From the NCBI GenBank assembly GCA_015231515.1, contig JADGBM010000008.1, forward strand, positions 1 to 58,461: a DNA stretch of 58,461 nucleotides, given 5' to 3'. How positions within the stretch are numbered: the first letter of the stretch is position 1; every line of letters starts with the position of its first letter. The DNA is from Desulfobulbaceae bacterium (GTDB taxonomy: Bacteria > Desulfobacterota > Desulfobulbia > Desulfobulbales > VMSU01). Under the pieces are notes generated by a model. That model worked only from the letters and a program-made list of their open reading frames with translations. It was not told the origin of the DNA and ran no database searches. This document shows, piece by piece, positions 1 through 58,461 of this stretch. Position numbers and translations under genes: made by a program.

Positions 1-73
1 CGTTACCAAGTTTATTGAAGGTCTTGACTTTAGGGGTTGTAAAGAGCAGAAGGACACATATTTACCTGTGCCA

Positions 74-109
74 AATAAAAAAGGCTGAGCCAACTTAATG
101 ACCCAGCCT
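74..109 (-). terminator. Rho-independent terminator of the PEP-CTERM gene
   Basis: On the minus strand an 8-bp stem, AGGCTGGG pairing with CTCAGCCT (one G-T pair), is followed by a run of T residues. It lies about 35 bases past the stop codon of the PEP-CTERM gene and points the same way. Confidence 0.75.
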
Positions 110-143
110 GTTAAGACTGATTAGAGATAGCTTGACTTTGTTA

Positions 144-791
144 TTACTTCTTTTTGCGTCTAATGCTCACTCCTGCCAGCCCAGCCAGGCCGGTACCAAA
201 AAGGAGCATGGTGGCAGGTTCAGGAACGGGAGCAGCGGAAACTTGTCCGCTGAAGACGGCTAACCCGTAGTTATTGTTGTTCTTGTTGTTGTTGTTCTGG
301 TTGCCGTTGTTCGTGTTGAAGTTCCAGGCGTTGTTTGAGTTACCGGCGTACTCCGTGCCGGACCAGTACCAGGACGCAATTAAATTGTCAAAATATGGGG
401 ATGAATTTAATTCTGCGGTGGTAGTATCACCTCCCTTATCAGGATAACTCTGCATGCCCAACTCATCGTAAAAAAGATGCCCCATCTCCGATGATGTTAC
501 GTTGTATCCCCAAGTAGGGGACGCCCCGGCACTCGGCAACCGCCAATCATCATAGGTCACTCCATCTATGGTAAAGGAAAGTCCAGCCGCCCAGGCTACC
601 TGGTTATCCCAAATTGTGGCACCTTTAGTGTAGTCCAGCCAGGTGATGTCGAGATCGGTATCGTAGATTAGTTTCCTCGCTGCTCCAGCATACTCAACAG
701 TACCTGTATTTATGAGCGTGGCACTTGCTACGCCTGCCATCCCGACTACCATCAACCCCATGGCCAAGCCCGCCACTAACTTTTTCTTCAT
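144..791 (-). CDS. PEP-CTERM sorted exported protein with a DUF1566-like domain
   Basis: A 215-residue exported protein. Residues 1-24 form a signal peptide (MKKKLVAGLAMGLMVVG, then ASA). The middle has the W-L-D-Y, DDWRLPS and YWSGTEY signatures of DUF1566/Lcl-type domains. The C-terminus is a textbook PEP-CTERM tripartite signal: VPEPATMLLFG, a hydrophobic helix, then RRKKK. Such proteins are known to be handled by an exosortase and are often exopolysaccharide-associated; no exosortase is in this window. An asparagine-rich run (about residues 152-174) sits before the sorting signal and is encoded by a nearly pure trinucleotide repeat, so its length may vary. AAGGAG lies 6 bases before the ATG and a terminator follows, so it is probably a single-gene transcript. 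The function beyond surface sorting is unknown. Confidence 0.88.
   Translation of the reverse strand: MKKKLVAGLAMGLMVVGMAGVASATLINTGTVEYAGAARKLIYDTDLDITWLDYTKGATIWDNQVAWAAGLSFTIDGVTYDDWRLPSAGASPTWGYNVTSSEMGHLFYDELGMQSYPDKGGDTTTAELNSSPYFDNLIASWYWSGTEYAGNSNNAWNFNTNNGNQNNNNKNNNNYGLAVFSGQVSAAPVPEPATMLLFGTGLAGLAGVSIRRKKK
249..325 (-). repeat. Trinucleotide (Asn-codon) repeat inside the PEP-CTERM gene
   Basis: The + strand reads as repeated GTT/ATT/CTT triplets. On the coding strand these are mainly AAC/AAT/AAG, giving the Asn-rich segment of the PEP-CTERM protein. Triplet expansion or contraction keeps the frame. Confidence 0.6.
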
Positions 792-1198
792 TTTATTCTC
801 CTTTTCTCATCGGTTTTCAGTGAATTACCCCATACGCCCCTGGCAGTTGCCTCCGGCCAAAACGGCATCTCGTCTTTTATGCCACATCATTATCGTCTAA
901 GCAAAATGCATGCCGTTGCCTACCCTTCTCGGATAACTACTGTTTTATTATTTGATTTCAGCTAGTTAGTTAGATAGTTGGTTGGTTGGTTGGTTGGTTG
1001 GTTGGTTGAACCATAATTCCGGAATCACCTCCTGTATCCCGGAATATTATTTTTTTGTATCATTATTTCAACATGTTGTGCGAGACCATTTTGACCTCTC
1101 CCCAGACATCCAAAACAATTTTCTTATCATCACCATCTATCATCTGTTGTGTCCCATGGACGAACGGTTAGGACCAAAAGTTGATTTTCTTCACATTC
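792..1198. other. Intergenic region with a tetranucleotide repeat
   Basis: No convincing gene lies here. It contains the upstream region of the minus-strand PEP-CTERM gene, the GTTG repeat described separately, and the approach to the relB operator. The open frame that starts inside the GTTG repeat is an artefact of that repeat. Confidence 0.6.
977..1008. repeat. Simple sequence repeat (GTTG)8
   Basis: Eight uninterrupted copies of GTTG, preceded by a degenerate GTTA-like stretch. It lies about 185 bases upstream of the PEP-CTERM start and 233 bases upstream of relB. Such repeats slip during replication; an effect on promoter spacing is possible but not shown. Confidence 0.9.
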
Positions 1199-1225
1199 TG
1201 TATTATTTGTAATATATGTAATACA
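1199..1225. promoter_or_regulatory. Probable RelB autoregulatory operator (three 9-bp repeats)
   Basis: Three consecutive 9-bp units begin TGTATTA, TGTAATA and TGTAATA. The first and last also form a perfect 7-bp inverted repeat, TGTATTA / TAATACA. The array ends 5 bases before the relB Shine-Dalgarno, where ribbon-helix-helix antitoxins normally bind to repress their own operon. Confidence 0.6.
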
Positions 1226-1240
1226 AAAAAGGAGGATATC

Positions 1241-1471
1241 ATGTTAACCATTCGATTACCAGAAATCACAGAACAGAGACTCACTAAACTTGCTAAGGAA
1301 ACTCATCGACCAAAAAGTTTTTATGTCCGCGAAGCCATTGAGCGATCCCTTGACGACATCGAAGATATTTACTTGGCGCAAGGCAGGCTTGAGGCTCTTC
1401 GTGCTGGGCAAAGCAAGACATTTACGTTAGATGAAGTGGAGAAGGAACTTGGTCTGGAAAATCCTATTTGA
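1241..1471 (+). CDS. relB: RelB/DinJ-like ribbon-helix-helix antitoxin
   Basis: A 76-residue antitoxin. The N-terminal beta strand MLTIRLP is followed by two helices typical of ribbon-helix-helix DNA-binding proteins. The acidic C-terminal part would wrap the cognate toxin. The open frame extends further upstream, but ATG 1241 is chosen because GGAGG lies 5 bases ahead and matches the family length. It overlaps the truncated toxin frame that follows, as expected for a coupled type II toxin-antitoxin pair. Three 9-bp repeats just upstream look like its operator. The antitoxin appears intact although its partner is broken, so it may now be an orphan repressor. Confidence 0.85.
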   Translation: MLTIRLPEITEQRLTKLAKETHRPKSFYVREAIERSLDDIEDIYLAQGRLEALRAGQSKTFTLDEVEKELGLENPI

Positions 1472-1646
1472 AGAGTCAGCCAAGAAAGAACTTCTTGCGT
1501 TAGACAGAAAGGCGCAGACCAAAATCGTTCAATATCTACGAAGCAGAATTGCTACAGATCAAGACCCACGCCGTTTTGGTGATCCGTTGCGCAAAGAGTT
1601 AGCTGGTCTATGGAAATATCGAATAGGGAACTATCGTGGAAAGTAG
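1431..1646 (+). pseudogene. relE: RelE/ParE-family toxin, 3' truncated
   Basis: The frame reads like a RelE toxin (WKILFEESAKKELLALD ... DPRRFGDPLRKELAGLWKYRIGNYR) but stops two codons after NYR. The family continues about 18-25 residues with the last beta strands and the catalytic Arg/Tyr, so the product should be inactive. A TTG at 1449 with GGAG 7 bases upstream is the likely original start; ATG 1431 is the alternative. Homology ends where a palindromic REP-like sequence begins (1657-1717), suggesting insertion or deletion at that point. The upstream antitoxin is complete. Confidence 0.75.
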
Positions 1647-1656
1647 ATCAGGGCCA

Positions 1657-1717
1657 GGTCTACACATTTGACAAAGATATAGATTTTAAATGGGTCAGGT
1701 TGTTAAGTGTGTAGACC
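1657..1717. repeat. REP-like element with 10-bp terminal inverted repeats
   Basis: GGTCTACACA (1657-1666) and TGTGTAGACC (1708-1717) are perfect inverted repeats around 41 bases. The element begins just after relE homology ends. The layout resembles REP/MITE-type repeats, but no other full copy was seen in this window. Confidence 0.5.
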
Positions 1718-2286
1718 CCATATTTTTCCCCGGGATGGGGTTGGGGGGTGGGTGAAGAAGCTACGAGCTGGAACCATGGCCCCATTTGATCGAGACAACG
1801 TAGGGTGCGCTGTGCGCACCAGATTGTGCCAGCCATATGCCAACTTAGAAGCCTGACCCCAACACACCAACACACAGGACATCAAAATCCCCCCTGCCCC
1901 CCTTTTCAAAGGGGGGAATCATAATTGTGTTGCGCGAGGCGAATCGCCGCTACAGTAGATCAGATTGTGCCCGCCATAAAAAAGAACGGAAAATGGTGCG
2001 GAAGCCACACCCTACCAGGCTCCGGAGTGGGCGCCCGCCTTTGTCGCCAAAATCAAACAGGTAAAGTTCGCGCCCGACTCTTAAAACCACTCAAACAATG
2101 GTTATTTCACCCAAGTCTGGGCCCCATCACAAAATAGTATTTACCGAAAAAAATCTCTACTATGCAGGGCAACCCCCCGCTTTATCGCACGACCGCTGGC
2201 ATGACACAAGTATAATTATTAAATGGCATGCATCCTGCTTATATCTTGAGTAAAGGGGAACTTTTAAAAGATGCAGGAGGCTTCTA
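1718..2286. other. Repeat-rich intergenic region without a recognisable gene
   Basis: No supportable coding sequence. It is a patchwork of short palindromes: GGTGCGC-TGT-GCGCACC near 1803-1819, the C6/G6 hairpin at 1897-1916, GGCGA-A-TCGCC near 1939, and a GATTGTGCC motif occurring twice (about 1822 and 1963). It looks like accumulated small repeats next to the damaged toxin locus. The end contains the ribosome binding site of the small membrane protein at 2287. Confidence 0.5.
1897..1916. repeat. C/G-tract hairpin, dispersed repeat copy 1
   Basis: CCCCCCTTT-TC-AAAGGGGGG forms a 9-bp perfect hairpin, preceded by AAAATCCCCCCTG. A related element lies at 56903-56950, also starting AAAATCCCCCTG, so the window holds two members of one repeat family. 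Confidence 0.65.
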
Positions 2287-2424
2287 ATGTTCAACCTACT
2301 TGAAATTTTCTTAATCATCGCCGCCGTGGTTATTCTTTGTGTGCCTGTCTTTAAATGGGCGCTTAAAACGATTACCAGTGAACTGGCTCACTTTCAGCTC
2401 TTTCGAAGCACACGCTCTCACTAG
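2287..2424 (+). CDS. Small single-pass membrane protein (45 aa), unknown function
   Basis: ATG 2287 has a strong AGGAGG 6 bases upstream and opens a 45-codon frame ending at TAG 2424. The protein begins MFNLLEIF, has one hydrophobic helix (about residues 4-22, LLEIFLIIAAVVILCVPVF), then a short basic tail. The strong ribosome binding site and clear helix support a real gene; no family is recognised. It converges on dinB. Confidence 0.55.
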   Translation: MFNLLEIFLIIAAVVILCVPVFKWALKTITSELAHFQLFRSTRSH

Positions 2425-2462
2425 CACGAGCGGCACAGGCAGTCACCGCAATGATGGAGCAG

Positions 2463-3689
2463 CTATTTTATTGAATCGTCACTCCTCTTTTTTAAATCTA
2501 TCAACGCCGCAGGCTTAAGACTCTCTCTCCCATACTTATCTGTAATCGAATCTACGGCTTCATTAAGATTTCTCCGGCAGGCGCCATTGCTTTTTTCTGT
2601 AACAAATAAACACGCCTGAACAGGTTTTGATCCGTCCTCAAAATTGGCAGTAGAGATCCCAACCAACCGCACCGGCTTTTTACCCGCCTGGGTCTGACCT
2701 AACAACTTTTTACTTTCAACATAAATCCTATGAGAGTCATCCGTTGATTCTTTTAGAGTTGTTGATCTGGTAACCTGCACAAAATCATAATATTTAACCT
2801 TGAGCATAACTGTTCGAGCTCGCAATCCATTCCTTCTAAGCCTACGGGCCACCTTAACGCTTATATGCAGCAACTTTTTACCAAGAGTATCCACATCAAC
2901 AATATCCGACTCAAAGGTGTCCTCATGACCAATTGACTTTACCGCACTTTCAGGAATGACCTCACGATCGTCGATTGCCATAGATGCTCTGTGAAGATGC
3001 GTTCCATGCTGGCCGAATTTTTTTTGAAGAATCTCCTGAGACAGTTGAGCCAGGTCGCCAATCGTTTTCACTCCCAGTTTAGCAAGCTCTCCTTGAGTCA
3101 CCTTTCCAACCCCCCATAGTTTACTTATTGGCAAGGGGGCAAGAAACTCACGCTCTTTGCCAAAAGGAACAATGGTAAGGCCATCGGGTTTGTCCATATC
3201 TGAGGCAATCTTGGCAACCAGCTTTGATGATGCGAGTCCGGCGGAAACCGTCAACCCTGTTTGTTGTTTAACAACCTGGCGAATGGTTTGGGCAATATAT
3301 GAAGCATCACCGAATAATTTTTCCGAGCCCGTCACATCTAAAAAGGCCTCATCAAGCGAAAGTGGCTCGACAAGAGGGGTAAAACCATTGAAGATCCCCA
3401 TTATCTGCTGAGACACCTCTATATATCGATCCATTCTCGGCCGGACAAACACTCCATGAGGACACCGTTTTTTGGCGATTACGATAGCCAGAGCAGAGTG
3501 CACACCATATTTCCTGGCCTCATAGGATGCCGCAGAAACAACCCCGCGATTCGAATCACCACCAACGATAACCGCCTTTCCACGCAGCGCAGGATCATCA
3601 AGCATCTCAACGGATGCATAGAAGGCATCCATATCTAAATGTATTATTTTTTTCTGCACCTTTCTCTTCCCATAGTTTACAGGTGTCAC
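2463..3689 (-). CDS. dinB: DNA polymerase IV (Y-family translesion polymerase)
   Basis: Error-prone Y-family polymerase that extends past lesions and misaligned primers. Near the N-terminus is IIHLDMDAFYASVE with the first metal-binding Asp; SLDEAFLDVT carries the catalytic Asp-Glu pair. The helix-hairpin-helix (LWGVGKVT) and little-finger domain follow. The longest frame starts at GTG 3689 (408 residues), but family alignment favours GTG 3659, giving VQKKIIHLDMDAF and 398 residues. A perfect 10-bp inverted repeat overlaps the upstream GTG, supporting the shorter form. No beta-clamp motif was identified with certainty at the C-terminus. Confidence 0.93.
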   Translation of the reverse strand: MTPVNYGKRKVQKKIIHLDMDAFYASVEMLDDPALRGKAVIVGGDSNRGVVSAASYEARKYGVHSALAIVIAKKRCPHGVFVRPRMDRYIEVSQQIMGIFNGFTPLVEPLSLDEAFLDVTGSEKLFGDASYIAQTIRQVVKQQTGLTVSAGLASSKLVAKIASDMDKPDGLTIVPFGKEREFLAPLPISKLWGVGKVTQGELAKLGVKTIGDLAQLSQEILQKKFGQHGTHLHRASMAIDDREVIPESAVKSIGHEDTFESDIVDVDTLGKKLLHISVKVARRLRRNGLRARTVMLKVKYYDFVQVTRSTTLKESTDDSHRIYVESKKLLGQTQAGKKPVRLVGISTANFEDGSKPVQACLFVTEKSNGACRRNLNEAVDSITDKYGRESLKPAALIDLKKRSDDSIK

Positions 3690-3704
3690 AAAACTGACAC
3701 CTGT
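3679..3704. promoter_or_regulatory. Perfect 10-bp inverted repeat at the dinB 5' end
   Basis: ACAGGTGTCA-N6-TGACACCTGT. It lies 20 bases upstream of the preferred dinB start and could be an operator for a damage-response repressor or an mRNA hairpin. The repressor is not identified. Confidence 0.45.
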
Positions 3705-3906
3705 CTGAGTTATCAGACATAATTTACCCAGCTATTCGTTATGATCAAGGTAATTATTGCCGCCCAACCGGTTAAAGCTCTTACCCGCCAGCCAAACACT
3801 TAATTCACCAAAAAGCAGATATACTCTTTTATTTTCAATACCTTACACAAATTAAATTCACCCAGGCACTACCAAAATCCCCGCGCCTTTTCGTTATCTG
3901 GACTAA

Positions 3907-3922
3907 TGGCACAATTTTAGCA
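3907..3922 (+). promoter_or_regulatory. Possible sigma-54 promoter of the diguanylate cyclase
   Basis: TGGCAC-N5-TAGCA keeps the GG and GC dinucleotides with the required 10-bp gap and has one mismatch to TTGCA. It lies 58 bases before the ATG of the GGDEF gene. Confidence 0.4.
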
Positions 3923-3980
3923 TTTATAACTTTTCATGAAATGCCGATAAATATGTGTATAGAACTCAAGGAATATAACA

Positions 3981-5009
3981 ATGAATATTGAAAATTTTTC
4001 GACTAGTGAAACAACAGAAGACAACTTCAGCTTGAATTCAAGCCTGGGCCTGAACAGCCTTGTTGTTGAACTGGAGCATTACCGCCGGCAATCAGAATGG
4101 CTATCACTGGTAAACGAACTTCATGGGAGATTGGCAGGTGCAGTCGATCTGCCATCAATGCTGGAAGCCTTTTCTGTTTGGCTTATGCCTCTTGTTCCAC
4201 ATGAACTTCTGGCTTACAATAACCAGGTACGCGAACGACTCCACTTACTTTGCTCCTGTCATGGCCCTGAACGGGAACGTGCCATGAAAATTGCCAAATC
4301 AGCCTTGAACAATGCACCTGCTTGTGAAAACTCCTGCTGTTGGACTGAAGAAGAGTTTTATATCCAGAGTTGGCAACTGGATGCTTTTCGAGGAAGTGGG
4401 TTACTCCTGCTCCTGCGAAAGGACAGGCAAATTGGTGAATATGAGTTACAACTTATCGCTAAAGGTCTGAAAATTCTGTGTGAACCACTCCAAAGGGCTC
4501 TGGAATACGAAGATCTCTATGAGCAGGCCAGCCGAGATGCTCTGACCGGCCTGGTAAATCGACGGGTATTCGATGAACGTATCGACCCAATCCTGGCCCA
4601 GTCAAAACGCCATGGCCATCCTGTCACCCTTGCCTGTATGGATCTCGACAAGTTTAAACACATTAATGACACTTACGGCCATGCTGTTGGGGATTTGGTT
4701 CTACAAAAGGTCTCATCAGCCATGGAACGAATGGTGAGAAGTTGTGATGTGCTTGCCAGAATGGGCGGCGATGAGTTCATGCTCATTATGCCCGACACCG
4801 ATCTGAAATCAGCAAAAATACTGGCCAACAGACTGTGCGAAAAAATCGGTAAAATAAGCATTTCAGCGCTCGATAAAGGCGAAATTGGCATAAGTATCGG
4901 ACTGGTTGAGTGGAACGCCAAATTCGACAAAAAACTGTGGATTAAAAGGGCAGATGAAGCTCTCTACAAAGCCAAATCAAATGGCCGCTCGAGAGTAAGC
5001 ACCCTTTAA
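3981..5009 (+). CDS. Diguanylate cyclase with an N-terminal sensory region
   Basis: A 342-residue soluble protein predicted to make the second messenger cyclic di-GMP from two GTP. Residues 1-170 are a GAF-like sensory region with several cysteines (CSCHGPE, CENSCCW) that could respond to redox or metal; this region is not confidently assigned. The GGDEF domain starts with DALTGLVNRR and has the intact active site GGDEF at 262-266. RSCD (253-256), five residues earlier, matches the RxxD inhibitory site, so product feedback is likely. No transmembrane helix or EAL domain is present. A sigma-54-like promoter lies upstream. Confidence 0.9.
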   Translation: MNIENFSTSETTEDNFSLNSSLGLNSLVVELEHYRRQSEWLSLVNELHGRLAGAVDLPSMLEAFSVWLMPLVPHELLAYNNQVRERLHLLCSCHGPERERAMKIAKSALNNAPACENSCCWTEEEFYIQSWQLDAFRGSGLLLLLRKDRQIGEYELQLIAKGLKILCEPLQRALEYEDLYEQASRDALTGLVNRRVFDERIDPILAQSKRHGHPVTLACMDLDKFKHINDTYGHAVGDLVLQKVSSAMERMVRSCDVLARMGGDEFMLIMPDTDLKSAKILANRLCEKIGKISISALDKGEIGISIGLVEWNAKFDKKLWIKRADEALYKAKSNGRSRVSTL

Positions 5010-5026
5010 GTTTTTGATCTACAGAG

Positions 5027-5281
5027 TTAAGCCCAGCAATATCGTTCAATGAGAGCATAGAGCTTGTCGGGATTAATTGGTTTGGAGATATAGTCGTTCA
5101 TCCCTTCCTTTAGACAGTTGTCCATATCCTGCTGAAAGGCGTGGGCAGTCATTGCAATAATTGGCAACTGCTTACCGCCAGCCTTATTCTCTAGCTCACG
5201 CAACTGACGGGTTGCCTGAAAACCATCTAATTCCGGCATTTGGATATCCATTAACACCAGATCAAAAGCCGCAAAAATATG
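5027..5281 (-). pseudogene. Response-regulator receiver domain remnant
   Basis: This frame encodes only the C-terminal two thirds of a receiver domain: FDLVLMDIQMPELDGFQATR with the phosphoacceptor Asp, IAMTAHAF with the conserved Thr-Ala, and YISKPI with the conserved Lys. The first strand and acidic pair are missing, and an in-frame TGA at 5282-5284 cuts the frame nine codons upstream of LMD. The LMDIQMP and MTAHA signatures are typical of the C-terminal receiver of hybrid histidine kinases. The remainder has been lost where serA now begins, suggesting a deletion. Confidence 0.75.
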
Positions 5282-5335
5282 TCAAGGTTAAACCACCGGA
5301 AACACCAGCTTTGAACCTAAAAACCCGAGCCGACA

Positions 5336-6505
5336 ATGAAAATACAAATATTAAATAGTATTGCCAGAGAGGGTCTTGATGTCTTTCCGAGTAGTTACGA
5401 AGTTGGCCCGGATATTACGGCACCCGACGGCATCCTGGTTCGCAGTTCACCTGTAGACACCGAACTATTCCCCTCCGCGTATGCCATCTCAAGAGCCGGA
5501 GCAGGTGTGAACAACATCACCGTTGACAAGGCAACGCAACAGGGAATTTGCGTCTTTAACACCCCCGGGGCAAACGCCAACGCAGTCGCCGAACTCGTGT
5601 TCATAATGCTAGGCGCCTATGCTCGAAACATCCACCTGGGTTTGCGTTTCTTTCAAGACCTTACAGACCTTGACGACGACCACATTGCCAGAGAAGTTGA
5701 GCAGAAAAAATCGCAGTTCAAGGGTTTTGAACTGGCAGGGAAAACTTTGGGCGTTATCGGCCTTGGTCAAATCGGTGTACGTGTTGCTAATGGCGGAACG
5801 TCCAGAGGGATGCGAGTGCTCGGCTTCGACCCCTATCCGGCCATGGCAAATATTCATGCGCTTTCTCCTGATGTTACCCTGGCTCGCTCTACCCAGGAAA
5901 TTCTCCGCGAATCCGACATTATTTCACTGCATGTCCCACTTAGCCAAAAGACTGAAGGCCTCGTCAACCAAGCGTTTCTTGAACAGCTGAAAGCAGATGC
6001 CGTCCTCATTAATTTTGCCCGTGGCAAAATAGTCGTCGACAGTGATATTATCAAAGCCTTGGACTCCAACAGATTACGATTTCACCTTACAGATTTTCCC
6101 AGCAGATTACTTTTAGGCCACCCAAAAGTAATCTGCACGCCCCATCTCGGGGCAAGTACTGAAGAGTCCGAAGAGCACTGCTCTGTTATGGCTGCCACAC
6201 AGCTTAAAAATTATCTCGAGCTTGGCTCTGTTACCCATAGCGTCAACTTTCCCACGGCAGAATCCATCCCCAAAGACGCTATCGCCTGCCGCCTCATCAT
6301 GATTAATCAGGACATACCCGGCATGATCGGCTTTGCCACCCAGGTGCTAGGCCGTCATGGCATTAACATTTCCAGTTACATCAACGAAAGCAACGGTCAA
6401 ATAGGCTATAACATCATCGATTTGGAGAGCCGTCCGTCTGAAGCATTAATTAAAGAAATTGAAAGTAACAAAGACGTTATTCGCACTCGCTCCATATTTT
6501 TCTAA
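5336..6505 (+). CDS. serA: D-3-phosphoglycerate dehydrogenase
   Basis: Catalyses the first step of serine biosynthesis, oxidising 3-phosphoglycerate with NAD. At 389 residues it is the short form. It has a substrate-binding N-lobe (RSSPVD, SRAGAGVNNI), an NAD-binding GLGQIG at 142-147, NFARGKIV with the substrate Arg, PHLGAS with catalytic His270, and a C-terminal ACT domain from about 318 that in homologues binds serine for feedback inhibition. No strong Shine-Dalgarno precedes the ATG. The usual partner serC is not next to it; a truncated receiver domain lies immediately upstream, so the original 5' context may have been deleted. Confidence 0.92.
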   Translation: MKIQILNSIAREGLDVFPSSYEVGPDITAPDGILVRSSPVDTELFPSAYAISRAGAGVNNITVDKATQQGICVFNTPGANANAVAELVFIMLGAYARNIHLGLRFFQDLTDLDDDHIAREVEQKKSQFKGFELAGKTLGVIGLGQIGVRVANGGTSRGMRVLGFDPYPAMANIHALSPDVTLARSTQEILRESDIISLHVPLSQKTEGLVNQAFLEQLKADAVLINFARGKIVVDSDIIKALDSNRLRFHLTDFPSRLLLGHPKVICTPHLGASTEESEEHCSVMAATQLKNYLELGSVTHSVNFPTAESIPKDAIACRLIMINQDIPGMIGFATQVLGRHGINISSYINESNGQIGYNIIDLESRPSEALIKEIESNKDVIRTRSIFF

Positions 6506-6666
6506 AATCCCCACATTCTCACACGGTCAATTAACCAGCACTCAACTTGACATTTTTGAGTCTCACTCTTACCTCTTTTGGTAGTTGTCTGGTTCAAATA
6601 GTTTTTAATACAGCGATGAAGCCTAGCTTCAGTGAGGCTCTAAATATTTGGGTCAAGGAGATGCCA

Positions 6667-9249
6667 ATGCAGATTGAAAAATTAACTTTAAAATCCCAGC
6701 AAGCCCTACAAACCGCCCAACAACTTGCCGAGCAGAATGGTCAGCAGGAGATTCTCTCTGCCCATTTACTTAAGGCGCTACTGCAACAGCAAGACGGGGT
6801 AGTCGTGCCAGTACTGCGCAAAATTGGAACTGACCCGCGTCAGGTAGAAGATGCCCTTGCAGCACATCTGGCAAAACTACCCAAAGTCAGCGGCAGTGGT
6901 TTTGGCCAGGTGTATCTTTCAAACTCCTTGAAGAAAACACTGGATAAAGCCTTTACAATAGCAGCCAACATGCAGGATGACTATGTAAGCCAGGAGCATA
7001 TCTTCATCGCTCTGGTCGATGAAAACTCAGACATCTCAGCACTGCTCAAAACCAATGGCATCTCTAAAGATGGTTTTCTAAAGGCACTGGTCTCCTTCCG
7101 AGGCAACCAGCGAGTCACGGATCCGGATCCAGAGGGTAAATATCAAGCTTTGGAGAAATATGGCCGCGATCTGACTGCTCTTGCCAAGCAGGGAAAGCTC
7201 GACCCTGTTATCGGCAGAGATGATGAAGTTAGAAGGGTTGTGCAGGTTTTAGCCCGGCGCACAAAAAACAATCCGGTATTGATCGGTGAACCCGGTGTCG
7301 GTAAAACTGCTATTGTTGAAGGACTCGCCCAACGTATTGTCATGGGCGATATCCCTGAGACTCTAAGCAATAAACAAGTTGTTGCACTCGACATGGGGGC
7401 ACTTATTGCCGGTGCTAAGTATCGGGGAGAGTTTGAGGACAGACTCAAGGCGGTACTTAAAGAGGTTCAAAAACGTGAAGGAGAAATCATCCTCTTTATC
7501 GACGAAATTCACACCCTCGTCGGTGCAGGTGCTGCTGAAGGCGCCATGGATGCCTCAAATATGCTCAAACCGGCTCTGGCCAGAGGAGAGTTGCATTGTG
7601 TTGGCGCAACAACCATAAAGGAGTTTCGAACCATCGAGAAAGACCCTGCCTTAGAGCGCCGTTTCCAACAGGTTCTGGTTGCAGAGCCCTCTGTTGAAGA
7701 TACCATTGCAATTCTACGGGGCATCAAAGAAAAATATGAAGTACACCATGGAATTCGCATTACTGACTCGGCAACTGTAGCTGCGGCAACACTTTCAAAT
7801 AGATATATCACAGACAGATTTCTGCCCGACAAAGCAATTGATCTGATCGATGAGGCCAGTTCGAAGCTGCGAATCGAGATAGACTCAATGCCCACAGAGA
7901 TTGACGAGATTGATCGAAAGCGTATTAAGCTTGAAATCGAACGGGTGGCCTTAAAAAAAGAAAAAGACAGTTCCTCTAAAGAGCGGCTCTCCAAGTTAGA
8001 CGCGGAACTCGCCGATATCAATGAAAACCTTAACAGCATGAAAGGCCACTGGACTCTCGAAAAAGAGACCATAAAAAAAATTCGCGACATCAAAAGTCGC
8101 ATTGATGAGGCCCGCATGGAAGAACAGCGCGCTGAACGTATGGGTGAGCTGAGCAAGGTTGCCGAAATTCGATATGGCGTAATCGCTGGACTGGAGAAAG
8201 AGCTCACTAACGAGAATGATCAGCTCTCCAACATCCAGCAAGACAAGAAAATGCTCAAAGAGGAAGTTGATGAGGAAGATATCGCCCAAGTTGTCGCGAC
8301 TTGGACCGGAATTCCCATGGATAGGCTACTGAGCGGCGAAAAAGAAAAGCTTGTCCATGCCGACGAACTCCTAGCCAAAAGGGTCATAGGCCAAAAAACA
8401 GCTATTCAGGCAGTTGCCAACGCCGTCCGCCGTTCACGAGCAGGCCTGCAGGATCCGGATCGACCGCTGGGCTCCTTTATTTTTCTTGGTCCGACAGGGG
8501 TCGGCAAGACCGAACTGGCTCGAACGTTATCCGAATTTCTGTTCAACACCGAACGAGCCATGATCCGCCTGGATATGTCGGAATTTATGGAAAAACATTC
8601 TGTGGCGCGGTTGATTGGTGCTCCCCCGGGCTATGTTGGTTATGACGAAGGTGGCTACCTGACAGAGGCCGTTCGCAGACAGCCTTATTCAGTAATACTC
8701 TTTGATGAAATTGAAAAGGCTCACCCTGATGTGTTCAATGTTCTTCTGCAGATTCTTGACGATGGACGCATGACCGACGGCAAAGGAAGAACTGTTATTT
8801 TCAAGAATACCATTCTGATTATGACTTCTAATTTAGGTAGTAATCTAATCATGGAAATGGCAGAGGACTCAGAAGAGCTTAAGGCCGCACTCGACAAACT
8901 GCTGCATCAACAGTTCAAACCGGAATTCCTCAATCGTATCGATGAGATAATAACGTTCCACGGCCTGAGCAAAGCCGATCTTGCCCAAATCATCGAGATA
9001 CAGCTTTCGCTCTTGCAAGCTCGTTTGCACGAACAAAATTTTTCTTTAGAGTTAACTGCCGCCGCCAAAGAGTTCCTGATCCAGGCCGGTTATGATCCAT
9101 CCTTTGGGGCCAGGCCTTTAAAAAGAACAATCCAGCGGCACATTCAGGATCCACTGGCAATGAAGATACTTGAGGGAACATTTTTGGCGGGAGATACGAT
9201 TATGGCGGACTGCTCTGACTCAAACAAAATTATATTTTCAAAGAAATAA
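6667..9249 (+). CDS. clpB: ATP-dependent disaggregase ClpB (Hsp100)
   Basis: Hexameric AAA+ chaperone that extracts polypeptides from aggregates together with DnaK; grpE-dnaK are elsewhere in the window. It has an N-terminal Clp repeat domain (1-150), the first ATPase with GEPGVGKT near 206 and Walker [10 protein letters not shown], a coiled-coil middle domain (about 400-530, rich in E/K/R), and the second ATPase with GPTGVGKT near 608 and [11 protein letters not shown]. The frame is open from 6547, but AAGGAG 6 bases before ATG 6667 and family alignment give 860 residues, the usual size. A TTGACA at 6547 may be part of its promoter. Confidence 0.96.
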
Positions 9250-9320
9250 GGCTGACAGTTTTATCTTGAGTCTTGCTTCATATTTCAGGTAAGTCGGGTA
9301 ATCGTTATCATACCGAGTGG

Positions 9321-9462
9321 TTGACAATAGCCGTTTTGTGCATACTCTTATACCCACACAGTTAAAGAAAAATATTGAGTTGATGAGTTCCTTCTAATCG
9401 CAAATTTTAATTACTGATAAACTAATAGATCGTTCTACGCCCCCTCTATGGGGGCGTTTTTT
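9321..9462 (+). ncRNA. Possible small RNA or clpB 3' region
   Basis: Between clpB and the next gene, a TTGACA-N16-TACTCT promoter-like pair (9321-9348) is followed about 110 bases later by a strong rho-independent terminator (9437-9462), with no open frame between. This could be an independent small RNA of about 105 bases, or simply the 3' untranslated region of clpB. Confidence 0.3.
9437..9462 (+). terminator. Rho-independent terminator downstream of clpB
   Basis: ACGCCCCC-TCTAT-GGGGGCGT, an 8-bp GC-rich perfect stem, followed immediately by five T residues. Confidence 0.88.
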
Positions 9463-9488
9463 CATAGCGCTCGCAAATAAAAAGTTCC

Positions 9489-10040
9489 ATGACAGATCAA
9501 AACGATATTGAAATACTGGCTGAACAAATTCGCCTTCGCACCGAAAATTTTTTTGGCGTCCATGGCCTCTGCTGTTCGGAAGCTATCATGTACGTCATAA
9601 ATAAAGGCTTAAGCGGTGGTCTAGATGATGAAACCGTGCTGAAAATCGGCAATGGTTTCTGTGGAGGCATGGGTGGTGGAGAAGGAACCTGTGGCGCTTT
9701 AACTGGTGCGGTATCGGTCATGGGCCTCTTCTTAAGCCCCCATTGCAAAAAAGGCCTATCCAAAAAGAAGGCTCGTCTGGCGACCAAAGAGCTCCAAGAT
9801 AGATTTAAAGAAAAACTTGCTTCAATCAGCTGCAATGATCTCACCCAGGAGTTCTTAAATCAAAGAAAAGCCCGGGTAAAAAATTGCCAAAAAATTACTG
9901 GAATCGGAGCTGAGATAAGTGCTACTATTATCCTTAAAAACAGGCCTGACCTCATCGACCAGGCAGACCGTATTTTTTTAGCGAAAAATGATTCAAAACT
10001 AAAAGCATTAGCTGGCAAATTTTGTTCTTTGTTGAGCTAG
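9489..10040 (+). CDS. C_GCAxxG_C_C family redox-type protein
   Basis: A 183-residue cytosolic protein with the pattern that names the family: CCSEA near the N-terminus, FCGGMGGGEGTCGALTG (the CGAxxG core), then a further cysteine at PHCKKG and later single cysteines. The family is common in anaerobes and presumed to bind a metal or act in redox chemistry; no function is established. The usual domain is about 120-150 residues, so the last 50 residues (after NCQKITGIG) are an extra tail. No strong Shine-Dalgarno is seen. It follows the terminator at 9462. Confidence 0.8.
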   Translation: MTDQNDIEILAEQIRLRTENFFGVHGLCCSEAIMYVINKGLSGGLDDETVLKIGNGFCGGMGGGEGTCGALTGAVSVMGLFLSPHCKKGLSKKKARLATKELQDRFKEKLASISCNDLTQEFLNQRKARVKNCQKITGIGAEISATIILKNRPDLIDQADRIFLAKNDSKLKALAGKFCSLLS

Positions 10041-10080
10041 CCAACCAACAACTGTGAAACTTTTACCACTGGAGTCCGCT

Positions 10081-10734
10081 ATGAAATCTATTCATCTCGT
10101 TGTGTCTCTCTCCCTCCTTTCATTAATTAGCTCGTCATGTGTTCCGCAAAGCAATACTGGCCAAGGCGGCCTCTATGGAGCCGGTGGTGGCGCTGCTGCC
10201 GGAGCAATAATCGGCCAGATTGCCGGAAGAGACACTGAGTCGACATTGATTGGCGCAGCTATAGGTGCCGCCGTTGGCGGCCTCGCTGGTGCAGGAGCGG
10301 GAAAAATGATGGATAACCAGGAACGTGATATGCGTGCGGCTCTGGCAAATTCTGAAGCTGCCGCAGTCAAACGGGAGGGAAACCTGCTGGCAATCAGTTT
10401 AAAAGGTGATGTCACTTTTGACAGCAATTCAGCCACAGTGCGCCCTGGGCTTTATGCTGAAATTGACCGTATTGCCAATGTCTTGTATCAGTACCCGCAA
10501 ACTGTCGTGCGCGTTGATGGTCACACCGATAGCCAGGGAGCAGAAGAGTACAATTTAAATCTTTCCCAGCGTCGAGCTGACTCCGTAAAAAACCTGTTAA
10601 CTCAGAGAGGTCTCCCCGCCAGCAGAGTTGAAACTCTGGCCTTTGGCGAGTCCATGCCAGTTGCCACCAATGAGACTGAAGTCGGACGTCAACTCAACCG
10701 CCGGGTAGAAATAAAAATTGCCCCAACCCAGTGA
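10081..10734 (+). CDS. OmpA-family outer-membrane lipoprotein with glycine zipper
   Basis: 217 residues. The N-terminal signal ends in LISSSC, a slightly unusual lipobox, so the protein is probably lipidated and placed in the outer membrane. A glycine-zipper region follows (GAGGGAAAGAIIGQ and GAAIGAAVGGLAGAGAG). From about residue 100 there is an OmpA C-terminal peptidoglycan-binding domain with DVTFDSNSA, VDGHTDSQG and LSQRRADSV. Homologues (YiaD/Pal-like) tether the outer membrane to the cell wall. The frame is open from GTG 10054, but GGAG 7 bases before ATG 10081 decides the start. Confidence 0.88.
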   Translation: MKSIHLVVSLSLLSLISSSCVPQSNTGQGGLYGAGGGAAAGAIIGQIAGRDTESTLIGAAIGAAVGGLAGAGAGKMMDNQERDMRAALANSEAAAVKREGNLLAISLKGDVTFDSNSATVRPGLYAEIDRIANVLYQYPQTVVRVDGHTDSQGAEEYNLNLSQRRADSVKNLLTQRGLPASRVETLAFGESMPVATNETEVGRQLNRRVEIKIAPTQ

Positions 10735-10795
10735 TATGACCATCCAGAAAGTTTTATTTCACACCATACACCTTCTGCACTGAGCGAACGCATTC

Positions 10796-11614
10796 ATGTG
10801 TGAATTTTGTACAAATCATGGTGATGGCCAGATCTGGTTTAAAGATGCCGCTAACTACAGCAATGATCTAATTGCTGATCTTAAAAGACGCCAGTATGTG
10901 CAAAACTTCTTTCAGTCGACAATAGAGGACGGAATTACCACGATTGGCCGCCTGGAAACGTTGTACTCTAAAAAGAGATCACTTCCCCACCGTCTCACCA
11001 AACAACTGATTGACCGTGCTAAAAAAGAACATTTTGGTCAGGTTGTTACCATCGAGGATATTCGCCTGATAGTCGGCAAGGCAGCGTCAGTCGTTCGCAT
11101 GCCCTGCGCCTGCCGCTGGGCTGCCATGAAAAAAGAGGCCCGCTGCTGCTATAGTGTCAGCTACAGTCCTGCTGCCTGGTATCAAGATCTGGACATGGGT
11201 TACTTCGGGCATACTCAGGATATGGGGCTTGAGACTATCTCTCCCGATGAAGCGATTTCACAGATGGAAAAATTAGAAGAAGTCGGCGCAGTTCATACAA
11301 TCTGGACCATGATAACGCCGTTTATTGGTGCTATCTGCAACTGTCAGACCCAAGAGTGTTTAGGACTGCGCACCCTGTCTATCGATGTTGAAACTATGTT
11401 TAGAGGGGAAACCGTCGCCAGAGTGGACAACAATCTTTGTACTGGTTGCGGGGCATGCCATGAAGCTTGTCAATTCAAAGCCATCGGCAGCACAGAACGC
11501 TCAGGAGAACACAAAGCGACAATCGACGCCGCTGCCTGTTTCGGCTGTGGCCTCTGCCGCCGCGTCTGTCCTGTTGATGCATTAAGCATGGCGCCTCGCT
11601 GTGTATCGCCTTGA
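10796..11614 (+). CDS. 4Fe-4S ferredoxin-type protein with an extra cysteine-rich domain
   Basis: A 272-residue soluble protein. The last 65 residues hold two ferredoxin motifs, CTGCGACHEACQ and CFGCGLCRRVCP, able to bind two [4Fe-4S] clusters. The preceding 200 residues have cysteines in MCEFC, MPCACRW, RCCYS and CNCQTQEC, typical of uncharacterised ferredoxin-like proteins of sulfate reducers. It probably carries electrons between unknown partners. Its stop meets the convergent remnant at 11619, so it seems to be a single-gene unit. Confidence 0.8.
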   Translation: MCEFCTNHGDGQIWFKDAANYSNDLIADLKRRQYVQNFFQSTIEDGITTIGRLETLYSKKRSLPHRLTKQLIDRAKKEHFGQVVTIEDIRLIVGKAASVVRMPCACRWAAMKKEARCCYSVSYSPAAWYQDLDMGYFGHTQDMGLETISPDEAISQMEKLEEVGAVHTIWTMITPFIGAICNCQTQECLGLRTLSIDVETMFRGETVARVDNNLCTGCGACHEACQFKAIGSTERSGEHKATIDAAACFGCGLCRRVCPVDALSMAPRCVSP

Positions 11615-11618
11615 ATCG

Positions 11619-11750
11619 CTACCATGAATCATGGTATTTAAGGTTCATTTGAGTACGGGTGTAAAGCTTGGCAACAGGTATATCAATTGTCAGCCTTTCA
11701 CCAGGTTTGACAATCTTTTCACCTACCGTAATCGACTTTCTTTTTGCCAC
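11619..11750 (-). pseudogene. Succinylglutamate desuccinylase/aspartoacylase-family gene, 5' fragment only
   Basis: GTG 11750 follows the rimK stop directly (TAGGTG) and opens 43 codons reading VAKRKSITVGEKIVKPGERL then TIDIPVAKLYTRTQM. From memory of the family this matches the N-terminus of AstE/AspA-type zinc hydrolases, which continue past YTHTEM for about 300 residues including the metal ligands. Here homology stops and a TAG follows. Such a gene is often the third member of the retropepsin-RimK-hydrolase cluster. A perfect palindrome, ACCATGA-A-TCATGGT (11621-11635), lies at the break. Confidence 0.65.
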
Positions 11751-12656
11751 CTAGCCTTGACCTCTGGTTTTAGTTTTTCCATGTCCAGCATTCTTTTGAA
11801 TAAACTCAATAATAATTTTGGCGATATCTTTGCCGGTAGCTCTTTCAATACCACGAAGACCTGGCGACGAATTTACCTCCATGACCACAGGTCCATGGTT
11901 TGATCGCAAAATATCCACACCGCAAACGTTTAATCCCATTATTTTTGCTGCCCGTACTGCTGTTGAGCGTTCCTCTGGGGTTATATTAACTTTCTCGACA
12001 GTGCCGCCCCGGTGGATATTTGAACGAAAATCCCCCTCTTTGCCCGTTCGCATCATAGTCGCAATCACCTTACGGCCAACTACAAAACAACGAATATCCT
12101 TCGAATCAGCTTCTTTAATAAACTCCTGAACTAAAATATTCGCTCTCATCCCCCGAAATGCCTCAATAACACTTTCAGCGGCGTTCTGAGTTTCGGCCAG
12201 CACAACCCCGATTCCCTGAGTGCCTTCCAAAAGTTTTATAACCAGAGGCGCCCCATGAACAACATTAATCAAATCTTTTGTATACCTAGTGGAATGGGCA
12301 AAGCCGGTAATCGGCAAACCAATTCCTTTTCGAGCCAGAAGCTGGAGCGAACGAAGCTTATCTCGTGATCGTGTGATTGCAACCGACTCGTTTAAGCTGT
12401 AAACTCCCATCATCTCAAACTGACGGACAACAGCAGTACCGTAAAAGGTAATCGAAGCCCCGATTCGTGGGATTATTGCATTAAAGCCTTTAAGAGGCTC
12501 GCCCTTGAAATGAATTGAAGGGTTGTGCGAAGTTATATTCATATAACAACGAAGTGGATCAATAACCTTAACCTCATGACCCAGTTCTTTCGCCGCTTCC
12601 ACCATCCGACTGGTGGAGTATAGCTCTGAGTTTCTTGAGAGTATTGCAATTTTCAT
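11751..12656 (-). CDS. rimK: RimK-type ATP-grasp alpha-L-glutamate ligase
   Basis: A 301-residue ATP-grasp enzyme. RimK homologues add glutamates to ribosomal protein S6 or make poly-glutamate; LysX/ArgX relatives ligate amino acids to the carrier LysW. Visible signatures are [21 protein letters not shown] (nucleotide-binding loop), [21 protein letters not shown] and [10 protein letters not shown] with the metal-binding Glu and Asn. Its ATG overlaps the stop of the upstream retropepsin-like gene by 4 bases, so the two are translationally coupled. The true acceptor here cannot be told from sequence. Confidence 0.88.
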
Positions 12657-13159
12657 CTTTTCATCCTTTTCTTTTTTAGACCATATACGTTTTTAGGTCT
12701 TCTCCCTACAAGATACGATAGTCCCGGAGCAACAAGAAACTTTTGCTCCAGAGCTGTACGACCCAAGAGCATACGAAACTGCATAGTATCCCTGTCCGTT
12801 AATGTAATTTCCAGCTCAAATTCATGACTACCAATAACCGCTTTCGTTCGGACAACATAACGCATTTCACGATGACCTCCAGAGTCACTCACCAGTCTCT
12901 GATCAACAACGTCAGCAACACAGGTCAGCTCAATATCCGATCTCCTCTGCAAAGGATGAATCTTAAAACGGATCTTCCGCTTACCATTTTCAATAAAGGG
13001 TTCCAGAAAAAATGCGTGCAGGGCTGAAGTTCGAGCTCCAGTGTCAACTTTGGCCTTTACGGCTGGCACACCTAACTCCGGCAGAACTATCCATTCCCGC
13101 CAGCCAACTGTAGTTTTCTCGGAGCTGTTCAGCTTTTGTTCTTTGGTCTTTTTATTCAA
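12653..13159 (-). CDS. RimK-associated retropepsin-like protein (ATP-dependent zinc protease family, RimB-like)
   Basis: A 168-residue protein of the family annotated as putative ATP-dependent zinc protease, with a retropepsin fold. The catalytic-type motif D39-T-G-A-R-T-S is clear, followed by LLGRTAL near the C-terminus, a typical closing element. In Pseudomonas the equivalent small protease RimB acts with RimA and RimK in S6 modification. Here it overlaps rimK by 4 bases, supporting a shared process. No signal peptide is seen, so it is cytosolic. Whether it cleaves peptides in this organism is unknown. Confidence 0.83.
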
Positions 13160-13350
13160 CAGAGTTCTTTTATACAGAAATCAGAATACAGGAAAGAACC
13201 ACCAACGAGTTCTATTCAGGGAAGTAAAATCGTTAGCAGTACCGTTAAAAATAGTAGCATGGCCTCGAATGACTCTTGCGTATACCAATGAAAAGTCTCG
13301 AGACCATACTTCATGCTCTATTCTTTTTTTTCAGGAAGGAAAGTAATTTG

Positions 13351-13527
13351 TTACTCAGAGGAAGTCCGTGAGATAAATTGTTTAACACCGCACAGTTCGC
13401 AGCAGTACTCCTGCTCCAACTCCTTTTTTTTCCACTGCTCTCTAATATCAAGAACTTTGTACTCTTTTTTGGAGCACTGATCACAAAGTACAACTGTCGA
13501 TCTATCTTGTTTTTGCCACTTATGCAT
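13351..13527 (-). CDS. Small zinc-ribbon protein, unknown function
   Basis: A 58-residue protein starting MHKWQKQDRSTVVLCDQC. Two CxxC knuckles (CDQC and CELC) about 27 residues apart should bind one zinc. The frame is open for 12 more codons upstream, but GAGGTGAAA just before ATG 13527 is the better start. It lies between the RimB-like gene and a citrate synthase remnant, all on the same strand. No family is recognised with certainty. Confidence 0.55.
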   Translation of the reverse strand: MHKWQKQDRSTVVLCDQCSKKEYKVLDIREQWKKKELEQEYCCELCGVKQFISRTSSE

Positions 13528-13614
13528 TTTCACCTCACTCTCGAGCGGCACAACCATTATCAAAGGTAGTGCTCTGTTTAGTAATCACTATATTCGGCAC
13601 CATACTGACACCTG

Positions 13615-13878
13615 TTAGCGCGTGCGTGTTTCAATAGGAACATAGTCAACCGGTGCCGACCCGACATAATTGGCTCGTGGTCTGATCAGCCGGTTGTTGC
13701 TCCATTGTTCAAGAATATGTGCTGTCCAGCCTACTGTTCTACTTATAGCAAAAATGGGGGTAAACAAATCAACAGGTATGCCCATTGCGTGATACAGTGA
13801 GGCCGTATATAAATCAACATTCGGGAAAACTTTAGAATGAGCCAGCATGGTTTTATTGGGCCTGAAACCGGCTTGGTC
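13615..13878 (-). pseudogene. Citrate/2-methylcitrate synthase, C-terminal fragment
   Basis: The open frame has only the last 80-90 residues of a citrate synthase: HSKVFPNVDLYTASLYHAMG, then PVDLFTPIFAISRTVGWTAH, with the catalytic Asp region and substrate-binding Arg at RTVGW, and LIRPRANYVG. About 300 N-terminal residues are missing; a TAA at 13879-13881 closes the frame. It is not a copy of the complete citrate synthase at 46874-48196, whose matching segment reads NVDFYSGIIYKAIGIPTDMF. It is the leftover of a second, different enzyme. Confidence 0.82.
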
Positions 13879-13989
13879 TTATTTTTTTTCATAACTAACG
13901 TCCCTACCACCCTTAGAAGTCTCCTACATAGGCATATCCGTAAAAAGGCCTGAGGTAGATTTTCTGCTTACAGCAAAACTGACCAACCC

Positions 13990-14277
13990 CTATACTATAC
14001 TTTTGTAATGAGCGCCATCCGAACACAATAAAACTTTCACTTCACTTACAGTTATAACACGGCGTTTATGGCCAAAACGAACCGCGCCCGTCAGATGAAC
14101 CTTACTCCGGGCATATCTAGAAAAATCTATATCGGGGTTTTTCGTATCATGTTCAAGGATATATTTATTCTCATCATCGGTTAAAAGGACAAAACGAACC
14201 GGATTCCCAGTTGAATCAAAGTCATCTACAGTAATAATTCCTTGTAAACCTATGTTTTTCTGTTCTATGGTAGTCAT
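13990..14277 (-). CDS. Hypothetical protein, 95 aa, OB-fold-like
   Basis: Starts MTTIEQKNIGLQGIITVDDF. Alternating strands (VRFVLLTDDENKYIL, KVHLTGAVRFGHKRRVITVSEVKVL) suggest a small beta barrel such as an OB fold. It has one cysteine and no membrane segment. It follows the LysW-like gene in the same direction with a 76-base gap and may be the last gene of the polyamine transcript. The start has only a weak ribosome binding site. The function cannot be assigned. Confidence 0.55.
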   Translation of the reverse strand: MTTIEQKNIGLQGIITVDDFDSTGNPVRFVLLTDDENKYILEHDTKNPDIDFSRYARSKVHLTGAVRFGHKRRVITVSEVKVLLCSDGAHYKSIV

Positions 14278-14353
14278 TTTAAATTCACGCTAAAAAATCA
14301 ATAAAGTGAATCTCAACTAATTAATTGGCTAATCTGTAGCAAACACACATCTT

Positions 14354-14578
14354 CTAATAATCGTACTCAAGCCCTTCAAAGTTTTCATCATCATATCTAT
14401 CCACAACCATTGTCAAAACCAGAGGGTGTCGTTCTTCAAGTATGTATTCAGTGTCACACTCAGAGCAGACCACAACCTCTCCCTTACCAAAATAAAATTC
14501 AATTGGAATTTCGCCATAACAGATTTCACAGCGAGCAAATCGAGATTCATTTTCATAAGACCTACTTCTCTTTTCCAT
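14354..14578 (-). CDS. LysW-like zinc-ribbon small protein
   Basis: A 74-residue acidic protein with CEIC-N17-CSEC. The layout matches the amino-group carrier LysW: CxxC followed by G-E-[LV]-V-V-C-x-x-C, a pair like PLVL, and an acidic tail. However, the tail ends ENFEGLEYDY instead of the EDWGE whose final Glu carries substrate in LysW, so carrier activity is not supported by that key residue. AGGAGG lies 8 bases before the ATG. It lies 42 bases downstream of speB in the same direction, in a region that also has a RimK/LysX-type ligase. It could equally be an unrelated zinc ribbon. Confidence 0.6.
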   Translation of the reverse strand: MEKRSRSYENESRFARCEICYGEIPIEFYFGKGEVVVCSECDTEYILEERHPLVLTMVVDRYDDENFEGLEYDY

Positions 14579-14620
14579 GACTAGCGCCTCCTGGCAGTTA
14601 TTTAGAAACTAAAAAGGAAA

Positions 14621-15523
14621 CTAAAAAGTATGACCAACACCTAACAAGTACTGCTTAGTATTAACTTCACTTCGAGTCACATAACCCATTATATTATAAA
14701 TCAATTGCGCGGCAGTAAAGGCAGCACCATGCAGTTGCGGGATCGGGGCGAATTCAACGACATCAAACCCTATGCAGATTCTCTCATCGAGGATCTTTTC
14801 GATTAGCCATAGTGCCTGATACCAATTCAATCCACCCGGCACCGGCGTTCCTGTCGCCGGCATTAAAGCAGGGTCAAACACGTCAATATCAAAGGTTATA
14901 AAAATTTTATCCGGAAAACCAGGGGGCAGCACAAAACCTTCAATGCCCCCTTTAAAGATCTCTTCAGCGTCCAGGTAGGGAATTTTATTGTCTTTGCGAA
15001 AGATATGCTCTTCATGGCAATAACTACGTGTTCCGAACTGGAAAAACGGGATGTTTCGCTCATGTATTCGTCTCATCACACATGCGTGACTGTATTGACT
15101 TCCCTGATAGCTGTTTCGAAGATCGGCATGGGCATCAAAGTGCACAACACCGTAACTGGCATATCTGTGTTCAAGGCCGAGTATACTGCCAAGGGTGACC
15201 GTATGCTCGCCCCCGACAACAACAGGGATTTTCCCATGGGCAACACAGTCACCCACCCGTGCAGCAATACGCTCCATGATTTTAGTTTCAGAGCCGCTGC
15301 AGTTCACAGATGGGGCGGTATACAAGCCGAAGCTGGCCGGAATATTTTTCCCGTCAAACAGCTCAAGTTGGCAGGAAGCATCAAGAATAGCCTGTGGTCC
15401 AAGTGATGTGCCCTGGCCATACGAAGTCGTTTTCTCGTAGGGGACAGGAATGACGTGAAAAAGGGCCTCCTCAGGGGGCGAAGGTGCGACATCATCACCA
15501 TGAAAATTCGTTATTGTCGTCAT
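14621..15523 (-). CDS. speB: Agmatinase
   Basis: A 300-residue ureohydrolase that splits agmatine into putrescine and urea with a two-manganese centre. Metal motifs are present in order: GGEHT, DAHAD (VVHFDAHADLR) and DIDVFDP (ITFDIDVFDPALMPATGTP). The last includes the substrate loop. It starts 3 bases after the stop of the carboxyspermidine decarboxylase gene, so it is the fourth gene of an operon with speA. Together they supply putrescine from arginine without ornithine decarboxylase. Confidence 0.93.
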   Translation of the reverse strand: MTTITNFHGDDVAPSPPEEALFHVIPVPYEKTTSYGQGTSLGPQAILDASCQLELFDGKNIPASFGLYTAPSVNCSGSETKIMERIAARVGDCVAHGKIPVVVGGEHTVTLGSILGLEHRYASYGVVHFDAHADLRNSYQGSQYSHACVMRRIHERNIPFFQFGTRSYCHEEHIFRKDNKIPYLDAEEIFKGGIEGFVLPPGFPDKIFITFDIDVFDPALMPATGTPVPGGLNWYQALWLIEKILDERICIGFDVVEFAPIPQLHGAAFTAAQLIYNIMGYVTRSEVNTKQYLLGVGHTF

Positions 15524-15526
15524 GGC

Positions 15527-16681
15527 CTACGAAAGCCTGTTCTTAAAATCATCATAACCAAACTCCCTAATCACCTTCAGATCACCATTATTAAAGAGGG
15601 CAATCGTCGGCAGTCGAACACCATTAAACGTTGTTGTTTTAACCATACTGTAATGAGCCATATCCGTAAAAACCAGCCGGTCCCCAACAGCAAGAGGCCT
15701 ATCAAACGAATAATCACCAATTATATCTCCGGCCAGACAACTAATGCCACCTAGACGATAGGTATTTGGCTTTTCTAAAGGCTCTCCTGAACCAATTATA
15801 TGAGGCCGATAAGGCATTTCCAGAACATCAGGAAGATGCGTTGAAGCAGAGGCATCGAGAATTGCGATGCGTGCTCCGTTGTTAAATATATCGAGCACAG
15901 TTGCCACAAAGATACCGGCGTTAAGCGCCACAGCCTCACCCGGCTCCAGGTATACATCCACCTTATATTTATCTCTCAAATCCCTAACAAGGGAGCAGAG
16001 ATGCTCCACATTGTAATCAGGTCGGGTTATATGATGACCACCGCCCAGATTGATCCAGTCCACTTCATGAAAATAGCGGCCAAATTTATTTTCAACTGCG
16101 CGCAAGGTTCGTTCAAGGGCGTACGAATCCTGCTCGCAAAGGGTATGGAAATGAAACCCGGATATGCCGCTAAGGTCAACTCCGGCAATCTCCTCAGCCC
16201 GAATACCAAGACGCGACTCGGGACGGCAAGGATCATAGAGGGCTGTTTTTGTTTCAGAGTGCTCAGGATTAAGTCGCAACCCAAACTTAACTTTGCGCAC
16301 ATGCCCCAGACAGACGTCTTTGAATCGCTGCCATTGACCAATGGAGTTAAAAACTAGGTGATCGCTGACCTCCATAATTTCGGCTAAGGTCTTTTCGGTA
16401 TAGGCAGGTGAAAAGGTATGGACTTCACCGCCAAACTCCTGTCTCCCCAGCAAGGCCTCATCAATCGAACTGGCGCACGTTCCGGCCAGAGTCTTGTTCA
16501 AAATCGGAAAGACACTGAACATGGCAAAACCCTTTAAAGCCAAAAGAATTTTCGCTTTGGTTTTTTGCTGCACGTGATCGAGCACTGCCAGGTTACGCTC
16601 AAGCGCCTGCTGGTCGACAATAAAACAGGGAGAAGGAACCGTGTTCAAGTCGAAATTGATGGTGTCGTCAGTTACGATCAC
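15527..16681 (-). CDS. nspC: Carboxynorspermidine/carboxyspermidine decarboxylase
   Basis: A 384-residue PLP enzyme of the alanine-racemase fold that removes CO2 from carboxyspermidine (or carboxynorspermidine) to give the triamine. LALKGFA carries the PLP lysine K50; FHFHTLCEQ, NLGGGHH and LEPGEA form the cofactor and substrate pocket, with DASASTHLPDVLEMPYRP near the C-terminal active site. Its ATG overlaps the stop of the upstream dehydrogenase by 4 bases. Since agmatinase in the same operon makes putrescine, the product is more likely spermidine than norspermidine. Confidence 0.92.
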   Translation of the reverse strand: MIVTDDTINFDLNTVPSPCFIVDQQALERNLAVLDHVQQKTKAKILLALKGFAMFSVFPILNKTLAGTCASSIDEALLGRQEFGGEVHTFSPAYTEKTLAEIMEVSDHLVFNSIGQWQRFKDVCLGHVRKVKFGLRLNPEHSETKTALYDPCRPESRLGIRAEEIAGVDLSGISGFHFHTLCEQDSYALERTLRAVENKFGRYFHEVDWINLGGGHHITRPDYNVEHLCSLVRDLRDKYKVDVYLEPGEAVALNAGIFVATVLDIFNNGARIAILDASASTHLPDVLEMPYRPHIIGSGEPLEKPNTYRLGGISCLAGDIIGDYSFDRPLAVGDRLVFTDMAHYSMVKTTTFNGVRLPTIALFNNGDLKVIREFGYDDFKNRLS

Positions 16682-17877
16682 AAATCTACTCCTGCAAGGT
16701 CGCCCTCGTACTCAACCCAAGGCAGGCCATGGATAGTAAGTTTCTCCATAAACGGCTCTGGATCAAACTGCTCCATGTTAAAGACACCCTCTCCTCTCCA
16801 CTTACCGGTAAGCATCATCATTGCCCCGATCATTGCCGGCACGCCCGTTGTGTACGAAACCGCCTGAGACTTCACCTCTTTATAGCACTGCTCGTGGTCG
16901 CAGATATTATAGATATAGTAGCTCTTTGCCTTGCCATCTTTTATGCCCTTGATCAGGCAGCCTATACAGGTTCGCCCCTTTGTGAGCGGCCCGAGGGAAC
17001 TCGGATCAGGAAGCACTGCCTTTAAGAACTGTAGCGGTATGATCTCCTGCCCCTGGTAGTTGATGGGCTTAATACCCGTCATGCCAATTCCCTGAAGAAC
17101 ATTGAGATGATTGAGGTAGTTATCAGAAAAAGTCATCCAGAAACGGCCCCTTTTGATTTCCGGGATATGTCGGACTAATGATTCCAGCTCTTCATGATAC
17201 AGAAGATATATTTTCTTAGGGCCAATTCCTTCAGGGAAATCAAAGGTCTGGCAGTGGCTCAGTGGCTCAGTCTCCTTCCAGACACCATTTTCAAAGAACT
17301 TGCCGCGTTGGGTAACTTCTCGGATATTAATTTCGGGATTAAAGTTTGTGGCAAATGGCTGACCATGATCACCAGCATTGCAATCAATAATGTCTAAGGT
17401 GTGAATCTGGTCAAAATGTTTTTTCTTGGCCCAGGCCGTAAAAACATTTGTCACCCCAGGATCAAAACCACTGCCCAGAAGTGCCATGAGACCTCTATCC
17501 TGAAAGCGCTGCTGATAATCCCACTGCCATTTGTAGCAGAATTTCGCCTCATCTGGCGGCTCATAATTTGCCGTATCCAGATAATCCACTCCCGTTTCAA
17601 GACAGGCGTCCATAATGTGCAGATCCTGGTATGGCAACGCAACATTAACAACCAGTTGCGGGCCAAACTCTTTTATCAGACTGACCAGTTCAGGGACGTT
17701 ATCAGCGTCTACCTGCTCGGTGCGTATTGGACTCTTGATCTGGCTGGCAATCTGTTCGCATTTGGAAACAGTGCGGCTTGCCAGGCAGATCTCACTGAAA
17801 ACCTCTGGCACCTGAGCACATTTATGGGTAACAACTGACCCGACACCGCCTGCACCAATTATTAAAACTCGTGACAT
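16678..17877 (-). CDS. Carboxynorspermidine/carboxyspermidine dehydrogenase (saccharopine dehydrogenase-like)
   Basis: A 399-residue NADPH-dependent enzyme that condenses putrescine (or diaminopropane) with aspartate semialdehyde. It has an N-terminal Rossmann motif, VLIIGAGGVGSVV, with VNVALPYQD, VDYLDTANYE and GSGFDPGVTNVF, typical of the LYS1/CANSDH family. AAGGAG lies 7 bases ahead of the ATG. It sits 33 bases after speA and overlaps nspC by 4 bases. The linked genes define the aspartate-semialdehyde route to spermidine, known from Vibrio and Campylobacter, rather than the S-adenosylmethionine route. Confidence 0.9.
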   Translation of the reverse strand: MSRVLIIGAGGVGSVVTHKCAQVPEVFSEICLASRTVSKCEQIASQIKSPIRTEQVDADNVPELVSLIKEFGPQLVVNVALPYQDLHIMDACLETGVDYLDTANYEPPDEAKFCYKWQWDYQQRFQDRGLMALLGSGFDPGVTNVFTAWAKKKHFDQIHTLDIIDCNAGDHGQPFATNFNPEINIREVTQRGKFFENGVWKETEPLSHCQTFDFPEGIGPKKIYLLYHEELESLVRHIPEIKRGRFWMTFSDNYLNHLNVLQGIGMTGIKPINYQGQEIIPLQFLKAVLPDPSSLGPLTKGRTCIGCLIKGIKDGKAKSYYIYNICDHEQCYKEVKSQAVSYTTGVPAMIGAMMMLTGKWRGEGVFNMEQFDPEPFMEKLTIHGLPWVEYEGDLAGVDL

Positions 17878-17910
17878 GTAAATACTCCTTGATCTCGGTT
17901 AAAAAGTTTT

Positions 17911-19842
17911 TTACTCTTTTTCAAAATATGTGTAACCGCGTAACCCCTCGTTGAAACAGCTGAGAATTGTTTTGCGGTCTTTTGTGGTAATAAAGTTTTG
18001 ACGAATTGAATCCTCCGCAAAATCTTTCATTCGTTTCTTGATCGCCTTCACGTCATATTCCACGTACGACAACACGTCCTCGACAGAATCGCCTTCAAGT
18101 TCGCGCACAAAGTCATACGTGCCATCACTTTGAATGTTTATGGAAACCACGTTAGTATCACCAAACAGATTATGGAGGTCGCCCAGTGTCTCCTGGTAGG
18201 CACCAACAAGAAAAACACCCAGGTAATACTCTTCACCTTTTCTCAGTTCATGTAAGTGAATTGTTTCCCTGGCATGAGGGTGTGATGGAAATTTTGTTAT
18301 TTTCCCCTCACAGTCGCAGGTAATATCAGCGATTATGGCGCTCCGGGTAGGGGCTTCGCCCAGGCGATGAATAGGTGTAACCGGAAACAGCTGGCCTATA
18401 GCCCAGACATCAGGTAGAGATTGAAACAGACTGAAATTCCCATAGTAGATATCAGGAATAAGTTTTTCAATTTGTTCTATTTCTTCAGGGACATAATCAA
18501 GCTCACTAGCCACCTTAGTAATTTTTATCAGAATGTGCCGGATAAGGTCATCGGCAATTGCCTTCTCACGCATAGTAATCTGGCTGTTCTTAAAAAGCTG
18601 CTGCGCCTGACTTTTGTAAAAAAACGCATCGTTGTAACATTCCTGGATATCTTTTGCCGAAACCATGTTGTAGGTCGACAGGAGATTATCAAGCAGATCA
18701 TAGGTGGTTTTCGGCAGATCCACAGGAATTGGATGCGGGGTAACTTCCGTAACATCTAAGACGTTAAAAAGGAGTACCGAATAATAGGCTACAGTAAAGC
18801 GTCCAGACTCTGTCACAATTGTTGGATGCGCGATATTGTTCTTATCAAGAACCGAGGCAATGGTTTCGACAATATCACAACAATACTCTTCAACTGAATA
18901 GTTACGACTTGAATGATAGTTTGTTTTTGATCCATCATAGTCAACTGCAAGTCCTCCACCAAGGTCAAGAAATCCCATCGCCGCACCCTCTTTCACGAGC
19001 TCTTCGTAAATACGGCATGCCTCAATAACCCCGGCGCGAATATCTTGGATATTAGGAATCTGCGACCCGATGTGATAGTGCTGCAACTGGAGACAGTCAA
19101 GTTTATCGTCTTCTTTTAAGCGGTCAATCACATCAATAACCTGGCTCATTGTAAGACCAAAAACACTCGCCTCACCACCAGATTCAGCCCACTGCCCTTC
19201 TGCTTTCGTCGATAATTTTATGCGAAGTCCCAGCAGAGGACGAACACCGATTTTTTTGGCCCTTTCCAGAATCACTTCAAGTTCGCCGGGCATCTCCAGG
19301 ACAAAGAAGCATTTCAGCCCCATTTTCGTTGCATAAAGGCCCAGGTCAATAAACTCTTCATCTTTGTAACCATTACAGATCAGGCAGGCATCACGGTTAT
19401 CAAGCATTGAAATTGCGGCAATAAGCTCGGATTTGCTTCCGGCCTCAAGGCCATGATCATACTCTCTGCCAAACTGGGTAATAGCCTCAACAACCTGTTC
19501 CTGCTGATTAACCTTAATGGGAAAAACACCTTTATATTTACCTGTATAACCAACCTCTTTAATGACCTTGTTAAAACTCTCATGCAGCCTTTTTATCTGA
19601 GAGCCAAGTATATTCTCAATTCGAAGAAGCACAGGCATCGCAAGTCCACGCTCCTCAATACCTCTTGCGATTTCAAACAGACTGATCTTCACCCCATTGT
19701 CTTTCCCCAAAGGAGTGATCACAACCTCGCCAAACTCATCCACGGCAAAATAACCAGCACCCCATTTATCGATGCCGTAAAGATTAGCTGCGTCTTCAAC
19801 TGTCCATTTTTTCTTTTTAGTCATAGCGTTATTCAGTACCAT
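17911..19842 (-). CDS. speA: Biosynthetic arginine decarboxylase
   Basis: A 643-residue PLP enzyme converting arginine to agmatine. The N-terminal half is the alanine-racemase-like barrel with FPIKVNQQ (PLP lysine) and HIGSQIPN; LDLGGGLAVDY binds the phosphate. The C-terminal part (ITCDCEGKI, VGAYQETLGDLHNLFGDTN) matches SpeA. ATG 19842 gives the longest form; ATG 19824 (MTKKKKWT) is an alternative start with no clear difference in ribosome binding site. It is the first gene of the speA-dehydrogenase-nspC-speB operon. A consensus sigma-54 promoter lies about 100 bases upstream on the same strand. Confidence 0.94.
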   Translation of the reverse strand: MVLNNAMTKKKKWTVEDAANLYGIDKWGAGYFAVDEFGEVVITPLGKDNGVKISLFEIARGIEERGLAMPVLLRIENILGSQIKRLHESFNKVIKEVGYTGKYKGVFPIKVNQQEQVVEAITQFGREYDHGLEAGSKSELIAAISMLDNRDACLICNGYKDEEFIDLGLYATKMGLKCFFVLEMPGELEVILERAKKIGVRPLLGLRIKLSTKAEGQWAESGGEASVFGLTMSQVIDVIDRLKEDDKLDCLQLQHYHIGSQIPNIQDIRAGVIEACRIYEELVKEGAAMGFLDLGGGLAVDYDGSKTNYHSSRNYSVEEYCCDIVETIASVLDKNNIAHPTIVTESGRFTVAYYSVLLFNVLDVTEVTPHPIPVDLPKTTYDLLDNLLSTYNMVSAKDIQECYNDAFFYKSQAQQLFKNSQITMREKAIADDLIRHILIKITKVASELDYVPEEIEQIEKLIPDIYYGNFSLFQSLPDVWAIGQLFPVTPIHRLGEAPTRSAIIADITCDCEGKITKFPSHPHARETIHLHELRKGEEYYLGVFLVGAYQETLGDLHNLFGDTNVVSINIQSDGTYDFVRELEGDSVEDVLSYVEYDVKAIKKRMKDFAEDSIRQNFITTKDRKTILSCFNEGLRGYTYFEKE

Positions 19843-19942
19843 CCACTTTCTGACTTCAGTGGAATTGAGATTACTCGGATAATGACACCGAGGGATAACA
19901 ACCTACCCTCATGTAAAATGTTATCTGAACGTTGGTCTACCT

Positions 19943-19958
19943 AGCAAAGTCGGTGCCA
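19943..19958 (-). promoter_or_regulatory. Sigma-54 promoter of the speA polyamine operon
   Basis: The minus strand reads TGGCAC-CGACT-TTGCT, a complete match to the consensus TGGCAC-N5-TTGCW with the GG and GC pairs 10 bases apart. Transcription would start about 12 bases beyond the GC, leaving roughly a 90-base leader before the speA ATG. Sigma-54 promoters need an activator bound upstream; candidate sites lie 60-210 bases away. Confidence 0.82.
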
Positions 19959-20009
19959 CACATATAACATACTGTTATCATAAGATATTTCAGTTAGCCT
20001 CACAGACAC

Positions 20010-20030
20010 ATCGGAACATGAAGTTCCGAT
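20010..20030. promoter_or_regulatory. Upstream activator site 1 (GAAC-N5-GTTC)
   Basis: ATCGGAAC-N5-GTTCCGAT, perfect 8-bp arms. Its centre is about 65 bases upstream of the -24 element of the sigma-54 promoter, a usual enhancer distance. Confidence 0.7.
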
Positions 20031-20114
20031 ACCTGTGACGTATGCCCATTAATTTTGGAATTAATCAAAATTAATGGTCGTAATTAGTTGATAAAACAGT
20101 ATAAAATAGAACAA

Positions 20115-20131
20115 AGGAACTACAGGTTCTT
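20115..20131. promoter_or_regulatory. Upstream activator site 2 (GAAC-N5-GTTC)
   Basis: GGAAC-TACAG-GTTCT. It shares the GAAC-N5-GTTC core with sites 1 and 3. Its centre (20123) is exactly 30 bp from that of site 3, about three helical turns, so both would face the same side of the DNA. Confidence 0.65.
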
Positions 20132-20144
20132 GTTTAACGATAAA

Positions 20145-20161
20145 CGGAACCACAAGTTCTT
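20145..20161. promoter_or_regulatory. Upstream activator site 3 (GAAC-N5-GTTC)
   Basis: GGAAC-CACAA-GTTCT. With site 2 it forms a 30-bp direct repeat (each unit ends GTTCTT-N-TTTA). It ends about 50 bases before the start of the enhancer-binding protein gene, so it could also serve autoregulation. Confidence 0.65.
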
Positions 20162-20209
20162 TTTTATAGAAAAATATTGGCCACCGGCCAACAGCAAAAA
20201 GGAGCTCGT

Positions 20210-21616
20210 GTGAAAAATAGTCTGGTGATCAGCAAAGATCCGGAAGTATTTTCTCTATTCAGAGAGATGAGCGCAAAAGGCAGCAATCTTTTATCGCCAG
20301 CCTCTTCATTGGCCGAAGGAATCGAGATCATTAAGAGATCTCGGTGTGATTTGATTTTTATCGATATGAAGATTTTAAATCAGGCAGCCGCCTCCGGTGG
20401 ATATAAGGCCGTACTGCAATCCTTCTGGATACTCTATCCCTCTGTTGAAATTATCGTAATGACCTCCCAGAAAATGCTCAGGGAGGCTGTGAAAGCTGTC
20501 AAACAAGGGGTTAGCGATTATATCACCTACCCTCTTGTTTCAGACGAAATCCGCCTGGTGGTCAAGAGTATTAATGAGTCCCAAAAAGTACAATCTGAAC
20601 TTGATTATTTGCGTGAAGAGACCTGGGACAAAGACTCGATCACTCTTTCCCAGACACGCTGTGCAGCCATGCAGCAGGTTTTCAATAACGTCCAATCCGT
20701 ATCTTCCACAAAAAGTACCGTGCTTTTAACCGGCGAGACAGGAACCGGCAAGGGGGTACTAGCAAAAATTATCCACAAATTGAGCAACAGAAAAAACGAA
20801 CAGTTTATCAATGTCCATTGTGGCGCTATCCCCGACACTCTTTTAGAGAGTGAACTTTTTGGCCATGAAAAAGGTGCCTTTACCGGGGCAATTCGGCGTA
20901 AACTCGGAAAATTTGAGATAGCAGAAGGTGGAACCATCTTCCTCGACGAGATTGGCACAATCACACCGGCCGCCCAGATCAAACTGCTCCAGGTTTTACA
21001 AGATAGCACATTCCAGCGTGTTGGAGGGGAAGATTCCATTGAGGCAAATATCCGAATCATTGCCGCAACCAACGTTGAACTCAAGCAACTCTGTGATGAG
21101 CAAAAATTCAGAAATGATCTGTACTATCGACTCAATGTTTTTCCGATAGAGCTTCCTCCTCTCCGAGATCGGAAGGAAGACATTCCGCTCTTGATTGAGG
21201 TGTTTCTGGAACGGCTCAACAAATTTCAAACAAAAAACATCTTCGATATCCACTCCCAGGTAATTACCGCTTTTCTTAACTACTCATGGCCGGGAAACAT
21301 CCGTGAACTCGAAAACGTAATGGAGAGAGCCTACATTCTCGAAAAATCCTCTGTCCTCATGCCCGATAGCTTCCCGGCCGAACTGTTTATGGAGCAGGAC
21401 GCCCTTTCCCTGGCCAAAATAGACACCATGCTGCCCTTGACTGAAGTCAGAAAGAGAGGCGTGGAAGAGATTGAGCGGCGCTATCTCAAAGAAATACTCG
21501 AAAAAAACATGGGAAAAATCAACAAAAGCGCTGAGGCTTCAGGCATTACAACAAGGCAGCTTCACAAGTTGATGCTGCGGCACGGATTGCACAAAGAAGC
21601 ATTCAAAACACACTGA
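20210..21616 (+). CDS. Sigma-54-dependent enhancer-binding protein with pseudo-receiver domain
   Basis: A 468-residue NtrC-family activator. Residues 1-120 are receiver-like: FIDMK supplies a possible phosphoacceptor, but the acidic pair is reduced to SKDPE, so classical phosphorylation is doubtful. The AAA+ domain has GETGTGKG (Walker A), ELFGHEKGAFTGA with the sigma-54-contacting GAFTGA loop, IFLDEIGT (Walker B) and WPGNIRELEN. A Fis-type helix-turn-helix closes the protein (KINKSAEASGITTRQL). The frame opens at TTG 20177, but GGAG 5 bases before GTG 20210 decides the start. Its divergent position to a sigma-54 promoter and three palindromes makes it the likely regulator of polyamine synthesis. 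No sensor kinase is adjacent. Confidence 0.92.
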   Translation: MKNSLVISKDPEVFSLFREMSAKGSNLLSPASSLAEGIEIIKRSRCDLIFIDMKILNQAAASGGYKAVLQSFWILYPSVEIIVMTSQKMLREAVKAVKQGVSDYITYPLVSDEIRLVVKSINESQKVQSELDYLREETWDKDSITLSQTRCAAMQQVFNNVQSVSSTKSTVLLTGETGTGKGVLAKIIHKLSNRKNEQFINVHCGAIPDTLLESELFGHEKGAFTGAIRRKLGKFEIAEGGTIFLDEIGTITPAAQIKLLQVLQDSTFQRVGGEDSIEANIRIIAATNVELKQLCDEQKFRNDLYYRLNVFPIELPPLRDRKEDIPLLIEVFLERLNKFQTKNIFDIHSQVITAFLNYSWPGNIRELENVMERAYILEKSSVLMPDSFPAELFMEQDALSLAKIDTMLPLTEVRKRGVEEIERRYLKEILEKNMGKINKSAEASGITTRQLHKLMLRHGLHKEAFKTH

Positions 21617-21645
21617 CAGCTAACTGCCAAAAGTTGAGAGATCTG

Positions 21646-22503
21646 CTAATATATTTTTCTTTTTGAGAAACTTTTTCCTAAAACTGAAAAGGTATTTTCA
21701 ACGATAAAGAGAGCGTTCTCGTCAATGGTAAATACCGCCTCTTCGAGTCGCTTGAGTTGAATGTTATTGATCACCGTCATCAAGACAGAGCGCGGTGCTT
21801 TCGAGTATATGCCCCACCCGTTCAAGAGGGTCCCGCCTATTTTTAACTTTTCTTGAATCTCTTCAGAAATGCTCTCGCAAAGATCAGACACGATAAAAAC
21901 AACCTTTCGCTGACTGAACATGGCAAGTGTTTGCTCCATTACTGCTGAGGCAACAAAGGTCATGATTATTGAGGCCATAACAAGGTCGATATCGAGGTAG
22001 ATAAGGCTGCAAAGGTAAAGCAGCGTGTTAAATACAAAATAAAATTTACCGATGCCGATATTGAAGTTCTGAAACATCCAAACAGCAACAACATCGAGTC
22101 CACCGTTAGAGCCAAGCGACCGCAGAACAATCCCCACACCAAGGCCGGATAATAAGCCACAGGCAACAGCTGCATAGAGCTGGTCTTTTATCTGTAGTTC
22201 AAGCTCGATTGACATATATGCCAAAGTGAAAATCAGCATGGACGACACGCTGTACCAGAGAAAACGCCTGCTGATAGTTCGCCAGGCAATTATAAACATC
22301 GGAATATTAAACAACAGATATAACCCGGAAATACTACCGAAACCTGTAGTGAAAAAAAGCAGCGATGCAGCACCAAAAAGACCTCCAGGGACAAAGTGAT
22401 GCGGAAGGGCAATTGATTTAAGGGCGAACGCTGTAATAATTGAACCAACAATAATCTGTAGAATATTCCAGTGGATTGAATACGTGAAACCTTTTTGAAT
22501 CAT
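21646..22503 (-). CDS. YitT family membrane protein (DUF161 with C-terminal DUF2179)
   Basis: A 285-residue inner-membrane protein with about six N-terminal helices. Family signatures are LPHHFVPGGLFGAA, GLGVGIVLRSLGSNGGLDVVA and the cytosolic DUF2179 domain (VFIVSD, GGTLLNGWGIYSKAPRSVLM, VFTIDENALFIVEN). Its molecular role is not established; YitT proteins are sometimes assumed to be transporters. It converges on the enhancer-binding protein gene (29-base gap) and lies downstream of ablB on the same strand, with a 116-base gap. Confidence 0.88.
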   Translation of the reverse strand: MIQKGFTYSIHWNILQIIVGSIITAFALKSIALPHHFVPGGLFGAASLLFFTTGFGSISGLYLLFNIPMFIIAWRTISRRFLWYSVSSMLIFTLAYMSIELELQIKDQLYAAVACGLLSGLGVGIVLRSLGSNGGLDVVAVWMFQNFNIGIGKFYFVFNTLLYLCSLIYLDIDLVMASIIMTFVASAVMEQTLAMFSQRKVVFIVSDLCESISEEIQEKLKIGGTLLNGWGIYSKAPRSVLMTVINNIQLKRLEEAVFTIDENALFIVENTFSVLGKSFSKRKIY

Positions 22504-22619
22504 TGCAGAATACCGAATTGAGACCTTTTACTGTTGTTTTGTTGTCTGAAGATAGGATTGTTTCGGTCAGATTACACAATAATAAAAATAGCGAAACAGA
22601 TAATGATACAAGGAAGAAT

Positions 22620-23471
22620 TTAGCAGATAGTTTTGTGCCAGATATTCATGCTTTCGATGTTGCCTGAGATATTGGTATTATTTTTGAGTCTCCCCCCTAA
22701 CTCATAGCCGAGCTTGGAGAAAGTTATGTTAATTCCGGCGGATTTCGCTCTTGCAATTGTATAGGCCGTTCTGATCCCCTTTTTTTTCATCTCTTTTTCC
22801 ATTCGAAGAAGGAGATGTACCCCGAGGCTATTGCCACGCCACTTTGGCAGTGTTGCGAAATCAGTCATTTCAACGTTTTGGGATGTCACATCAATTTCAG
22901 CAGAAGAAAGAGCAATAAGCCGCCCATTTTTTTCAATCCCAAAATAATCGACATTACTCTGCATGCTGTCTTTAAGAAACAGGGGGTCATGGATTGGAAA
23001 GGGGTAGGTTTGGAAAACCTTTTTGTAAATTGTTGCCATTATTTCAACATCCTCTTCTTTACATCGATGCAATCTGAACAACTCTTTATCCAACGATTCG
23101 TTGGTACTGCCAGATTTATTAAAGGCAAGGCGAAGTATTTTCTTGATATCTGCTGCATCAGGCTCTGAAGCACGTTCTTCATCAAGGTAATACCCCATAA
23201 AAACACCGGCGATTGCACCATTAAAGAATCGGGGAATTGAAGCTTCTTCGATATACCCTTCACGTACAAATTGTTTAGAATAATCAGCAGGAATCTTCAC
23301 AAATATCTTTGAGTATTCATGACGTTCTGCCATTTTTACCAAATCTGAAGGCAGCGACCGGGGCAGACTGTTGCCAACCTTCATTAAATAGATGCGATCA
23401 TTGAGAGGCCCATGCTGGATAATTGAACCATCGGGAAGTTCTTTTACCTTATCTGGTGGTTGTTTGGACAT
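22620..23471 (-). CDS. ablB: Beta-lysine N6-acetyltransferase
   Basis: GNAT-family enzyme that acetylates beta-lysine to N-epsilon-acetyl-beta-lysine, a compatible solute first known from methanogens. The C-terminal half holds the GNAT fold (TDFATLPKWRGNSLGVHLLLRM, the acetyl-CoA loop); the N-terminal half is the AblB-specific domain (DRIYLMKV, FVREGYIEE). The open frame extends to 23525 inside ablA, but ATG 23471 with GAGGAT upstream gives 283 residues and a 7-base gap after the ablA stop. The pairing with ablA supports the function strongly. Confidence 0.9.
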   Translation of the reverse strand: MSKQPPDKVKELPDGSIIQHGPLNDRIYLMKVGNSLPRSLPSDLVKMAERHEYSKIFVKIPADYSKQFVREGYIEEASIPRFFNGAIAGVFMGYYLDEERASEPDAADIKKILRLAFNKSGSTNESLDKELFRLHRCKEEDVEIMATIYKKVFQTYPFPIHDPLFLKDSMQSNVDYFGIEKNGRLIALSSAEIDVTSQNVEMTDFATLPKWRGNSLGVHLLLRMEKEMKKKGIRTAYTIARAKSAGINITFSKLGYELGGRLKNNTNISGNIESMNIWHKTIC

Positions 23472-23478
23472 ATTGTTG

Positions 23479-24783
23479 TTATCCTCTTCGGCCATGACGC
23501 GAATTATTTTTGGGAACCAGGGCAATCATATTATTGCTGTCAGCCAGTAGTTTCTCAATTCCTAAAGAACGGGTTTCATCTGCATCCTCAAGAGAAAGTT
23601 GCAAGTCACACTCATCGCAATTTCTTTTACAAAATGTGGGTTCATAAGAGTCCGGTTCTTTGTAGGTTGTGATCACGCCTTCATAATTTCGCAAAACAAC
23701 TTTATTGGTAGACCAGGAGATTAGATAATTTGGCATCACGGGGATCTTGCCACCTCCACCTGGTGCATCAATTACATAGGTTGGAACACAAAATCCGCTT
23801 GTATGACCGATAAGACTCTCGAGGATTTCAATACCTTTACCAACCGGCGTTCTGAAGTGATTAAGCCCCTCCGAGAGATCGCATTGATACAAATAGTATG
23901 GCCTCACGCGGTTTGCGACAAGTTTGTGAAATAGCGAACGCATAATTCTTGAACAATCATTAACACCCGACAAGAGGACAGTTTGATTGCCAAGTGGGAT
24001 ACCAGCGTCCGCCAACTTTTTCAAAGATTCTTTCGATGAGGTTGTCAGTTCACGGGGATGATTGAAATGGGTATTAATCCAGATCGGACTATGTTTTTTC
24101 AACATTGCAACTAATCGGTCTGTGATTCGATATGGAAGAACAACAGGCGTCCGTGTTCCAATTCGAACCACTTCCACGTGGTCAATCATCTTTAATTCAG
24201 TAAGAATCCAATCCAGATAATCGGTTGACAAAAGAAACGGATCGCCTCCACTCAAGAGAACATCTCTTATTTGAGGCGTTTGCCGAATATATTCAATTCC
24301 TTTCATAATTTGATCTTTTCCAGGTATGGTGTCCCGGTCTCCGACTTGGCGTTTTCTTGTACAATGTCTGCAGTACATGGAACACATGTTACTGACCAGC
24401 AGCAGCACCCGATCCGGATATCTGTGCGTGAGCCCGGGGACAGGACTATCTGCATCTTCATGCAGAGGGTCAACCATATCGGTATCTTGAATCTCAAGTT
24501 CGTTGATCACCGGAAAACTCTGCTTGAAGATTGGGTCTTTCTCTACGTCATCAGTTTTTATAAGGGAAAGATAATAAGGTGTTATGGACATCGGGAATTT
24601 ATTGACAATCGTCCGAAAATCACGACGTAAATCCTCTGAAAGCTCAATGTCCAGGAGTCTTTCAAAGGTATCCACATCCTTGATGCAGTGTTTGATCTGC
24701 CACTGCCAATCTTTCCATTTGCCGACCGAATCAAAGCCAATCTCGTTAAATATATCTTGTTGCTGTGTGCTAAGCATTTCCAT
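23479..24783 (-). CDS. ablA: L-lysine 2,3-aminomutase
   Basis: Radical SAM and PLP enzyme that moves the alpha-amino group of lysine to the beta carbon. CSMYCRHC (C134, C138, C141) is the CxxxCxxC motif for the [4Fe-4S] cluster. TRKRQVGD and [10 protein letters not shown] follow, and [14 protein letters not shown] supplies the PLP lysine. Late cysteines (FCKRNCDEC) may bind zinc as in clostridial KamA. At 434 residues it is of usual length. AAGGAA precedes the ATG. With ablB it forms a two-gene osmolyte operon, pointing to a saline or fluctuating habitat; ablA is preferred over the catabolic kamA because of that partner. Confidence 0.94.
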
Positions 24784-24857
24784 AAAGTTCCTTCTTTTTA
24801 TGAATAGTTGACAAGCAGGTTGCCATAACTAATTCTTTAGTTTCATTAATATTTACT

Positions 24858-26411
24858 CTACAGCAGGCTGTATTCTTCTTTTAGGCTACTGTAGACTAGG
24901 CTTGATACGTTACGAATGATGTTGCCTCGAGAAGCCATCCAATGGCCATAGTTTCTCGCCCTTTTCTGTTTTTCGATGATCCCCACAATAATATACGGAT
25001 AGCGGCGACCATCTCGGCCTTTAGGTACCAATATGCCCATATCGCCACAAAGTTTGGCTGTTGTTCCGGTTTTGTCGAAAACCAGCGTCCCCCTGGGAAG
25101 AGGCGTACCATGGTAGATGCGGTCCCTGTTGGGTAGGGCCATTAGTCGACGAATTTCTTTTCCCGATGACAGTTTTTTGTTCCAGAGCGCCGCCAGAAAC
25201 ATACCATATTCACGAGGCGCCACTTTGTTTCGGTATGTTCCGCCATTAGCGGGGATATATTCGACTATTTTTATAGATTGAAAGATGTTTGGATACTGTT
25301 TCTTGAGCGTATCTTCAACCGCTTTTGGGCCGCCGATATGACGCATCAGCCAGTTTGTCGCCTTGTTGTCACTGCGTTGAATCATGGCCTCCATTTTTTG
25401 CCGACTTTTCGGACCATATATCAATGCCCCCTCTTTCTCCTTAAGGAAAAAAGCCAGGGCCACAAATGGCTTCATCATGCTCGCCGCTTGCAAAGGTGTA
25501 TGTATGTTAATGTCTATAAGATTGCGTCCTGTGGTCAGGTCGTAGGCCAACCAGGCAGTTCGTTCATCGGATGTAATTTTATTTTTTCTGCGTAACTCCT
25601 TGATATACTTCTCTATTTTTTTCTCCAGCAAGGTGGCGGAGTCGTCGGTCTTGCCCGTAAACCTTTTTGCTGTTTTACTCGTTTTATGTTTGGGAACTGT
25701 CGGCGAAGCTTTAGTGGCTGTAAAACTTGCACGGGGAACCGGCTTGTCTTCCATATCCAGATAACTTGATTCTCCAAAAACAATTTCATTGTTTTGCGAA
25801 AGGGCAATCGATGCAGCAACTCCCTTTCGTTTCAGTAAGTTATCATGCCTATTGGCAACTCGGAGTGTCGATTGTCTATCTCCTAAGCGGCGATAGACAA
25901 GAATGTAATTATCATGGCGTGTTTTTTCGATGAACAGGTCTTTACCAACATCCTGCCCCAAATAACGATAAATCATTTCATATCGGTGCTTCAGGCTTAC
26001 AAGGTTAACCCCTAGACCATAGCTGACATTGTAGAGGTCAGAATATTGTCCGGCACCGATCGCCACCGCCGTACCCTGCATGCCAACTTTTTCTAAAATA
26101 CTGTTATGGTGCACAACAAGGCGTGCTGAGGATAAAGGAGTCCCGCTTCGATCATACACAACACCGTATCTGTTTCTTGTACGGACTATTTTCAAAGATT
26201 TGGTTACTTCCGGGCCAAGCATCGTCTCAAGCTTTTCTTTGAAGTCCAGCGCAGCATCAAGATTACTGTCCTCGAAATACACAATATCATAGCGACCAGT
26301 GCTGCTTGCCTGCGCTTTGGAGTATTGGCAGAACAGTCCCAAACTACATAGGTAAATCACCAGCACAAATTGGGCAGGCATCAGGTTAATTTTCCGAGGA
26401 CAATGTCGCAT
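24858..26411 (-). CDS. Class A beta-lactamase-like serine hydrolase with N-terminal SPOR-like repeats
   Basis: 517 residues. The N-terminus has a signal or anchor helix (FVLVIYLCSLGLFC). About residues 40-220 contain two SPOR-like repeats (YDIVYFEDSNLDAALDFKEK and RYGVVYDRSG; then NYILVYRRLGD). From about 265 comes a penicillin-recognising domain with all three motifs: S311-M-M-K314, S347-D-N349 and KTG near 447. Intact catalytic residues suggest an active periplasmic peptidoglycan or amide hydrolase. The peptidoglycan-related N-terminus argues for a cell-wall role over antibiotic resistance. It follows the aminotransferase gene by 9 bases. Confidence 0.82.
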   Translation of the reverse strand: MRHCPRKINLMPAQFVLVIYLCSLGLFCQYSKAQASSTGRYDIVYFEDSNLDAALDFKEKLETMLGPEVTKSLKIVRTRNRYGVVYDRSGTPLSSARLVVHHNSILEKVGMQGTAVAIGAGQYSDLYNVSYGLGVNLVSLKHRYEMIYRYLGQDVGKDLFIEKTRHDNYILVYRRLGDRQSTLRVANRHDNLLKRKGVAASIALSQNNEIVFGESSYLDMEDKPVPRASFTATKASPTVPKHKTSKTAKRFTGKTDDSATLLEKKIEKYIKELRRKNKITSDERTAWLAYDLTTGRNLIDINIHTPLQAASMMKPFVALAFFLKEKEGALIYGPKSRQKMEAMIQRSDNKATNWLMRHIGGPKAVEDTLKKQYPNIFQSIKIVEYIPANGGTYRNKVAPREYGMFLAALWNKKLSSGKEIRRLMALPNRDRIYHGTPLPRGTLVFDKTGTTAKLCGDMGILVPKGRDGRRYPYIIVGIIEKQKRARNYGHWMASRGNIIRNVSSLVYSSLKEEYSLL

Positions 26412-26420
26412 AAGATTAAG

Positions 26421-27728
26421 TTACATGGTGCCCAGGTAATTGCGTAACGAGTCTCTTATGCTGGTGACCGTCCATAAGAAGCGTTTATCGTCCTCTTCAA
26501 GAAGAGTCATGCGAAGCCCCTGCAACTCTGTATTAAAGGAAGACAGTGGAACAACGCAGATACCAGTGTTACCCAGAAGATAGAGTGAAAAACGCTTGTC
26601 TAGTGCCATCATTGGAGCATCGACAAGCTGTGCAATTTTATTGCTGACCAGATTGTTGGGAACTGGCAGGGTTTGATCTTCAGACAAATAGTTTGTCTGG
26701 AAAACTACCGTGAAATAAAAAGCTCCATTGCTGGGGTTGACGATGAGTCCTTCCTCACCACAAAACATTTTGTAAGCGATGTTTGCCCGTTCCTGATATT
26801 TCTGTACCCGTTCTTGCAGAAAAGATTTGTAACCGGGGTGCGCCATGAGAATTGGCAAAACTTTTTGGGGTAAAGTAGTAGAGCAAACCTCCAGCATTTT
26901 CGCATTAACAATAGAGTTGATATAGGCATCGAAGCCTGTATCTTTTTCTCTATTGTAGACCTCCATCCAACCACAGCGAGCCCCCGGCCAGGGCATTTCT
27001 TTGGACATACTTTTCAGTGCTATCCCTGGGACATCTCCAATGTATTTCCCGAGCGAACATGGGACCTGATCGTTGAAAACGATATTCTCATACACTTCAT
27101 CGACAATGACAAACAGATTATATTTACGCGCGAGAATGACAATTTCTCTGAGGATTTTTTCCGGATAGACAAAGCCTGTTGGGTTGTCCGGATTCACAAT
27201 CAAAATGGCCACTACGGAGGGGTTATAGCGTATCCTGGTTTCAATATCTGCGACATCAGGGCACCAGCCATTTTGAGGGTGCAAATAATAGCTGACCGGT
27301 AAAGCCCCAGCGTGAGCAGCCTCTCCAGATGCATACGTCATATACCCCGGACTTGGAACCAACACCCGTGCTGTTCTTTTCAAAAATCCGAAAATTTTAT
27401 TGATTGCATCCCCCAGCCCATTAAAGAAGATGATGTCGTCTGGGGAGATATACTTACCGTTGTTACGCAGGGAGATGTCAGCCCAGAATTTACGTGTCTG
27501 ATATAGTCCTTTGGTCGGGCTATACCCGTATAATTCGTCACTTTGCAGGGAATTAGAGACAATCTCTTTAAACCAGGAAGGCAAGGACAGCCCTTTGGAA
27601 ATCGGGTCACCGATATTCTCCCAGTAGATATCAAGCCCCAAGGCATTCAACTCTCTGGCCAGCTCAACAATGCTTAAGACCTCATAGTGCATTTTGTCGG
27701 CACCGATGTGCACAATGTCTTTACGCAT
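26421..27728 (-). CDS. PLP-dependent class I/II aminotransferase (paralogue 1)
   Basis: A 435-residue fold-type I aminotransferase; the amino donor is not predictable. Motifs are YGYSPTKGLYQTR, INPDNPTGFVYP region (LIVNPDNPTGF), VIVDEVYENIVF, and SMSKEMPWPGARCGW with the PLP lysine. The frame is open to 27791; ATG 27728 is chosen because MRKDIVHIGA aligns exactly with MRADIVHMGA at the start of the second copy at 44164-45468. It may be co-transcribed with the serine hydrolase 9 bases downstream. Confidence 0.85.
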   Translation of the reverse strand: MRKDIVHIGADKMHYEVLSIVELARELNALGLDIYWENIGDPISKGLSLPSWFKEIVSNSLQSDELYGYSPTKGLYQTRKFWADISLRNNGKYISPDDIIFFNGLGDAINKIFGFLKRTARVLVPSPGYMTYASGEAAHAGALPVSYYLHPQNGWCPDVADIETRIRYNPSVVAILIVNPDNPTGFVYPEKILREIVILARKYNLFVIVDEVYENIVFNDQVPCSLGKYIGDVPGIALKSMSKEMPWPGARCGWMEVYNREKDTGFDAYINSIVNAKMLEVCSTTLPQKVLPILMAHPGYKSFLQERVQKYQERANIAYKMFCGEEGLIVNPSNGAFYFTVVFQTNYLSEDQTLPVPNNLVSNKIAQLVDAPMMALDKRFSLYLLGNTGICVVPLSSFNTELQGLRMTLLEEDDKRFLWTVTSIRDSLRNYLGTM

Positions 27729-27892
27729 GACAACTAATTTCTTTGGATTTAATTTTACAGAATATAGTTTTGTGGAATAAATGTTTATCACGATAACACA
27801 AAGAGTTGATCAGTGCAATGGCACGACCATCTTGTCAGCGAAATGAACTTACAGGAACAATGGGGGGAAAGATGAAAAACTAGGTAGAATGA

Positions 27893-28417
27893 CTACGACC
27901 CGATAGGCGTGAACCCATCGTCCTCATTTTGTTTTTTCAAGGCCTTAACAAACTCTGTGAGTCCTTCTTCGAGTTGGCCGAGCGTCTCATCGGGCAAACG
28001 GAGCAAAACATCAGCAAGAACCCCTTGAGCTGGTCGAGGCGCGCCAGCTAATAGCTGGGTTCCCGTTTCAGTAAGAAACAGTTCAACAACCCTTTGATCT
28101 TGGGGATTATTCCGATCTCGGCGAACCAGTTCTTTGTTTTGGAGTTTATCTAGCATGTTACTGCAGGTTGAGGGATGGATGGATAGGATGATTGCAAGCT
28201 CAGAAACCTTTAGCCCAGGTGTTTTGAAAAGTTCCCACATCATCCAAAGCTGTGCCGAACTCAATCCACACTCTTTTTCAACCCACTTGGCGTGGGCCTG
28301 ACTTGCACGAAATATAATCCGCAAGTCTTTTAGAATTGCCTGAAAACGTTGAAACCGTGGATCATCTGAGACCATTTGATGGTCGGGCAACTTAGGGTGG
28401 TCGGGCCGTTCTGACAT
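27893..28417 (-). CDS. MarR-family transcriptional regulator
   Basis: A 174-residue winged-helix repressor type. The helix-turn-helix is at about 70-100 (LKVSELAIILSIHPSTCSNMLDKL), followed by the wing (VRRDRNNPQDQRVVELFLTETG) with the conserved DxR. MarR proteins usually dissociate from DNA on binding a small molecule or on cysteine oxidation. It lies divergent to the TonB receptor operon with palindromes in between, so it probably controls that operon and itself. Confidence 0.88.
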   Translation of the reverse strand: MSERPDHPKLPDHQMVSDDPRFQRFQAILKDLRIIFRASQAHAKWVEKECGLSSAQLWMMWELFKTPGLKVSELAIILSIHPSTCSNMLDKLQNKELVRRDRNNPQDQRVVELFLTETGTQLLAGAPRPAQGVLADVLLRLPDETLGQLEEGLTEFVKALKKQNEDDGFTPIGS

Positions 28418-28490
28418 TAAGCGATCTCTTAGGAAATTAATATTTGCACCAATAAATCATCACATACTAAGAATAACTTGAAAAATCAAG

Positions 28491-28510
28491 GAGTAGCCGA
28501 CCTGCTACTC
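28491..28510. promoter_or_regulatory. Inverted repeat, candidate MarR operator
   Basis: GAGTAGC-N6-GCTACTC, perfect 7-bp arms, in the divergent region between the MarR gene (start 28417) and the TonB receptor (start 28651). A smaller CTTGA-AAAA-TCAAG lies directly before it. Confidence 0.5.
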
Positions 28511-28600
28511 AAATAGAATTTCAGCTATATTTCTCGGCAATGCGACAATTTGCCACATTCTCAAACAGTTTCATTACTGCTATAGAATCGATTTCTAAGA

Positions 28601-28621
28601 GCCACAATGTGGCACATGCCA
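28601..28621. promoter_or_regulatory. Overlapping palindromes upstream of the TonB receptor
   Basis: GCCACA-A-TGTGGC (28601-28613) overlaps TGGCA-CA-TGCCA (28610-28621). They lie 30-50 bases before the preferred GTG start and could be a second regulator site or an mRNA structure. Confidence 0.4.
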
Positions 28622-28650
28622 ATCAGACAAAATGTAAAAAGGGGGAGTTC

Positions 28651-30687
28651 GTGAAACTAGTTCCAATACTAGCAGTTTTAGCAACTGTAAGCCCGGTCGC
28701 AGCCTCAGATATCAGTCAAGAATTAGATCAGGTGGTAGTCACCGCTTCCAGGGTGGAAGAAAAGCTGAAAGAGGCGCCGGTAACAATAAATGTTCTAGAT
28801 AAAACCGAAGTTGAAAAAATTAAATACCGGAATCCCAGTGATATTTTAACTCGAATACCCGGTATATACAGTCATGATTTTGGTGGTGATTCTGAGATTA
28901 CATCCATAAGAGTTGCAACCCATTTCACCAATCCCTACACCATCGTCCTTCTAGACGGCATCCCGGTCAGCAATTATGGCTCCGGCAGCAGCGGTCAATT
29001 TGCCGAAATTAACAGTGACAATATCTCCCGGGTTGAGGTTATCAAGGGGCCCGCATCCGCTCTTTACGGCAGTAATGCCATTGGTGGCGTAATCAATATA
29101 ATCAGTAAGGATCCCTCAGCTAAACCACAGCTTAAAGTTTGGAGTGAATACGGCAGGGGCGAGGCGTGGCGCAGCGGGATATCTGGCAGTGGCAGTGGCG
29201 AGAAGGCCAGTTTCAACATCGATTTGAACTATATTGATAATGAAGGCTGGCGAGATAACAACAACCTTGAAAAGAAATCTGCTTCAATCAAACTCCAGGT
29301 TCCTATCTCTGAGTCCCTGATGACCTTTAAAGTTGACTATCTAAAAAAAGATAATCAAAGCCCCAGCACTCTTACAAAAAGCGAATTTGAGGGAAATTGG
29401 CAGCACAGTTACCATGATCTTTCCATGTCTAAAACCGACAAAATTGCCCCGACCATATCCTATAGCTACTTTTTAGAGCAAGCTGAATTTAAGACGACAC
29501 TTTCTCTCAAGGATATCGACTCCGAGTCCCGACCAACATACGGCATTCGACTCCTCACCTTTGGAGCCAATACTGGGAAATATCAGGGCCGATATAATCA
29601 AAATGATGACAAGGCTGCCAACCTGCAGTTCCTTTACAGCCGTGAGTTCACGGCGCTGGCAAGTAAAATCGTCACTGGTCTGGATACCGAGCGCAGCAGT
29701 GTCGATTTTGTCTCCTATGACATTTATTACACCAAGGACGCGGCCCTTAACAAATACACCTCCTTTACCACAGGGAGCAAGAATAGCTCCGATGACATTA
29801 CCACCACCATGTACGCTCCATTTCTCCAGATACAAGTCACTCCCATTGACACGTTGAAATTTACTGCTGGCGGTCGTTATGATTCAGTAAAATACGACTT
29901 CGAAGATATGTTGAACAACTCCAACAATGGAGAAAAGGAGTTCGACCAGTTTAGTCCAAAACTTGGCCTTACCTATGACTTCACTGCACGCTTAAACAGT
30001 TATCTCTCGTACTCCAAAGGATTTGTTGTTCCTACCACCAGTCAACTCTTCACCTCAACTGGCGCCAATGCCAATTTAACTCCTGAAAAGGCCGACAATT
30101 ACGAATTTGGCATACGAAGCGCACTTTTCCAAAACAAACTCGGACTGGATTTTGCCATCTACTCAATGGAGATAACCGATAAAATTGTTTCATCAGGATC
30201 AGGTTGGAGTGACCCGTATATAAATGCAGGGAAAACATCACAAAGGGGTTTTGAAGCCTCTGCCGTATATGCCCCCATTGACATGGTTAAACTGACAATG
30301 GCGTATTCATATGCTCGCAACAAATACGACAACTACTCCCCGGCATCACCACAATACAATGGCAATACAGTTCCTCGCTCTCCTAAACATCATTTAAATA
30401 TTCGGCTGGCTGTACTGCCCATGGATTGCCTCGAGTTTGAACTGGAGATGGATGAGATTTCCACCCAATACCATGACGATGCCAACCTTTTTGAATATAG
30501 CCGCCCTACCCTGTTTAACTTGCGTGCCACCTATAATAGAGAGCAATGGTCGGCATGGACTCACCTTAAGAATCTGACTAATCAGACATATGCGACCTAT
30601 GTCAGTGAATCCAGCGGTGCACCAACCTTCTACTCAGGTGCTCCACTATCTCTTTTTGCTGGAATTTCCTATAAATGGGGCGAATAA
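28651..30687 (+). CDS. TonB-dependent outer-membrane receptor
   Basis: A 678-residue outer-membrane active transporter. Residues 1-20 are a signal peptide ending PVAASD. The TonB box is DQVVVTASR. The plug domain (about 40-150) has IPGIYS, VLLDGIPVSNYGSG and RVEVIKGPASALYGSNAIGGVINI. The 22-strand barrel ends in an aromatic strand, LFAGISYKWGE. It resembles BtuB/CirA-type receptors; the ligand is not predictable. The frame is open from 28540, but GGGGGAG 3 bases before GTG 28651 and the signal peptide decide the start. The next gene starts directly after its stop, making it the first gene of a nine-gene operon. Confidence 0.92.
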   Translation: MKLVPILAVLATVSPVAASDISQELDQVVVTASRVEEKLKEAPVTINVLDKTEVEKIKYRNPSDILTRIPGIYSHDFGGDSEITSIRVATHFTNPYTIVLLDGIPVSNYGSGSSGQFAEINSDNISRVEVIKGPASALYGSNAIGGVINIISKDPSAKPQLKVWSEYGRGEAWRSGISGSGSGEKASFNIDLNYIDNEGWRDNNNLEKKSASIKLQVPISESLMTFKVDYLKKDNQSPSTLTKSEFEGNWQHSYHDLSMSKTDKIAPTISYSYFLEQAEFKTTLSLKDIDSESRPTYGIRLLTFGANTGKYQGRYNQNDDKAANLQFLYSREFTALASKIVTGLDTERSSVDFVSYDIYYTKDAALNKYTSFTTGSKNSSDDITTTMYAPFLQIQVTPIDTLKFTAGGRYDSVKYDFEDMLNNSNNGEKEFDQFSPKLGLTYDFTARLNSYLSYSKGFVVPTTSQLFTSTGANANLTPEKADNYEFGIRSALFQNKLGLDFAIYSMEITDKIVSSGSGWSDPYINAGKTSQRGFEASAVYAPIDMVKLTMAYSYARNKYDNYSPASPQYNGNTVPRSPKHHLNIRLAVLPMDCLEFELEMDEISTQYHDDANLFEYSRPTLFNLRATYNREQWSAWTHLKNLTNQTYATYVSESSGAPTFYSGAPLSLFAGISYKWGE

Positions 30688-31770
30688 ATGATTCGTCCAT
30701 CTCATGAAAATAGAACCAGAGAGCAGCTAAACATCTTTCCAGTTGTCTGTGCGTCAGTCCTTGGCTTGTGTCTTATTCCATTGAATATTCATGCCACAAT
30801 TACTGATGAACTTTGGCTGAGCGTTTCTCCAGTAGAAACCTCGGCAACTACCGACCCAGCCTGCGAATTGCATGGAACGCCTCAGCCAGCTGCAAAAAAA
30901 AGCAGGGGAGGCGAAACCACCGGGAGACGACCACAAAAAGCTCAACGGTTTGAATCGGAACACCGGCCAACCCCAGTTCGGACATATTACTTAAACACCT
31001 CAGCACTTTCGCCCCAGGCTGAGGCCTACGCACTGCACCCGGATGGCTCCAGCAATCCGCTTAAGATCCAATATGGGCCACAACCAACGGTTACCTTAAA
31101 AACACCAATGGCCGATGACCGGCTCCATGGCGCCAACAATATCTACGTGATTGACAAGCAGGTCAACGATGGTGTTCTAGTAATCCAATCAGCGAAATGG
31201 CTCTCCATTCATCATAGCTGTGGCTGGGGACATGAGTATCGGAACAATGAAAGTAGAAAAAGTGCCCATGCCCTTGCTCAAGTTCCCTTAGAAATAGTCA
31301 TTAACGGCCTATGGGATGGTAATTTCCATGCAGACCTGCGCTCCGGAGATGAGCTTGAACTGCTCGTCACCTCCTCAGGGGTTCCTGTCGAAGGAGCCAA
31401 CCTTACCGTAACCACCGAAAAACAGTGGTCACTCTCAGGGCAAACCGATAAAAACGGCATTTCCAAAATTCAGTTAATTCGAGACTACTACCCAAGTGAC
31501 TGGGCAACATTTAAACGCAGCCAGCAAAGCCGTTTTACCGTAACTGCAACGTATAGCAAAAATGAGATTGGCCAGTACAATGGCCAGCCTTACCAACAGA
31601 TACGATACAGCGCCACTTTCCCATGGAAATACTCGCCTGCGGCGGCAGATTATAACTCATACGCCTTTGGTCTTGGCCTGGGCTCATTCGCCCTGGCCTT
31701 CTCTGGAATTGGAATATACAGCTATCGAGAACGGCGAAAAAAACCATATAAGGGCATCTCCCTTGGCTAA
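30688..31770 (+). CDS. Membrane-anchored periplasmic protein, DUF4198-like
   Basis: A 360-residue protein with an N-terminal signal (FPVVCASVLGLCLIPL ... HA) and one C-terminal helix (YAFGLGLGSFALAFSGIGIY) before a basic tail, so most of it lies in the periplasm. The segment GVPVEGANLTVTTEKQW ... GQTDKNGISKIQL resembles the Ig-like domain of DUF4198/NikK-type proteins found with metal transporters. The HHSCGWGHEY segment has His and Cys residues able to bind metal. It begins right after the receptor stop codon and overlaps the next gene by 8 bases. The exact role is unknown. Confidence 0.65.
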   Translation: MIRPSHENRTREQLNIFPVVCASVLGLCLIPLNIHATITDELWLSVSPVETSATTDPACELHGTPQPAAKKSRGGETTGRRPQKAQRFESEHRPTPVRTYYLNTSALSPQAEAYALHPDGSSNPLKIQYGPQPTVTLKTPMADDRLHGANNIYVIDKQVNDGVLVIQSAKWLSIHHSCGWGHEYRNNESRKSAHALAQVPLEIVINGLWDGNFHADLRSGDELELLVTSSGVPVEGANLTVTTEKQWSLSGQTDKNGISKIQLIRDYYPSDWATFKRSQQSRFTVTATYSKNEIGQYNGQPYQQIRYSATFPWKYSPAAADYNSYAFGLGLGSFALAFSGIGIYSYRERRKKPYKGISLG

Positions 31771-32746
31771 TTTTCGCAAAACTCTAAACAATGCCGACCT
31801 GAGCCGCTTCCGCTGGTATTTCCAGTTTGCCGCTTTTGGTCTCTTGGTCTATGGCGGCTATCTGGCCATCAATATCGGTGACCAACTACCCACCTTTGCC
31901 TGCATTTTTGCCGATAAAAGAGGTGGGTCATGCTATTTGATGGGCTTTCAGCACCAGATGGCAACACCTTTTGCCAGTATGTTCACCGGACGCGGTATCG
32001 GAATCTTAGTTGGCCTTGCCACTTTTTTTGGTTTTTTCATCCTTTTCAACAAGGCATGGTGTGGTTTTGTCTGCCCATTGGGCACGGTTCAGGATTGGCT
32101 GACCGGTCTTAGAAGACGTTGTTCCATACGCTACAGCACGTATTCTGAAAGGGCTTTCAAACGGCTAAGCACCATAAAATATTTTCTGCTCGCCCTCTTA
32201 ATTCTTATCCCCATGGGCATGGGAAACTCCTTTTTTGGCCTACCAAAACTCAATCACGATTTTGGCATTCCTTTTTGTATGATATGTCCAGGACGTACCG
32301 TGCTGCCACTATTCACAGGTGATTTCAGCCAACTGGCCATTGATTTCAGTTCAAAAACAAAAATGGTTTTCACATCCCTTGGCATGATAATTACCGGAAT
32401 CTTCTTTGCTGGCGCCTTTGTCAAGAAGCGCTTCTTCTGCCTGTTTTGCCCAATGAGTGCCTTTCACTTTATCTTCTCAAAGGCCAGCCTTTTACGTTTA
32501 AATAAAAATGGCGCCAAGTGCACCCGCTGCGGCAACTGTTACAGGGCTTGTGATGTCGGCATCCGGGCAATTGCCGATGATTTGACAAATAAAAATATTG
32601 TTAAGGATGATTGTATGATGTGTCTGAAATGTGTGGAGGTTTGCCCGGAAGAAGGCTGCCTTGAGGCGGCCTTTCTGGGCGTTCCAGTCTATCAATCCAC
32701 CCAGGATGGTTTTTTTAAACGCCGGGAGAAAAAACATGGAAAGTAA
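31763..32746 (+). CDS. NapH-like membrane ferredoxin (4Fe-4S) protein
   Basis: A 327-residue protein with about four membrane helices. Membrane-proximal WCGFVCPLGTVQDWL and FCLFCPMSAFHF are the CxxxCP motifs of NapH/NosR/CcoG proteins. The C-terminus has two ferredoxin motifs (CTRCGNCYRACDVG and CMMCLKCVEVCPEEGC). Such proteins pass electrons from quinols to soluble or periplasmic partners. The frame opens much earlier, but homology starts near NADLSRFRWYFQF. TTG 31763, overlapping the previous stop by 8 bases, is the preferred start. Its position before a reductase suggests it is the electron donor. Confidence 0.85.
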   Translation: MANFRKTLNNADLSRFRWYFQFAAFGLLVYGGYLAINIGDQLPTFACIFADKRGGSCYLMGFQHQMATPFASMFTGRGIGILVGLATFFGFFILFNKAWCGFVCPLGTVQDWLTGLRRRCSIRYSTYSERAFKRLSTIKYFLLALLILIPMGMGNSFFGLPKLNHDFGIPFCMICPGRTVLPLFTGDFSQLAIDFSSKTKMVFTSLGMIITGIFFAGAFVKKRFFCLFCPMSAFHFIFSKASLLRLNKNGAKCTRCGNCYRACDVGIRAIADDLTNKNIVKDDCMMCLKCVEVCPEEGCLEAAFLGVPVYQSTQDGFFKRREKKHGK

Positions 32747-34007
32747 CCGCTTTGCCCGGATGCAAAAAACCACCGGATTGCACCTGGCCATGGAGACACA
32801 GGAATGCATGCGCCGCATAACTGAATTTCCAGACAACCCTTTGGCGATGGATTATTTTTATGAGCTTTTTAAAAACACCTATTCTGAAAACCATGTTCCG
32901 GAAACTGGCCTTCCTTTAATTGGCACCATGTGTGTTCAAGTCCCGGAGGAGTTGATTATTGCCGCCGGGGCCAGGCCCATACGATTATGCAGCGGAGCAT
33001 ATGCCTACGATCAGGTGGGCGCCGATTTCATGCCGACAAAATCATGCCCCTTAATTAAAGCGACTGCCGGCATGCTGCACGTAAATCAGAGCATCTGGGG
33101 AGATGCCCTAAAGACTGTGGTCATCCCAACGACCTGTGACCAAAAGAAGAAATCGGCTGAACTGCTTGCTTCACTTGGCTACAGAGTTTACCCCCTGGAA
33201 ATGCCCAGTAGCAAAGAGAGTGATGCCTCACGATTTTACTGGCAGGAGTCGGTTAAACAGTTCACTCTGGACCTTCAACAAATTACCGGCACAAAAATCA
33301 CGACGAAAAAAATCAAAGAGGCAATTGCCAAAACGAGCCATGCTGCCAGTTTATTCAGAAGACTGTATGAATTAAGAAAGGCCGCTCCAGCCTTGATTTT
33401 AGGTAAAGATATTTTTTTAGTTACCAATGCTTATTTTTTTGATGATCTTGAGCGCTGGCAAAAAGCGACATCGACATTGATCTCTGAGCTCGAAGTGCGT
33501 CAAAAAAATGGATTCAGGGCCGCAACCAAACAAGCGCCGCGCATCTTGTTCACCGGTTCCCCGCCAATTTTTCCAAATCTTAAAGTTCCTTTGTTAGTCG
33601 AGCAGGCTGGGGCCATAATTGTTGCCGACGAGGTTTGTTCATCCAACCGCATACTTTATGATACGGTTTCGTACGATGAAGACAACCTTAATGATATCAT
33701 CCCAGCCTTGGCTGATCGTTACCTGAAACCGTGCACCTGCCCTTGCCTGACAAACAATACCGACAGGCTCCGAAAATTGAGCGACATGTCTGACTCCTAT
33801 GATGTTGACGGCGTTGTCTATCAATCCTTTTCCGGCTGTATTCCTTACGAAATGGAACAGCGCCAAGTAAACGAGGCCATGACCAAAGACGCTGTCCCAG
33901 TACTGTATTTGGAGACCGATTATAGCCCGGAGGATGTCGGCCAACTCTCCACTAGAATTGAGGCCTTCATTGAATCAATCAAAGCCCGAAAGAGAAAAAA
34001 ACGATGA
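32736..34007 (+). CDS. Double-cubane cluster-type ATP-dependent reductase (HgdB/YjiM family)
   Basis: A 423-residue protein of the 2-hydroxyacyl-CoA dehydratase D-component family. It has GTMCVQVPEELIIAAGARP (C66), RLC (C85), SCPLIKATAG (C104), PTTCDQKKKSAELL (C134), C301, the CTCPC cluster (333-337) and SGC (C368). The TTCDxKKK motif and the lack of a second dehydratase subunit gene point to the single-subunit double-cubane proteins, which hold an [8Fe-9S] cluster and reduce small molecules, rather than to a true dehydratase. GGGAG 7 bases before ATG 32736 decides the start; it overlaps the membrane ferredoxin gene. The substrate is unknown. Confidence 0.8.
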   Translation: MESNRFARMQKTTGLHLAMETQECMRRITEFPDNPLAMDYFYELFKNTYSENHVPETGLPLIGTMCVQVPEELIIAAGARPIRLCSGAYAYDQVGADFMPTKSCPLIKATAGMLHVNQSIWGDALKTVVIPTTCDQKKKSAELLASLGYRVYPLEMPSSKESDASRFYWQESVKQFTLDLQQITGTKITTKKIKEAIAKTSHAASLFRRLYELRKAAPALILGKDIFLVTNAYFFDDLERWQKATSTLISELEVRQKNGFRAATKQAPRILFTGSPPIFPNLKVPLLVEQAGAIIVADEVCSSNRILYDTVSYDEDNLNDIIPALADRYLKPCTCPCLTNNTDRLRKLSDMSDSYDVDGVVYQSFSGCIPYEMEQRQVNEAMTKDAVPVLYLETDYSPEDVGQLSTRIEAFIESIKARKRKKR

Positions 34008-34825
34008 ATTATTTTGCCGGAATCGATATCGGTTCAACCACAATAAAAATTGTCCTGATCAATGAGCAAAGTTCAATTGTTGGTGACACAACGACTCCAA
34101 CCGGTAGTCATTTTCACCTAAATGCTATGACTGCATTTGAAGCACTACTCACAAAACATACTATAAAACGTCAAGAAGTTGCCTGTACATTTTCAACCGG
34201 ATATGGCCGCAAACTGTTTAAAGATGCTGACGATACAATCAGCGAAATAAGCGCAAATGCCGCCGGGGCCTGGAAGATGGGCCAAAAAAATGGCAAGGTT
34301 CGGACCATAATCAATATTGGTGGTCAGGACCTGAAAGTCATTCGCTTAGATGAAGATGGTCATGTGGAAAATTTCACCATGAATGACAAGTGTGCCGCCG
34401 GAACAGGTCGTTTTCTAGAAATGACGGCCAGAAACCTGGAAATGGATGTGACTGAGCTAGGCCAGACTCACAAGAATGCTACTGGAGCACCCTTAACAAT
34501 AAACTCAACCTGTACAGTTTTTGCCGAGTCGGAAATCATCAGCTTATTGGCCAACGGCCACGGAAAAGCTGAATTGATTGCGGGAATCCACTATTCAATT
34601 GCCAAAAGAGTTGCTCGTCTTGCCAAACGCCTTGGCATTGATGATATGGTATTTTTTGACGGTGGACCGGCATTAAATCAAGGTTTAGTCGAGGCTTTGG
34701 AAAATGAGTTGATGCGGGAAATGGTTGTGCCGGATATGCCGCAGATTACTACCGCCTTTGGTGCCGCTTTAATTGCTCTGGATGCCTGGCATTATGATCA
34801 TAACGGCGAGGCAATCAATGCCTGA
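34004..34825 (+). CDS. ATP-dependent activase (BcrA/BadF/HgdC family)
   Basis: A 273-residue ASKHA-fold ATPase that injects single electrons at very low potential into its partner reductase. GIDIGSTTIKIV is the phosphate-1 loop. NDKCAAGTGRFLE and INSTCTVFAESE each supply the cysteine that, in the homodimer, holds a bridging [4Fe-4S] cluster. FFDGGPALNQGL is the adenosine region. Its ATG overlaps the reductase stop by 4 bases. Homologues include the HgdC activator and the DCCP reductase. Confidence 0.9.
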   Translation: MNYFAGIDIGSTTIKIVLINEQSSIVGDTTTPTGSHFHLNAMTAFEALLTKHTIKRQEVACTFSTGYGRKLFKDADDTISEISANAAGAWKMGQKNGKVRTIINIGGQDLKVIRLDEDGHVENFTMNDKCAAGTGRFLEMTARNLEMDVTELGQTHKNATGAPLTINSTCTVFAESEIISLLANGHGKAELIAGIHYSIAKRVARLAKRLGIDDMVFFDGGPALNQGLVEALENELMREMVVPDMPQITTAFGAALIALDAWHYDHNGEAINA

Positions 34826-35426
34826 TCCTGCGGGCCTTTTTGTCTTAGGTATGGCCTATGGCCTTACAGTATGCAGTTTAAGCTGCTTACCGTATCTGGC
34901 CCCATATCTCATGGGTACCGGAACAGGCTTCAATGCCGGCATCATAAACTCTATTTGTTTTATGTCTGGCAAACTTTTTGTGTACGCCACTCTCGGTGGG
35001 GTTGCTGCCTTTATAGGACATAGTATTAATTTTGGCCAGACAAGTTCAACAATTATGGGCCTTATTATTATCGGAGCAGGCCTCTCTATGCCCTTTGTGA
35101 ACCGAAATAGATGTCAGAAAAAATGCCCAACGAAGGCAAAAAATGTCTCAATGTTAGCCCTGGGTATTGGTTCGAGCCTCATGCCCTGCCCACCGTTAGC
35201 TGCTATTTTTACCCTGGCCGCACAACGGGGTTCTGTTACACAGGGCGTGTTGTATGGCCTGGTTTATGGCCTTGGCCTCATTCTCTCGCCATTGATTATT
35301 GCTGGTGGAGGAGTAGCGTTTGTCTCATCCGCAATTCGGCAAAAATTGGGCAAACAAATGAAATACATTGAAGGCCTAGCTATGCTGATAATGGTCAGTA
35401 TGGGGCTTACTATTATTTTTGCATAA
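34818..35426 (+). CDS. DsbD/SafE-like six-helix membrane protein
   Basis: A 202-residue polytopic inner-membrane protein. GMAYGLTVCSLSCLPYLAPYLMG and LGIGSSLMPCPPLAAIFTLA are paired Cys-Pro segments as in DsbD_2/UreH-type proteins, which relay thiol electrons or move metals across the membrane. ATG 34818 overlaps the activase stop by 8 bases. The basic loop with RCQKKCPTKAK lies between helices 3 and 4. In this cluster it might deliver electrons or metal to the periplasm; this is inference only. Confidence 0.72.
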   Translation: MPDPAGLFVLGMAYGLTVCSLSCLPYLAPYLMGTGTGFNAGIINSICFMSGKLFVYATLGGVAAFIGHSINFGQTSSTIMGLIIIGAGLSMPFVNRNRCQKKCPTKAKNVSMLALGIGSSLMPCPPLAAIFTLAAQRGSVTQGVLYGLVYGLGLILSPLIIAGGGVAFVSSAIRQKLGKQMKYIEGLAMLIMVSMGLTIIFA

Positions 35427-35480
35427 ATCATAAATGAGAGGGCATCCCAACACCCTCACCTCAAACAAGGAGCACGCAAA

Positions 35481-35915
35481 GTGGAATGGCTCAAATATAC
35501 AATCGACTACGGCATAATAGGTTTGCTTATTCTGATGAGTATTATTGCTGTGGCGATCGGCATCGAACGCTTTCTTCTCTTTCGGAAAATAAAAACTGAT
35601 GAGTTCGATGACCGTCGAAGCCTGGAACTTACCTTAACTGCCAAAATGCATATTATCGCCACAATTGGCAGCAATGCACCATATATTGGTCTACTTGGCA
35701 CAGTTTTGGGCATTATGCTCACATTTTACTCCATGGGCCAAAATGGCTTAATGGATTCCGGAAAAATAATGATTGGTTTAGCGCTGGCTTTAAAGGTCAC
35801 AGCAGTTGGCCTCCTCGTGGCTATCCCGGCAGTCACCATTTACAATTTACTACTCAGAAAGTGCAAGGTTTTGCTAACCGAATGGGAGATTAGCGATGGA
35901 AGAAAGCGGCTTTGA
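35481..35915 (+). CDS. exbB: ExbB/TolQ-type proton channel subunit
   Basis: A 144-residue, three-helix protein, shorter than classical ExbB (about 240) but typical of the compact MotA/TolQ/ExbB form. GIIGLLILMSIIAVAIGIERF is the first helix; IGSNAPYIGLLGTVLGIMLTF and TAVGLLVAIPAVTIYN are the conserved pore helices. AAGGAG lies 8 bases before GTG 35481. It couples the proton gradient to TonB and is clustered with exbD and tonB, forming a dedicated energiser for the receptor 5 kb upstream. Confidence 0.9.
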   Translation: MEWLKYTIDYGIIGLLILMSIIAVAIGIERFLLFRKIKTDEFDDRRSLELTLTAKMHIIATIGSNAPYIGLLGTVLGIMLTFYSMGQNGLMDSGKIMIGLALALKVTAVGLLVAIPAVTIYNLLLRKCKVLLTEWEISDGRKRL

Positions 35916-36279
35916 GAGCATAAACATTATCCCCCTTGTTGATGTCATGCTGGTCCTTTTGACCATCGTCTTGACTACTTCAACCTTTATCGCGACAGGC
36001 GCTATTCCAGTACAGCTTCCCAAAGCGGTTAACAGTGAGAATGCTGTCACAGAAGGAGTCATTATTGAAATAGATAAGAGTGGAACTCTTTACGTGGAAG
36101 GCAAACCAGCAAAACTAAACAAATTAAATGGACTTTTAAGTCCTTTGGATCGTTCTACCCCGATTTTAATAAGAGCAGACAAGTCCATCGAGTTACAACT
36201 TTTTGTGCAAGTCATGGATTCCGTAAAAGGCCTAAACTTCAGGAAAGTAAGTTTACAAACAGAAGAGGCCGGTTCATGA
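35896..36279 (+). CDS. exbD: ExbD/TolR-type energy transducer
   Basis: A 127-residue protein with one N-terminal helix: INIIPLVDVMLVLLTIVLTT, where the first Asp of VDVMLVLL is the proton-carrying residue. A periplasmic domain follows (VIIEIDKSGTLYVEG, ILIRADKSIEL). It overlaps exbB by 20 bases and tonB by 4, with GGGAG before its ATG. Confidence 0.92.
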   Translation: MEESGFESINIIPLVDVMLVLLTIVLTTSTFIATGAIPVQLPKAVNSENAVTEGVIIEIDKSGTLYVEGKPAKLNKLNGLLSPLDRSTPILIRADKSIELQLFVQVMDSVKGLNFRKVSLQTEEAGS

Positions 36280-37133
36280 GTATTGTTAATAGAAACATCG
36301 GTATACTAGCAATGAATCAGGGAAAAAGTTTTGCCATATCCATTCTTGTTCACTTTCTTATTATTGCAGGGCTTATTGTCACAACTTCAACCATCAAACC
36401 AGCCCCTGAGCTAATGGTGGTAGATTTTACTATTCTAGAAAATTACGTTACAAAAACAACCGCACAAGAAATTATACCAGCGCCGAAAGAGTTAAAAGCA
36501 CAGAAGAAGGCTGTCGTTGTTGCCCCAAAAACCCCAAAGCCTATTTCTGTAAAGCAAAAAGAGGTGTTTGTCCCCCCCATACCCATTCCAGCTTCAAAAC
36601 CCATAGTTGCCGCTATCAAACAAAAAAAACCTAGTTCAGTAAAGACTGTACCAAAATCTATACCTGAACTCATTCCAGAAGTGCTCCCGCCCTCGGCACC
36701 AACCATTACGGAAGAGGCGCCGCAGCAAACTGTTCACACTCCTCAGCCTAGCCTCGCGCCCGCAACGAATGAAAAAATAATGAGGAAAACCACCCATACA
36801 TTCCCAGCCCCAGCAGCTGGGAAACTAAAAAACAAACAGACCACAGACACTGTTTCTGCTTATACTAAAACCCAGTTCAAGCATATTCAACAAAGCATTC
36901 AGCAACTTGTAAACTATCCCCGCACTGCCCGCCGAATGGGTTGGGAAGGAAAGGTAGTGCTTGAATTTATTATCTGTAAAGATGGTACCGTAAAAGATAT
37001 AGGTATTGTTGAAAGTTCAGGCTTCAAAGCACTTGATAAAAATGCTGTTAACACCATTAAAAAGGCCGCCCCGTTCCCTATCCCTCCAATCGCAGCCAAG
37101 CTGGTCATACCTGTAGTATATCGCTTAAGTTGA
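36276..37133 (+). CDS. tonB: TonB energy-transducing protein
   Basis: A 285-residue protein. One N-terminal signal-anchor helix (FAISILVHFLIIAGLIVTTS) is followed by a long Pro/Lys-rich spacer (about 60-180) that spans the periplasm. The C-terminal TonB domain has YPRTARRMGWEGKVVLEF, IGIVESSGFKALDKNAV and PFPIPP. It contacts the TonB box of the receptor. AGAGG 7 bases before ATG 36276 supports the start although a second ATG at 36312 exists. It is the last gene of the operon. Confidence 0.93.
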   Translation: MSIVNRNIGILAMNQGKSFAISILVHFLIIAGLIVTTSTIKPAPELMVVDFTILENYVTKTTAQEIIPAPKELKAQKKAVVVAPKTPKPISVKQKEVFVPPIPIPASKPIVAAIKQKKPSSVKTVPKSIPELIPEVLPPSAPTITEEAPQQTVHTPQPSLAPATNEKIMRKTTHTFPAPAAGKLKNKQTTDTVSAYTKTQFKHIQQSIQQLVNYPRTARRMGWEGKVVLEFIICKDGTVKDIGIVESSGFKALDKNAVNTIKKAAPFPIPPIAAKLVIPVVYRLS

Positions 37134-37384
37134 ATGCGGTCTTTGCCTGACGAGATAATTGTCTAATTGAGTCTAGATTCCAGCTATCAGCCCCCCTTTA
37201 ATCGGCCTCAAATCATTTTTTTTAATGACACGCCCATGCTGATTTTGTTAGTGTTTACTGTGGTGATTTTTCATGATTTAGTAGGCGCTGTGCGCTATAT
37301 CCTTTTCCCTTCTGAACATCAGCTTGAGGTACAGAACAGATGACTCCCTCAACTCCAGTGCTGAACAGATAACCCGATCCTCTC

Positions 37385-39016
37385 ATGCTTAGACTTACTG
37401 AAATCAAGCTGCCCATCGACCATAGCGAGTCAGATATCAAGGCGGCAATCATCTCGCGACTCGCCATACCGGCAACCGAGCTTATTGACTACACAATCGC
37501 CCGTCGCGGCCTTGACGCACGAAAAAAGAGTGCCATCATGTTTACCTACACCCTTGATGTTTCATTGACCGCAGAGCTCAACGTTTTGGCGCGTTTCAAA
37601 AATTCCACACACATCAAGACCGCACCCGATACTACCTACCATTTTGTGGCCCGCGCCCCTCAAAAAAGTCTACAGGAGAGACCGGTTATTATCGGCATGG
37701 GACCCTCAGGTCTTTTTGCCGGGCTGATCCTCGCCCAGGCTGGCTTCCGGCCATTAATTCTGGAACGTGGCAAGACAGTCAAGGAACGCACCAAGGACAC
37801 CTTCGGTTTTTGGCGAAAAGGCATCCTTGACCCGGAATCCAATGTCCAATTTGGCGAAGGTGGGGCCGGCACATTCTCTGATGGAAAGCTTCACACCCAG
37901 ATCAAGGACCCAAAACATTATGGCCGAAAAGTACTAAAGGAGTTTGTCAACGCCGGGGCACCTCCGGAAATTCTTTATGTCAGCAAACCGCACATCGGCA
38001 CATACCGCCTGGCCAGTATGGTCGAAAAAATGCGCACTACCATCCAAACCCTGGGGGGAGAGATTCGGTTCCAGTGCCGAGTAGACGATATCGAGATAGA
38101 CAACGGCCAGGTGCGCAGCGTCATCTTGGCAAATGGCGAGCAAATCACCACCAGTCATCTTATCGTCGCTATCGGCCACAGTGCCCGTGACACCTTTGAG
38201 ATGCTGCACCGGCGGGGTGTGCATCTGGAGGCCAAACCATTCTCCATTGGTTTTCGTATCGAGCACCCCCAGTCACTTATTGACAAAAGTCGTCATGGCG
38301 CAAACGCCAACCATCCACTGCTTGGCGCTGCCGACTACAAACTGGTTCATCACGCCAGCAACGGACGATCAGTGTACAGTTTCTGCATGTGCCCCGGCGG
38401 TACAGTTGTCGCCGCAACCTCCGAGGAAGGTCGAGTCGTTACCAATGGCATGAGTCAATATTCACGTAAAGAGCGCAATGCCAACAGCGGAATCGTGGTT
38501 GGCGTTTCACCGACCGACTACCCTGAAGGCCCTTTGGCCGGTATGTACTTTCAGCGTTTCTGGGAGTCACAGGCCTTCAAACTTGGAGGTAGCAACTACC
38601 AGGCACCTGGACAGTTGGTTGGTGATTTCCTGGCCAACAGACCTTCTACCGAATTCGGTTCAGTGCGCCCCTCATATACTCCCGGAGTTCATTTAAGCGA
38701 TTTGAACAAGGCCTTACCAGACTACGCAGTGGAAGCGATACGCGAAGCCCTGCCAGTCTTTGCTAAAAAAATTGAAGGCTTTGACCTGCCAGATGCGGTT
38801 CTGACCGGGGTGGAAACTCGCACCTCATCACCGGTGAGCATCATAAGAGGCCACACCGACCTGCAAAGCATCAATATCGGTGGGCTATATCCCACAGGCG
38901 AAGGGGCAGGCTATGCCGGCGGCATCCTCTCCTCTGCAGTCGATGGTATCAAGGTTGCCGAGGCAGTATCGTTAAGCTTGATGCAATCAGCTTCCTCGAA
39001 AAATAAGGCAGGGTAA
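37385..39016 (+). CDS. FAD-dependent dehydrogenase (COG2509 type)
   Basis: A 543-residue flavoprotein. The first 90 residues form a family-specific domain; the FAD-binding VIIGMGPSGLFAGLILAQAG follows at about 99. Further signatures are GEGGAGTFSDGKLHT, GFRIEHPQ, CMCPGGTVVAA and TGEGAGYAGGILSSAVDG near the C-terminus. The family is widespread but the substrate is unknown. It appears monocistronic, with the 39-residue basic protein gene 85 bases downstream. Confidence 0.87.
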   Translation: MLRLTEIKLPIDHSESDIKAAIISRLAIPATELIDYTIARRGLDARKKSAIMFTYTLDVSLTAELNVLARFKNSTHIKTAPDTTYHFVARAPQKSLQERPVIIGMGPSGLFAGLILAQAGFRPLILERGKTVKERTKDTFGFWRKGILDPESNVQFGEGGAGTFSDGKLHTQIKDPKHYGRKVLKEFVNAGAPPEILYVSKPHIGTYRLASMVEKMRTTIQTLGGEIRFQCRVDDIEIDNGQVRSVILANGEQITTSHLIVAIGHSARDTFEMLHRRGVHLEAKPFSIGFRIEHPQSLIDKSRHGANANHPLLGAADYKLVHHASNGRSVYSFCMCPGGTVVAATSEEGRVVTNGMSQYSRKERNANSGIVVGVSPTDYPEGPLAGMYFQRFWESQAFKLGGSNYQAPGQLVGDFLANRPSTEFGSVRPSYTPGVHLSDLNKALPDYAVEAIREALPVFAKKIEGFDLPDAVLTGVETRTSSPVSIIRGHTDLQSINIGGLYPTGEGAGYAGGILSSAVDGIKVAEAVSLSLMQSASSKNKAG

Positions 39017-39101
39017 CAGTTACAAACGCAGCACCGAAGCCAACACAAACCAAGACCAAGCCGTGCAGTACCGCTAAATACAACTATCAGGAGAACTAAC
39101 T

Positions 39102-39221
39102 ATGAGCAAAGCCCAGGACACAAAAAAAGCAGTTAAGAAGGAACCGGCCAAAAGTATGAAGGAAAAAAAGGCCGACAAGAAGGCTAAAAAAAGTGAAAAG
39201 AGCAAATTCAGGCCGCAATAA
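39102..39221 (+). CDS. Lysine-rich micro-protein (39 aa), unknown function
   Basis: ATG 39102, with AGGAG 8 bases upstream, opens 39 codons to TAA 39221. The product begins MSKAQDTKKAVKKEP and is about 40% lysine with no hydrophobic core. It resembles histone-tail-like or ribosome-associated basic peptides. The strong ribosome binding site and an 11-bp stem-loop downstream support a real gene; no family is recognised. Confidence 0.5.
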   Translation: MSKAQDTKKAVKKEPAKSMKEKKADKKAKKSEKSKFRPQ

Positions 39222-39258
39222 ATTGCGGGTACCACAGACTTACCCATTTAGCGTAACG

Positions 39259-39300
39259 GCAGATCAACCTGGCAGCGCCAGAGCCTCTGGGTTGATCTGC
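39259..39300. other. Strong stem-loop between the micro-protein gene and trpS
   Basis: GCAGATCAACC (39259-39269) pairs perfectly with GGTTGATCTGC (39290-39300), with a smaller inner stem. No T-run follows on either strand, so it may be a bidirectional processing or termination element for two convergent genes. Confidence 0.55.
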
Positions 39301-39338
39301 AATCAGTGTGTTCACCAACTGTTTCAAATAACCTAAAA

Positions 39339-40304
39339 TTAGTATTTCAGCCCCACCCGTTCACGAACCAAATCAAGGGTAACAGCAGCTTTTTCGCGGG
39401 CTTTTGCGGCACCTTTTTTTAATATATCCCGGACATAACTTTCATTATTAACAAGATCAGCTCGCTTCTCCCGTGCCTCACGAAAAAACTCCCAGAGGAT
39501 ATCAACAAGTTCTAATTTTATCGTGCCGTACATTGCCCCGCCGTTAACATAGAGATTCTTAACATGGGCAATACGATCTTCCGGGGCAAAAAGTTTGAAA
39601 ATAGTAAAAAGATTGCAGGTTTCGTGGTTTTTCGGATCCTCAACTGCAGTTGCATCTGTCATTATTGACATAACCGCTTTTTTCAACTGTTTCTCAGTCT
39701 GGAAGATATTAATTGTGTTGCCATATGATTTTGACATCTTCTGCCCGTCAACTCCGGGTATTGTTGCTAAGCTGTCACTAATCACCGGCTCAGGAATAAC
39801 AAAGGTATCGCCAAATGAGTTGTTAAACTTAATGGCGATATCCCGGGCAACTTCAATATGCTGTTTCTGGTCTTTTCCCACCGGAATTTTTTCTGCCTGA
39901 TACAATAAAATATCTGCAGCCATTAGAACAGGGTATGAAAAAAGGCCATGACTTGAAAGAAGGCCTTTAGCCACCTTATCTTTGTAGGAGTGGCAACGCT
40001 CCAGTAAACCCATAGGTGTCAAAGTTGAAAGTATCCAGGTCAATTCCGTCACTTCCGGCACATCCGACTGAACCCAAAAGATACATTTATCGGGATCGAG
40101 TCCCAAAGCCAGAAAATCAATTGCTGCATTCATTGTTTCGGTAGCTAGCTTTTCCTTGTCCTGAACTGAAGTCATGGCATGAAAATTTACTATAAAGGCA
40201 TAAAGCTCGGCTTTATCCATATTTTCAATCATAGGCAGCATCATACCTAGATAATTGCCTATGTGCAGCTGCCCGGAAGGCTGAATTCCTGAGAGAACTT
40301 TCAT
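39339..40304 (-). CDS. trpS: Tryptophanyl-tRNA synthetase
   Basis: A 321-residue class I synthetase charging tRNA-Trp. The HIGH-type motif is in GIQPSGQLHIGNYLG; the KMSKS loop is in VDGQKMSKSYGN. The frame runs to 40409, but ATG 40304 gives the usual N-terminus MKVLSGIQPSG. It is downstream of dnaK on the same strand but separated by a terminator. Confidence 0.95.
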   Translation of the reverse strand: MKVLSGIQPSGQLHIGNYLGMMLPMIENMDKAELYAFIVNFHAMTSVQDKEKLATETMNAAIDFLALGLDPDKCIFWVQSDVPEVTELTWILSTLTPMGLLERCHSYKDKVAKGLLSSHGLFSYPVLMAADILLYQAEKIPVGKDQKQHIEVARDIAIKFNNSFGDTFVIPEPVISDSLATIPGVDGQKMSKSYGNTINIFQTEKQLKKAVMSIMTDATAVEDPKNHETCNLFTIFKLFAPEDRIAHVKNLYVNGGAMYGTIKLELVDILWEFFREAREKRADLVNNESYVRDILKKGAAKAREKAAVTLDLVRERVGLKY

Positions 40305-40359
40305 TGTTAATCCCGTGAGTTCGTTGATTAATAAAATTTTACGAGGCTCTTTATTGCAT

Positions 40360-40395
40360 AAAAAAAACGGGAGTGCAATGTTAATGCACTCCCGT
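40360..40395 (-). terminator. Rho-independent terminator of grpE-dnaK
   Basis: On the minus strand, ACGGGAGTGCA-N7-TGCACTCCCGT (11 bp, perfect) is followed by seven T residues, 35 bases past the dnaK stop. Confidence 0.92.
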
Positions 40396-40429
40396 CCGCA
40401 ATAAACCAAGCTATCTGGCTAAAACTACA

Positions 40430-42349
40430 TTATTTAACCTCTTCAAAATCAGCATCAACAACATCATCGTCATCTTTCTTTGAGGAACCCTTTTGGCCAG
40501 CCGCACCTGCTCCAGCGCCATCATCAGGGCCGCCGTGCTCTTTTGAAGCTTGAGAGTACATGATCTCAGCAAGTTTATGAGAGGCTTGGGTCAGAGTTTC
40601 AATATCAGCCTTAATGATAGAAGCATCATCGCCAGTCATTGATTTCTTTAGTTTTTCAATGCCATCCTCGACAGATTTCTTAGTGGCATCATCGACTTTA
40701 TCACCAACCTCTTTGAGACTTTTCTCTGTTGCATAGATAATGGAATCAGCCTGGTTCTTGGCCTCAACGATCTCTTTGCGTTTCTTATCTTCGTCAGCGT
40801 GAGCCTCCGCGTCATTTTTCATCTTTTCAATCTCAGCCTCAGACAAACCACTTGAGGCTGTAATCTTAATAGACTGCTCTTTTCCTGTACCAAGGTCTTT
40901 GGCAGATACATGGAGGATACCATTTGCATCCAGATCAAAAGTAACTTCAACCTGGGGAACTCCACGCGGTGCCGGCGGTATGTCAGCCAGTTCAAAACGG
41001 CCAATTGACTTATTGTCTGAAGCCATCTCTCTCTCACCCTGGAGGATGTGAATAGATACTGCCGGCTGATTATCAGCCGCCGTTGAGAACACCTGACTTT
41101 TCTTCGATGGGATGGTCGTGTTTTTCTCGATAAGTTTGGTTGTTACACCGCCAAGGGTTTCGATACCGAGAGAAAGCGGGGTTACATCAAGCAGCAGAAC
41201 ATCCTTTACATCACCGCGAAGCACACCGCCCTGGATAGCGGCACCAATAGCAACAACTTCGTCAGGATTAACACCTTTGTGAGGATCTTTGCCAAATATC
41301 GCTTTAACTTTGGCCTGAACCATCGGCATACGGGTCATCCCGCCAACCAGAATTACTTCATCAATGTCGGAGGCAGACAGACCGGCATCTTTGAGGGCAG
41401 TCAGGCACGGGCCTGCAGTTCTATCAACTAAATCACCAACCAAAGATTCAAGTTTAGCCCGGCTCATCTTGATATTTAGATGTTTTGGCCCTGAGGCATC
41501 CGCCGTAATAAATGGCAGATTTATATCTGTCTCTTTGGTGGTTGAAAGCTCTTGCTTTGCCTTTTCGGCTTCCTCTTTCAATCGTTGAAGTGCCATCTTG
41601 TCCGAACGAAGATCAATACCCTGATCACGTTTAAACTCGTCAGCCAGCCAGTTAACAATCCGCATATCAAAGTCTTCACCACCAAGAAAGGTATCTCCAT
41701 TGGTTGATTTTACCTCAAAGACACCATCACCAATCTCAAGGATGGAGACATCAAAGGTACCGCCGCCAAGATCAAATACCGCAATTTTTTCTTCGTGTTT
41801 TTTGTCAAGACCATAGGCGAGTGCTGCCGCAGTCGGCTCGTTAATGATTCGTTTCACATCAAGCCCGGCAATCTTGCCGGCATCTTTTGTTGCCTGGCGC
41901 TGACTGTCATTAAAGTAGGCAGGCACTGTAATTACAGCTTCTGTAACAGGTTCACCCAGGTACTCTTCAGCAGTCTGCTTCATCTTACCTAAAATCATTG
42001 CTGAAATCTCAGCAGCCGCATAGTTCTTGCCGTCAACTTCAACAACAGCATCTCCATCCGGGCCTTTAACGATTTTAAAAGGGCTCATCCCCACGCTTTT
42101 TGTGACCTCAGGATCCGTAAACTTTCGTCCGATAAGTCGTTTAATTGCAAACAGTGTTTTGGTCGGATTAGTTACTGCCTGACGCTTGGCAACCTGACCA
42201 ACCAGTCGTTCTCCTCCGTCGGAAATAGCCACAATTGAAGGGGTCGTTCTATTGCCTTCCACATTTGTAATAACCTGTGGATCACCACCTTCCATAATAG
42301 CCACGCACGAGTTGGTTGTCCCCAAGTCAATTCCAATTATCTTTCCCAT
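40430..42349 (-). CDS. dnaK: Chaperone DnaK (Hsp70)
   Basis: A 639-residue Hsp70. [14 protein letters not shown] and [14 protein letters not shown] are phosphate loops; [12 protein letters not shown] is the adenosine motif. The linker [15 protein letters not shown] leads to the substrate-binding domain (about 385-510), the lid follows, and the tail [14 protein letters not shown] is typical. It lies 11 bases after grpE and works with ClpB (6.7 kb). No dnaJ or hrcA is next to it. Confidence 0.98.
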
Positions 42350-42360
42350 GTTATTTCTCC

Positions 42361-42957
42361 TTACTCCTGACCCTTGGAGACAACCACCTTAGCTGCTCGT
42401 AGAAGTCGTTCTTTAAAATAATATCCTTTTTCAAACTCGCGCAGTACGCACTGAGCCGGCACTTCGTCACTTGCTTCCATCACCAGAGCTTCATGCAAAT
42501 TAGGGTCAAATGGCTTGCCCACACTTTCAATTGGTTCAAGACCATATTTTTTTATTGTTGCCAGCAAGCCTTTCAAGGTTAAGTCAACCCCCTCAAGCAG
42601 CGTGTTGACATCACTGGTCGCGCCCTCTTGGTTCATAGCTCTTTCCAGATTATCAAGAACTGGCAGCAGGTCTTTTAAAATATTTTCTTCTGCATACTTT
42701 AAAGCCGTCTGCTTATCTCGGATCATTCTCTTCTTGTAGTTTTCAAACTCAGCGGCTAAACGCAGCAACTTATCTTGACACTCTGTATTGTCTGCCTTCA
42801 GCTGATCACAGGCGTTACCTTCCGAATCTTCACCGGCACTATCCGACTCTACTTCCTGTCCGTCTGCCGTCTCTACAGATTCTTCAGTTGTTTCCACACC
42901 ATCATCATTTACAACAACTTCATCTTCTGAAGTTTTTTGATTTTTGTTCTTCGACAC
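42361..42957 (-). CDS. grpE: Nucleotide exchange factor GrpE
   Basis: A 198-residue DnaK cochaperone that releases ADP. The N-terminal 60 residues are acidic and low-complexity; a long helix follows ([17 protein letters not shown]), then [17 protein letters not shown] and the beta wing ending with [20 protein letters not shown]. The ATG has AGGAGG upstream. First gene of the grpE-dnaK operon; a sigma-70-type promoter lies about 110 bases upstream and no CIRCE element was found. Confidence 0.96.
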
Positions 42958-43065
42958 TGCTTCCTCCTAATTCGAAAACATTTTTCCACTGCCCACACAA
43001 AAAAATGCAGCGTTTTCGACCGTGACATTCATGACTTTCACCCGCCTTGACGCTGGTTGAGAGCA

Positions 43066-43094
43066 ACAATATGTATTGAGTTATTGGTTGTCAA
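43066..43094 (-). promoter_or_regulatory. Sigma-70-type promoter of grpE-dnaK
   Basis: TTGACA-N17-TATTGT on the minus strand, overlapping the palindrome CAATA-CA-TATTG. It lies about 110 bases upstream of the grpE ATG. Confidence 0.6.
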
Positions 43095-43254
43095 GGAGAC
43101 CAGACAAAATAGATTTTCCCAATATTTGCAACAATTTCCTTTGAATAACAGGCCTATTTTCTGTACTTTATTTTCAACTTTTCGTCGTATCGATCCGATA
43201 AAAAGATAACGCCTTTGGCTCAGATCATTTCACCTTTCAAATAAGTCGAGACCT

Positions 43255-44061
43255 ATGTTCCAGAAACTTTGCGCTGTCCTGATCATTACCCTGGCTTTTT
43301 CCACACTGGCCGCCCCCGGCAACGCCAAGATGAGAAACCTCAACAAGATCCGTGCCGGCATTCCGCCATACACCATTATAAAGTCTGTTCTAGCCGCCAA
43401 CGACACTGCTATTTCGGCAGGAATAACAGGCCAGGAATCCGCCACGACACCCTACCTTACCTGGCTTGCCGAATCGGATGAGCGTATTGTTTCAAACATG
43501 ATAGCCGCCCCTGAAACCCAGATATTCTCTATCCGAAACTTCGGAAACCAGCTTGAACTTGACACCGGGGCAATTGATTATGGCATCCGGCATCTACTAA
43601 CCCCGGTACTCATGATTACTTCCAGTTCCGACAACAAATCTGTCCAGCTCTTCATGGAAGGCTACCAGGATTTATCCCCAGCCATCAGACGTGAGTTGGA
43701 TCATCTGCATCTGGCCCTATACAGGGACAATAAAGATTTAGAGTACGAAGAAAGGTTGATCAGGAATGTAGAGGCGAACGTGGATTATCAGGTCGATATG
43801 GCCTTGGCCCGCTACCAGGATAGAGTTGCCAGTGGACGTTTAGTCGTCGTTGGCAGCATTCTTGACCTTAACAACTCTTACCAGCATGGGGCTGGCCGTC
43901 TCCTCATTATCAATGTCAATGGGGAACGAAACTCTGCAAAGTTAAAAGCCATGGAGCTCATCAAGCCTATTGGCCTCAAGACAATACAGACTAACATTGG
44001 CAGGCAGCGGCTACCGGCCAAACCGGCAGAAAAAGATGTAAAGCCAAAGGTCAAAAAATAA
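43255..44061 (+). CDS. Secreted beta-carbonic-anhydrase-like protein lacking the zinc ligands
   Basis: 268 residues with a signal peptide (1-24, ending PGNA). The segment ESDERIVSN (73-81), then FSIRNFGNQ (91-99), GAIDYGIRHLLTPVLMI and SSSDNKSVQLF aligns with the beta-carbonic anhydrase core CSDSRV, RNAGN, siey and GHxxCG. The zinc Cys is Glu73, and the His and second Cys fall in S123-N127 with neither present; the Asp-Arg dyad (D75, R77) is kept. The fold is therefore probably conserved without the usual zinc site, so CO2 hydration is unlikely. A lysine-rich tail ends the protein. This is a family assignment by eye and needs a profile search. Confidence 0.65.
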   Translation: MFQKLCAVLIITLAFSTLAAPGNAKMRNLNKIRAGIPPYTIIKSVLAANDTAISAGITGQESATTPYLTWLAESDERIVSNMIAAPETQIFSIRNFGNQLELDTGAIDYGIRHLLTPVLMITSSSDNKSVQLFMEGYQDLSPAIRRELDHLHLALYRDNKDLEYEERLIRNVEANVDYQVDMALARYQDRVASGRLVVVGSILDLNNSYQHGAGRLLIINVNGERNSAKLKAMELIKPIGLKTIQTNIGRQRLPAKPAEKDVKPKVKK

Positions 44062-44163
44062 AATAAATAATACAACATCATTTTCTACACCAGCAGAAAC
44101 ACCTCAAGAGATCTAACACCACGATTTATTAACTAAAAAAAGTTAAAACCCCTATAATCATTG

Positions 44164-45468
44164 CTAAGAGTTCAGGTACTCTTTTATTGACGATGCAATA
44201 GTTTGGAAAATATAGCGAAATGTTTTTTCGTCCTTCTCCAGTATCGTTACCCGAACTCCGTTTAACTCAGTCGCAAAGGATGTGAGCGGCACCGTACACA
44301 CTCCGGTGGCACCAAGCAAATAGTAAACAAAACGCTTATCCAGTGAAACACCTTTTTGGCTGACTAATCGTTCAACCTCTTTTCTCACTTCCTGGAGTTC
44401 AATCTGCAGGGTCTGTTTATCGGTAAGACGGCCATCCTCGAAAACAATGCTCATATAGAAGGCCCCATTGGTACAATTCACTAAAATACCGTCCACATTT
44501 TTCAAACAGTCATAGGCAATATTTGAGTAACGCTCATAGCGGGCGATGCGCTCCTGCAAGTATTCCTGATACTGAGGATGGCTTAAAAGTTTAGGCAGGA
44601 CCACCTGCGGCAATGTTGTCGAACATACCTCCAGCATCTTGGCATTAAGAATTGAGTTCACATAACGCTGAAACATTGGATTCTTTTCGCCATTATAGAC
44701 CTCAATCCAACCACAACGGCCACCTGGCCACGGCATCTCTTTTGACATGCCACGCATTGCAATTGCTGGCACATCGCCAATCAAGTCAGAGATCGGCAAC
44801 GTTTTGTAGTCATTGTAGACAATGTTCAGATAGACCTCGTCACCAATAACAAACAGATCATACTTTTTGGCAAGTCCGATCATGCCCCGTAAAATCTCTT
44901 CCGGGTAGACGGCGCCGGTTGGATTGTCGGGGTTAATAATCAAAATCCCAACAACAGCAGGATTATATTTTATTCTCTTTTCGAGATCATCCAGATCTGG
45001 ATACCAGTGATTATTTGGATCCAACTTATAGGTAACCGGTCTATCGGCAGCGTGAGCGGCCTCAGCAGAAGAGTGGGTTGTGTAACTTGGGGTCGGGACT
45101 ACCACCCGGGCTGTTCTCTTTAAAAAACCAAAAATTTTACCGATGGCATCACCCAGGCCATTAAAGAAGATAATATCCTCAGGTGTAATCTGCACCTTCC
45201 CCCGAGAATTTGTCTGCTCAGCAATATACTCCCTGGTCGCAAGAACACCTTTGGTCGGCGAATAGCCGTAAGTTGAATCCAGCTGCGCAGCTTCACACAC
45301 AATATCTTTCATCCACTGGGGAATATGCTCTCCCTTTGCTATCGGGTCACCAATATTTTCCCAATAGACACGAGTACCAAGACTTTGAATTTTCTGGCCG
45401 ACACTAACAATATTCCGTATTTCATATGTAAGCTCTCCAGCTCCCATATGGACTATATCTGCACGCAT
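44164..45468 (-). CDS. PLP-dependent class I/II aminotransferase (paralogue 2)
   Basis: A 434-residue close paralogue of the protein at 26421-27728; the two share long identical stretches such as DIIFFNGLGDAI, GKIFGFLKRTARV (with one change), AKMLEVCSTTLPQ and SKEMPWPG-RCGW with the PLP lysine. GGGAG 6 bases before ATG 45468 decides the start over the longer frame. It appears monocistronic. The substrate is unknown, but two copies 17 kb apart suggest either different specificities or different regulation. Confidence 0.87.
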   Translation of the reverse strand: MRADIVHMGAGELTYEIRNIVSVGQKIQSLGTRVYWENIGDPIAKGEHIPQWMKDIVCEAAQLDSTYGYSPTKGVLATREYIAEQTNSRGKVQITPEDIIFFNGLGDAIGKIFGFLKRTARVVVPTPSYTTHSSAEAAHAADRPVTYKLDPNNHWYPDLDDLEKRIKYNPAVVGILIINPDNPTGAVYPEEILRGMIGLAKKYDLFVIGDEVYLNIVYNDYKTLPISDLIGDVPAIAMRGMSKEMPWPGGRCGWIEVYNGEKNPMFQRYVNSILNAKMLEVCSTTLPQVVLPKLLSHPQYQEYLQERIARYERYSNIAYDCLKNVDGILVNCTNGAFYMSIVFEDGRLTDKQTLQIELQEVRKEVERLVSQKGVSLDKRFVYYLLGATGVCTVPLTSFATELNGVRVTILEKDEKTFRYIFQTIASSIKEYLNS

Positions 45469-45742
45469 CCCAAACTCCCACCCCATAACGAGGGTAAATA
45501 AATTAAAAAAGAAATAACACAAAAACATTCTTTAACGCAAAGCATATAATAATGCAAAGATTTGGTTGCAAAACTTGATATTTGATACAGGGTGTTTCGC
45601 AGCGACACGGCATTCCAGAGATTTCAAGCCGGTTGACTCTTGCGGAATTGTCGAGGTAGTTTTATTTAACTGGCAGGGATGGGTGGAACCAGAAAGACCG
45701 CAAACAACTTTCGGCACAGTCCTTTGTTTTGTGATATTTTGC

Positions 45743-46684
45743 CTAAACAACAATATTGACGGCAGATGCCCCCAAGTTACTCGGTGAAAGCGAGGGCGCT
45801 TGCCCATAACTAGCAATATTTTGCCTAAGAGAGCTTGCCTCTCTGGGGCCGGGGGAATTTTGTTGAGTTAGGGCTTGGCCGAACTCCCTATACACGCTGC
45901 CGGCAGACAATCTATCCTGATCGTCAGAGACCTTCTCAGCTTGCGGATCTTTAGCCTCGCCGGACTGAGCCTTGCTCAAATTGAGTTCCTGAGTGGCTTG
46001 AGCTATATTGATGGTGGCCTGGGCTGCTACTTTCTGATCCTGGGGCGAGGGATCAGCTGGAGCAAGGGCTGCCCGCCTCACAGTTCGCATTTTCTGCACT
46101 GTGATTTCAGGGGTTTCCCCCTTTGACATATCGATCTGAACTTCACCTCCGACCGCATAACTCTGTCCATCTGGCCCCTTTTGCATCTTAAAGGTGGCCC
46201 CACCCTTGGCTAAACCTCCAGCCGCCGCCAAATGAGCCATTTCATGCACGCGAACGGCCTGGTCGGCTTTCTTCAACGACTCCAAGATCGCTTTTTCAGA
46301 TTGCGTCAGGGCTTCACCCGTGGGCTTGGTTGGTTCGTTCGGAGCTAGTTTTTCTTGGTCTGAAGATGAAATTTCGGTAGATTTTTTTCCGTCGGCTGGA
46401 GAAACTGGCTTACTGGACTCTTCTAAAAAGGGAGCGCTTTCACCCTGGGAAGGTCTAACCCTTGCAACCAAGTTAGAACGTGAATAGGTATTCGCAGCGC
46501 CTTGCAAGCCTGCAAAACCAGAAGAGACTGCCTGATTTCGCCAATATTGTCCGCGTGTAAAGCGATCTTTATTTTCAGGCTGTTCAACCCGCGGCTTTAG
46601 CGCTTGCTCAAACGACCCGACTCCGGAACTGACCGGATACGATGGTATGGTTGAAAGTAGTGAATTAATATCGACAATAGACAT
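45743..46684 (-). CDS. SprA-related putative metallopeptidase
   Basis: 313 residues. The middle carries VHEMAHLAAAGG with an HExxH zinc motif (H147-E148, H151), followed by GPDGQSYAVGGEVQIDMS and RRAALAPADPSPQDQKVAAQA, typical of the SprA-related/CJM1_0395-type family. The first 120 and last 80 residues are low-complexity and probably disordered. No signal peptide is visible. The target is unknown. Confidence 0.82.
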   Translation of the reverse strand: MSIVDINSLLSTIPSYPVSSGVGSFEQALKPRVEQPENKDRFTRGQYWRNQAVSSGFAGLQGAANTYSRSNLVARVRPSQGESAPFLEESSKPVSPADGKKSTEISSSDQEKLAPNEPTKPTGEALTQSEKAILESLKKADQAVRVHEMAHLAAAGGLAKGGATFKMQKGPDGQSYAVGGEVQIDMSKGETPEITVQKMRTVRRAALAPADPSPQDQKVAAQATINIAQATQELNLSKAQSGEAKDPQAEKVSDDQDRLSAGSVYREFGQALTQQNSPGPREASSLRQNIASYGQAPSLSPSNLGASAVNIVV

Positions 46685-46873
46685 ATATCAAGCCGTTTTT
46701 CTAATAGCCCGCCAGAACCTAAACAGTTCCCAGGCAGATGCACCGCCGAGCAAAACAGACTGCTCCCTGAGTATCCTATCGGCAAGGCATCAAAACAACT
46801 TTAAAATATTTTTTACTTTTCTGGTAACTTCTTCAAAAGTTAACCAGTTAATCACCTAACCAGCTGATTCTTA

Positions 46874-48196
46874 TCATTTTTCCTGGCAAACACTGCGAGC
46901 GCCAATAGGGACAAATCTTCTTTTTTGGGGCCCGATGTAGATCTGGCGTGGTCTACCGATGCGCCAGTTCTCATCATCCCACATCTCCTTCCAGTGCGCT
47001 ATCCAGCCTGGCAGACGGCCCAGGGCAAACATCACCGTGAACATGTCAGTTGGAATACCAATGGCCTTATAGATAATACCACTATAGAAATCGACATTAG
47101 GATAGAGATTACGGGAGATAAAATAGTCATCAGTCAAGGCCACTTCTTCAATCTCTTTGGCAATATCAAGCAATGGATCAGAGACATTTAAAGCCGTCAA
47201 TACATCATCGCAGGCTTTCTTAATAATCCGAGCCCGGGGATCATTACTCTTGTATACCCGGTGCCCAAAGCCAACCAGACGAAATGGATCGTTTTTATCT
47301 TTGGCTTTTTCAATATATTTTTTATAGTTTCCGCCCTCATAATAGATTCTTTCCAGCATCTCAATAACCGCCTGATTTGCACCGCCATGCAATGGGCCCC
47401 AGAGAGCACTTATGCCCGCTGAAATCGAGGCATAAAGATTCACATGAGCACTGCCGACAAGACGAACCGTCGATGTCGAGCAGTTTTGTTCATGATCACC
47501 ATGTAAAATTAAAAGTTTATTTAAGGCATTAACCACTATGGGGTCGACCTCGTAAGGCATTACTGGCGAGTCAAACATCATGTTCAAAAAGTTAGCACAG
47601 TACGAATAATCATGTCGGGGGTAGACCAAACGGTGCCCCATTGCTTTTCTGTAGGAAAAGGCCGCTATGGTTCTCACTTTTGAGATTAAGCGTGCGGCCA
47701 TTCTGTCCAGATTCTCCAACGGATTATCAATCATCTCAGGATAAAACACACAGAGAGAGTTTACCATTGAGGATAAAATTGACATTGGCGGCGAGCCAGG
47801 AGGAAACCGGTCAAAAAAGTGAACCATATCCTCATGAAGCAGCGAATACTTATTCATAAGATGCTTAAAATGATCAAGCTCAGTTTCGGTTGGCAGACAG
47901 CCATGAACCAAGAGATAAGCAACCTCGACAAAAAGACATTGTTCAGCCAACTCTTCTATCGCGTAGCCACGATAGCTCAGAATCCCTTTTTCACCATCAA
48001 GAAAGGTTATTTTACTTGTACAGGAACCCGTATTAACAAAACCATAGTCCAGGGTAATCAGAGAGGTGCTTGAGCGCAACGAACTGATATCAATCGCCTT
48101 CTCACCCTCAGTACCTTCAACAATAGGAAACTCAAACTTTTCTCCGTCAAGAACCAACTCAACCTTCTGACCATTTAAAAATTTTTCAAATCCCAT
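46874..48196 (-). CDS. gltA: Citrate synthase
   Basis: Condenses oxaloacetate and acetyl-CoA into citrate. 440 residues, type-I-like. It has LDYGFVNTGSCTSKITFLDG, LSYRGYAIEELA, the catalytic His in LHGDHEQNCSTSTVRL, the second in GPLHGGANQAV, GFGHRVYKSNDPR, and the Asp in NVDFYSGIIYKAIGIP. The frame opens at TTG 48217, but ATG 48196 gives the expected start, MGFEKFLNG. This is the complete enzyme; the remnant at 13615 belongs to a different subtype. Confidence 0.94.
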   Translation of the reverse strand: MGFEKFLNGQKVELVLDGEKFEFPIVEGTEGEKAIDISSLRSSTSLITLDYGFVNTGSCTSKITFLDGEKGILSYRGYAIEELAEQCLFVEVAYLLVHGCLPTETELDHFKHLMNKYSLLHEDMVHFFDRFPPGSPPMSILSSMVNSLCVFYPEMIDNPLENLDRMAARLISKVRTIAAFSYRKAMGHRLVYPRHDYSYCANFLNMMFDSPVMPYEVDPIVVNALNKLLILHGDHEQNCSTSTVRLVGSAHVNLYASISAGISALWGPLHGGANQAVIEMLERIYYEGGNYKKYIEKAKDKNDPFRLVGFGHRVYKSNDPRARIIKKACDDVLTALNVSDPLLDIAKEIEEVALTDDYFISRNLYPNVDFYSGIIYKAIGIPTDMFTVMFALGRLPGWIAHWKEMWDDENWRIGRPRQIYIGPQKRRFVPIGARSVCQEK

Positions 48197-48441
48197 AACG
48201 ACACCATTTTTTTGCAAAAAACCAATTTAAAAACAAACAACAGCCTGACATAAGTAGCTGACAGTCCAAGCCCCACTACTTCAATACCATCCAGACAAAC
48301 GAATAACAGCGTTCCACAGCAGACTTGCGCAACTGCACATAATCCGTTAAAAGAGGGATCATAAGGCAGTTCTCATTCGATGGCATTGCCATTGCGCAAC
48401 GAAATAAGCCCTAACTATAACAAAAAATCCTTTTTCTTTCA

Positions 48442-49107
48442 ATGCCCACCGCATCGACACACAAAACCCGCCTCAAACATTTCATCGAAAAGGTGACCCT
48501 GTATCCAGTTTCCTGTGAAGAACTGGCCAATGGCCGAAGTGACATCGAATGGCTTGAAGCAGTGCTTGCCGGTGGCGCAAAAATTGTTCAACTTCGCGAC
48601 AAACTCTCTGACGACAAAACTGTGTTTGAGAAGGCAAAAATTTTTCGAAAAAAAACGCAGCAGGCCAATGCGCTTCTCATCATAAACAACAGAATCGATA
48701 TTGCCTTAGCTGTTGGTGCCGATGGCGTTCATCTTGGCAACAGTGACTTGCCAGCCAACGAGGCTCGAAAACTGGCTCCGGAAATGATCATAGGCGTTTC
48801 AGCAAACACTGAAGATCAGGCCGCAAAGGCTGCGGGATTAGGCGCTTCCTACTATAATATCGGACCTATCTTTCCGACATCGACCAAAGAGGGTCTGTCT
48901 TCTTTTCTTGGAACAGGAGCGATCAAACTATTCTCATCACATTCAGATCTGCCTTTCACCGTCATGGGGGGAATCAAGCTCAACCATGTTGCAGAGCTAA
49001 CCGCCCATGGCGCTCATCGAATTGCGGTAGTCACTGCAATCACCCAGGCAGAAGAGATGGCCACCGAAACCAGACTCTGGCTTGACCAACTAAAACAAGA
49101 GCGGTAA
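48442..49107 (+). CDS. thiE: Thiamine phosphate synthase
   Basis: A 221-residue TIM-barrel enzyme that joins hydroxymethylpyrimidine diphosphate and thiazole phosphate. Visible signatures are GAKIVQLRDK (pyrophosphate-binding Arg), LLIINNRIDIALAVGADGVHLG, GVSANT, YNIGPIFPTSTKEG and VMGGI. The first 20 residues are an extra basic leader. No clear Shine-Dalgarno is present. The next gene starts 10 bases after the stop. Confidence 0.9.
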   Translation: MPTASTHKTRLKHFIEKVTLYPVSCEELANGRSDIEWLEAVLAGGAKIVQLRDKLSDDKTVFEKAKIFRKKTQQANALLIINNRIDIALAVGADGVHLGNSDLPANEARKLAPEMIIGVSANTEDQAAKAAGLGASYYNIGPIFPTSTKEGLSSFLGTGAIKLFSSHSDLPFTVMGGIKLNHVAELTAHGAHRIAVVTAITQAEEMATETRLWLDQLKQER

Positions 49108-49117
49108 AAAATAAACT

Positions 49118-49795
49118 ATGGAAACTTCGCACACCGTGAACCTATCAGACACCAAAAAAGCTATTCTTCTCCTCATCGATTATGCAGTAGAACCTGATGA
49201 GCAAGAAGACGCCATAAAACTTCTCGACAAATATGAGTCGGACTATATTGCCCTGAATATTTTCCACGAATTCTACAGTTATCTGCCTGAAGCCCAGAAC
49301 GATACCATCCGAGTCATTCGTCAGTTAGACTACCAGGATGGCACATTCCTCACTGCAATCAGCACCAATATAGACACCTACCTCTATATAGCAAACCACG
49401 AAGGAGCACTCTTTCTGGGGACAGCCAAAGACGGAATCTGGGACGAGGAGGTACTTGATTTTTTCAAGACTACCCACGAAAAGGCCCTTGAAAAATATCA
49501 AAACATTGGTGAGTTCCCCTTGTATGTTCCTGCCCACATCAATAAGGAACTCTGCAAGGTCTGTTCGGTAAAAGACGGTGAGTTGCACCGATTCGGATGT
49601 CCAGTTGAAATCTGTCCCTGGTGCCAGGGCCAGCTGGCAAACTGCAACTGTCGTTTCTCTCAAACGAAACAGAAACAGTTCAAGACAGAGATCCAACTCG
49701 ACAAATTCCTTAAAACCCTGGAGAAAAAGGGTCGAATTCCTTTTTCGGTCACCGACCAGAGCATCGGCTTTGCGGGGGCAGGGCCTCAGGATTAG
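49118..49795 (+). CDS. Hypothetical cysteine-rich protein, 225 aa
   Basis: It follows thiE by 10 bases, so both are probably one transcript. The C-terminal third has a zinc-ribbon-like arrangement: CKVCSVKDGELHRFGCPVEI with CPWCQGQLANCNC, i.e. six or more paired cysteines. The N-terminal part (ILLLIDYAVEPDEQEDAIKLL) is helical and acidic. It ends 4 bases inside the convergent hflC stop. A similar CP-ECPWCxGQL pattern occurs in uncharacterised proteins; no function can be given. Confidence 0.65.
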   Translation: METSHTVNLSDTKKAILLLIDYAVEPDEQEDAIKLLDKYESDYIALNIFHEFYSYLPEAQNDTIRVIRQLDYQDGTFLTAISTNIDTYLYIANHEGALFLGTAKDGIWDEEVLDFFKTTHEKALEKYQNIGEFPLYVPAHINKELCKVCSVKDGELHRFGCPVEICPWCQGQLANCNCRFSQTKQKQFKTEIQLDKFLKTLEKKGRIPFSVTDQSIGFAGAGPQD

Positions 49796-50712
49796 AGATT
49801 GTTAAGATATTTATAGAACTCTGAGTCAGAAGAGATAACCAGTTTGGTATTTTTACCCATGGTTTTTTCGTAACTCTCCAATGTTTTCATGAAGGCATAA
49901 AACTCAGGATCCTGACTGTAGGCATCAGCATAGATTTTTGTGGCCTCAGCATCCGCCCGGCCCCTAATCTGTTGGGCCTCTTCGCTTGCAGTCGAGGTAA
50001 TCATTTTTAACTCACGCTCTACCTTACCAAGAATTTCAGCTTTCTCTCCTTCACCGAAAGATCGTTTTTCAGCGGCAATCCGTTTACGCTCTGAGATCAT
50101 TCTCTCATATACTTTAAGGCGAACCTGTTCAGTATAGTTTACACGCTTGAACATGACATCAACAAGTTCGATTCCGTATTTTGGTGTTGCCTCAGAGGCT
50201 ATTTTCAAAATCATAACCTCCATTTTATCACGTCCCAAGCTGATCGTATCATCAAGTGAGGCCCCTTTTGCACTCTCACCAGGTGCCCAATCAGAACTTC
50301 GTATAATTTCAACGAGATCATTCTTATTGACTAAATCACGTGCTGCCGAATCGATAATATCATCAAGAATCGTCATTGCCCGTGTTTCATTGTTGACTGC
50401 CTGCAAAAATTGCAGGGCATCAGAAATACGCCATCGGGCCGTAACATCGATATAGACAAAGGTCTTGTCCTTGGTTGGAATCTGATTTGGATCACCATCC
50501 CAAATCAGTATCTTTTTCGAAAAGTAAGCAACATCCTGAATAAAAGGTGTTTTCAGGTGCAAACCGGCATCAACTACCGGATCGCCGACCGGAGCACCAA
50601 ATTGCGTAACTACAGCTTGCTGACCTTCTGGCAGGATAAAAAAACCATCCCAAACCGTCACAATTAGCGCCAAGACTATGCCAATAAAGAAAAATCGTAA
50701 TATTGAGTTCAA
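49792..50712 (-). CDS. hflC: HflC, membrane protease modulator (SPFH/band 7)
   Basis: 306 residues. One N-terminal membrane helix (ILRFFFIGIVLALIVTVWDGF) is followed by the SPFH domain (LPEGQQAVVTQFG, GLHLKTPFIQDV) and a coiled coil ending with the YAFMKTLESYEKTM segment typical of HflC. With HflK it forms a large cage around FtsH and modulates its proteolysis. It follows hflK by 27 bases. Confidence 0.94.
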   Translation of the reverse strand: MNSILRFFFIGIVLALIVTVWDGFFILPEGQQAVVTQFGAPVGDPVVDAGLHLKTPFIQDVAYFSKKILIWDGDPNQIPTKDKTFVYIDVTARWRISDALQFLQAVNNETRAMTILDDIIDSAARDLVNKNDLVEIIRSSDWAPGESAKGASLDDTISLGRDKMEVMILKIASEATPKYGIELVDVMFKRVNYTEQVRLKVYERMISERKRIAAEKRSFGEGEKAEILGKVERELKMITSTASEEAQQIRGRADAEATKIYADAYSQDPEFYAFMKTLESYEKTMGKNTKLVISSDSEFYKYLNNL

Positions 50713-50739
50713 AGTTATGTTCCTTTGTCTGTTTCTAGG

Positions 50740-51855
50740 TTATTTGCCCGGAAGGCTGCCGCTGTTTTTTGAAATATCAAATAATGGCAGGATAGATTTC
50801 TGACTTTCATCAAGCATATAAATCGACTCAACTTCCGGCAGAATTTTCTCCATTGTCTCGAGATACATCCGGCGGCGAGTCACCTCTTTAGCCCCACTGT
50901 ACTCACGCAGAATATTTAAGAACCTGCCGACCTCACCTTGGGAGAGGTTAACCCTTTCGACTGCATAACCATGGGCCTCTTCAAGGATCTGCTTCGCACT
51001 ACCTTTTGCCTTAGGAATAACCCGATTATAGGTTTCCTCAGCCTCATTGACCAGGCGCTTCATGTCCTGATCCGCTTCATTCACCTCGTTAAAAGCAGGC
51101 TTCACGGTTTCGGGCGGATTTACATCCTGTAGTTTCACGGTGACTATTCTTATACCTGATTCGAAGACATCCAGCGTGCTCTGCAGTTCACGAGTTGTAC
51201 GGGTTTCTATAATTTCACGATTTTGCAGGGCAAAGTCAAAGTCCTGGTTACCGACAACCCGACGTATTGCCTTTTCAGAAACATCCCGCACCGCCTGCTG
51301 GGGATCCTTCACTTTAAAAATAAAATTTAAGGGGTCACTAACCTTGTATTGAACAATCCAGGCAACATCAATAACGTTTTTATCACCAGTCAGCATCAGT
51401 GACTCTGTCTGATAGCCCCGTTTATCAAAGGTTGTCTTTTGCCCTGGAACCCGAGTTCTGAAACCAAACTCCTCCTTGCGAACGGTTTCCACATCGACCT
51501 TATAAAGAGAGTCTAGCAGTGGGACCTTGAAGTTAAGCCCCGGATTGGTAATTTTCAGGAATTTCCCAAAACGTAAAACAAGACCCTGCTCTCCAGGCTC
51601 AATTGTATAAAAGGACGACGACAAAATATTAACGACAAACAAGGCCGCAACAACCAGCAGTATTTGCGGAATTACCTTGCCGATGCCCGGAGGCATTCCC
51701 CCTTCATCTGATGCAGAACGGCTTCCACCTGAACCTTTGTCACTACCCCCTTCAAAACTATCCTTTATCTTTTTCAGAAGGGCGGCAATCAACTCTTCCG
51801 GAGAAGACGGCCCCTTCTTTTTGCCCCATTGCGGAGGCTGATTTTGATCTGTCAT
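50740..51855 (-). CDS. hflK: HflK, membrane protease modulator (SPFH/band 7)
   Basis: 371 residues. It begins MTDQNQPPQWGKKKGP, a Gly/Pro-rich cytosolic lead typical of HflK. The membrane helix is VIPQILLVVAALFVVNIL; the SPFH domain has YTIEPGEQGLVLRFGKF and DVNPPETVKPAFNEVN, and a coiled coil with RMYLETMEKILPEV closes it. ATG 51855, with GAGGG upstream, is preferred over 51867. First gene of hflK-hflC. Confidence 0.94.
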   Translation of the reverse strand: MTDQNQPPQWGKKKGPSSPEELIAALLKKIKDSFEGGSDKGSGGSRSASDEGGMPPGIGKVIPQILLVVAALFVVNILSSSFYTIEPGEQGLVLRFGKFLKITNPGLNFKVPLLDSLYKVDVETVRKEEFGFRTRVPGQKTTFDKRGYQTESLMLTGDKNVIDVAWIVQYKVSDPLNFIFKVKDPQQAVRDVSEKAIRRVVGNQDFDFALQNREIIETRTTRELQSTLDVFESGIRIVTVKLQDVNPPETVKPAFNEVNEADQDMKRLVNEAEETYNRVIPKAKGSAKQILEEAHGYAVERVNLSQGEVGRFLNILREYSGAKEVTRRRMYLETMEKILPEVESIYMLDESQKSILPLFDISKNSGSLPGK

Positions 51856-51967
51856 TGTAACCCTCAAAAATTAATAGATGCGAAATCGCTGGATTGAAAC
51901 TCAGCTCAAGTTAAGCATACTGCAACAAATTTACAAGCACTTTTAATTATATTCTTTTGGTTTGCAA

Positions 51968-52882
51968 TCAGCCAGACAATGCCAAACTCCATGCAAGAGC
52001 CACTCCCACTAGAACTGATGCTGTTAGAATATTCTGCAATCGCCCATTTTTTGAATAAATCTGAACTGGGTCAAAATAGTGATACGCCCCACCCAGCCCC
52101 ATACCTGCAATCATACCCCAGACATGGGCGCCCAGATCTGTTCGTTCTCCGCCCGCACCAAGCATTGCCAGCAATCCGAGTCCTGCCCCAAGAGGGAGTA
52201 AAATGTTCAACATGCCGTCTCGAAAAGCCCGTATCCCACAAAAGGCTCCAATAACACCAAATACAGCCGTTGAAAAACCGATGGAATTATGGGTCCCGGA
52301 GTGGAAGAAGACATTCAGCAGATTTCCTGTAATGCCTGCCAGCACAGCAAGCATCCAGGCAGTTCCTGTGCCGGTGAGACCTGCCAGAAAGGCAATGAGT
52401 ACACCGCCCAGGCAGACATTACCCATAACATGGCCTATATCGGCATGAAGCGTAAGCGCCGTTACCAACCTCCACAGTTGCAACTGCTCCTTGATTGCAC
52501 CTGACTGAATTGCACCCCGGGTAAACCAGATAGAATCCGACCATGGCCCCGTAAAACTAAAAAAAACGACGAGCAAACTGCAAAACAGCAGCGTCCACCA
52601 ACTGACAACAGGGCTTGAAGCCGGTGATGATTTAACGGTAGGCCACCGACTGTTTTCTGCTTCATATCGTTCAAGATGATGCCGGGCAACCAGAGCATCT
52701 GTCTCGTTAACCAGAATCTCCCAACCATTCAGTGACTGAACAAGGCGATGGGTTATATTTACCGAAAGCAAAACTAACGACCAGGCCTCAGCCTTGGTTT
52801 TTACCATAAAACCATTCTGGCTCCCCTGACCAGGCAATAGCTTCACAAGTTTTGACTGGTTACTTTCTATAAGATCGTTCAT
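51968..52882 (-). CDS. Rhomboid-family intramembrane serine protease
   Basis: 304 residues with a cytosolic N-terminal region of about 95 and six to seven helices. ALTLHADIGHVMGNV is the conserved His/Asn helix, NSIGFSTAVFGVIGA carries the GxSx catalytic serine, and DLGAHVWGMIAGMG the catalytic histidine. It cleaves transmembrane substrates of unknown identity. It starts 19 bases after the DUF1624 gene. It could be mistaken for a rhombosortase, but the length and N-terminal domain fit ordinary rhomboids. Confidence 0.88.
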   Translation of the reverse strand: MNDLIESNQSKLVKLLPGQGSQNGFMVKTKAEAWSLVLLSVNITHRLVQSLNGWEILVNETDALVARHHLERYEAENSRWPTVKSSPASSPVVSWWTLLFCSLLVVFFSFTGPWSDSIWFTRGAIQSGAIKEQLQLWRLVTALTLHADIGHVMGNVCLGGVLIAFLAGLTGTGTAWMLAVLAGITGNLLNVFFHSGTHNSIGFSTAVFGVIGAFCGIRAFRDGMLNILLPLGAGLGLLAMLGAGGERTDLGAHVWGMIAGMGLGGAYHYFDPVQIYSKNGRLQNILTASVLVGVALAWSLALSG

Positions 52883-52901
52883 ATATCCTTACCAGAGGCT
52901 T

Positions 52902-53627
52902 CTAAAGCATGCCAAACGCCACAAAACCACCCCAGAGAATCGGTTGATGAAGGCAATAGATCACCAAAGAGTTTTTGCCCAACAGCCCTAACGTTTTCAG
53001 AATAAAACCGTGCCGGTCGCCCCTGCCCTTAAACAAAGTTTCTCCCTGCCGATAGACCATCTTCCCAACAAAAATACCGATAAGCACAGGGCCAAACCAG
53101 GGAATCAGCGGAGTATAATCAACACTATGAAACCCCACCGGCGGGATACCAAACCATACCAGCCACCAGCTGCCTTCTTGCGCCACACCAAGGTATGGCG
53201 CAAGAGACAACACACTAATACCGACGATCAAACTTAGCCAGGGGCATCCCAAGAAAAAATAACCAAGGACAATACTGACCGATATTAAATGCAGAATACC
53301 AAAAACCACAAAATCCTGTCCGACCGCAACATAGGTTGCCAGGCTAATACCCATAGCGACAACCAATAATTTCGCACTGCGTAGCCAAATTTTCTTACTG
53401 GGCAAAACAGTTGTTTTATTTACGGAAAGCGTCAGGGAGACCCCGACCACAAAAAGAAAAAGTCCGGCCACAGCCCTTGAAAAATAGGCCAGAAAACCAG
53501 ACTCCGGATTACCAAGAGAGTAAAAATAGTAGAGGTCAAACAAGAAATTGGAAATCAGCATCAGGCATACCGCCACCCCGCGCAGACAATCAATCTCCCA
53601 AACTCTGTTTTTTTGTAATGCAACCAA
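52902..53627 (-). CDS. DUF1624 (heparan-alpha-glucosaminide acetyltransferase-like) membrane protein
   Basis: A 241-residue polytopic membrane protein. The N-terminal EIDCLRGVAVCLMLISNFLFDL is the family signature; further helices include FGILHLISVSIVLGYFF, LIPWFGPVLIGIFVGK and LVIYCLHQPILWG. Homologues are predicted membrane acyltransferases. It starts at TTG 53627, 9 bases after the stop of the CutA-TPR gene, and precedes the rhomboid, so the three form one operon. No upstream ATG is available, so TTG is the probable start. Confidence 0.83.
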   Translation of the reverse strand: MVALQKNRVWEIDCLRGVAVCLMLISNFLFDLYYFYSLGNPESGFLAYFSRAVAGLFLFVVGVSLTLSVNKTTVLPSKKIWLRSAKLLVVAMGISLATYVAVGQDFVVFGILHLISVSIVLGYFFLGCPWLSLIVGISVLSLAPYLGVAQEGSWWLVWFGIPPVGFHSVDYTPLIPWFGPVLIGIFVGKMVYRQGETLFKGRGDRHGFILKTLGLLGKNSLVIYCLHQPILWGGFVAFGML

Positions 53628-53636
53628 GACCCTGAA

Positions 53637-54992
53637 TCAGCCATCCTGCTCCAGGGTGTCAATAATGGACTGAATCTCGTTCACTTTATCTTTATTGCCC
53701 ATGCCTTTATAGATTTCTATAAGCTCAGTCAAGCTTCGTTGATGGGCAGGAACCTTCTCAAGAATTTCAAGGCAACATCGTTCAGCATCCAGCCAGTCGC
53801 CATGATTACGATGAAGTCTGGACATTCCCAGTAAAGCGTAAAGGTCAAAGCCAACCTGCAAACTGCGCATGTAATGTTCCAGTGATTCAGCAGAACGATC
53901 CATGTTCATCATGGCATCGCCAACCCGGGTGAGCAGATCCTGGTTATTAGGTTCATTATGCAGTATCTTTGACCACCAGAACACCGCTTTTTCCAGATTT
54001 CCGAGCCCTCGATGACTATCACCAAGGCCATATAAAGCAAAGGTATTCCACTCTTCAATACTGGTTGCCTTTTCGTAATATTCCGCTGCAGTCTCATACT
54101 CTTTTCTTCTGCGATAAATATTGCCAACCATTGTCAGAACGGCAACGTAGCCACCGTCAAGGCCCAGAAGTTTTTCAAAAAGTTGCAGGGCTTTTTCATC
54201 ATCTTCGATCTTATAGTATAAACTTCCCAGGCCCAGTAAAGCGTACTTATCCTCAGGGTTAACAGCGAGAGCTTTCAGATAGAAAGCCTCAGCTTTTTCA
54301 AAATTACCAGTCTTATTAAAAGACTCGGCAAGCCTCACCATCACGTAGATGTCATCCTTGTTGCACTCCAAGTATCGCAACCAGTAGGGGATAGCCTTTT
54401 TATGCTGCAAAATCCCCCGATAGGCATCGCCAATCCCTCGCAAGGCAAAAACATTAACCGAGTCAAACTCAAGCACTTTCTCGTAATAACTGATCGATCC
54501 TTCGTATTTTTTAAGCTCGCGAGTGGTATCACCAAGACCGACCAGAATATAGGCATTCTTACTATCGAGTTCGAGCGCTTCAAGAAATACATTCTCGGCT
54601 TCATGAAACCTTCGCTTGCGCAAATAGTTCCTGCCTAACTTACTCAGACGCAATACGTCTTTCTTGGGCTTATGTCCTGTTTTTTGCTCAACTCCAGACT
54701 CAGCCCATTTCCTGTACGAGTAGTTTACACGTTCAGCAGATATCGAAAGCCACTGGGGAATATCATATGGATGGTTGTCGTTAATCCAGGCCTCAATCTT
54801 TTCGGTGTTTTCAGAAACAAACTTAACGGTAACCCGGTACTCCTGTTCGTTTTCAACATGCCCATCCATTCGATAAAAACTGGTAATCGGGCCGTCTATT
54901 TGAACACATGCCGCCAAATGAGCCTCAACAAGTTCTCTTGCCATATTTTCAGCATCGCCAGCATTTGCGACGGTAGTCCAGCCAATATTCAT
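53637..54992 (-). CDS. CutA-TPR fusion protein
   Basis: 451 residues. Residues 1-100 are a complete CutA domain: WTTVANAGDAENMARELVEA, LAACVQIDGPITSFYRMDG, EQEYRVTVKF and HPYDIPQWLSI. CutA proteins are trimeric and linked to divalent-cation tolerance, though their role is debated. From about 125 to the end run eight or nine tetratricopeptide repeats (e.g. AYILVGLGDTTRELKKYEGS, KYALLGLGSLYYKIEDDEKA). AAGGA precedes the ATG. CutA is normally a stand-alone protein of about 110 residues, so the fusion suggests a trimeric scaffold displaying TPR arms. Confidence 0.86.
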   Translation of the reverse strand: MNIGWTTVANAGDAENMARELVEAHLAACVQIDGPITSFYRMDGHVENEQEYRVTVKFVSENTEKIEAWINDNHPYDIPQWLSISAERVNYSYRKWAESGVEQKTGHKPKKDVLRLSKLGRNYLRKRRFHEAENVFLEALELDSKNAYILVGLGDTTRELKKYEGSISYYEKVLEFDSVNVFALRGIGDAYRGILQHKKAIPYWLRYLECNKDDIYVMVRLAESFNKTGNFEKAEAFYLKALAVNPEDKYALLGLGSLYYKIEDDEKALQLFEKLLGLDGGYVAVLTMVGNIYRRRKEYETAAEYYEKATSIEEWNTFALYGLGDSHRGLGNLEKAVFWWSKILHNEPNNQDLLTRVGDAMMNMDRSAESLEHYMRSLQVGFDLYALLGMSRLHRNHGDWLDAERCCLEILEKVPAHQRSLTELIEIYKGMGNKDKVNEIQSIIDTLEQDG

Positions 54993-55147
54993 TTTTATTT
55001 CCTTAAGGATAAATTTTATTTAACTATTCAGGTGGGGACACCCAAATAGCGAAAACCACCGAACTGTAACTGTTGTCATCGACATTTGCAGATTTTATAT
55101 GAAATTTTCTTATACCGTAAAAACGAGGATCATCAAAGTGATAGTTC

Positions 55148-55840
55148 TCAACCAACCATGAATTTTGCTTTATACCACACCAGCAGTCTCTTGACAGTGA
55201 TCGGGAAAACCCCTAAGACTGCAAACGAGAACAGTAGCCCAGGAGAGAGAATACCACTCAAGGAATCAATCTTGGCAAGTTCCTTTCCGGCATTGACAAA
55301 AACCATAGTCCCAGCCAGCATTCCAAGTTGAGAAACCCAAAAAAAAGTTCGTATTGGCAAGGTCGTCAGCCCCATCACCAGGTTGATCACAAAAAATGGA
55401 AAAACAGGAATCAACCGTAAAGTGAACAGATAAAAGGCCCCTTCCGTTTCAATACCCTGATTAATCGCCACCAACTTATCGCCAAATTTACCCTGAACCC
55501 AATCCTGCAACAAAAATCGTGAAACAAGGCAGGCCAAAGTGGCGCCGATCGTACTGGCAAAAGATACTACCACCGTACCAACAACTAGGCCAAACAAGCC
55601 GCCACCGGCCAGCGTCAAGACTACAGCCCCTGGCAACGAAAGACCTGTCACCAGAACATACACAACCATATACCCGGCAATAAAGCGCCACGGGTTGTTG
55701 GTATAGATATCAAGAAGCTGTGCCTGAGACTCTTTCAAATAAGCAAGCGTCAGATATTGATCAAGGTCGAAGTATACAAATAGGCCGACACAAAGAACCC
55801 CCACGGCCAAAATAACTATTTTTTGTCCTAGCTTATTCAT
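55148..55840 (-). CDS. TVP38/TMEM64 (SNARE-associated/DedA-like) membrane protein
   Basis: A 230-residue inner-membrane protein with about six helices. LSLPGAVVLTLAGGGLFGLVVGTV and FYLFTLRLIPVFPFFVINLVMGLTTL are the two halves of the family core, with the RxxPxxP motif. DedA/TVP38 proteins scramble or move lipid-linked molecules. It is 45 bases downstream of the radical SAM selenoprotein gene; the two families often occur together, so one operon is likely. Confidence 0.88.
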   Translation of the reverse strand: MNKLGQKIVILAVGVLCVGLFVYFDLDQYLTLAYLKESQAQLLDIYTNNPWRFIAGYMVVYVLVTGLSLPGAVVLTLAGGGLFGLVVGTVVVSFASTIGATLACLVSRFLLQDWVQGKFGDKLVAINQGIETEGAFYLFTLRLIPVFPFFVINLVMGLTTLPIRTFFWVSQLGMLAGTMVFVNAGKELAKIDSLSGILSPGLLFSFAVLGVFPITVKRLLVWYKAKFMVG

Positions 55841-55876
55841 AACTGTTGCTAAACCATACCCTTTTCAACGTCGTTA

Positions 55877-55906
55877 ACCTGAAACTCAGGTATTGATACT
55901 CCCGCC
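55877..55906 (-). promoter_or_regulatory. Bacterial SECIS-like hairpin after the arsS UGA
   Basis: On the minus strand, 15 bases after TGA 55909-55907 (GGCGGGAGTATCAAT), ACCTGA-GTT-TCAGGT forms a perfect 6-bp hairpin. The apical loop starts with G and lies about 21 bases past the TGA. This is within the usual 16-37-base spacing and loop-G rule for bacterial SECIS elements. Confidence 0.6.
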
Positions 55907-56863
55907 TCAGGTGAATCCTGAACCTGCCGTACAGGCATAACAATGGTCAGACACGGCAATTTCCAGCCCAGGAACAGGAAGCTCTTCAAGCTCGCTGATG
56001 TGAATTTGCTGCCCCCCAAGTCCCAGTCCTATGGCCTGATTAAAATCACAGTCATAGAGATACCCATCCCAGCCAACAGATATCAGTGACCTGCACATAA
56101 CGCCATCCAAAGCGCAGGGGTTTTGACTGTGCGCCAGTTTCTCCATATACGAAACATAATTCCCGGAAGCAACAAGCCATTTCTTAAATCGTCCCAAAGG
56201 AACATTGGCAAAAGAAAACAGCTGGTTAAACTCAATACCCCACTTGTTCATCAGAATTTGTCTGAATCTGTCCTCAAGTTGAGACTGATTATTAGGGATA
56301 AAAGCACCAGCGGGATTTGAAACCAGATTAAGCTCTAGCCCCGAACCCGTTTTTCCATAGCCTAACCCGTTGAGTCTCTGTAAAACTTCAATGGATTTCA
56401 GAAAAATACCCTTACCGCGTTGCGACTCCGCCTGTGTTTCATTCAAAGCTGGAAACGATGCCACAATCACAACTTTCTTATCCAGACAGAGATCAATGAG
56501 TTGTTCCCGACCAGGGCCATCCATGGCGGTTAAATTTGAACGCAGCATCACTCTGGCGCCCCTCCCGGATAAGCCACCAAGCAGATCAAGGATGTGCGGG
56601 TTCATCTCCGGAGCCCCTCCTGTCACGTCTATGACGCCAAAGGAGAATCGCTTAGAAAGTTCAACTACCTGTGAAACAGTATCTGCAGACATGATTTCCT
56701 GCCGAGCCGGTCCCGCCTCAAGATGACAATGCCGACAGGCAAGATTACATAAAAGCCCGACATTTATTTGCAGAACTGTACTTTTGAGCCGGGTCAGCGA
56801 CAAGCCCCTGCTTTTTAGACTTTGAGAAAATGGTTCAACCATTTGTGGAAGCTTACTGGTCAT
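55886..56863 (-). CDS. arsS: ArsS-type radical SAM selenoprotein (arsenosugar biosynthesis family)
   Basis: 325 residues including a selenocysteine. CNLACRHC is the radical SAM CxxxCxxC motif, with LEAGPARQE and DVTGGAPEMNPHI typical of ArsS. The family is linked to arsenosugar synthesis from dimethylarsenate. The C-terminus reads HCYACTAGSGFT, then TGA, then GGSINT and a second TGA. In Cys-containing homologues this region reads CTAG.GSSCGG, so the first TGA (55909-55907) aligns with that Cys and probably encodes selenocysteine. A SECIS-like hairpin follows. An ordinary annotation would end at 55907 with 318 residues. Upstream is an AhpD-like gene, its usual partner. Confidence 0.82.
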
Positions 56864-56902
56864 TTAAAGTAGCACCAAATATGAGTAAGTCTCAGCCTTC
56901 AG

Positions 56903-56950
56903 AAAATCCCCCTGAATCCCCCGTTAAAAAGGGGAACACAGGGGGATTTT
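56903..56950. repeat. C/G-tract inverted repeat, dispersed repeat copy 2
   Basis: AAAATCCCCCTG (56903-56914) and CAGGGGGATTTT (56939-56950) are perfect 12-bp inverted repeats with an inner CCCC/GGGG stem, followed on the + strand by more T residues. Related to the element at 1897-1916. It lies between the AhpD-like gene and arsS and may partly terminate or attenuate transcription. Confidence 0.65.
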
Positions 56951-57009
56951 TTATTTTATGCACAAATAAAAACTCCTTACAGCCCAACTCTGCGGTTCTG
57001 TGGTGCCGC

Positions 57010-57342
57010 TTAAAATGAGAGTTTTTGAGCAGTATTACGCATCTGCAGCCCATGAACCAGAGAAGCCCCACCCCTGATGGCCGTTGCCACATGGATCGCC
57101 TCGGTCATCTCCGCCTTATTCGAGCCTTTTTCCAAACATGTCTGCGTATAGGCATCGATACAATAAGGGCACTGAACAGCATGGGCCACCGCCAAGGCAA
57201 TAAGGGATTTTTCCCGTTCACTCAACTCGCCCTCAGCAAAGACAGCGTTATAATAATCAAAAAACTTTTTAGCCAATTCCGGCGCTTCTTGGCCGATCTC
57301 GGCAAATTTGGGTAGATCTTCAGGCTGATAATACGATTCCAT
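57010..57342 (-). CDS. AhpD-like carboxymuconolactone-decarboxylase family protein (ArsS-associated)
   Basis: A 110-residue all-helical protein. The redox motif CPYCIDAYT (CxxC followed by the conserved DAYT, with the upstream His of AHAVQC) is that of AhpD/CMD-type peroxidase-like proteins. The form with LPKFAEIGQEAPELAKKFFDYYN is typical of the small protein paired with ArsS. CGGAG 5 bases before ATG 57342 decides the start over 57369. It lies 23 bases after the glucose-6-phosphate dehydrogenase gene and 146 bases ahead of arsS. Confidence 0.85.
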   Translation of the reverse strand: MESYYQPEDLPKFAEIGQEAPELAKKFFDYYNAVFAEGELSEREKSLIALAVAHAVQCPYCIDAYTQTCLEKGSNKAEMTEAIHVATAIRGGASLVHGLQMRNTAQKLSF

Positions 57343-57365
57343 GGCTACTCCGCTATACGTAATTG

Positions 57366-58461
57366 TCAATTAACCAGAAGATGCATCCACTCTCTGGCAC
57401 TCTCTGGCCCCCATGAACCGGCTGCGTAAGGTTGAAGGGTGTTCTCGTATTTAGCACAATCACATAAGTCCAAGACAGGGTCCAGAAACGACCAGGCCCG
57501 TTCAACTCCCTGCTGGTGCCAGAAAAGCATGTGATCACCTAGAATACAGTCAAACAAAACTTTTTCGTACGAATCAAATGAAAACTCTGTATCCTCGGGA
57601 TATGTATATTCCATAACAACCGGCTCAAGGCAGAGACTTGGCCCCTGCCCCTTTGCCTCAAACTGCAGGGTAATCTTTTCTTCGGGGTAAATTCCAATAA
57701 CCAGACGATTAGCTGCAATATTTGTCTCCAACACTCCACGGAACAACGAGTGCGGAACCTCCTTAAACTGCACTACAATTCTGGTCAATTTTTCCTGCAG
57801 GCATTTTCCGGAGGCCAGGTAAAACGGCACCCCTTTCCAGCGCCAGGTATCAACAAAGAGCCGCATCATCGCAAAGGTCGGAGTACAGGATTTCGGGTTA
57901 ACGCCATCCTCGTTTCGGTAGGCAGGTACTGCCTTTCCTCCAATAGTACCTGCACCATACTGTCCCAAAATCACATTGTCGTTCAAGGTCTGGCCATTTA
58001 GAGGCTTCAGAGATCCAAAAACCTTCAGTTTTTCATCACGGACGCGGTCCGGTTCAAGTAAGGAAGGCGGCTCCATGGAGGTCAAAGCCAAGAGCTGCAT
58101 CATGTGATTTTGGAACATATCCCGCACCACACCGGACTGCTCATAATACCCGGCCCGATGTTCTACACCGAGCTTCTCGGCAGTTATTATGCCAATATAC
58201 TGAATATGACTCCTGTTCCAAATAGGTTCAAAAATAGTATTTGCAAAACGGAGCATCAAAATATTTTGAACGGTCTCCTTGGCCAGATAATGATCGATTC
58301 GAAAAACTTGCTCCTCAGCAAAGCTTTTCTTGATTATCCGGTCAAGTGCAATAGCCGACTGCGTATCATGACCAAACGGCTTTTCCACGACCAGCCGGGC
58401 CCAGGAACTCTGCGTTTCGCCTTTCTCCAAACCGGCCGCACCAAGACCTGTGGCAATAGCA
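57366..58461 (-). CDS. zwf: Glucose-6-phosphate 1-dehydrogenase, 5' part outside the window
   Basis: The frame runs off the right edge; 365 codons are visible. RIDHYLAKETVQNILMLRFAN is the catalytic motif (His of DHYLAKE and the substrate Lys). ARLVVEKPFGHD, WNRSHIQYIGI, YEQSGVVRDMFQNHMMQLL and WRWKGVPFYLASGK follow. The N-terminal NADP-binding motif lies beyond the window. It catalyses the first step of the oxidative pentose phosphate pathway. The upstream residues AIATGLGAAGLEKG show the frame continues past 58430. Confidence 0.95.
   Translation of the reverse strand, partial: AIATGLGAAGLEKGETQSSWARLVVEKPFGHDTQSAIALDRIIKKSFAEEQVFRIDHYLAKETVQNILMLRFANTIFEPIWNRSHIQYIGIITAEKLGVEHRAGYYEQSGVVRDMFQNHMMQLLALTSMEPPSLLEPDRVRDEKLKVFGSLKPLNGQTLNDNVILGQYGAGTIGGKAVPAYRNEDGVNPKSCTPTFAMMRLFVDTWRWKGVPFYLASGKCLQEKLTRIVVQFKEVPHSLFRGVLETNIAANRLVIGIYPEEKITLQFEAKGQGPSLCLEPVVMEYTYPEDTEFSFDSYEKVLFDCILGDHMLFWHQQGVERAWSFLDPVLDLCDCAKYENTLQPYAAGSWGPESAREWMHLLVN

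Follow-up and report, generated by a model that had tools for sequence, protein, structure and literature searches.

The divergently transcribed sigma-54 enhancer-binding protein REG very probably acts on the adjoining polyamine operon through GAAC-N5-GTTC palindromes in the window (the whole stretch of DNA analysed, 58,461 bases). Such sigma-54 control had been proposed in a first-pass annotation of this DNA, and it is supported by the sites, the promoter, the near-fixed geometry between them, their co-occurrence with REG, and the presence of the array before other polyamine operons, all of which are established at the level of sequence. The relevant features of the window are:

13990-14277, minus strand: orf95, a small protein of ~95 aa whose homologues are the most frequent phylum-wide target of REG
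14354-14578, minus strand: LysW-like small zinc ribbon with the acidic tail ...LEYDY, homologues of which lie under the same promoter in relatives
14621-15523, minus strand: speB, agmatinase (TIGR01230, 218.8 bits, cutoff 174.3)
15527-16681, minus strand: NspC, carboxy(nor)spermidine decarboxylase (CANSDC; TIGR01047, 492.7 bits, cutoff 409.05)
16678-17877, minus strand: CASDH, carboxyspermidine dehydrogenase-type enzyme (PF03435/PF16653; NF043000, 426.5 bits, under the 800-bit equivalog cutoff)
17911-19842, minus strand: speA, biosynthetic arginine decarboxylase, first gene of the operon (TIGR01273, 713.8 bits, cutoff 624.1)
19944-19958, minus strand: sigma-54 -24/-12 promoter TGGCACCGACTTTGC(T), an exact match oriented toward speA, with an equivalent in relatives
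20014-20026, no strand assigned: distal predicted activator site GAACATGAAGTTC, separated from the downstream -24 element by 55 bp
20117-20129, no strand assigned: inner predicted activator site of the pair, GAAC-N5-GTTC
20147-20159, no strand assigned: outer predicted activator site of the pair, spaced 30 bp from the inner one
20210-21616, plus strand: REG, sigma-54 enhancer-binding protein with an atypical receiver (PF00158, PF25601, PF00072, PF02954; orthologue alignment)

In the proposed mechanism, REG would bind the palindromes, which lie upstream of the -24/-12 promoter (19958-19944), and, via DNA looping, would remodel the sigma-54 RNA polymerase into an open complex, thereby switching on the six-gene operon speA-CASDH-nspC-speB-lysW-like-orf95, both the activation and the extent of the operon being predictions. 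The output of the operon would be the conversion of arginine to agmatine, then to putrescine, and further to spermidine via the carboxyspermidine route. Site binding, looping and open-complex formation with sigma-54 are the standard mechanism of the protein family of REG, and this mechanism fits every feature found.

The gaps among the four enzyme genes do not exceed 33 bases, and those before the two small genes are 42 and 76 bases; such short gaps make a single transcript for all six genes likely. The operon combines a CASDH-type dehydrogenase (assigned by Pfam, with NF043000 below its cutoff) with an NspC-type decarboxylase, the pair that characterises the carboxyspermidine pathway, and from the presence of speA and speB in the same operon the product is presumably spermidine, with putrescine as the acceptor. 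The LysW-like gene and orf95 were absent from the first-pass annotation. On its other side REG is adjoined by ablA/ablB (22620-24783), genes for the osmolyte N-acetyl-beta-lysine. No GAAC-type sites were found before the ablA/ablB of the window, and therefore these genes are not claimed as targets of REG, unlike the KamA homologues that are REG targets in other families. The window also contains RimB/RimK at 13159-11751.

The TGGCAC-N5-TTGCT promoter facing speA, as first annotated, was found as an exact match at 19958-19944 on the minus strand, and TGGCACCGACTTTGC matches exactly only once in the window; taken alone, an exact match of the TGGCACCGACTTTGC type is poor proof of a promoter. The three annotated GAAC-N5-GTTC palindromes, two of them 30 bp apart, are indeed present. 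They are the only three in the 58,461 bases, all of them within the speA-REG intergenic region, compared with 0.81 expected, and three were reached in 3 of 100 shuffles. In the 3.4-Mb draft genome of the window (G000), which belongs to a relative of sulfate-reducing bacteria, the site pair is unique, genome-wide site counts being counts of pattern matches. Since the arrangement of sites and promoter is conserved in relatives, chance is excluded. The same genome carries one sigma-54 gene (PF04552, 205.6 bits). No sigma-70-like promoter toward speA, which the annotation had named as evidence against its proposal, was found in 19700-20400. The fold of the speA leader RNA (19824-19932) is not unusual (z -1.14), and no Rfam matches were found across 10-30 kb of the window.

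REG starts with GTG at 20210, while TTG at 20177 is also possible. Its earlier description as an NtrC-type protein with intact GAFTGA and helix-turn-helix (HTH) agrees with the Pfam domains (sigma-54 activation, receiver, Fis-type HTH) and with the orthologue alignment: the AAA+ sigma-54 activation domain matches PF00158 at 4.1e-67, GETGTGKG and GAFTGA are invariant (GSFTGA in some distant orthologues), and the HTH is conserved. A -24/-12 target promoter, upstream sites and sigma-54 in the genome accompany these domains, as expected for an enhancer-binding protein of this class. When compared with the NCBIfam equivalogs, REG scored far under every cutoff. Orthologues in the order share at least 56% identity over most of the protein, whereas other enhancer-binding proteins mostly share at most 40%. 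In the search of 395 genomes of the phylum, the orthologues were separated from other hits by a gap of 547 versus 423 bits; they occur in 44 genomes, G000 included, with two in G489. REG is a member of a single phylum-wide orthologous group.

In the layout of the array, two sites are spaced ~30 bp from each other, a further one lies distally, and ~157 bp separate the pair from a -24/-12 promoter; over 10 families of the phylum show this layout together with a REG orthologue. In the REG loci of the order the array lies upstream of REG or, in L054-L056, downstream of it, toward the target, and the distal site is kept in most relatives of the order, either exactly or with 1-2 mismatches in the extended palindrome. 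Conservation of the motifs together with the regulator, on which the first-pass annotation had staked its proposal, was thus observed: the exact pair was present in 15 of 60 genomes with REG and in 0 of 60 without it, and a relaxed pair in 41 of 60 and 6 of 60, respectively (Fisher p about 4e-11, among related genomes). A position weight matrix trained on 41 sites from the order's REG loci was applied to 44 REG flanks of genomes that do not belong to the order; it detected the pair in 24 of them, where 0.9 would be expected, with best scores of 30-37 compared with a shuffle maximum of 16.5. At ~20 of these 44 loci no pair exceeded the 99% shuffle threshold in the 1-kb flanks. The distance from pair to promoter was 149-160 bp in 34 of 58 combinations, versus 2.2 expected if uniform. 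Because of the relatedness of the genomes there are fewer independent events than the p-values suggest, and more weight attaches to the spread over many families. A strict pattern of palindrome plus promoter was set aside; it matched in 8 of 17 genomes only, and its match away from REG in G036 (contig C83) is probably due to chance. The exact pair at L172 (G307, contig C22), without a fitting promoter or target, was also treated as chance.

Carboxyspermidine-type operons lie under the array beside REG in G000, G060, G035, G078, G096 and G026, and in the window as well as in G035, G026 and G096 the gene nearest the promoter is a polyamine gene. In G041, an array in trans, 24 kb from REG, precedes lysW-speA-CASDH-CANSDC. 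In other, more distant families, where SAM-decarboxylase (SpeD) genes stand under the array, it is followed by SpeD (over the TIGR03330 cutoff) and agmatinase in G408, by orf95 genes, SpeD and agmatinase in G483, and by SpeD-family proteins together with GNAT, ATP-grasp and PLP-decarboxylase genes in G177 and G273. The SpeD protein of G177 scored under the AdoMetDC cutoff and may have another activity. Because SpeD homologues can have turned into ornithine or arginine decarboxylases (PMC10407285), these targets may differ in their products. Polyamine genes without sites were seen in the REG-containing genomes G036, G145, G009, G030, G024, G013, G132 and G098, and the nearest relative, G060, has a second complete polyamine gene set (L095, 4124-9634) without REG sites; these sets speak against exclusive control by REG.

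Of the well-formed arrays, 40 are followed by a gene; the genes that follow include orf95 in 27 cases, KamA/ATP-grasp in 15, polyamine genes in 8, LysW-like genes in 8, MscS/CorA/MdoG-type genes in 5, and GroEL in 2, as counted by automatic labels that miss some operons, e.g. CASDH in L048. MdoG (G273, G300), MscS (G310, and G041 by sequence reading), CorA (G177) and chaperonin (G177, G307) targets were checked by Pfam or by reading; in G464 a DUF481 gene lies behind a pair without a fitting promoter. In most of the phylum-wide loci orf95 is found near REG. The earlier view of REG as a regulator dedicated to polyamines is therefore too narrow and does not hold: sites are absent at the polyamine genes of several REG-containing relatives, the commonest target is orf95, and KamA/ATP-grasp, glucan, channel and chaperonin genes are targets as well. 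From the functions of the neighbouring genes, it is possible, and we propose it tentatively as the most economical reading, that REG adjusts cell polycations and the envelope to osmotic or ionic conditions, because polyamines, beta-lysine-type compounds, periplasmic glucans, and mechanosensitive and Mg channels share that meaning. The GroEL, GlgA and PALP/DUF1611 targets have no obvious fit to such a role. A retropepsin/ATP-grasp system related to RimB/RimK has been tied to hypo-osmotic growth in Pseudomonas aeruginosa (PMC12239564), a link whose bearing on the osmotic role is suggestive only.

The same counts, with orf95 behind 27 of 40 arrays and polyamine genes behind 8, bear on a rather different reading, in which the real business of REG is peptide or amine ligation by orf95, the LysW-like protein and ATP-grasp ligases, while the polyamine genes are passengers, though still transcribed. 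The position of orf95 near REG in most loci and the site-free polyamine genes of several REG-containing genomes agree with it; nevertheless, we find it rather doubtful, since the polyamine genes lead after the promoter in the window and three other genomes (G035, G026, G096), and two unrelated polyamine routes, of the CASDH and SpeD types, came under the array in separate families, which makes passenger status unlikely. The array might also serve mainly for autoregulation, i.e. repression of REG, with speA transcribed independently. Autoregulation is common among activators of this class, and only ~50-95 bp separate the pair from the REG start downstream; however, the array is located downstream of REG and faces the target in L054-L056, L138 and L142, and arrays in trans occur without REG beside them, so that we hold this explanation to be highly improbable.

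With activation of the polyamine operon by REG as the preferred reading, the signal, for which the first-pass annotation suggested arginine or polyamine and which may be osmotic or polycation status, is probably sensed without classical aspartate phosphorylation; this step and the osmotic role are the weakest of the scheme. The lack of a full acidic pocket, annotated earlier for the receiver of REG, extends to all orthologues: none of 59 has Asp at the first position of the acidic pair, and none has Lys where that residue is otherwise conserved. REG hence does not show the full set of acidic pair, acceptor Asp and Lys of a classical response regulator, and with neither acidic pair nor Lys in any orthologue classical phosphorylation is unlikely. 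An acceptor-type Asp is nonetheless present in 56 of the 59, as would suit an ordinary response regulator whose altered receiver still takes phosphate from an orphan kinase. In view of the two altered positions, and with no kinase identified among the window neighbours in the part of the ORFs searched, we regard this alternative as improbable.

Among known systems, REG resembles the NtrC family (NtrC, NtrX, ZraR, AtoC) in its receiver, AAA+ domain with GAFTGA and Fis HTH, as well as in its palindromic upstream sites and -24/-12 promoter, but differs in its low equivalog scores, in a receiver without the acidic pair or Lys, and in having its own site, GAAC-N5-GTTC, and its own regulon. AtoC of E. 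coli, a sigma-54 activator, has been described as an antizyme that inhibits ornithine decarboxylase (PMC3118216), and so shares with REG a connection to polyamines; however, AtoC controls atoDAEB and inhibits an enzyme, with no such link to CASDH operons, and REG scores 348 bits on NF008469, for which the cutoff is 714. In Desulfovibrio vulgaris, which belongs to the same former class (Deltaproteobacteria) as the window organism, the sigma-54 regulome is described as local regulons of mostly one to four operons adjoining the gene of the enhancer-binding protein (Kazakov 2015, PMC4641369), and the main text does not mention polyamine, aminomutase or GAAC. In the literature searched, the coverage of which was incomplete, we found nothing joining the carboxyspermidine route and sigma-54, and no matching described regulon. 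An enhancer-binding protein with its promoter is nothing new as a kind; what seems new here, in the sense that it was not found in the literature searched, is the regulon with its geometry and its small-protein targets. In a phylum whose genomes each encode dozens of enhancer-binding proteins that are still uncharacterised, the array offers a regulon code that is simple to search for. It also links polyamine synthesis with genes of the osmotic and beta-lysine types, and suggests two uncharacterised small-protein families, orf95 and LysW-like, as the regulon core.

For orf95, no match was found in Pfam, NCBIfam or PDB. An AlphaFold model (two sequences) had a mean pLDDT of 48 and was unusable, although its strand order is compatible with an OB-fold. 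Paralogues of orf95 with apparent signal peptides adjoin the cytoplasmic form in L130 (10699-11103), L131 (6124-6444), L137 (4690-5073) and L153 (9953-10243), and part of the system may therefore be periplasmic. The zinc ribbon PF21344 was matched by 13 of 13 LysW-like members at E<1 (best 1.4e-9), the window member scoring 20.5 bits against a cutoff of 27. Like the LysW/ArgW carriers, the LysW-like protein appears to be a small zinc ribbon with two CxxC, and its profile matches LysW in the PDB (3wwl) at 1.6e-7. The tail motif of LysW is EDWGE, with a C-terminal Glu for substrate attachment, whereas the LysW-like tails mostly end in Tyr, Phe or Asp (EEDEY, EYDY; LEYDY in the window); among the confident members only that of L044 has a C-terminal Glu, and none has EDWGE. 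The acidic tails, often with EEDEY/EYDY at the end, resemble tubulin tails rather than the LysW tail. Homologues occur in L043-L047, L049-L052, L057, L088 and L195, within or close to operons under REG control in the window's order. The broadest reading would join an undescribed phylum-wide REG regulon for polycation and osmotic balance, governed by a phosphorylation-independent sensor, with a new tail-modification or amine-ligation system of orf95, LysW-like, RimK/RimB and tyrosine-carboxypeptidase-like proteins coupled to polyamine supply; it is unlikely to hold in full. In L195 of G078 (3460-8518), a REG-type array precedes two LysW-like genes and a fusion gene, divergent from RimB/RimK; the fusion gene joins an N-formylglutamate amidohydrolase with a tyrosine-carboxypeptidase-like (MATCAP/QEGLA) domain.
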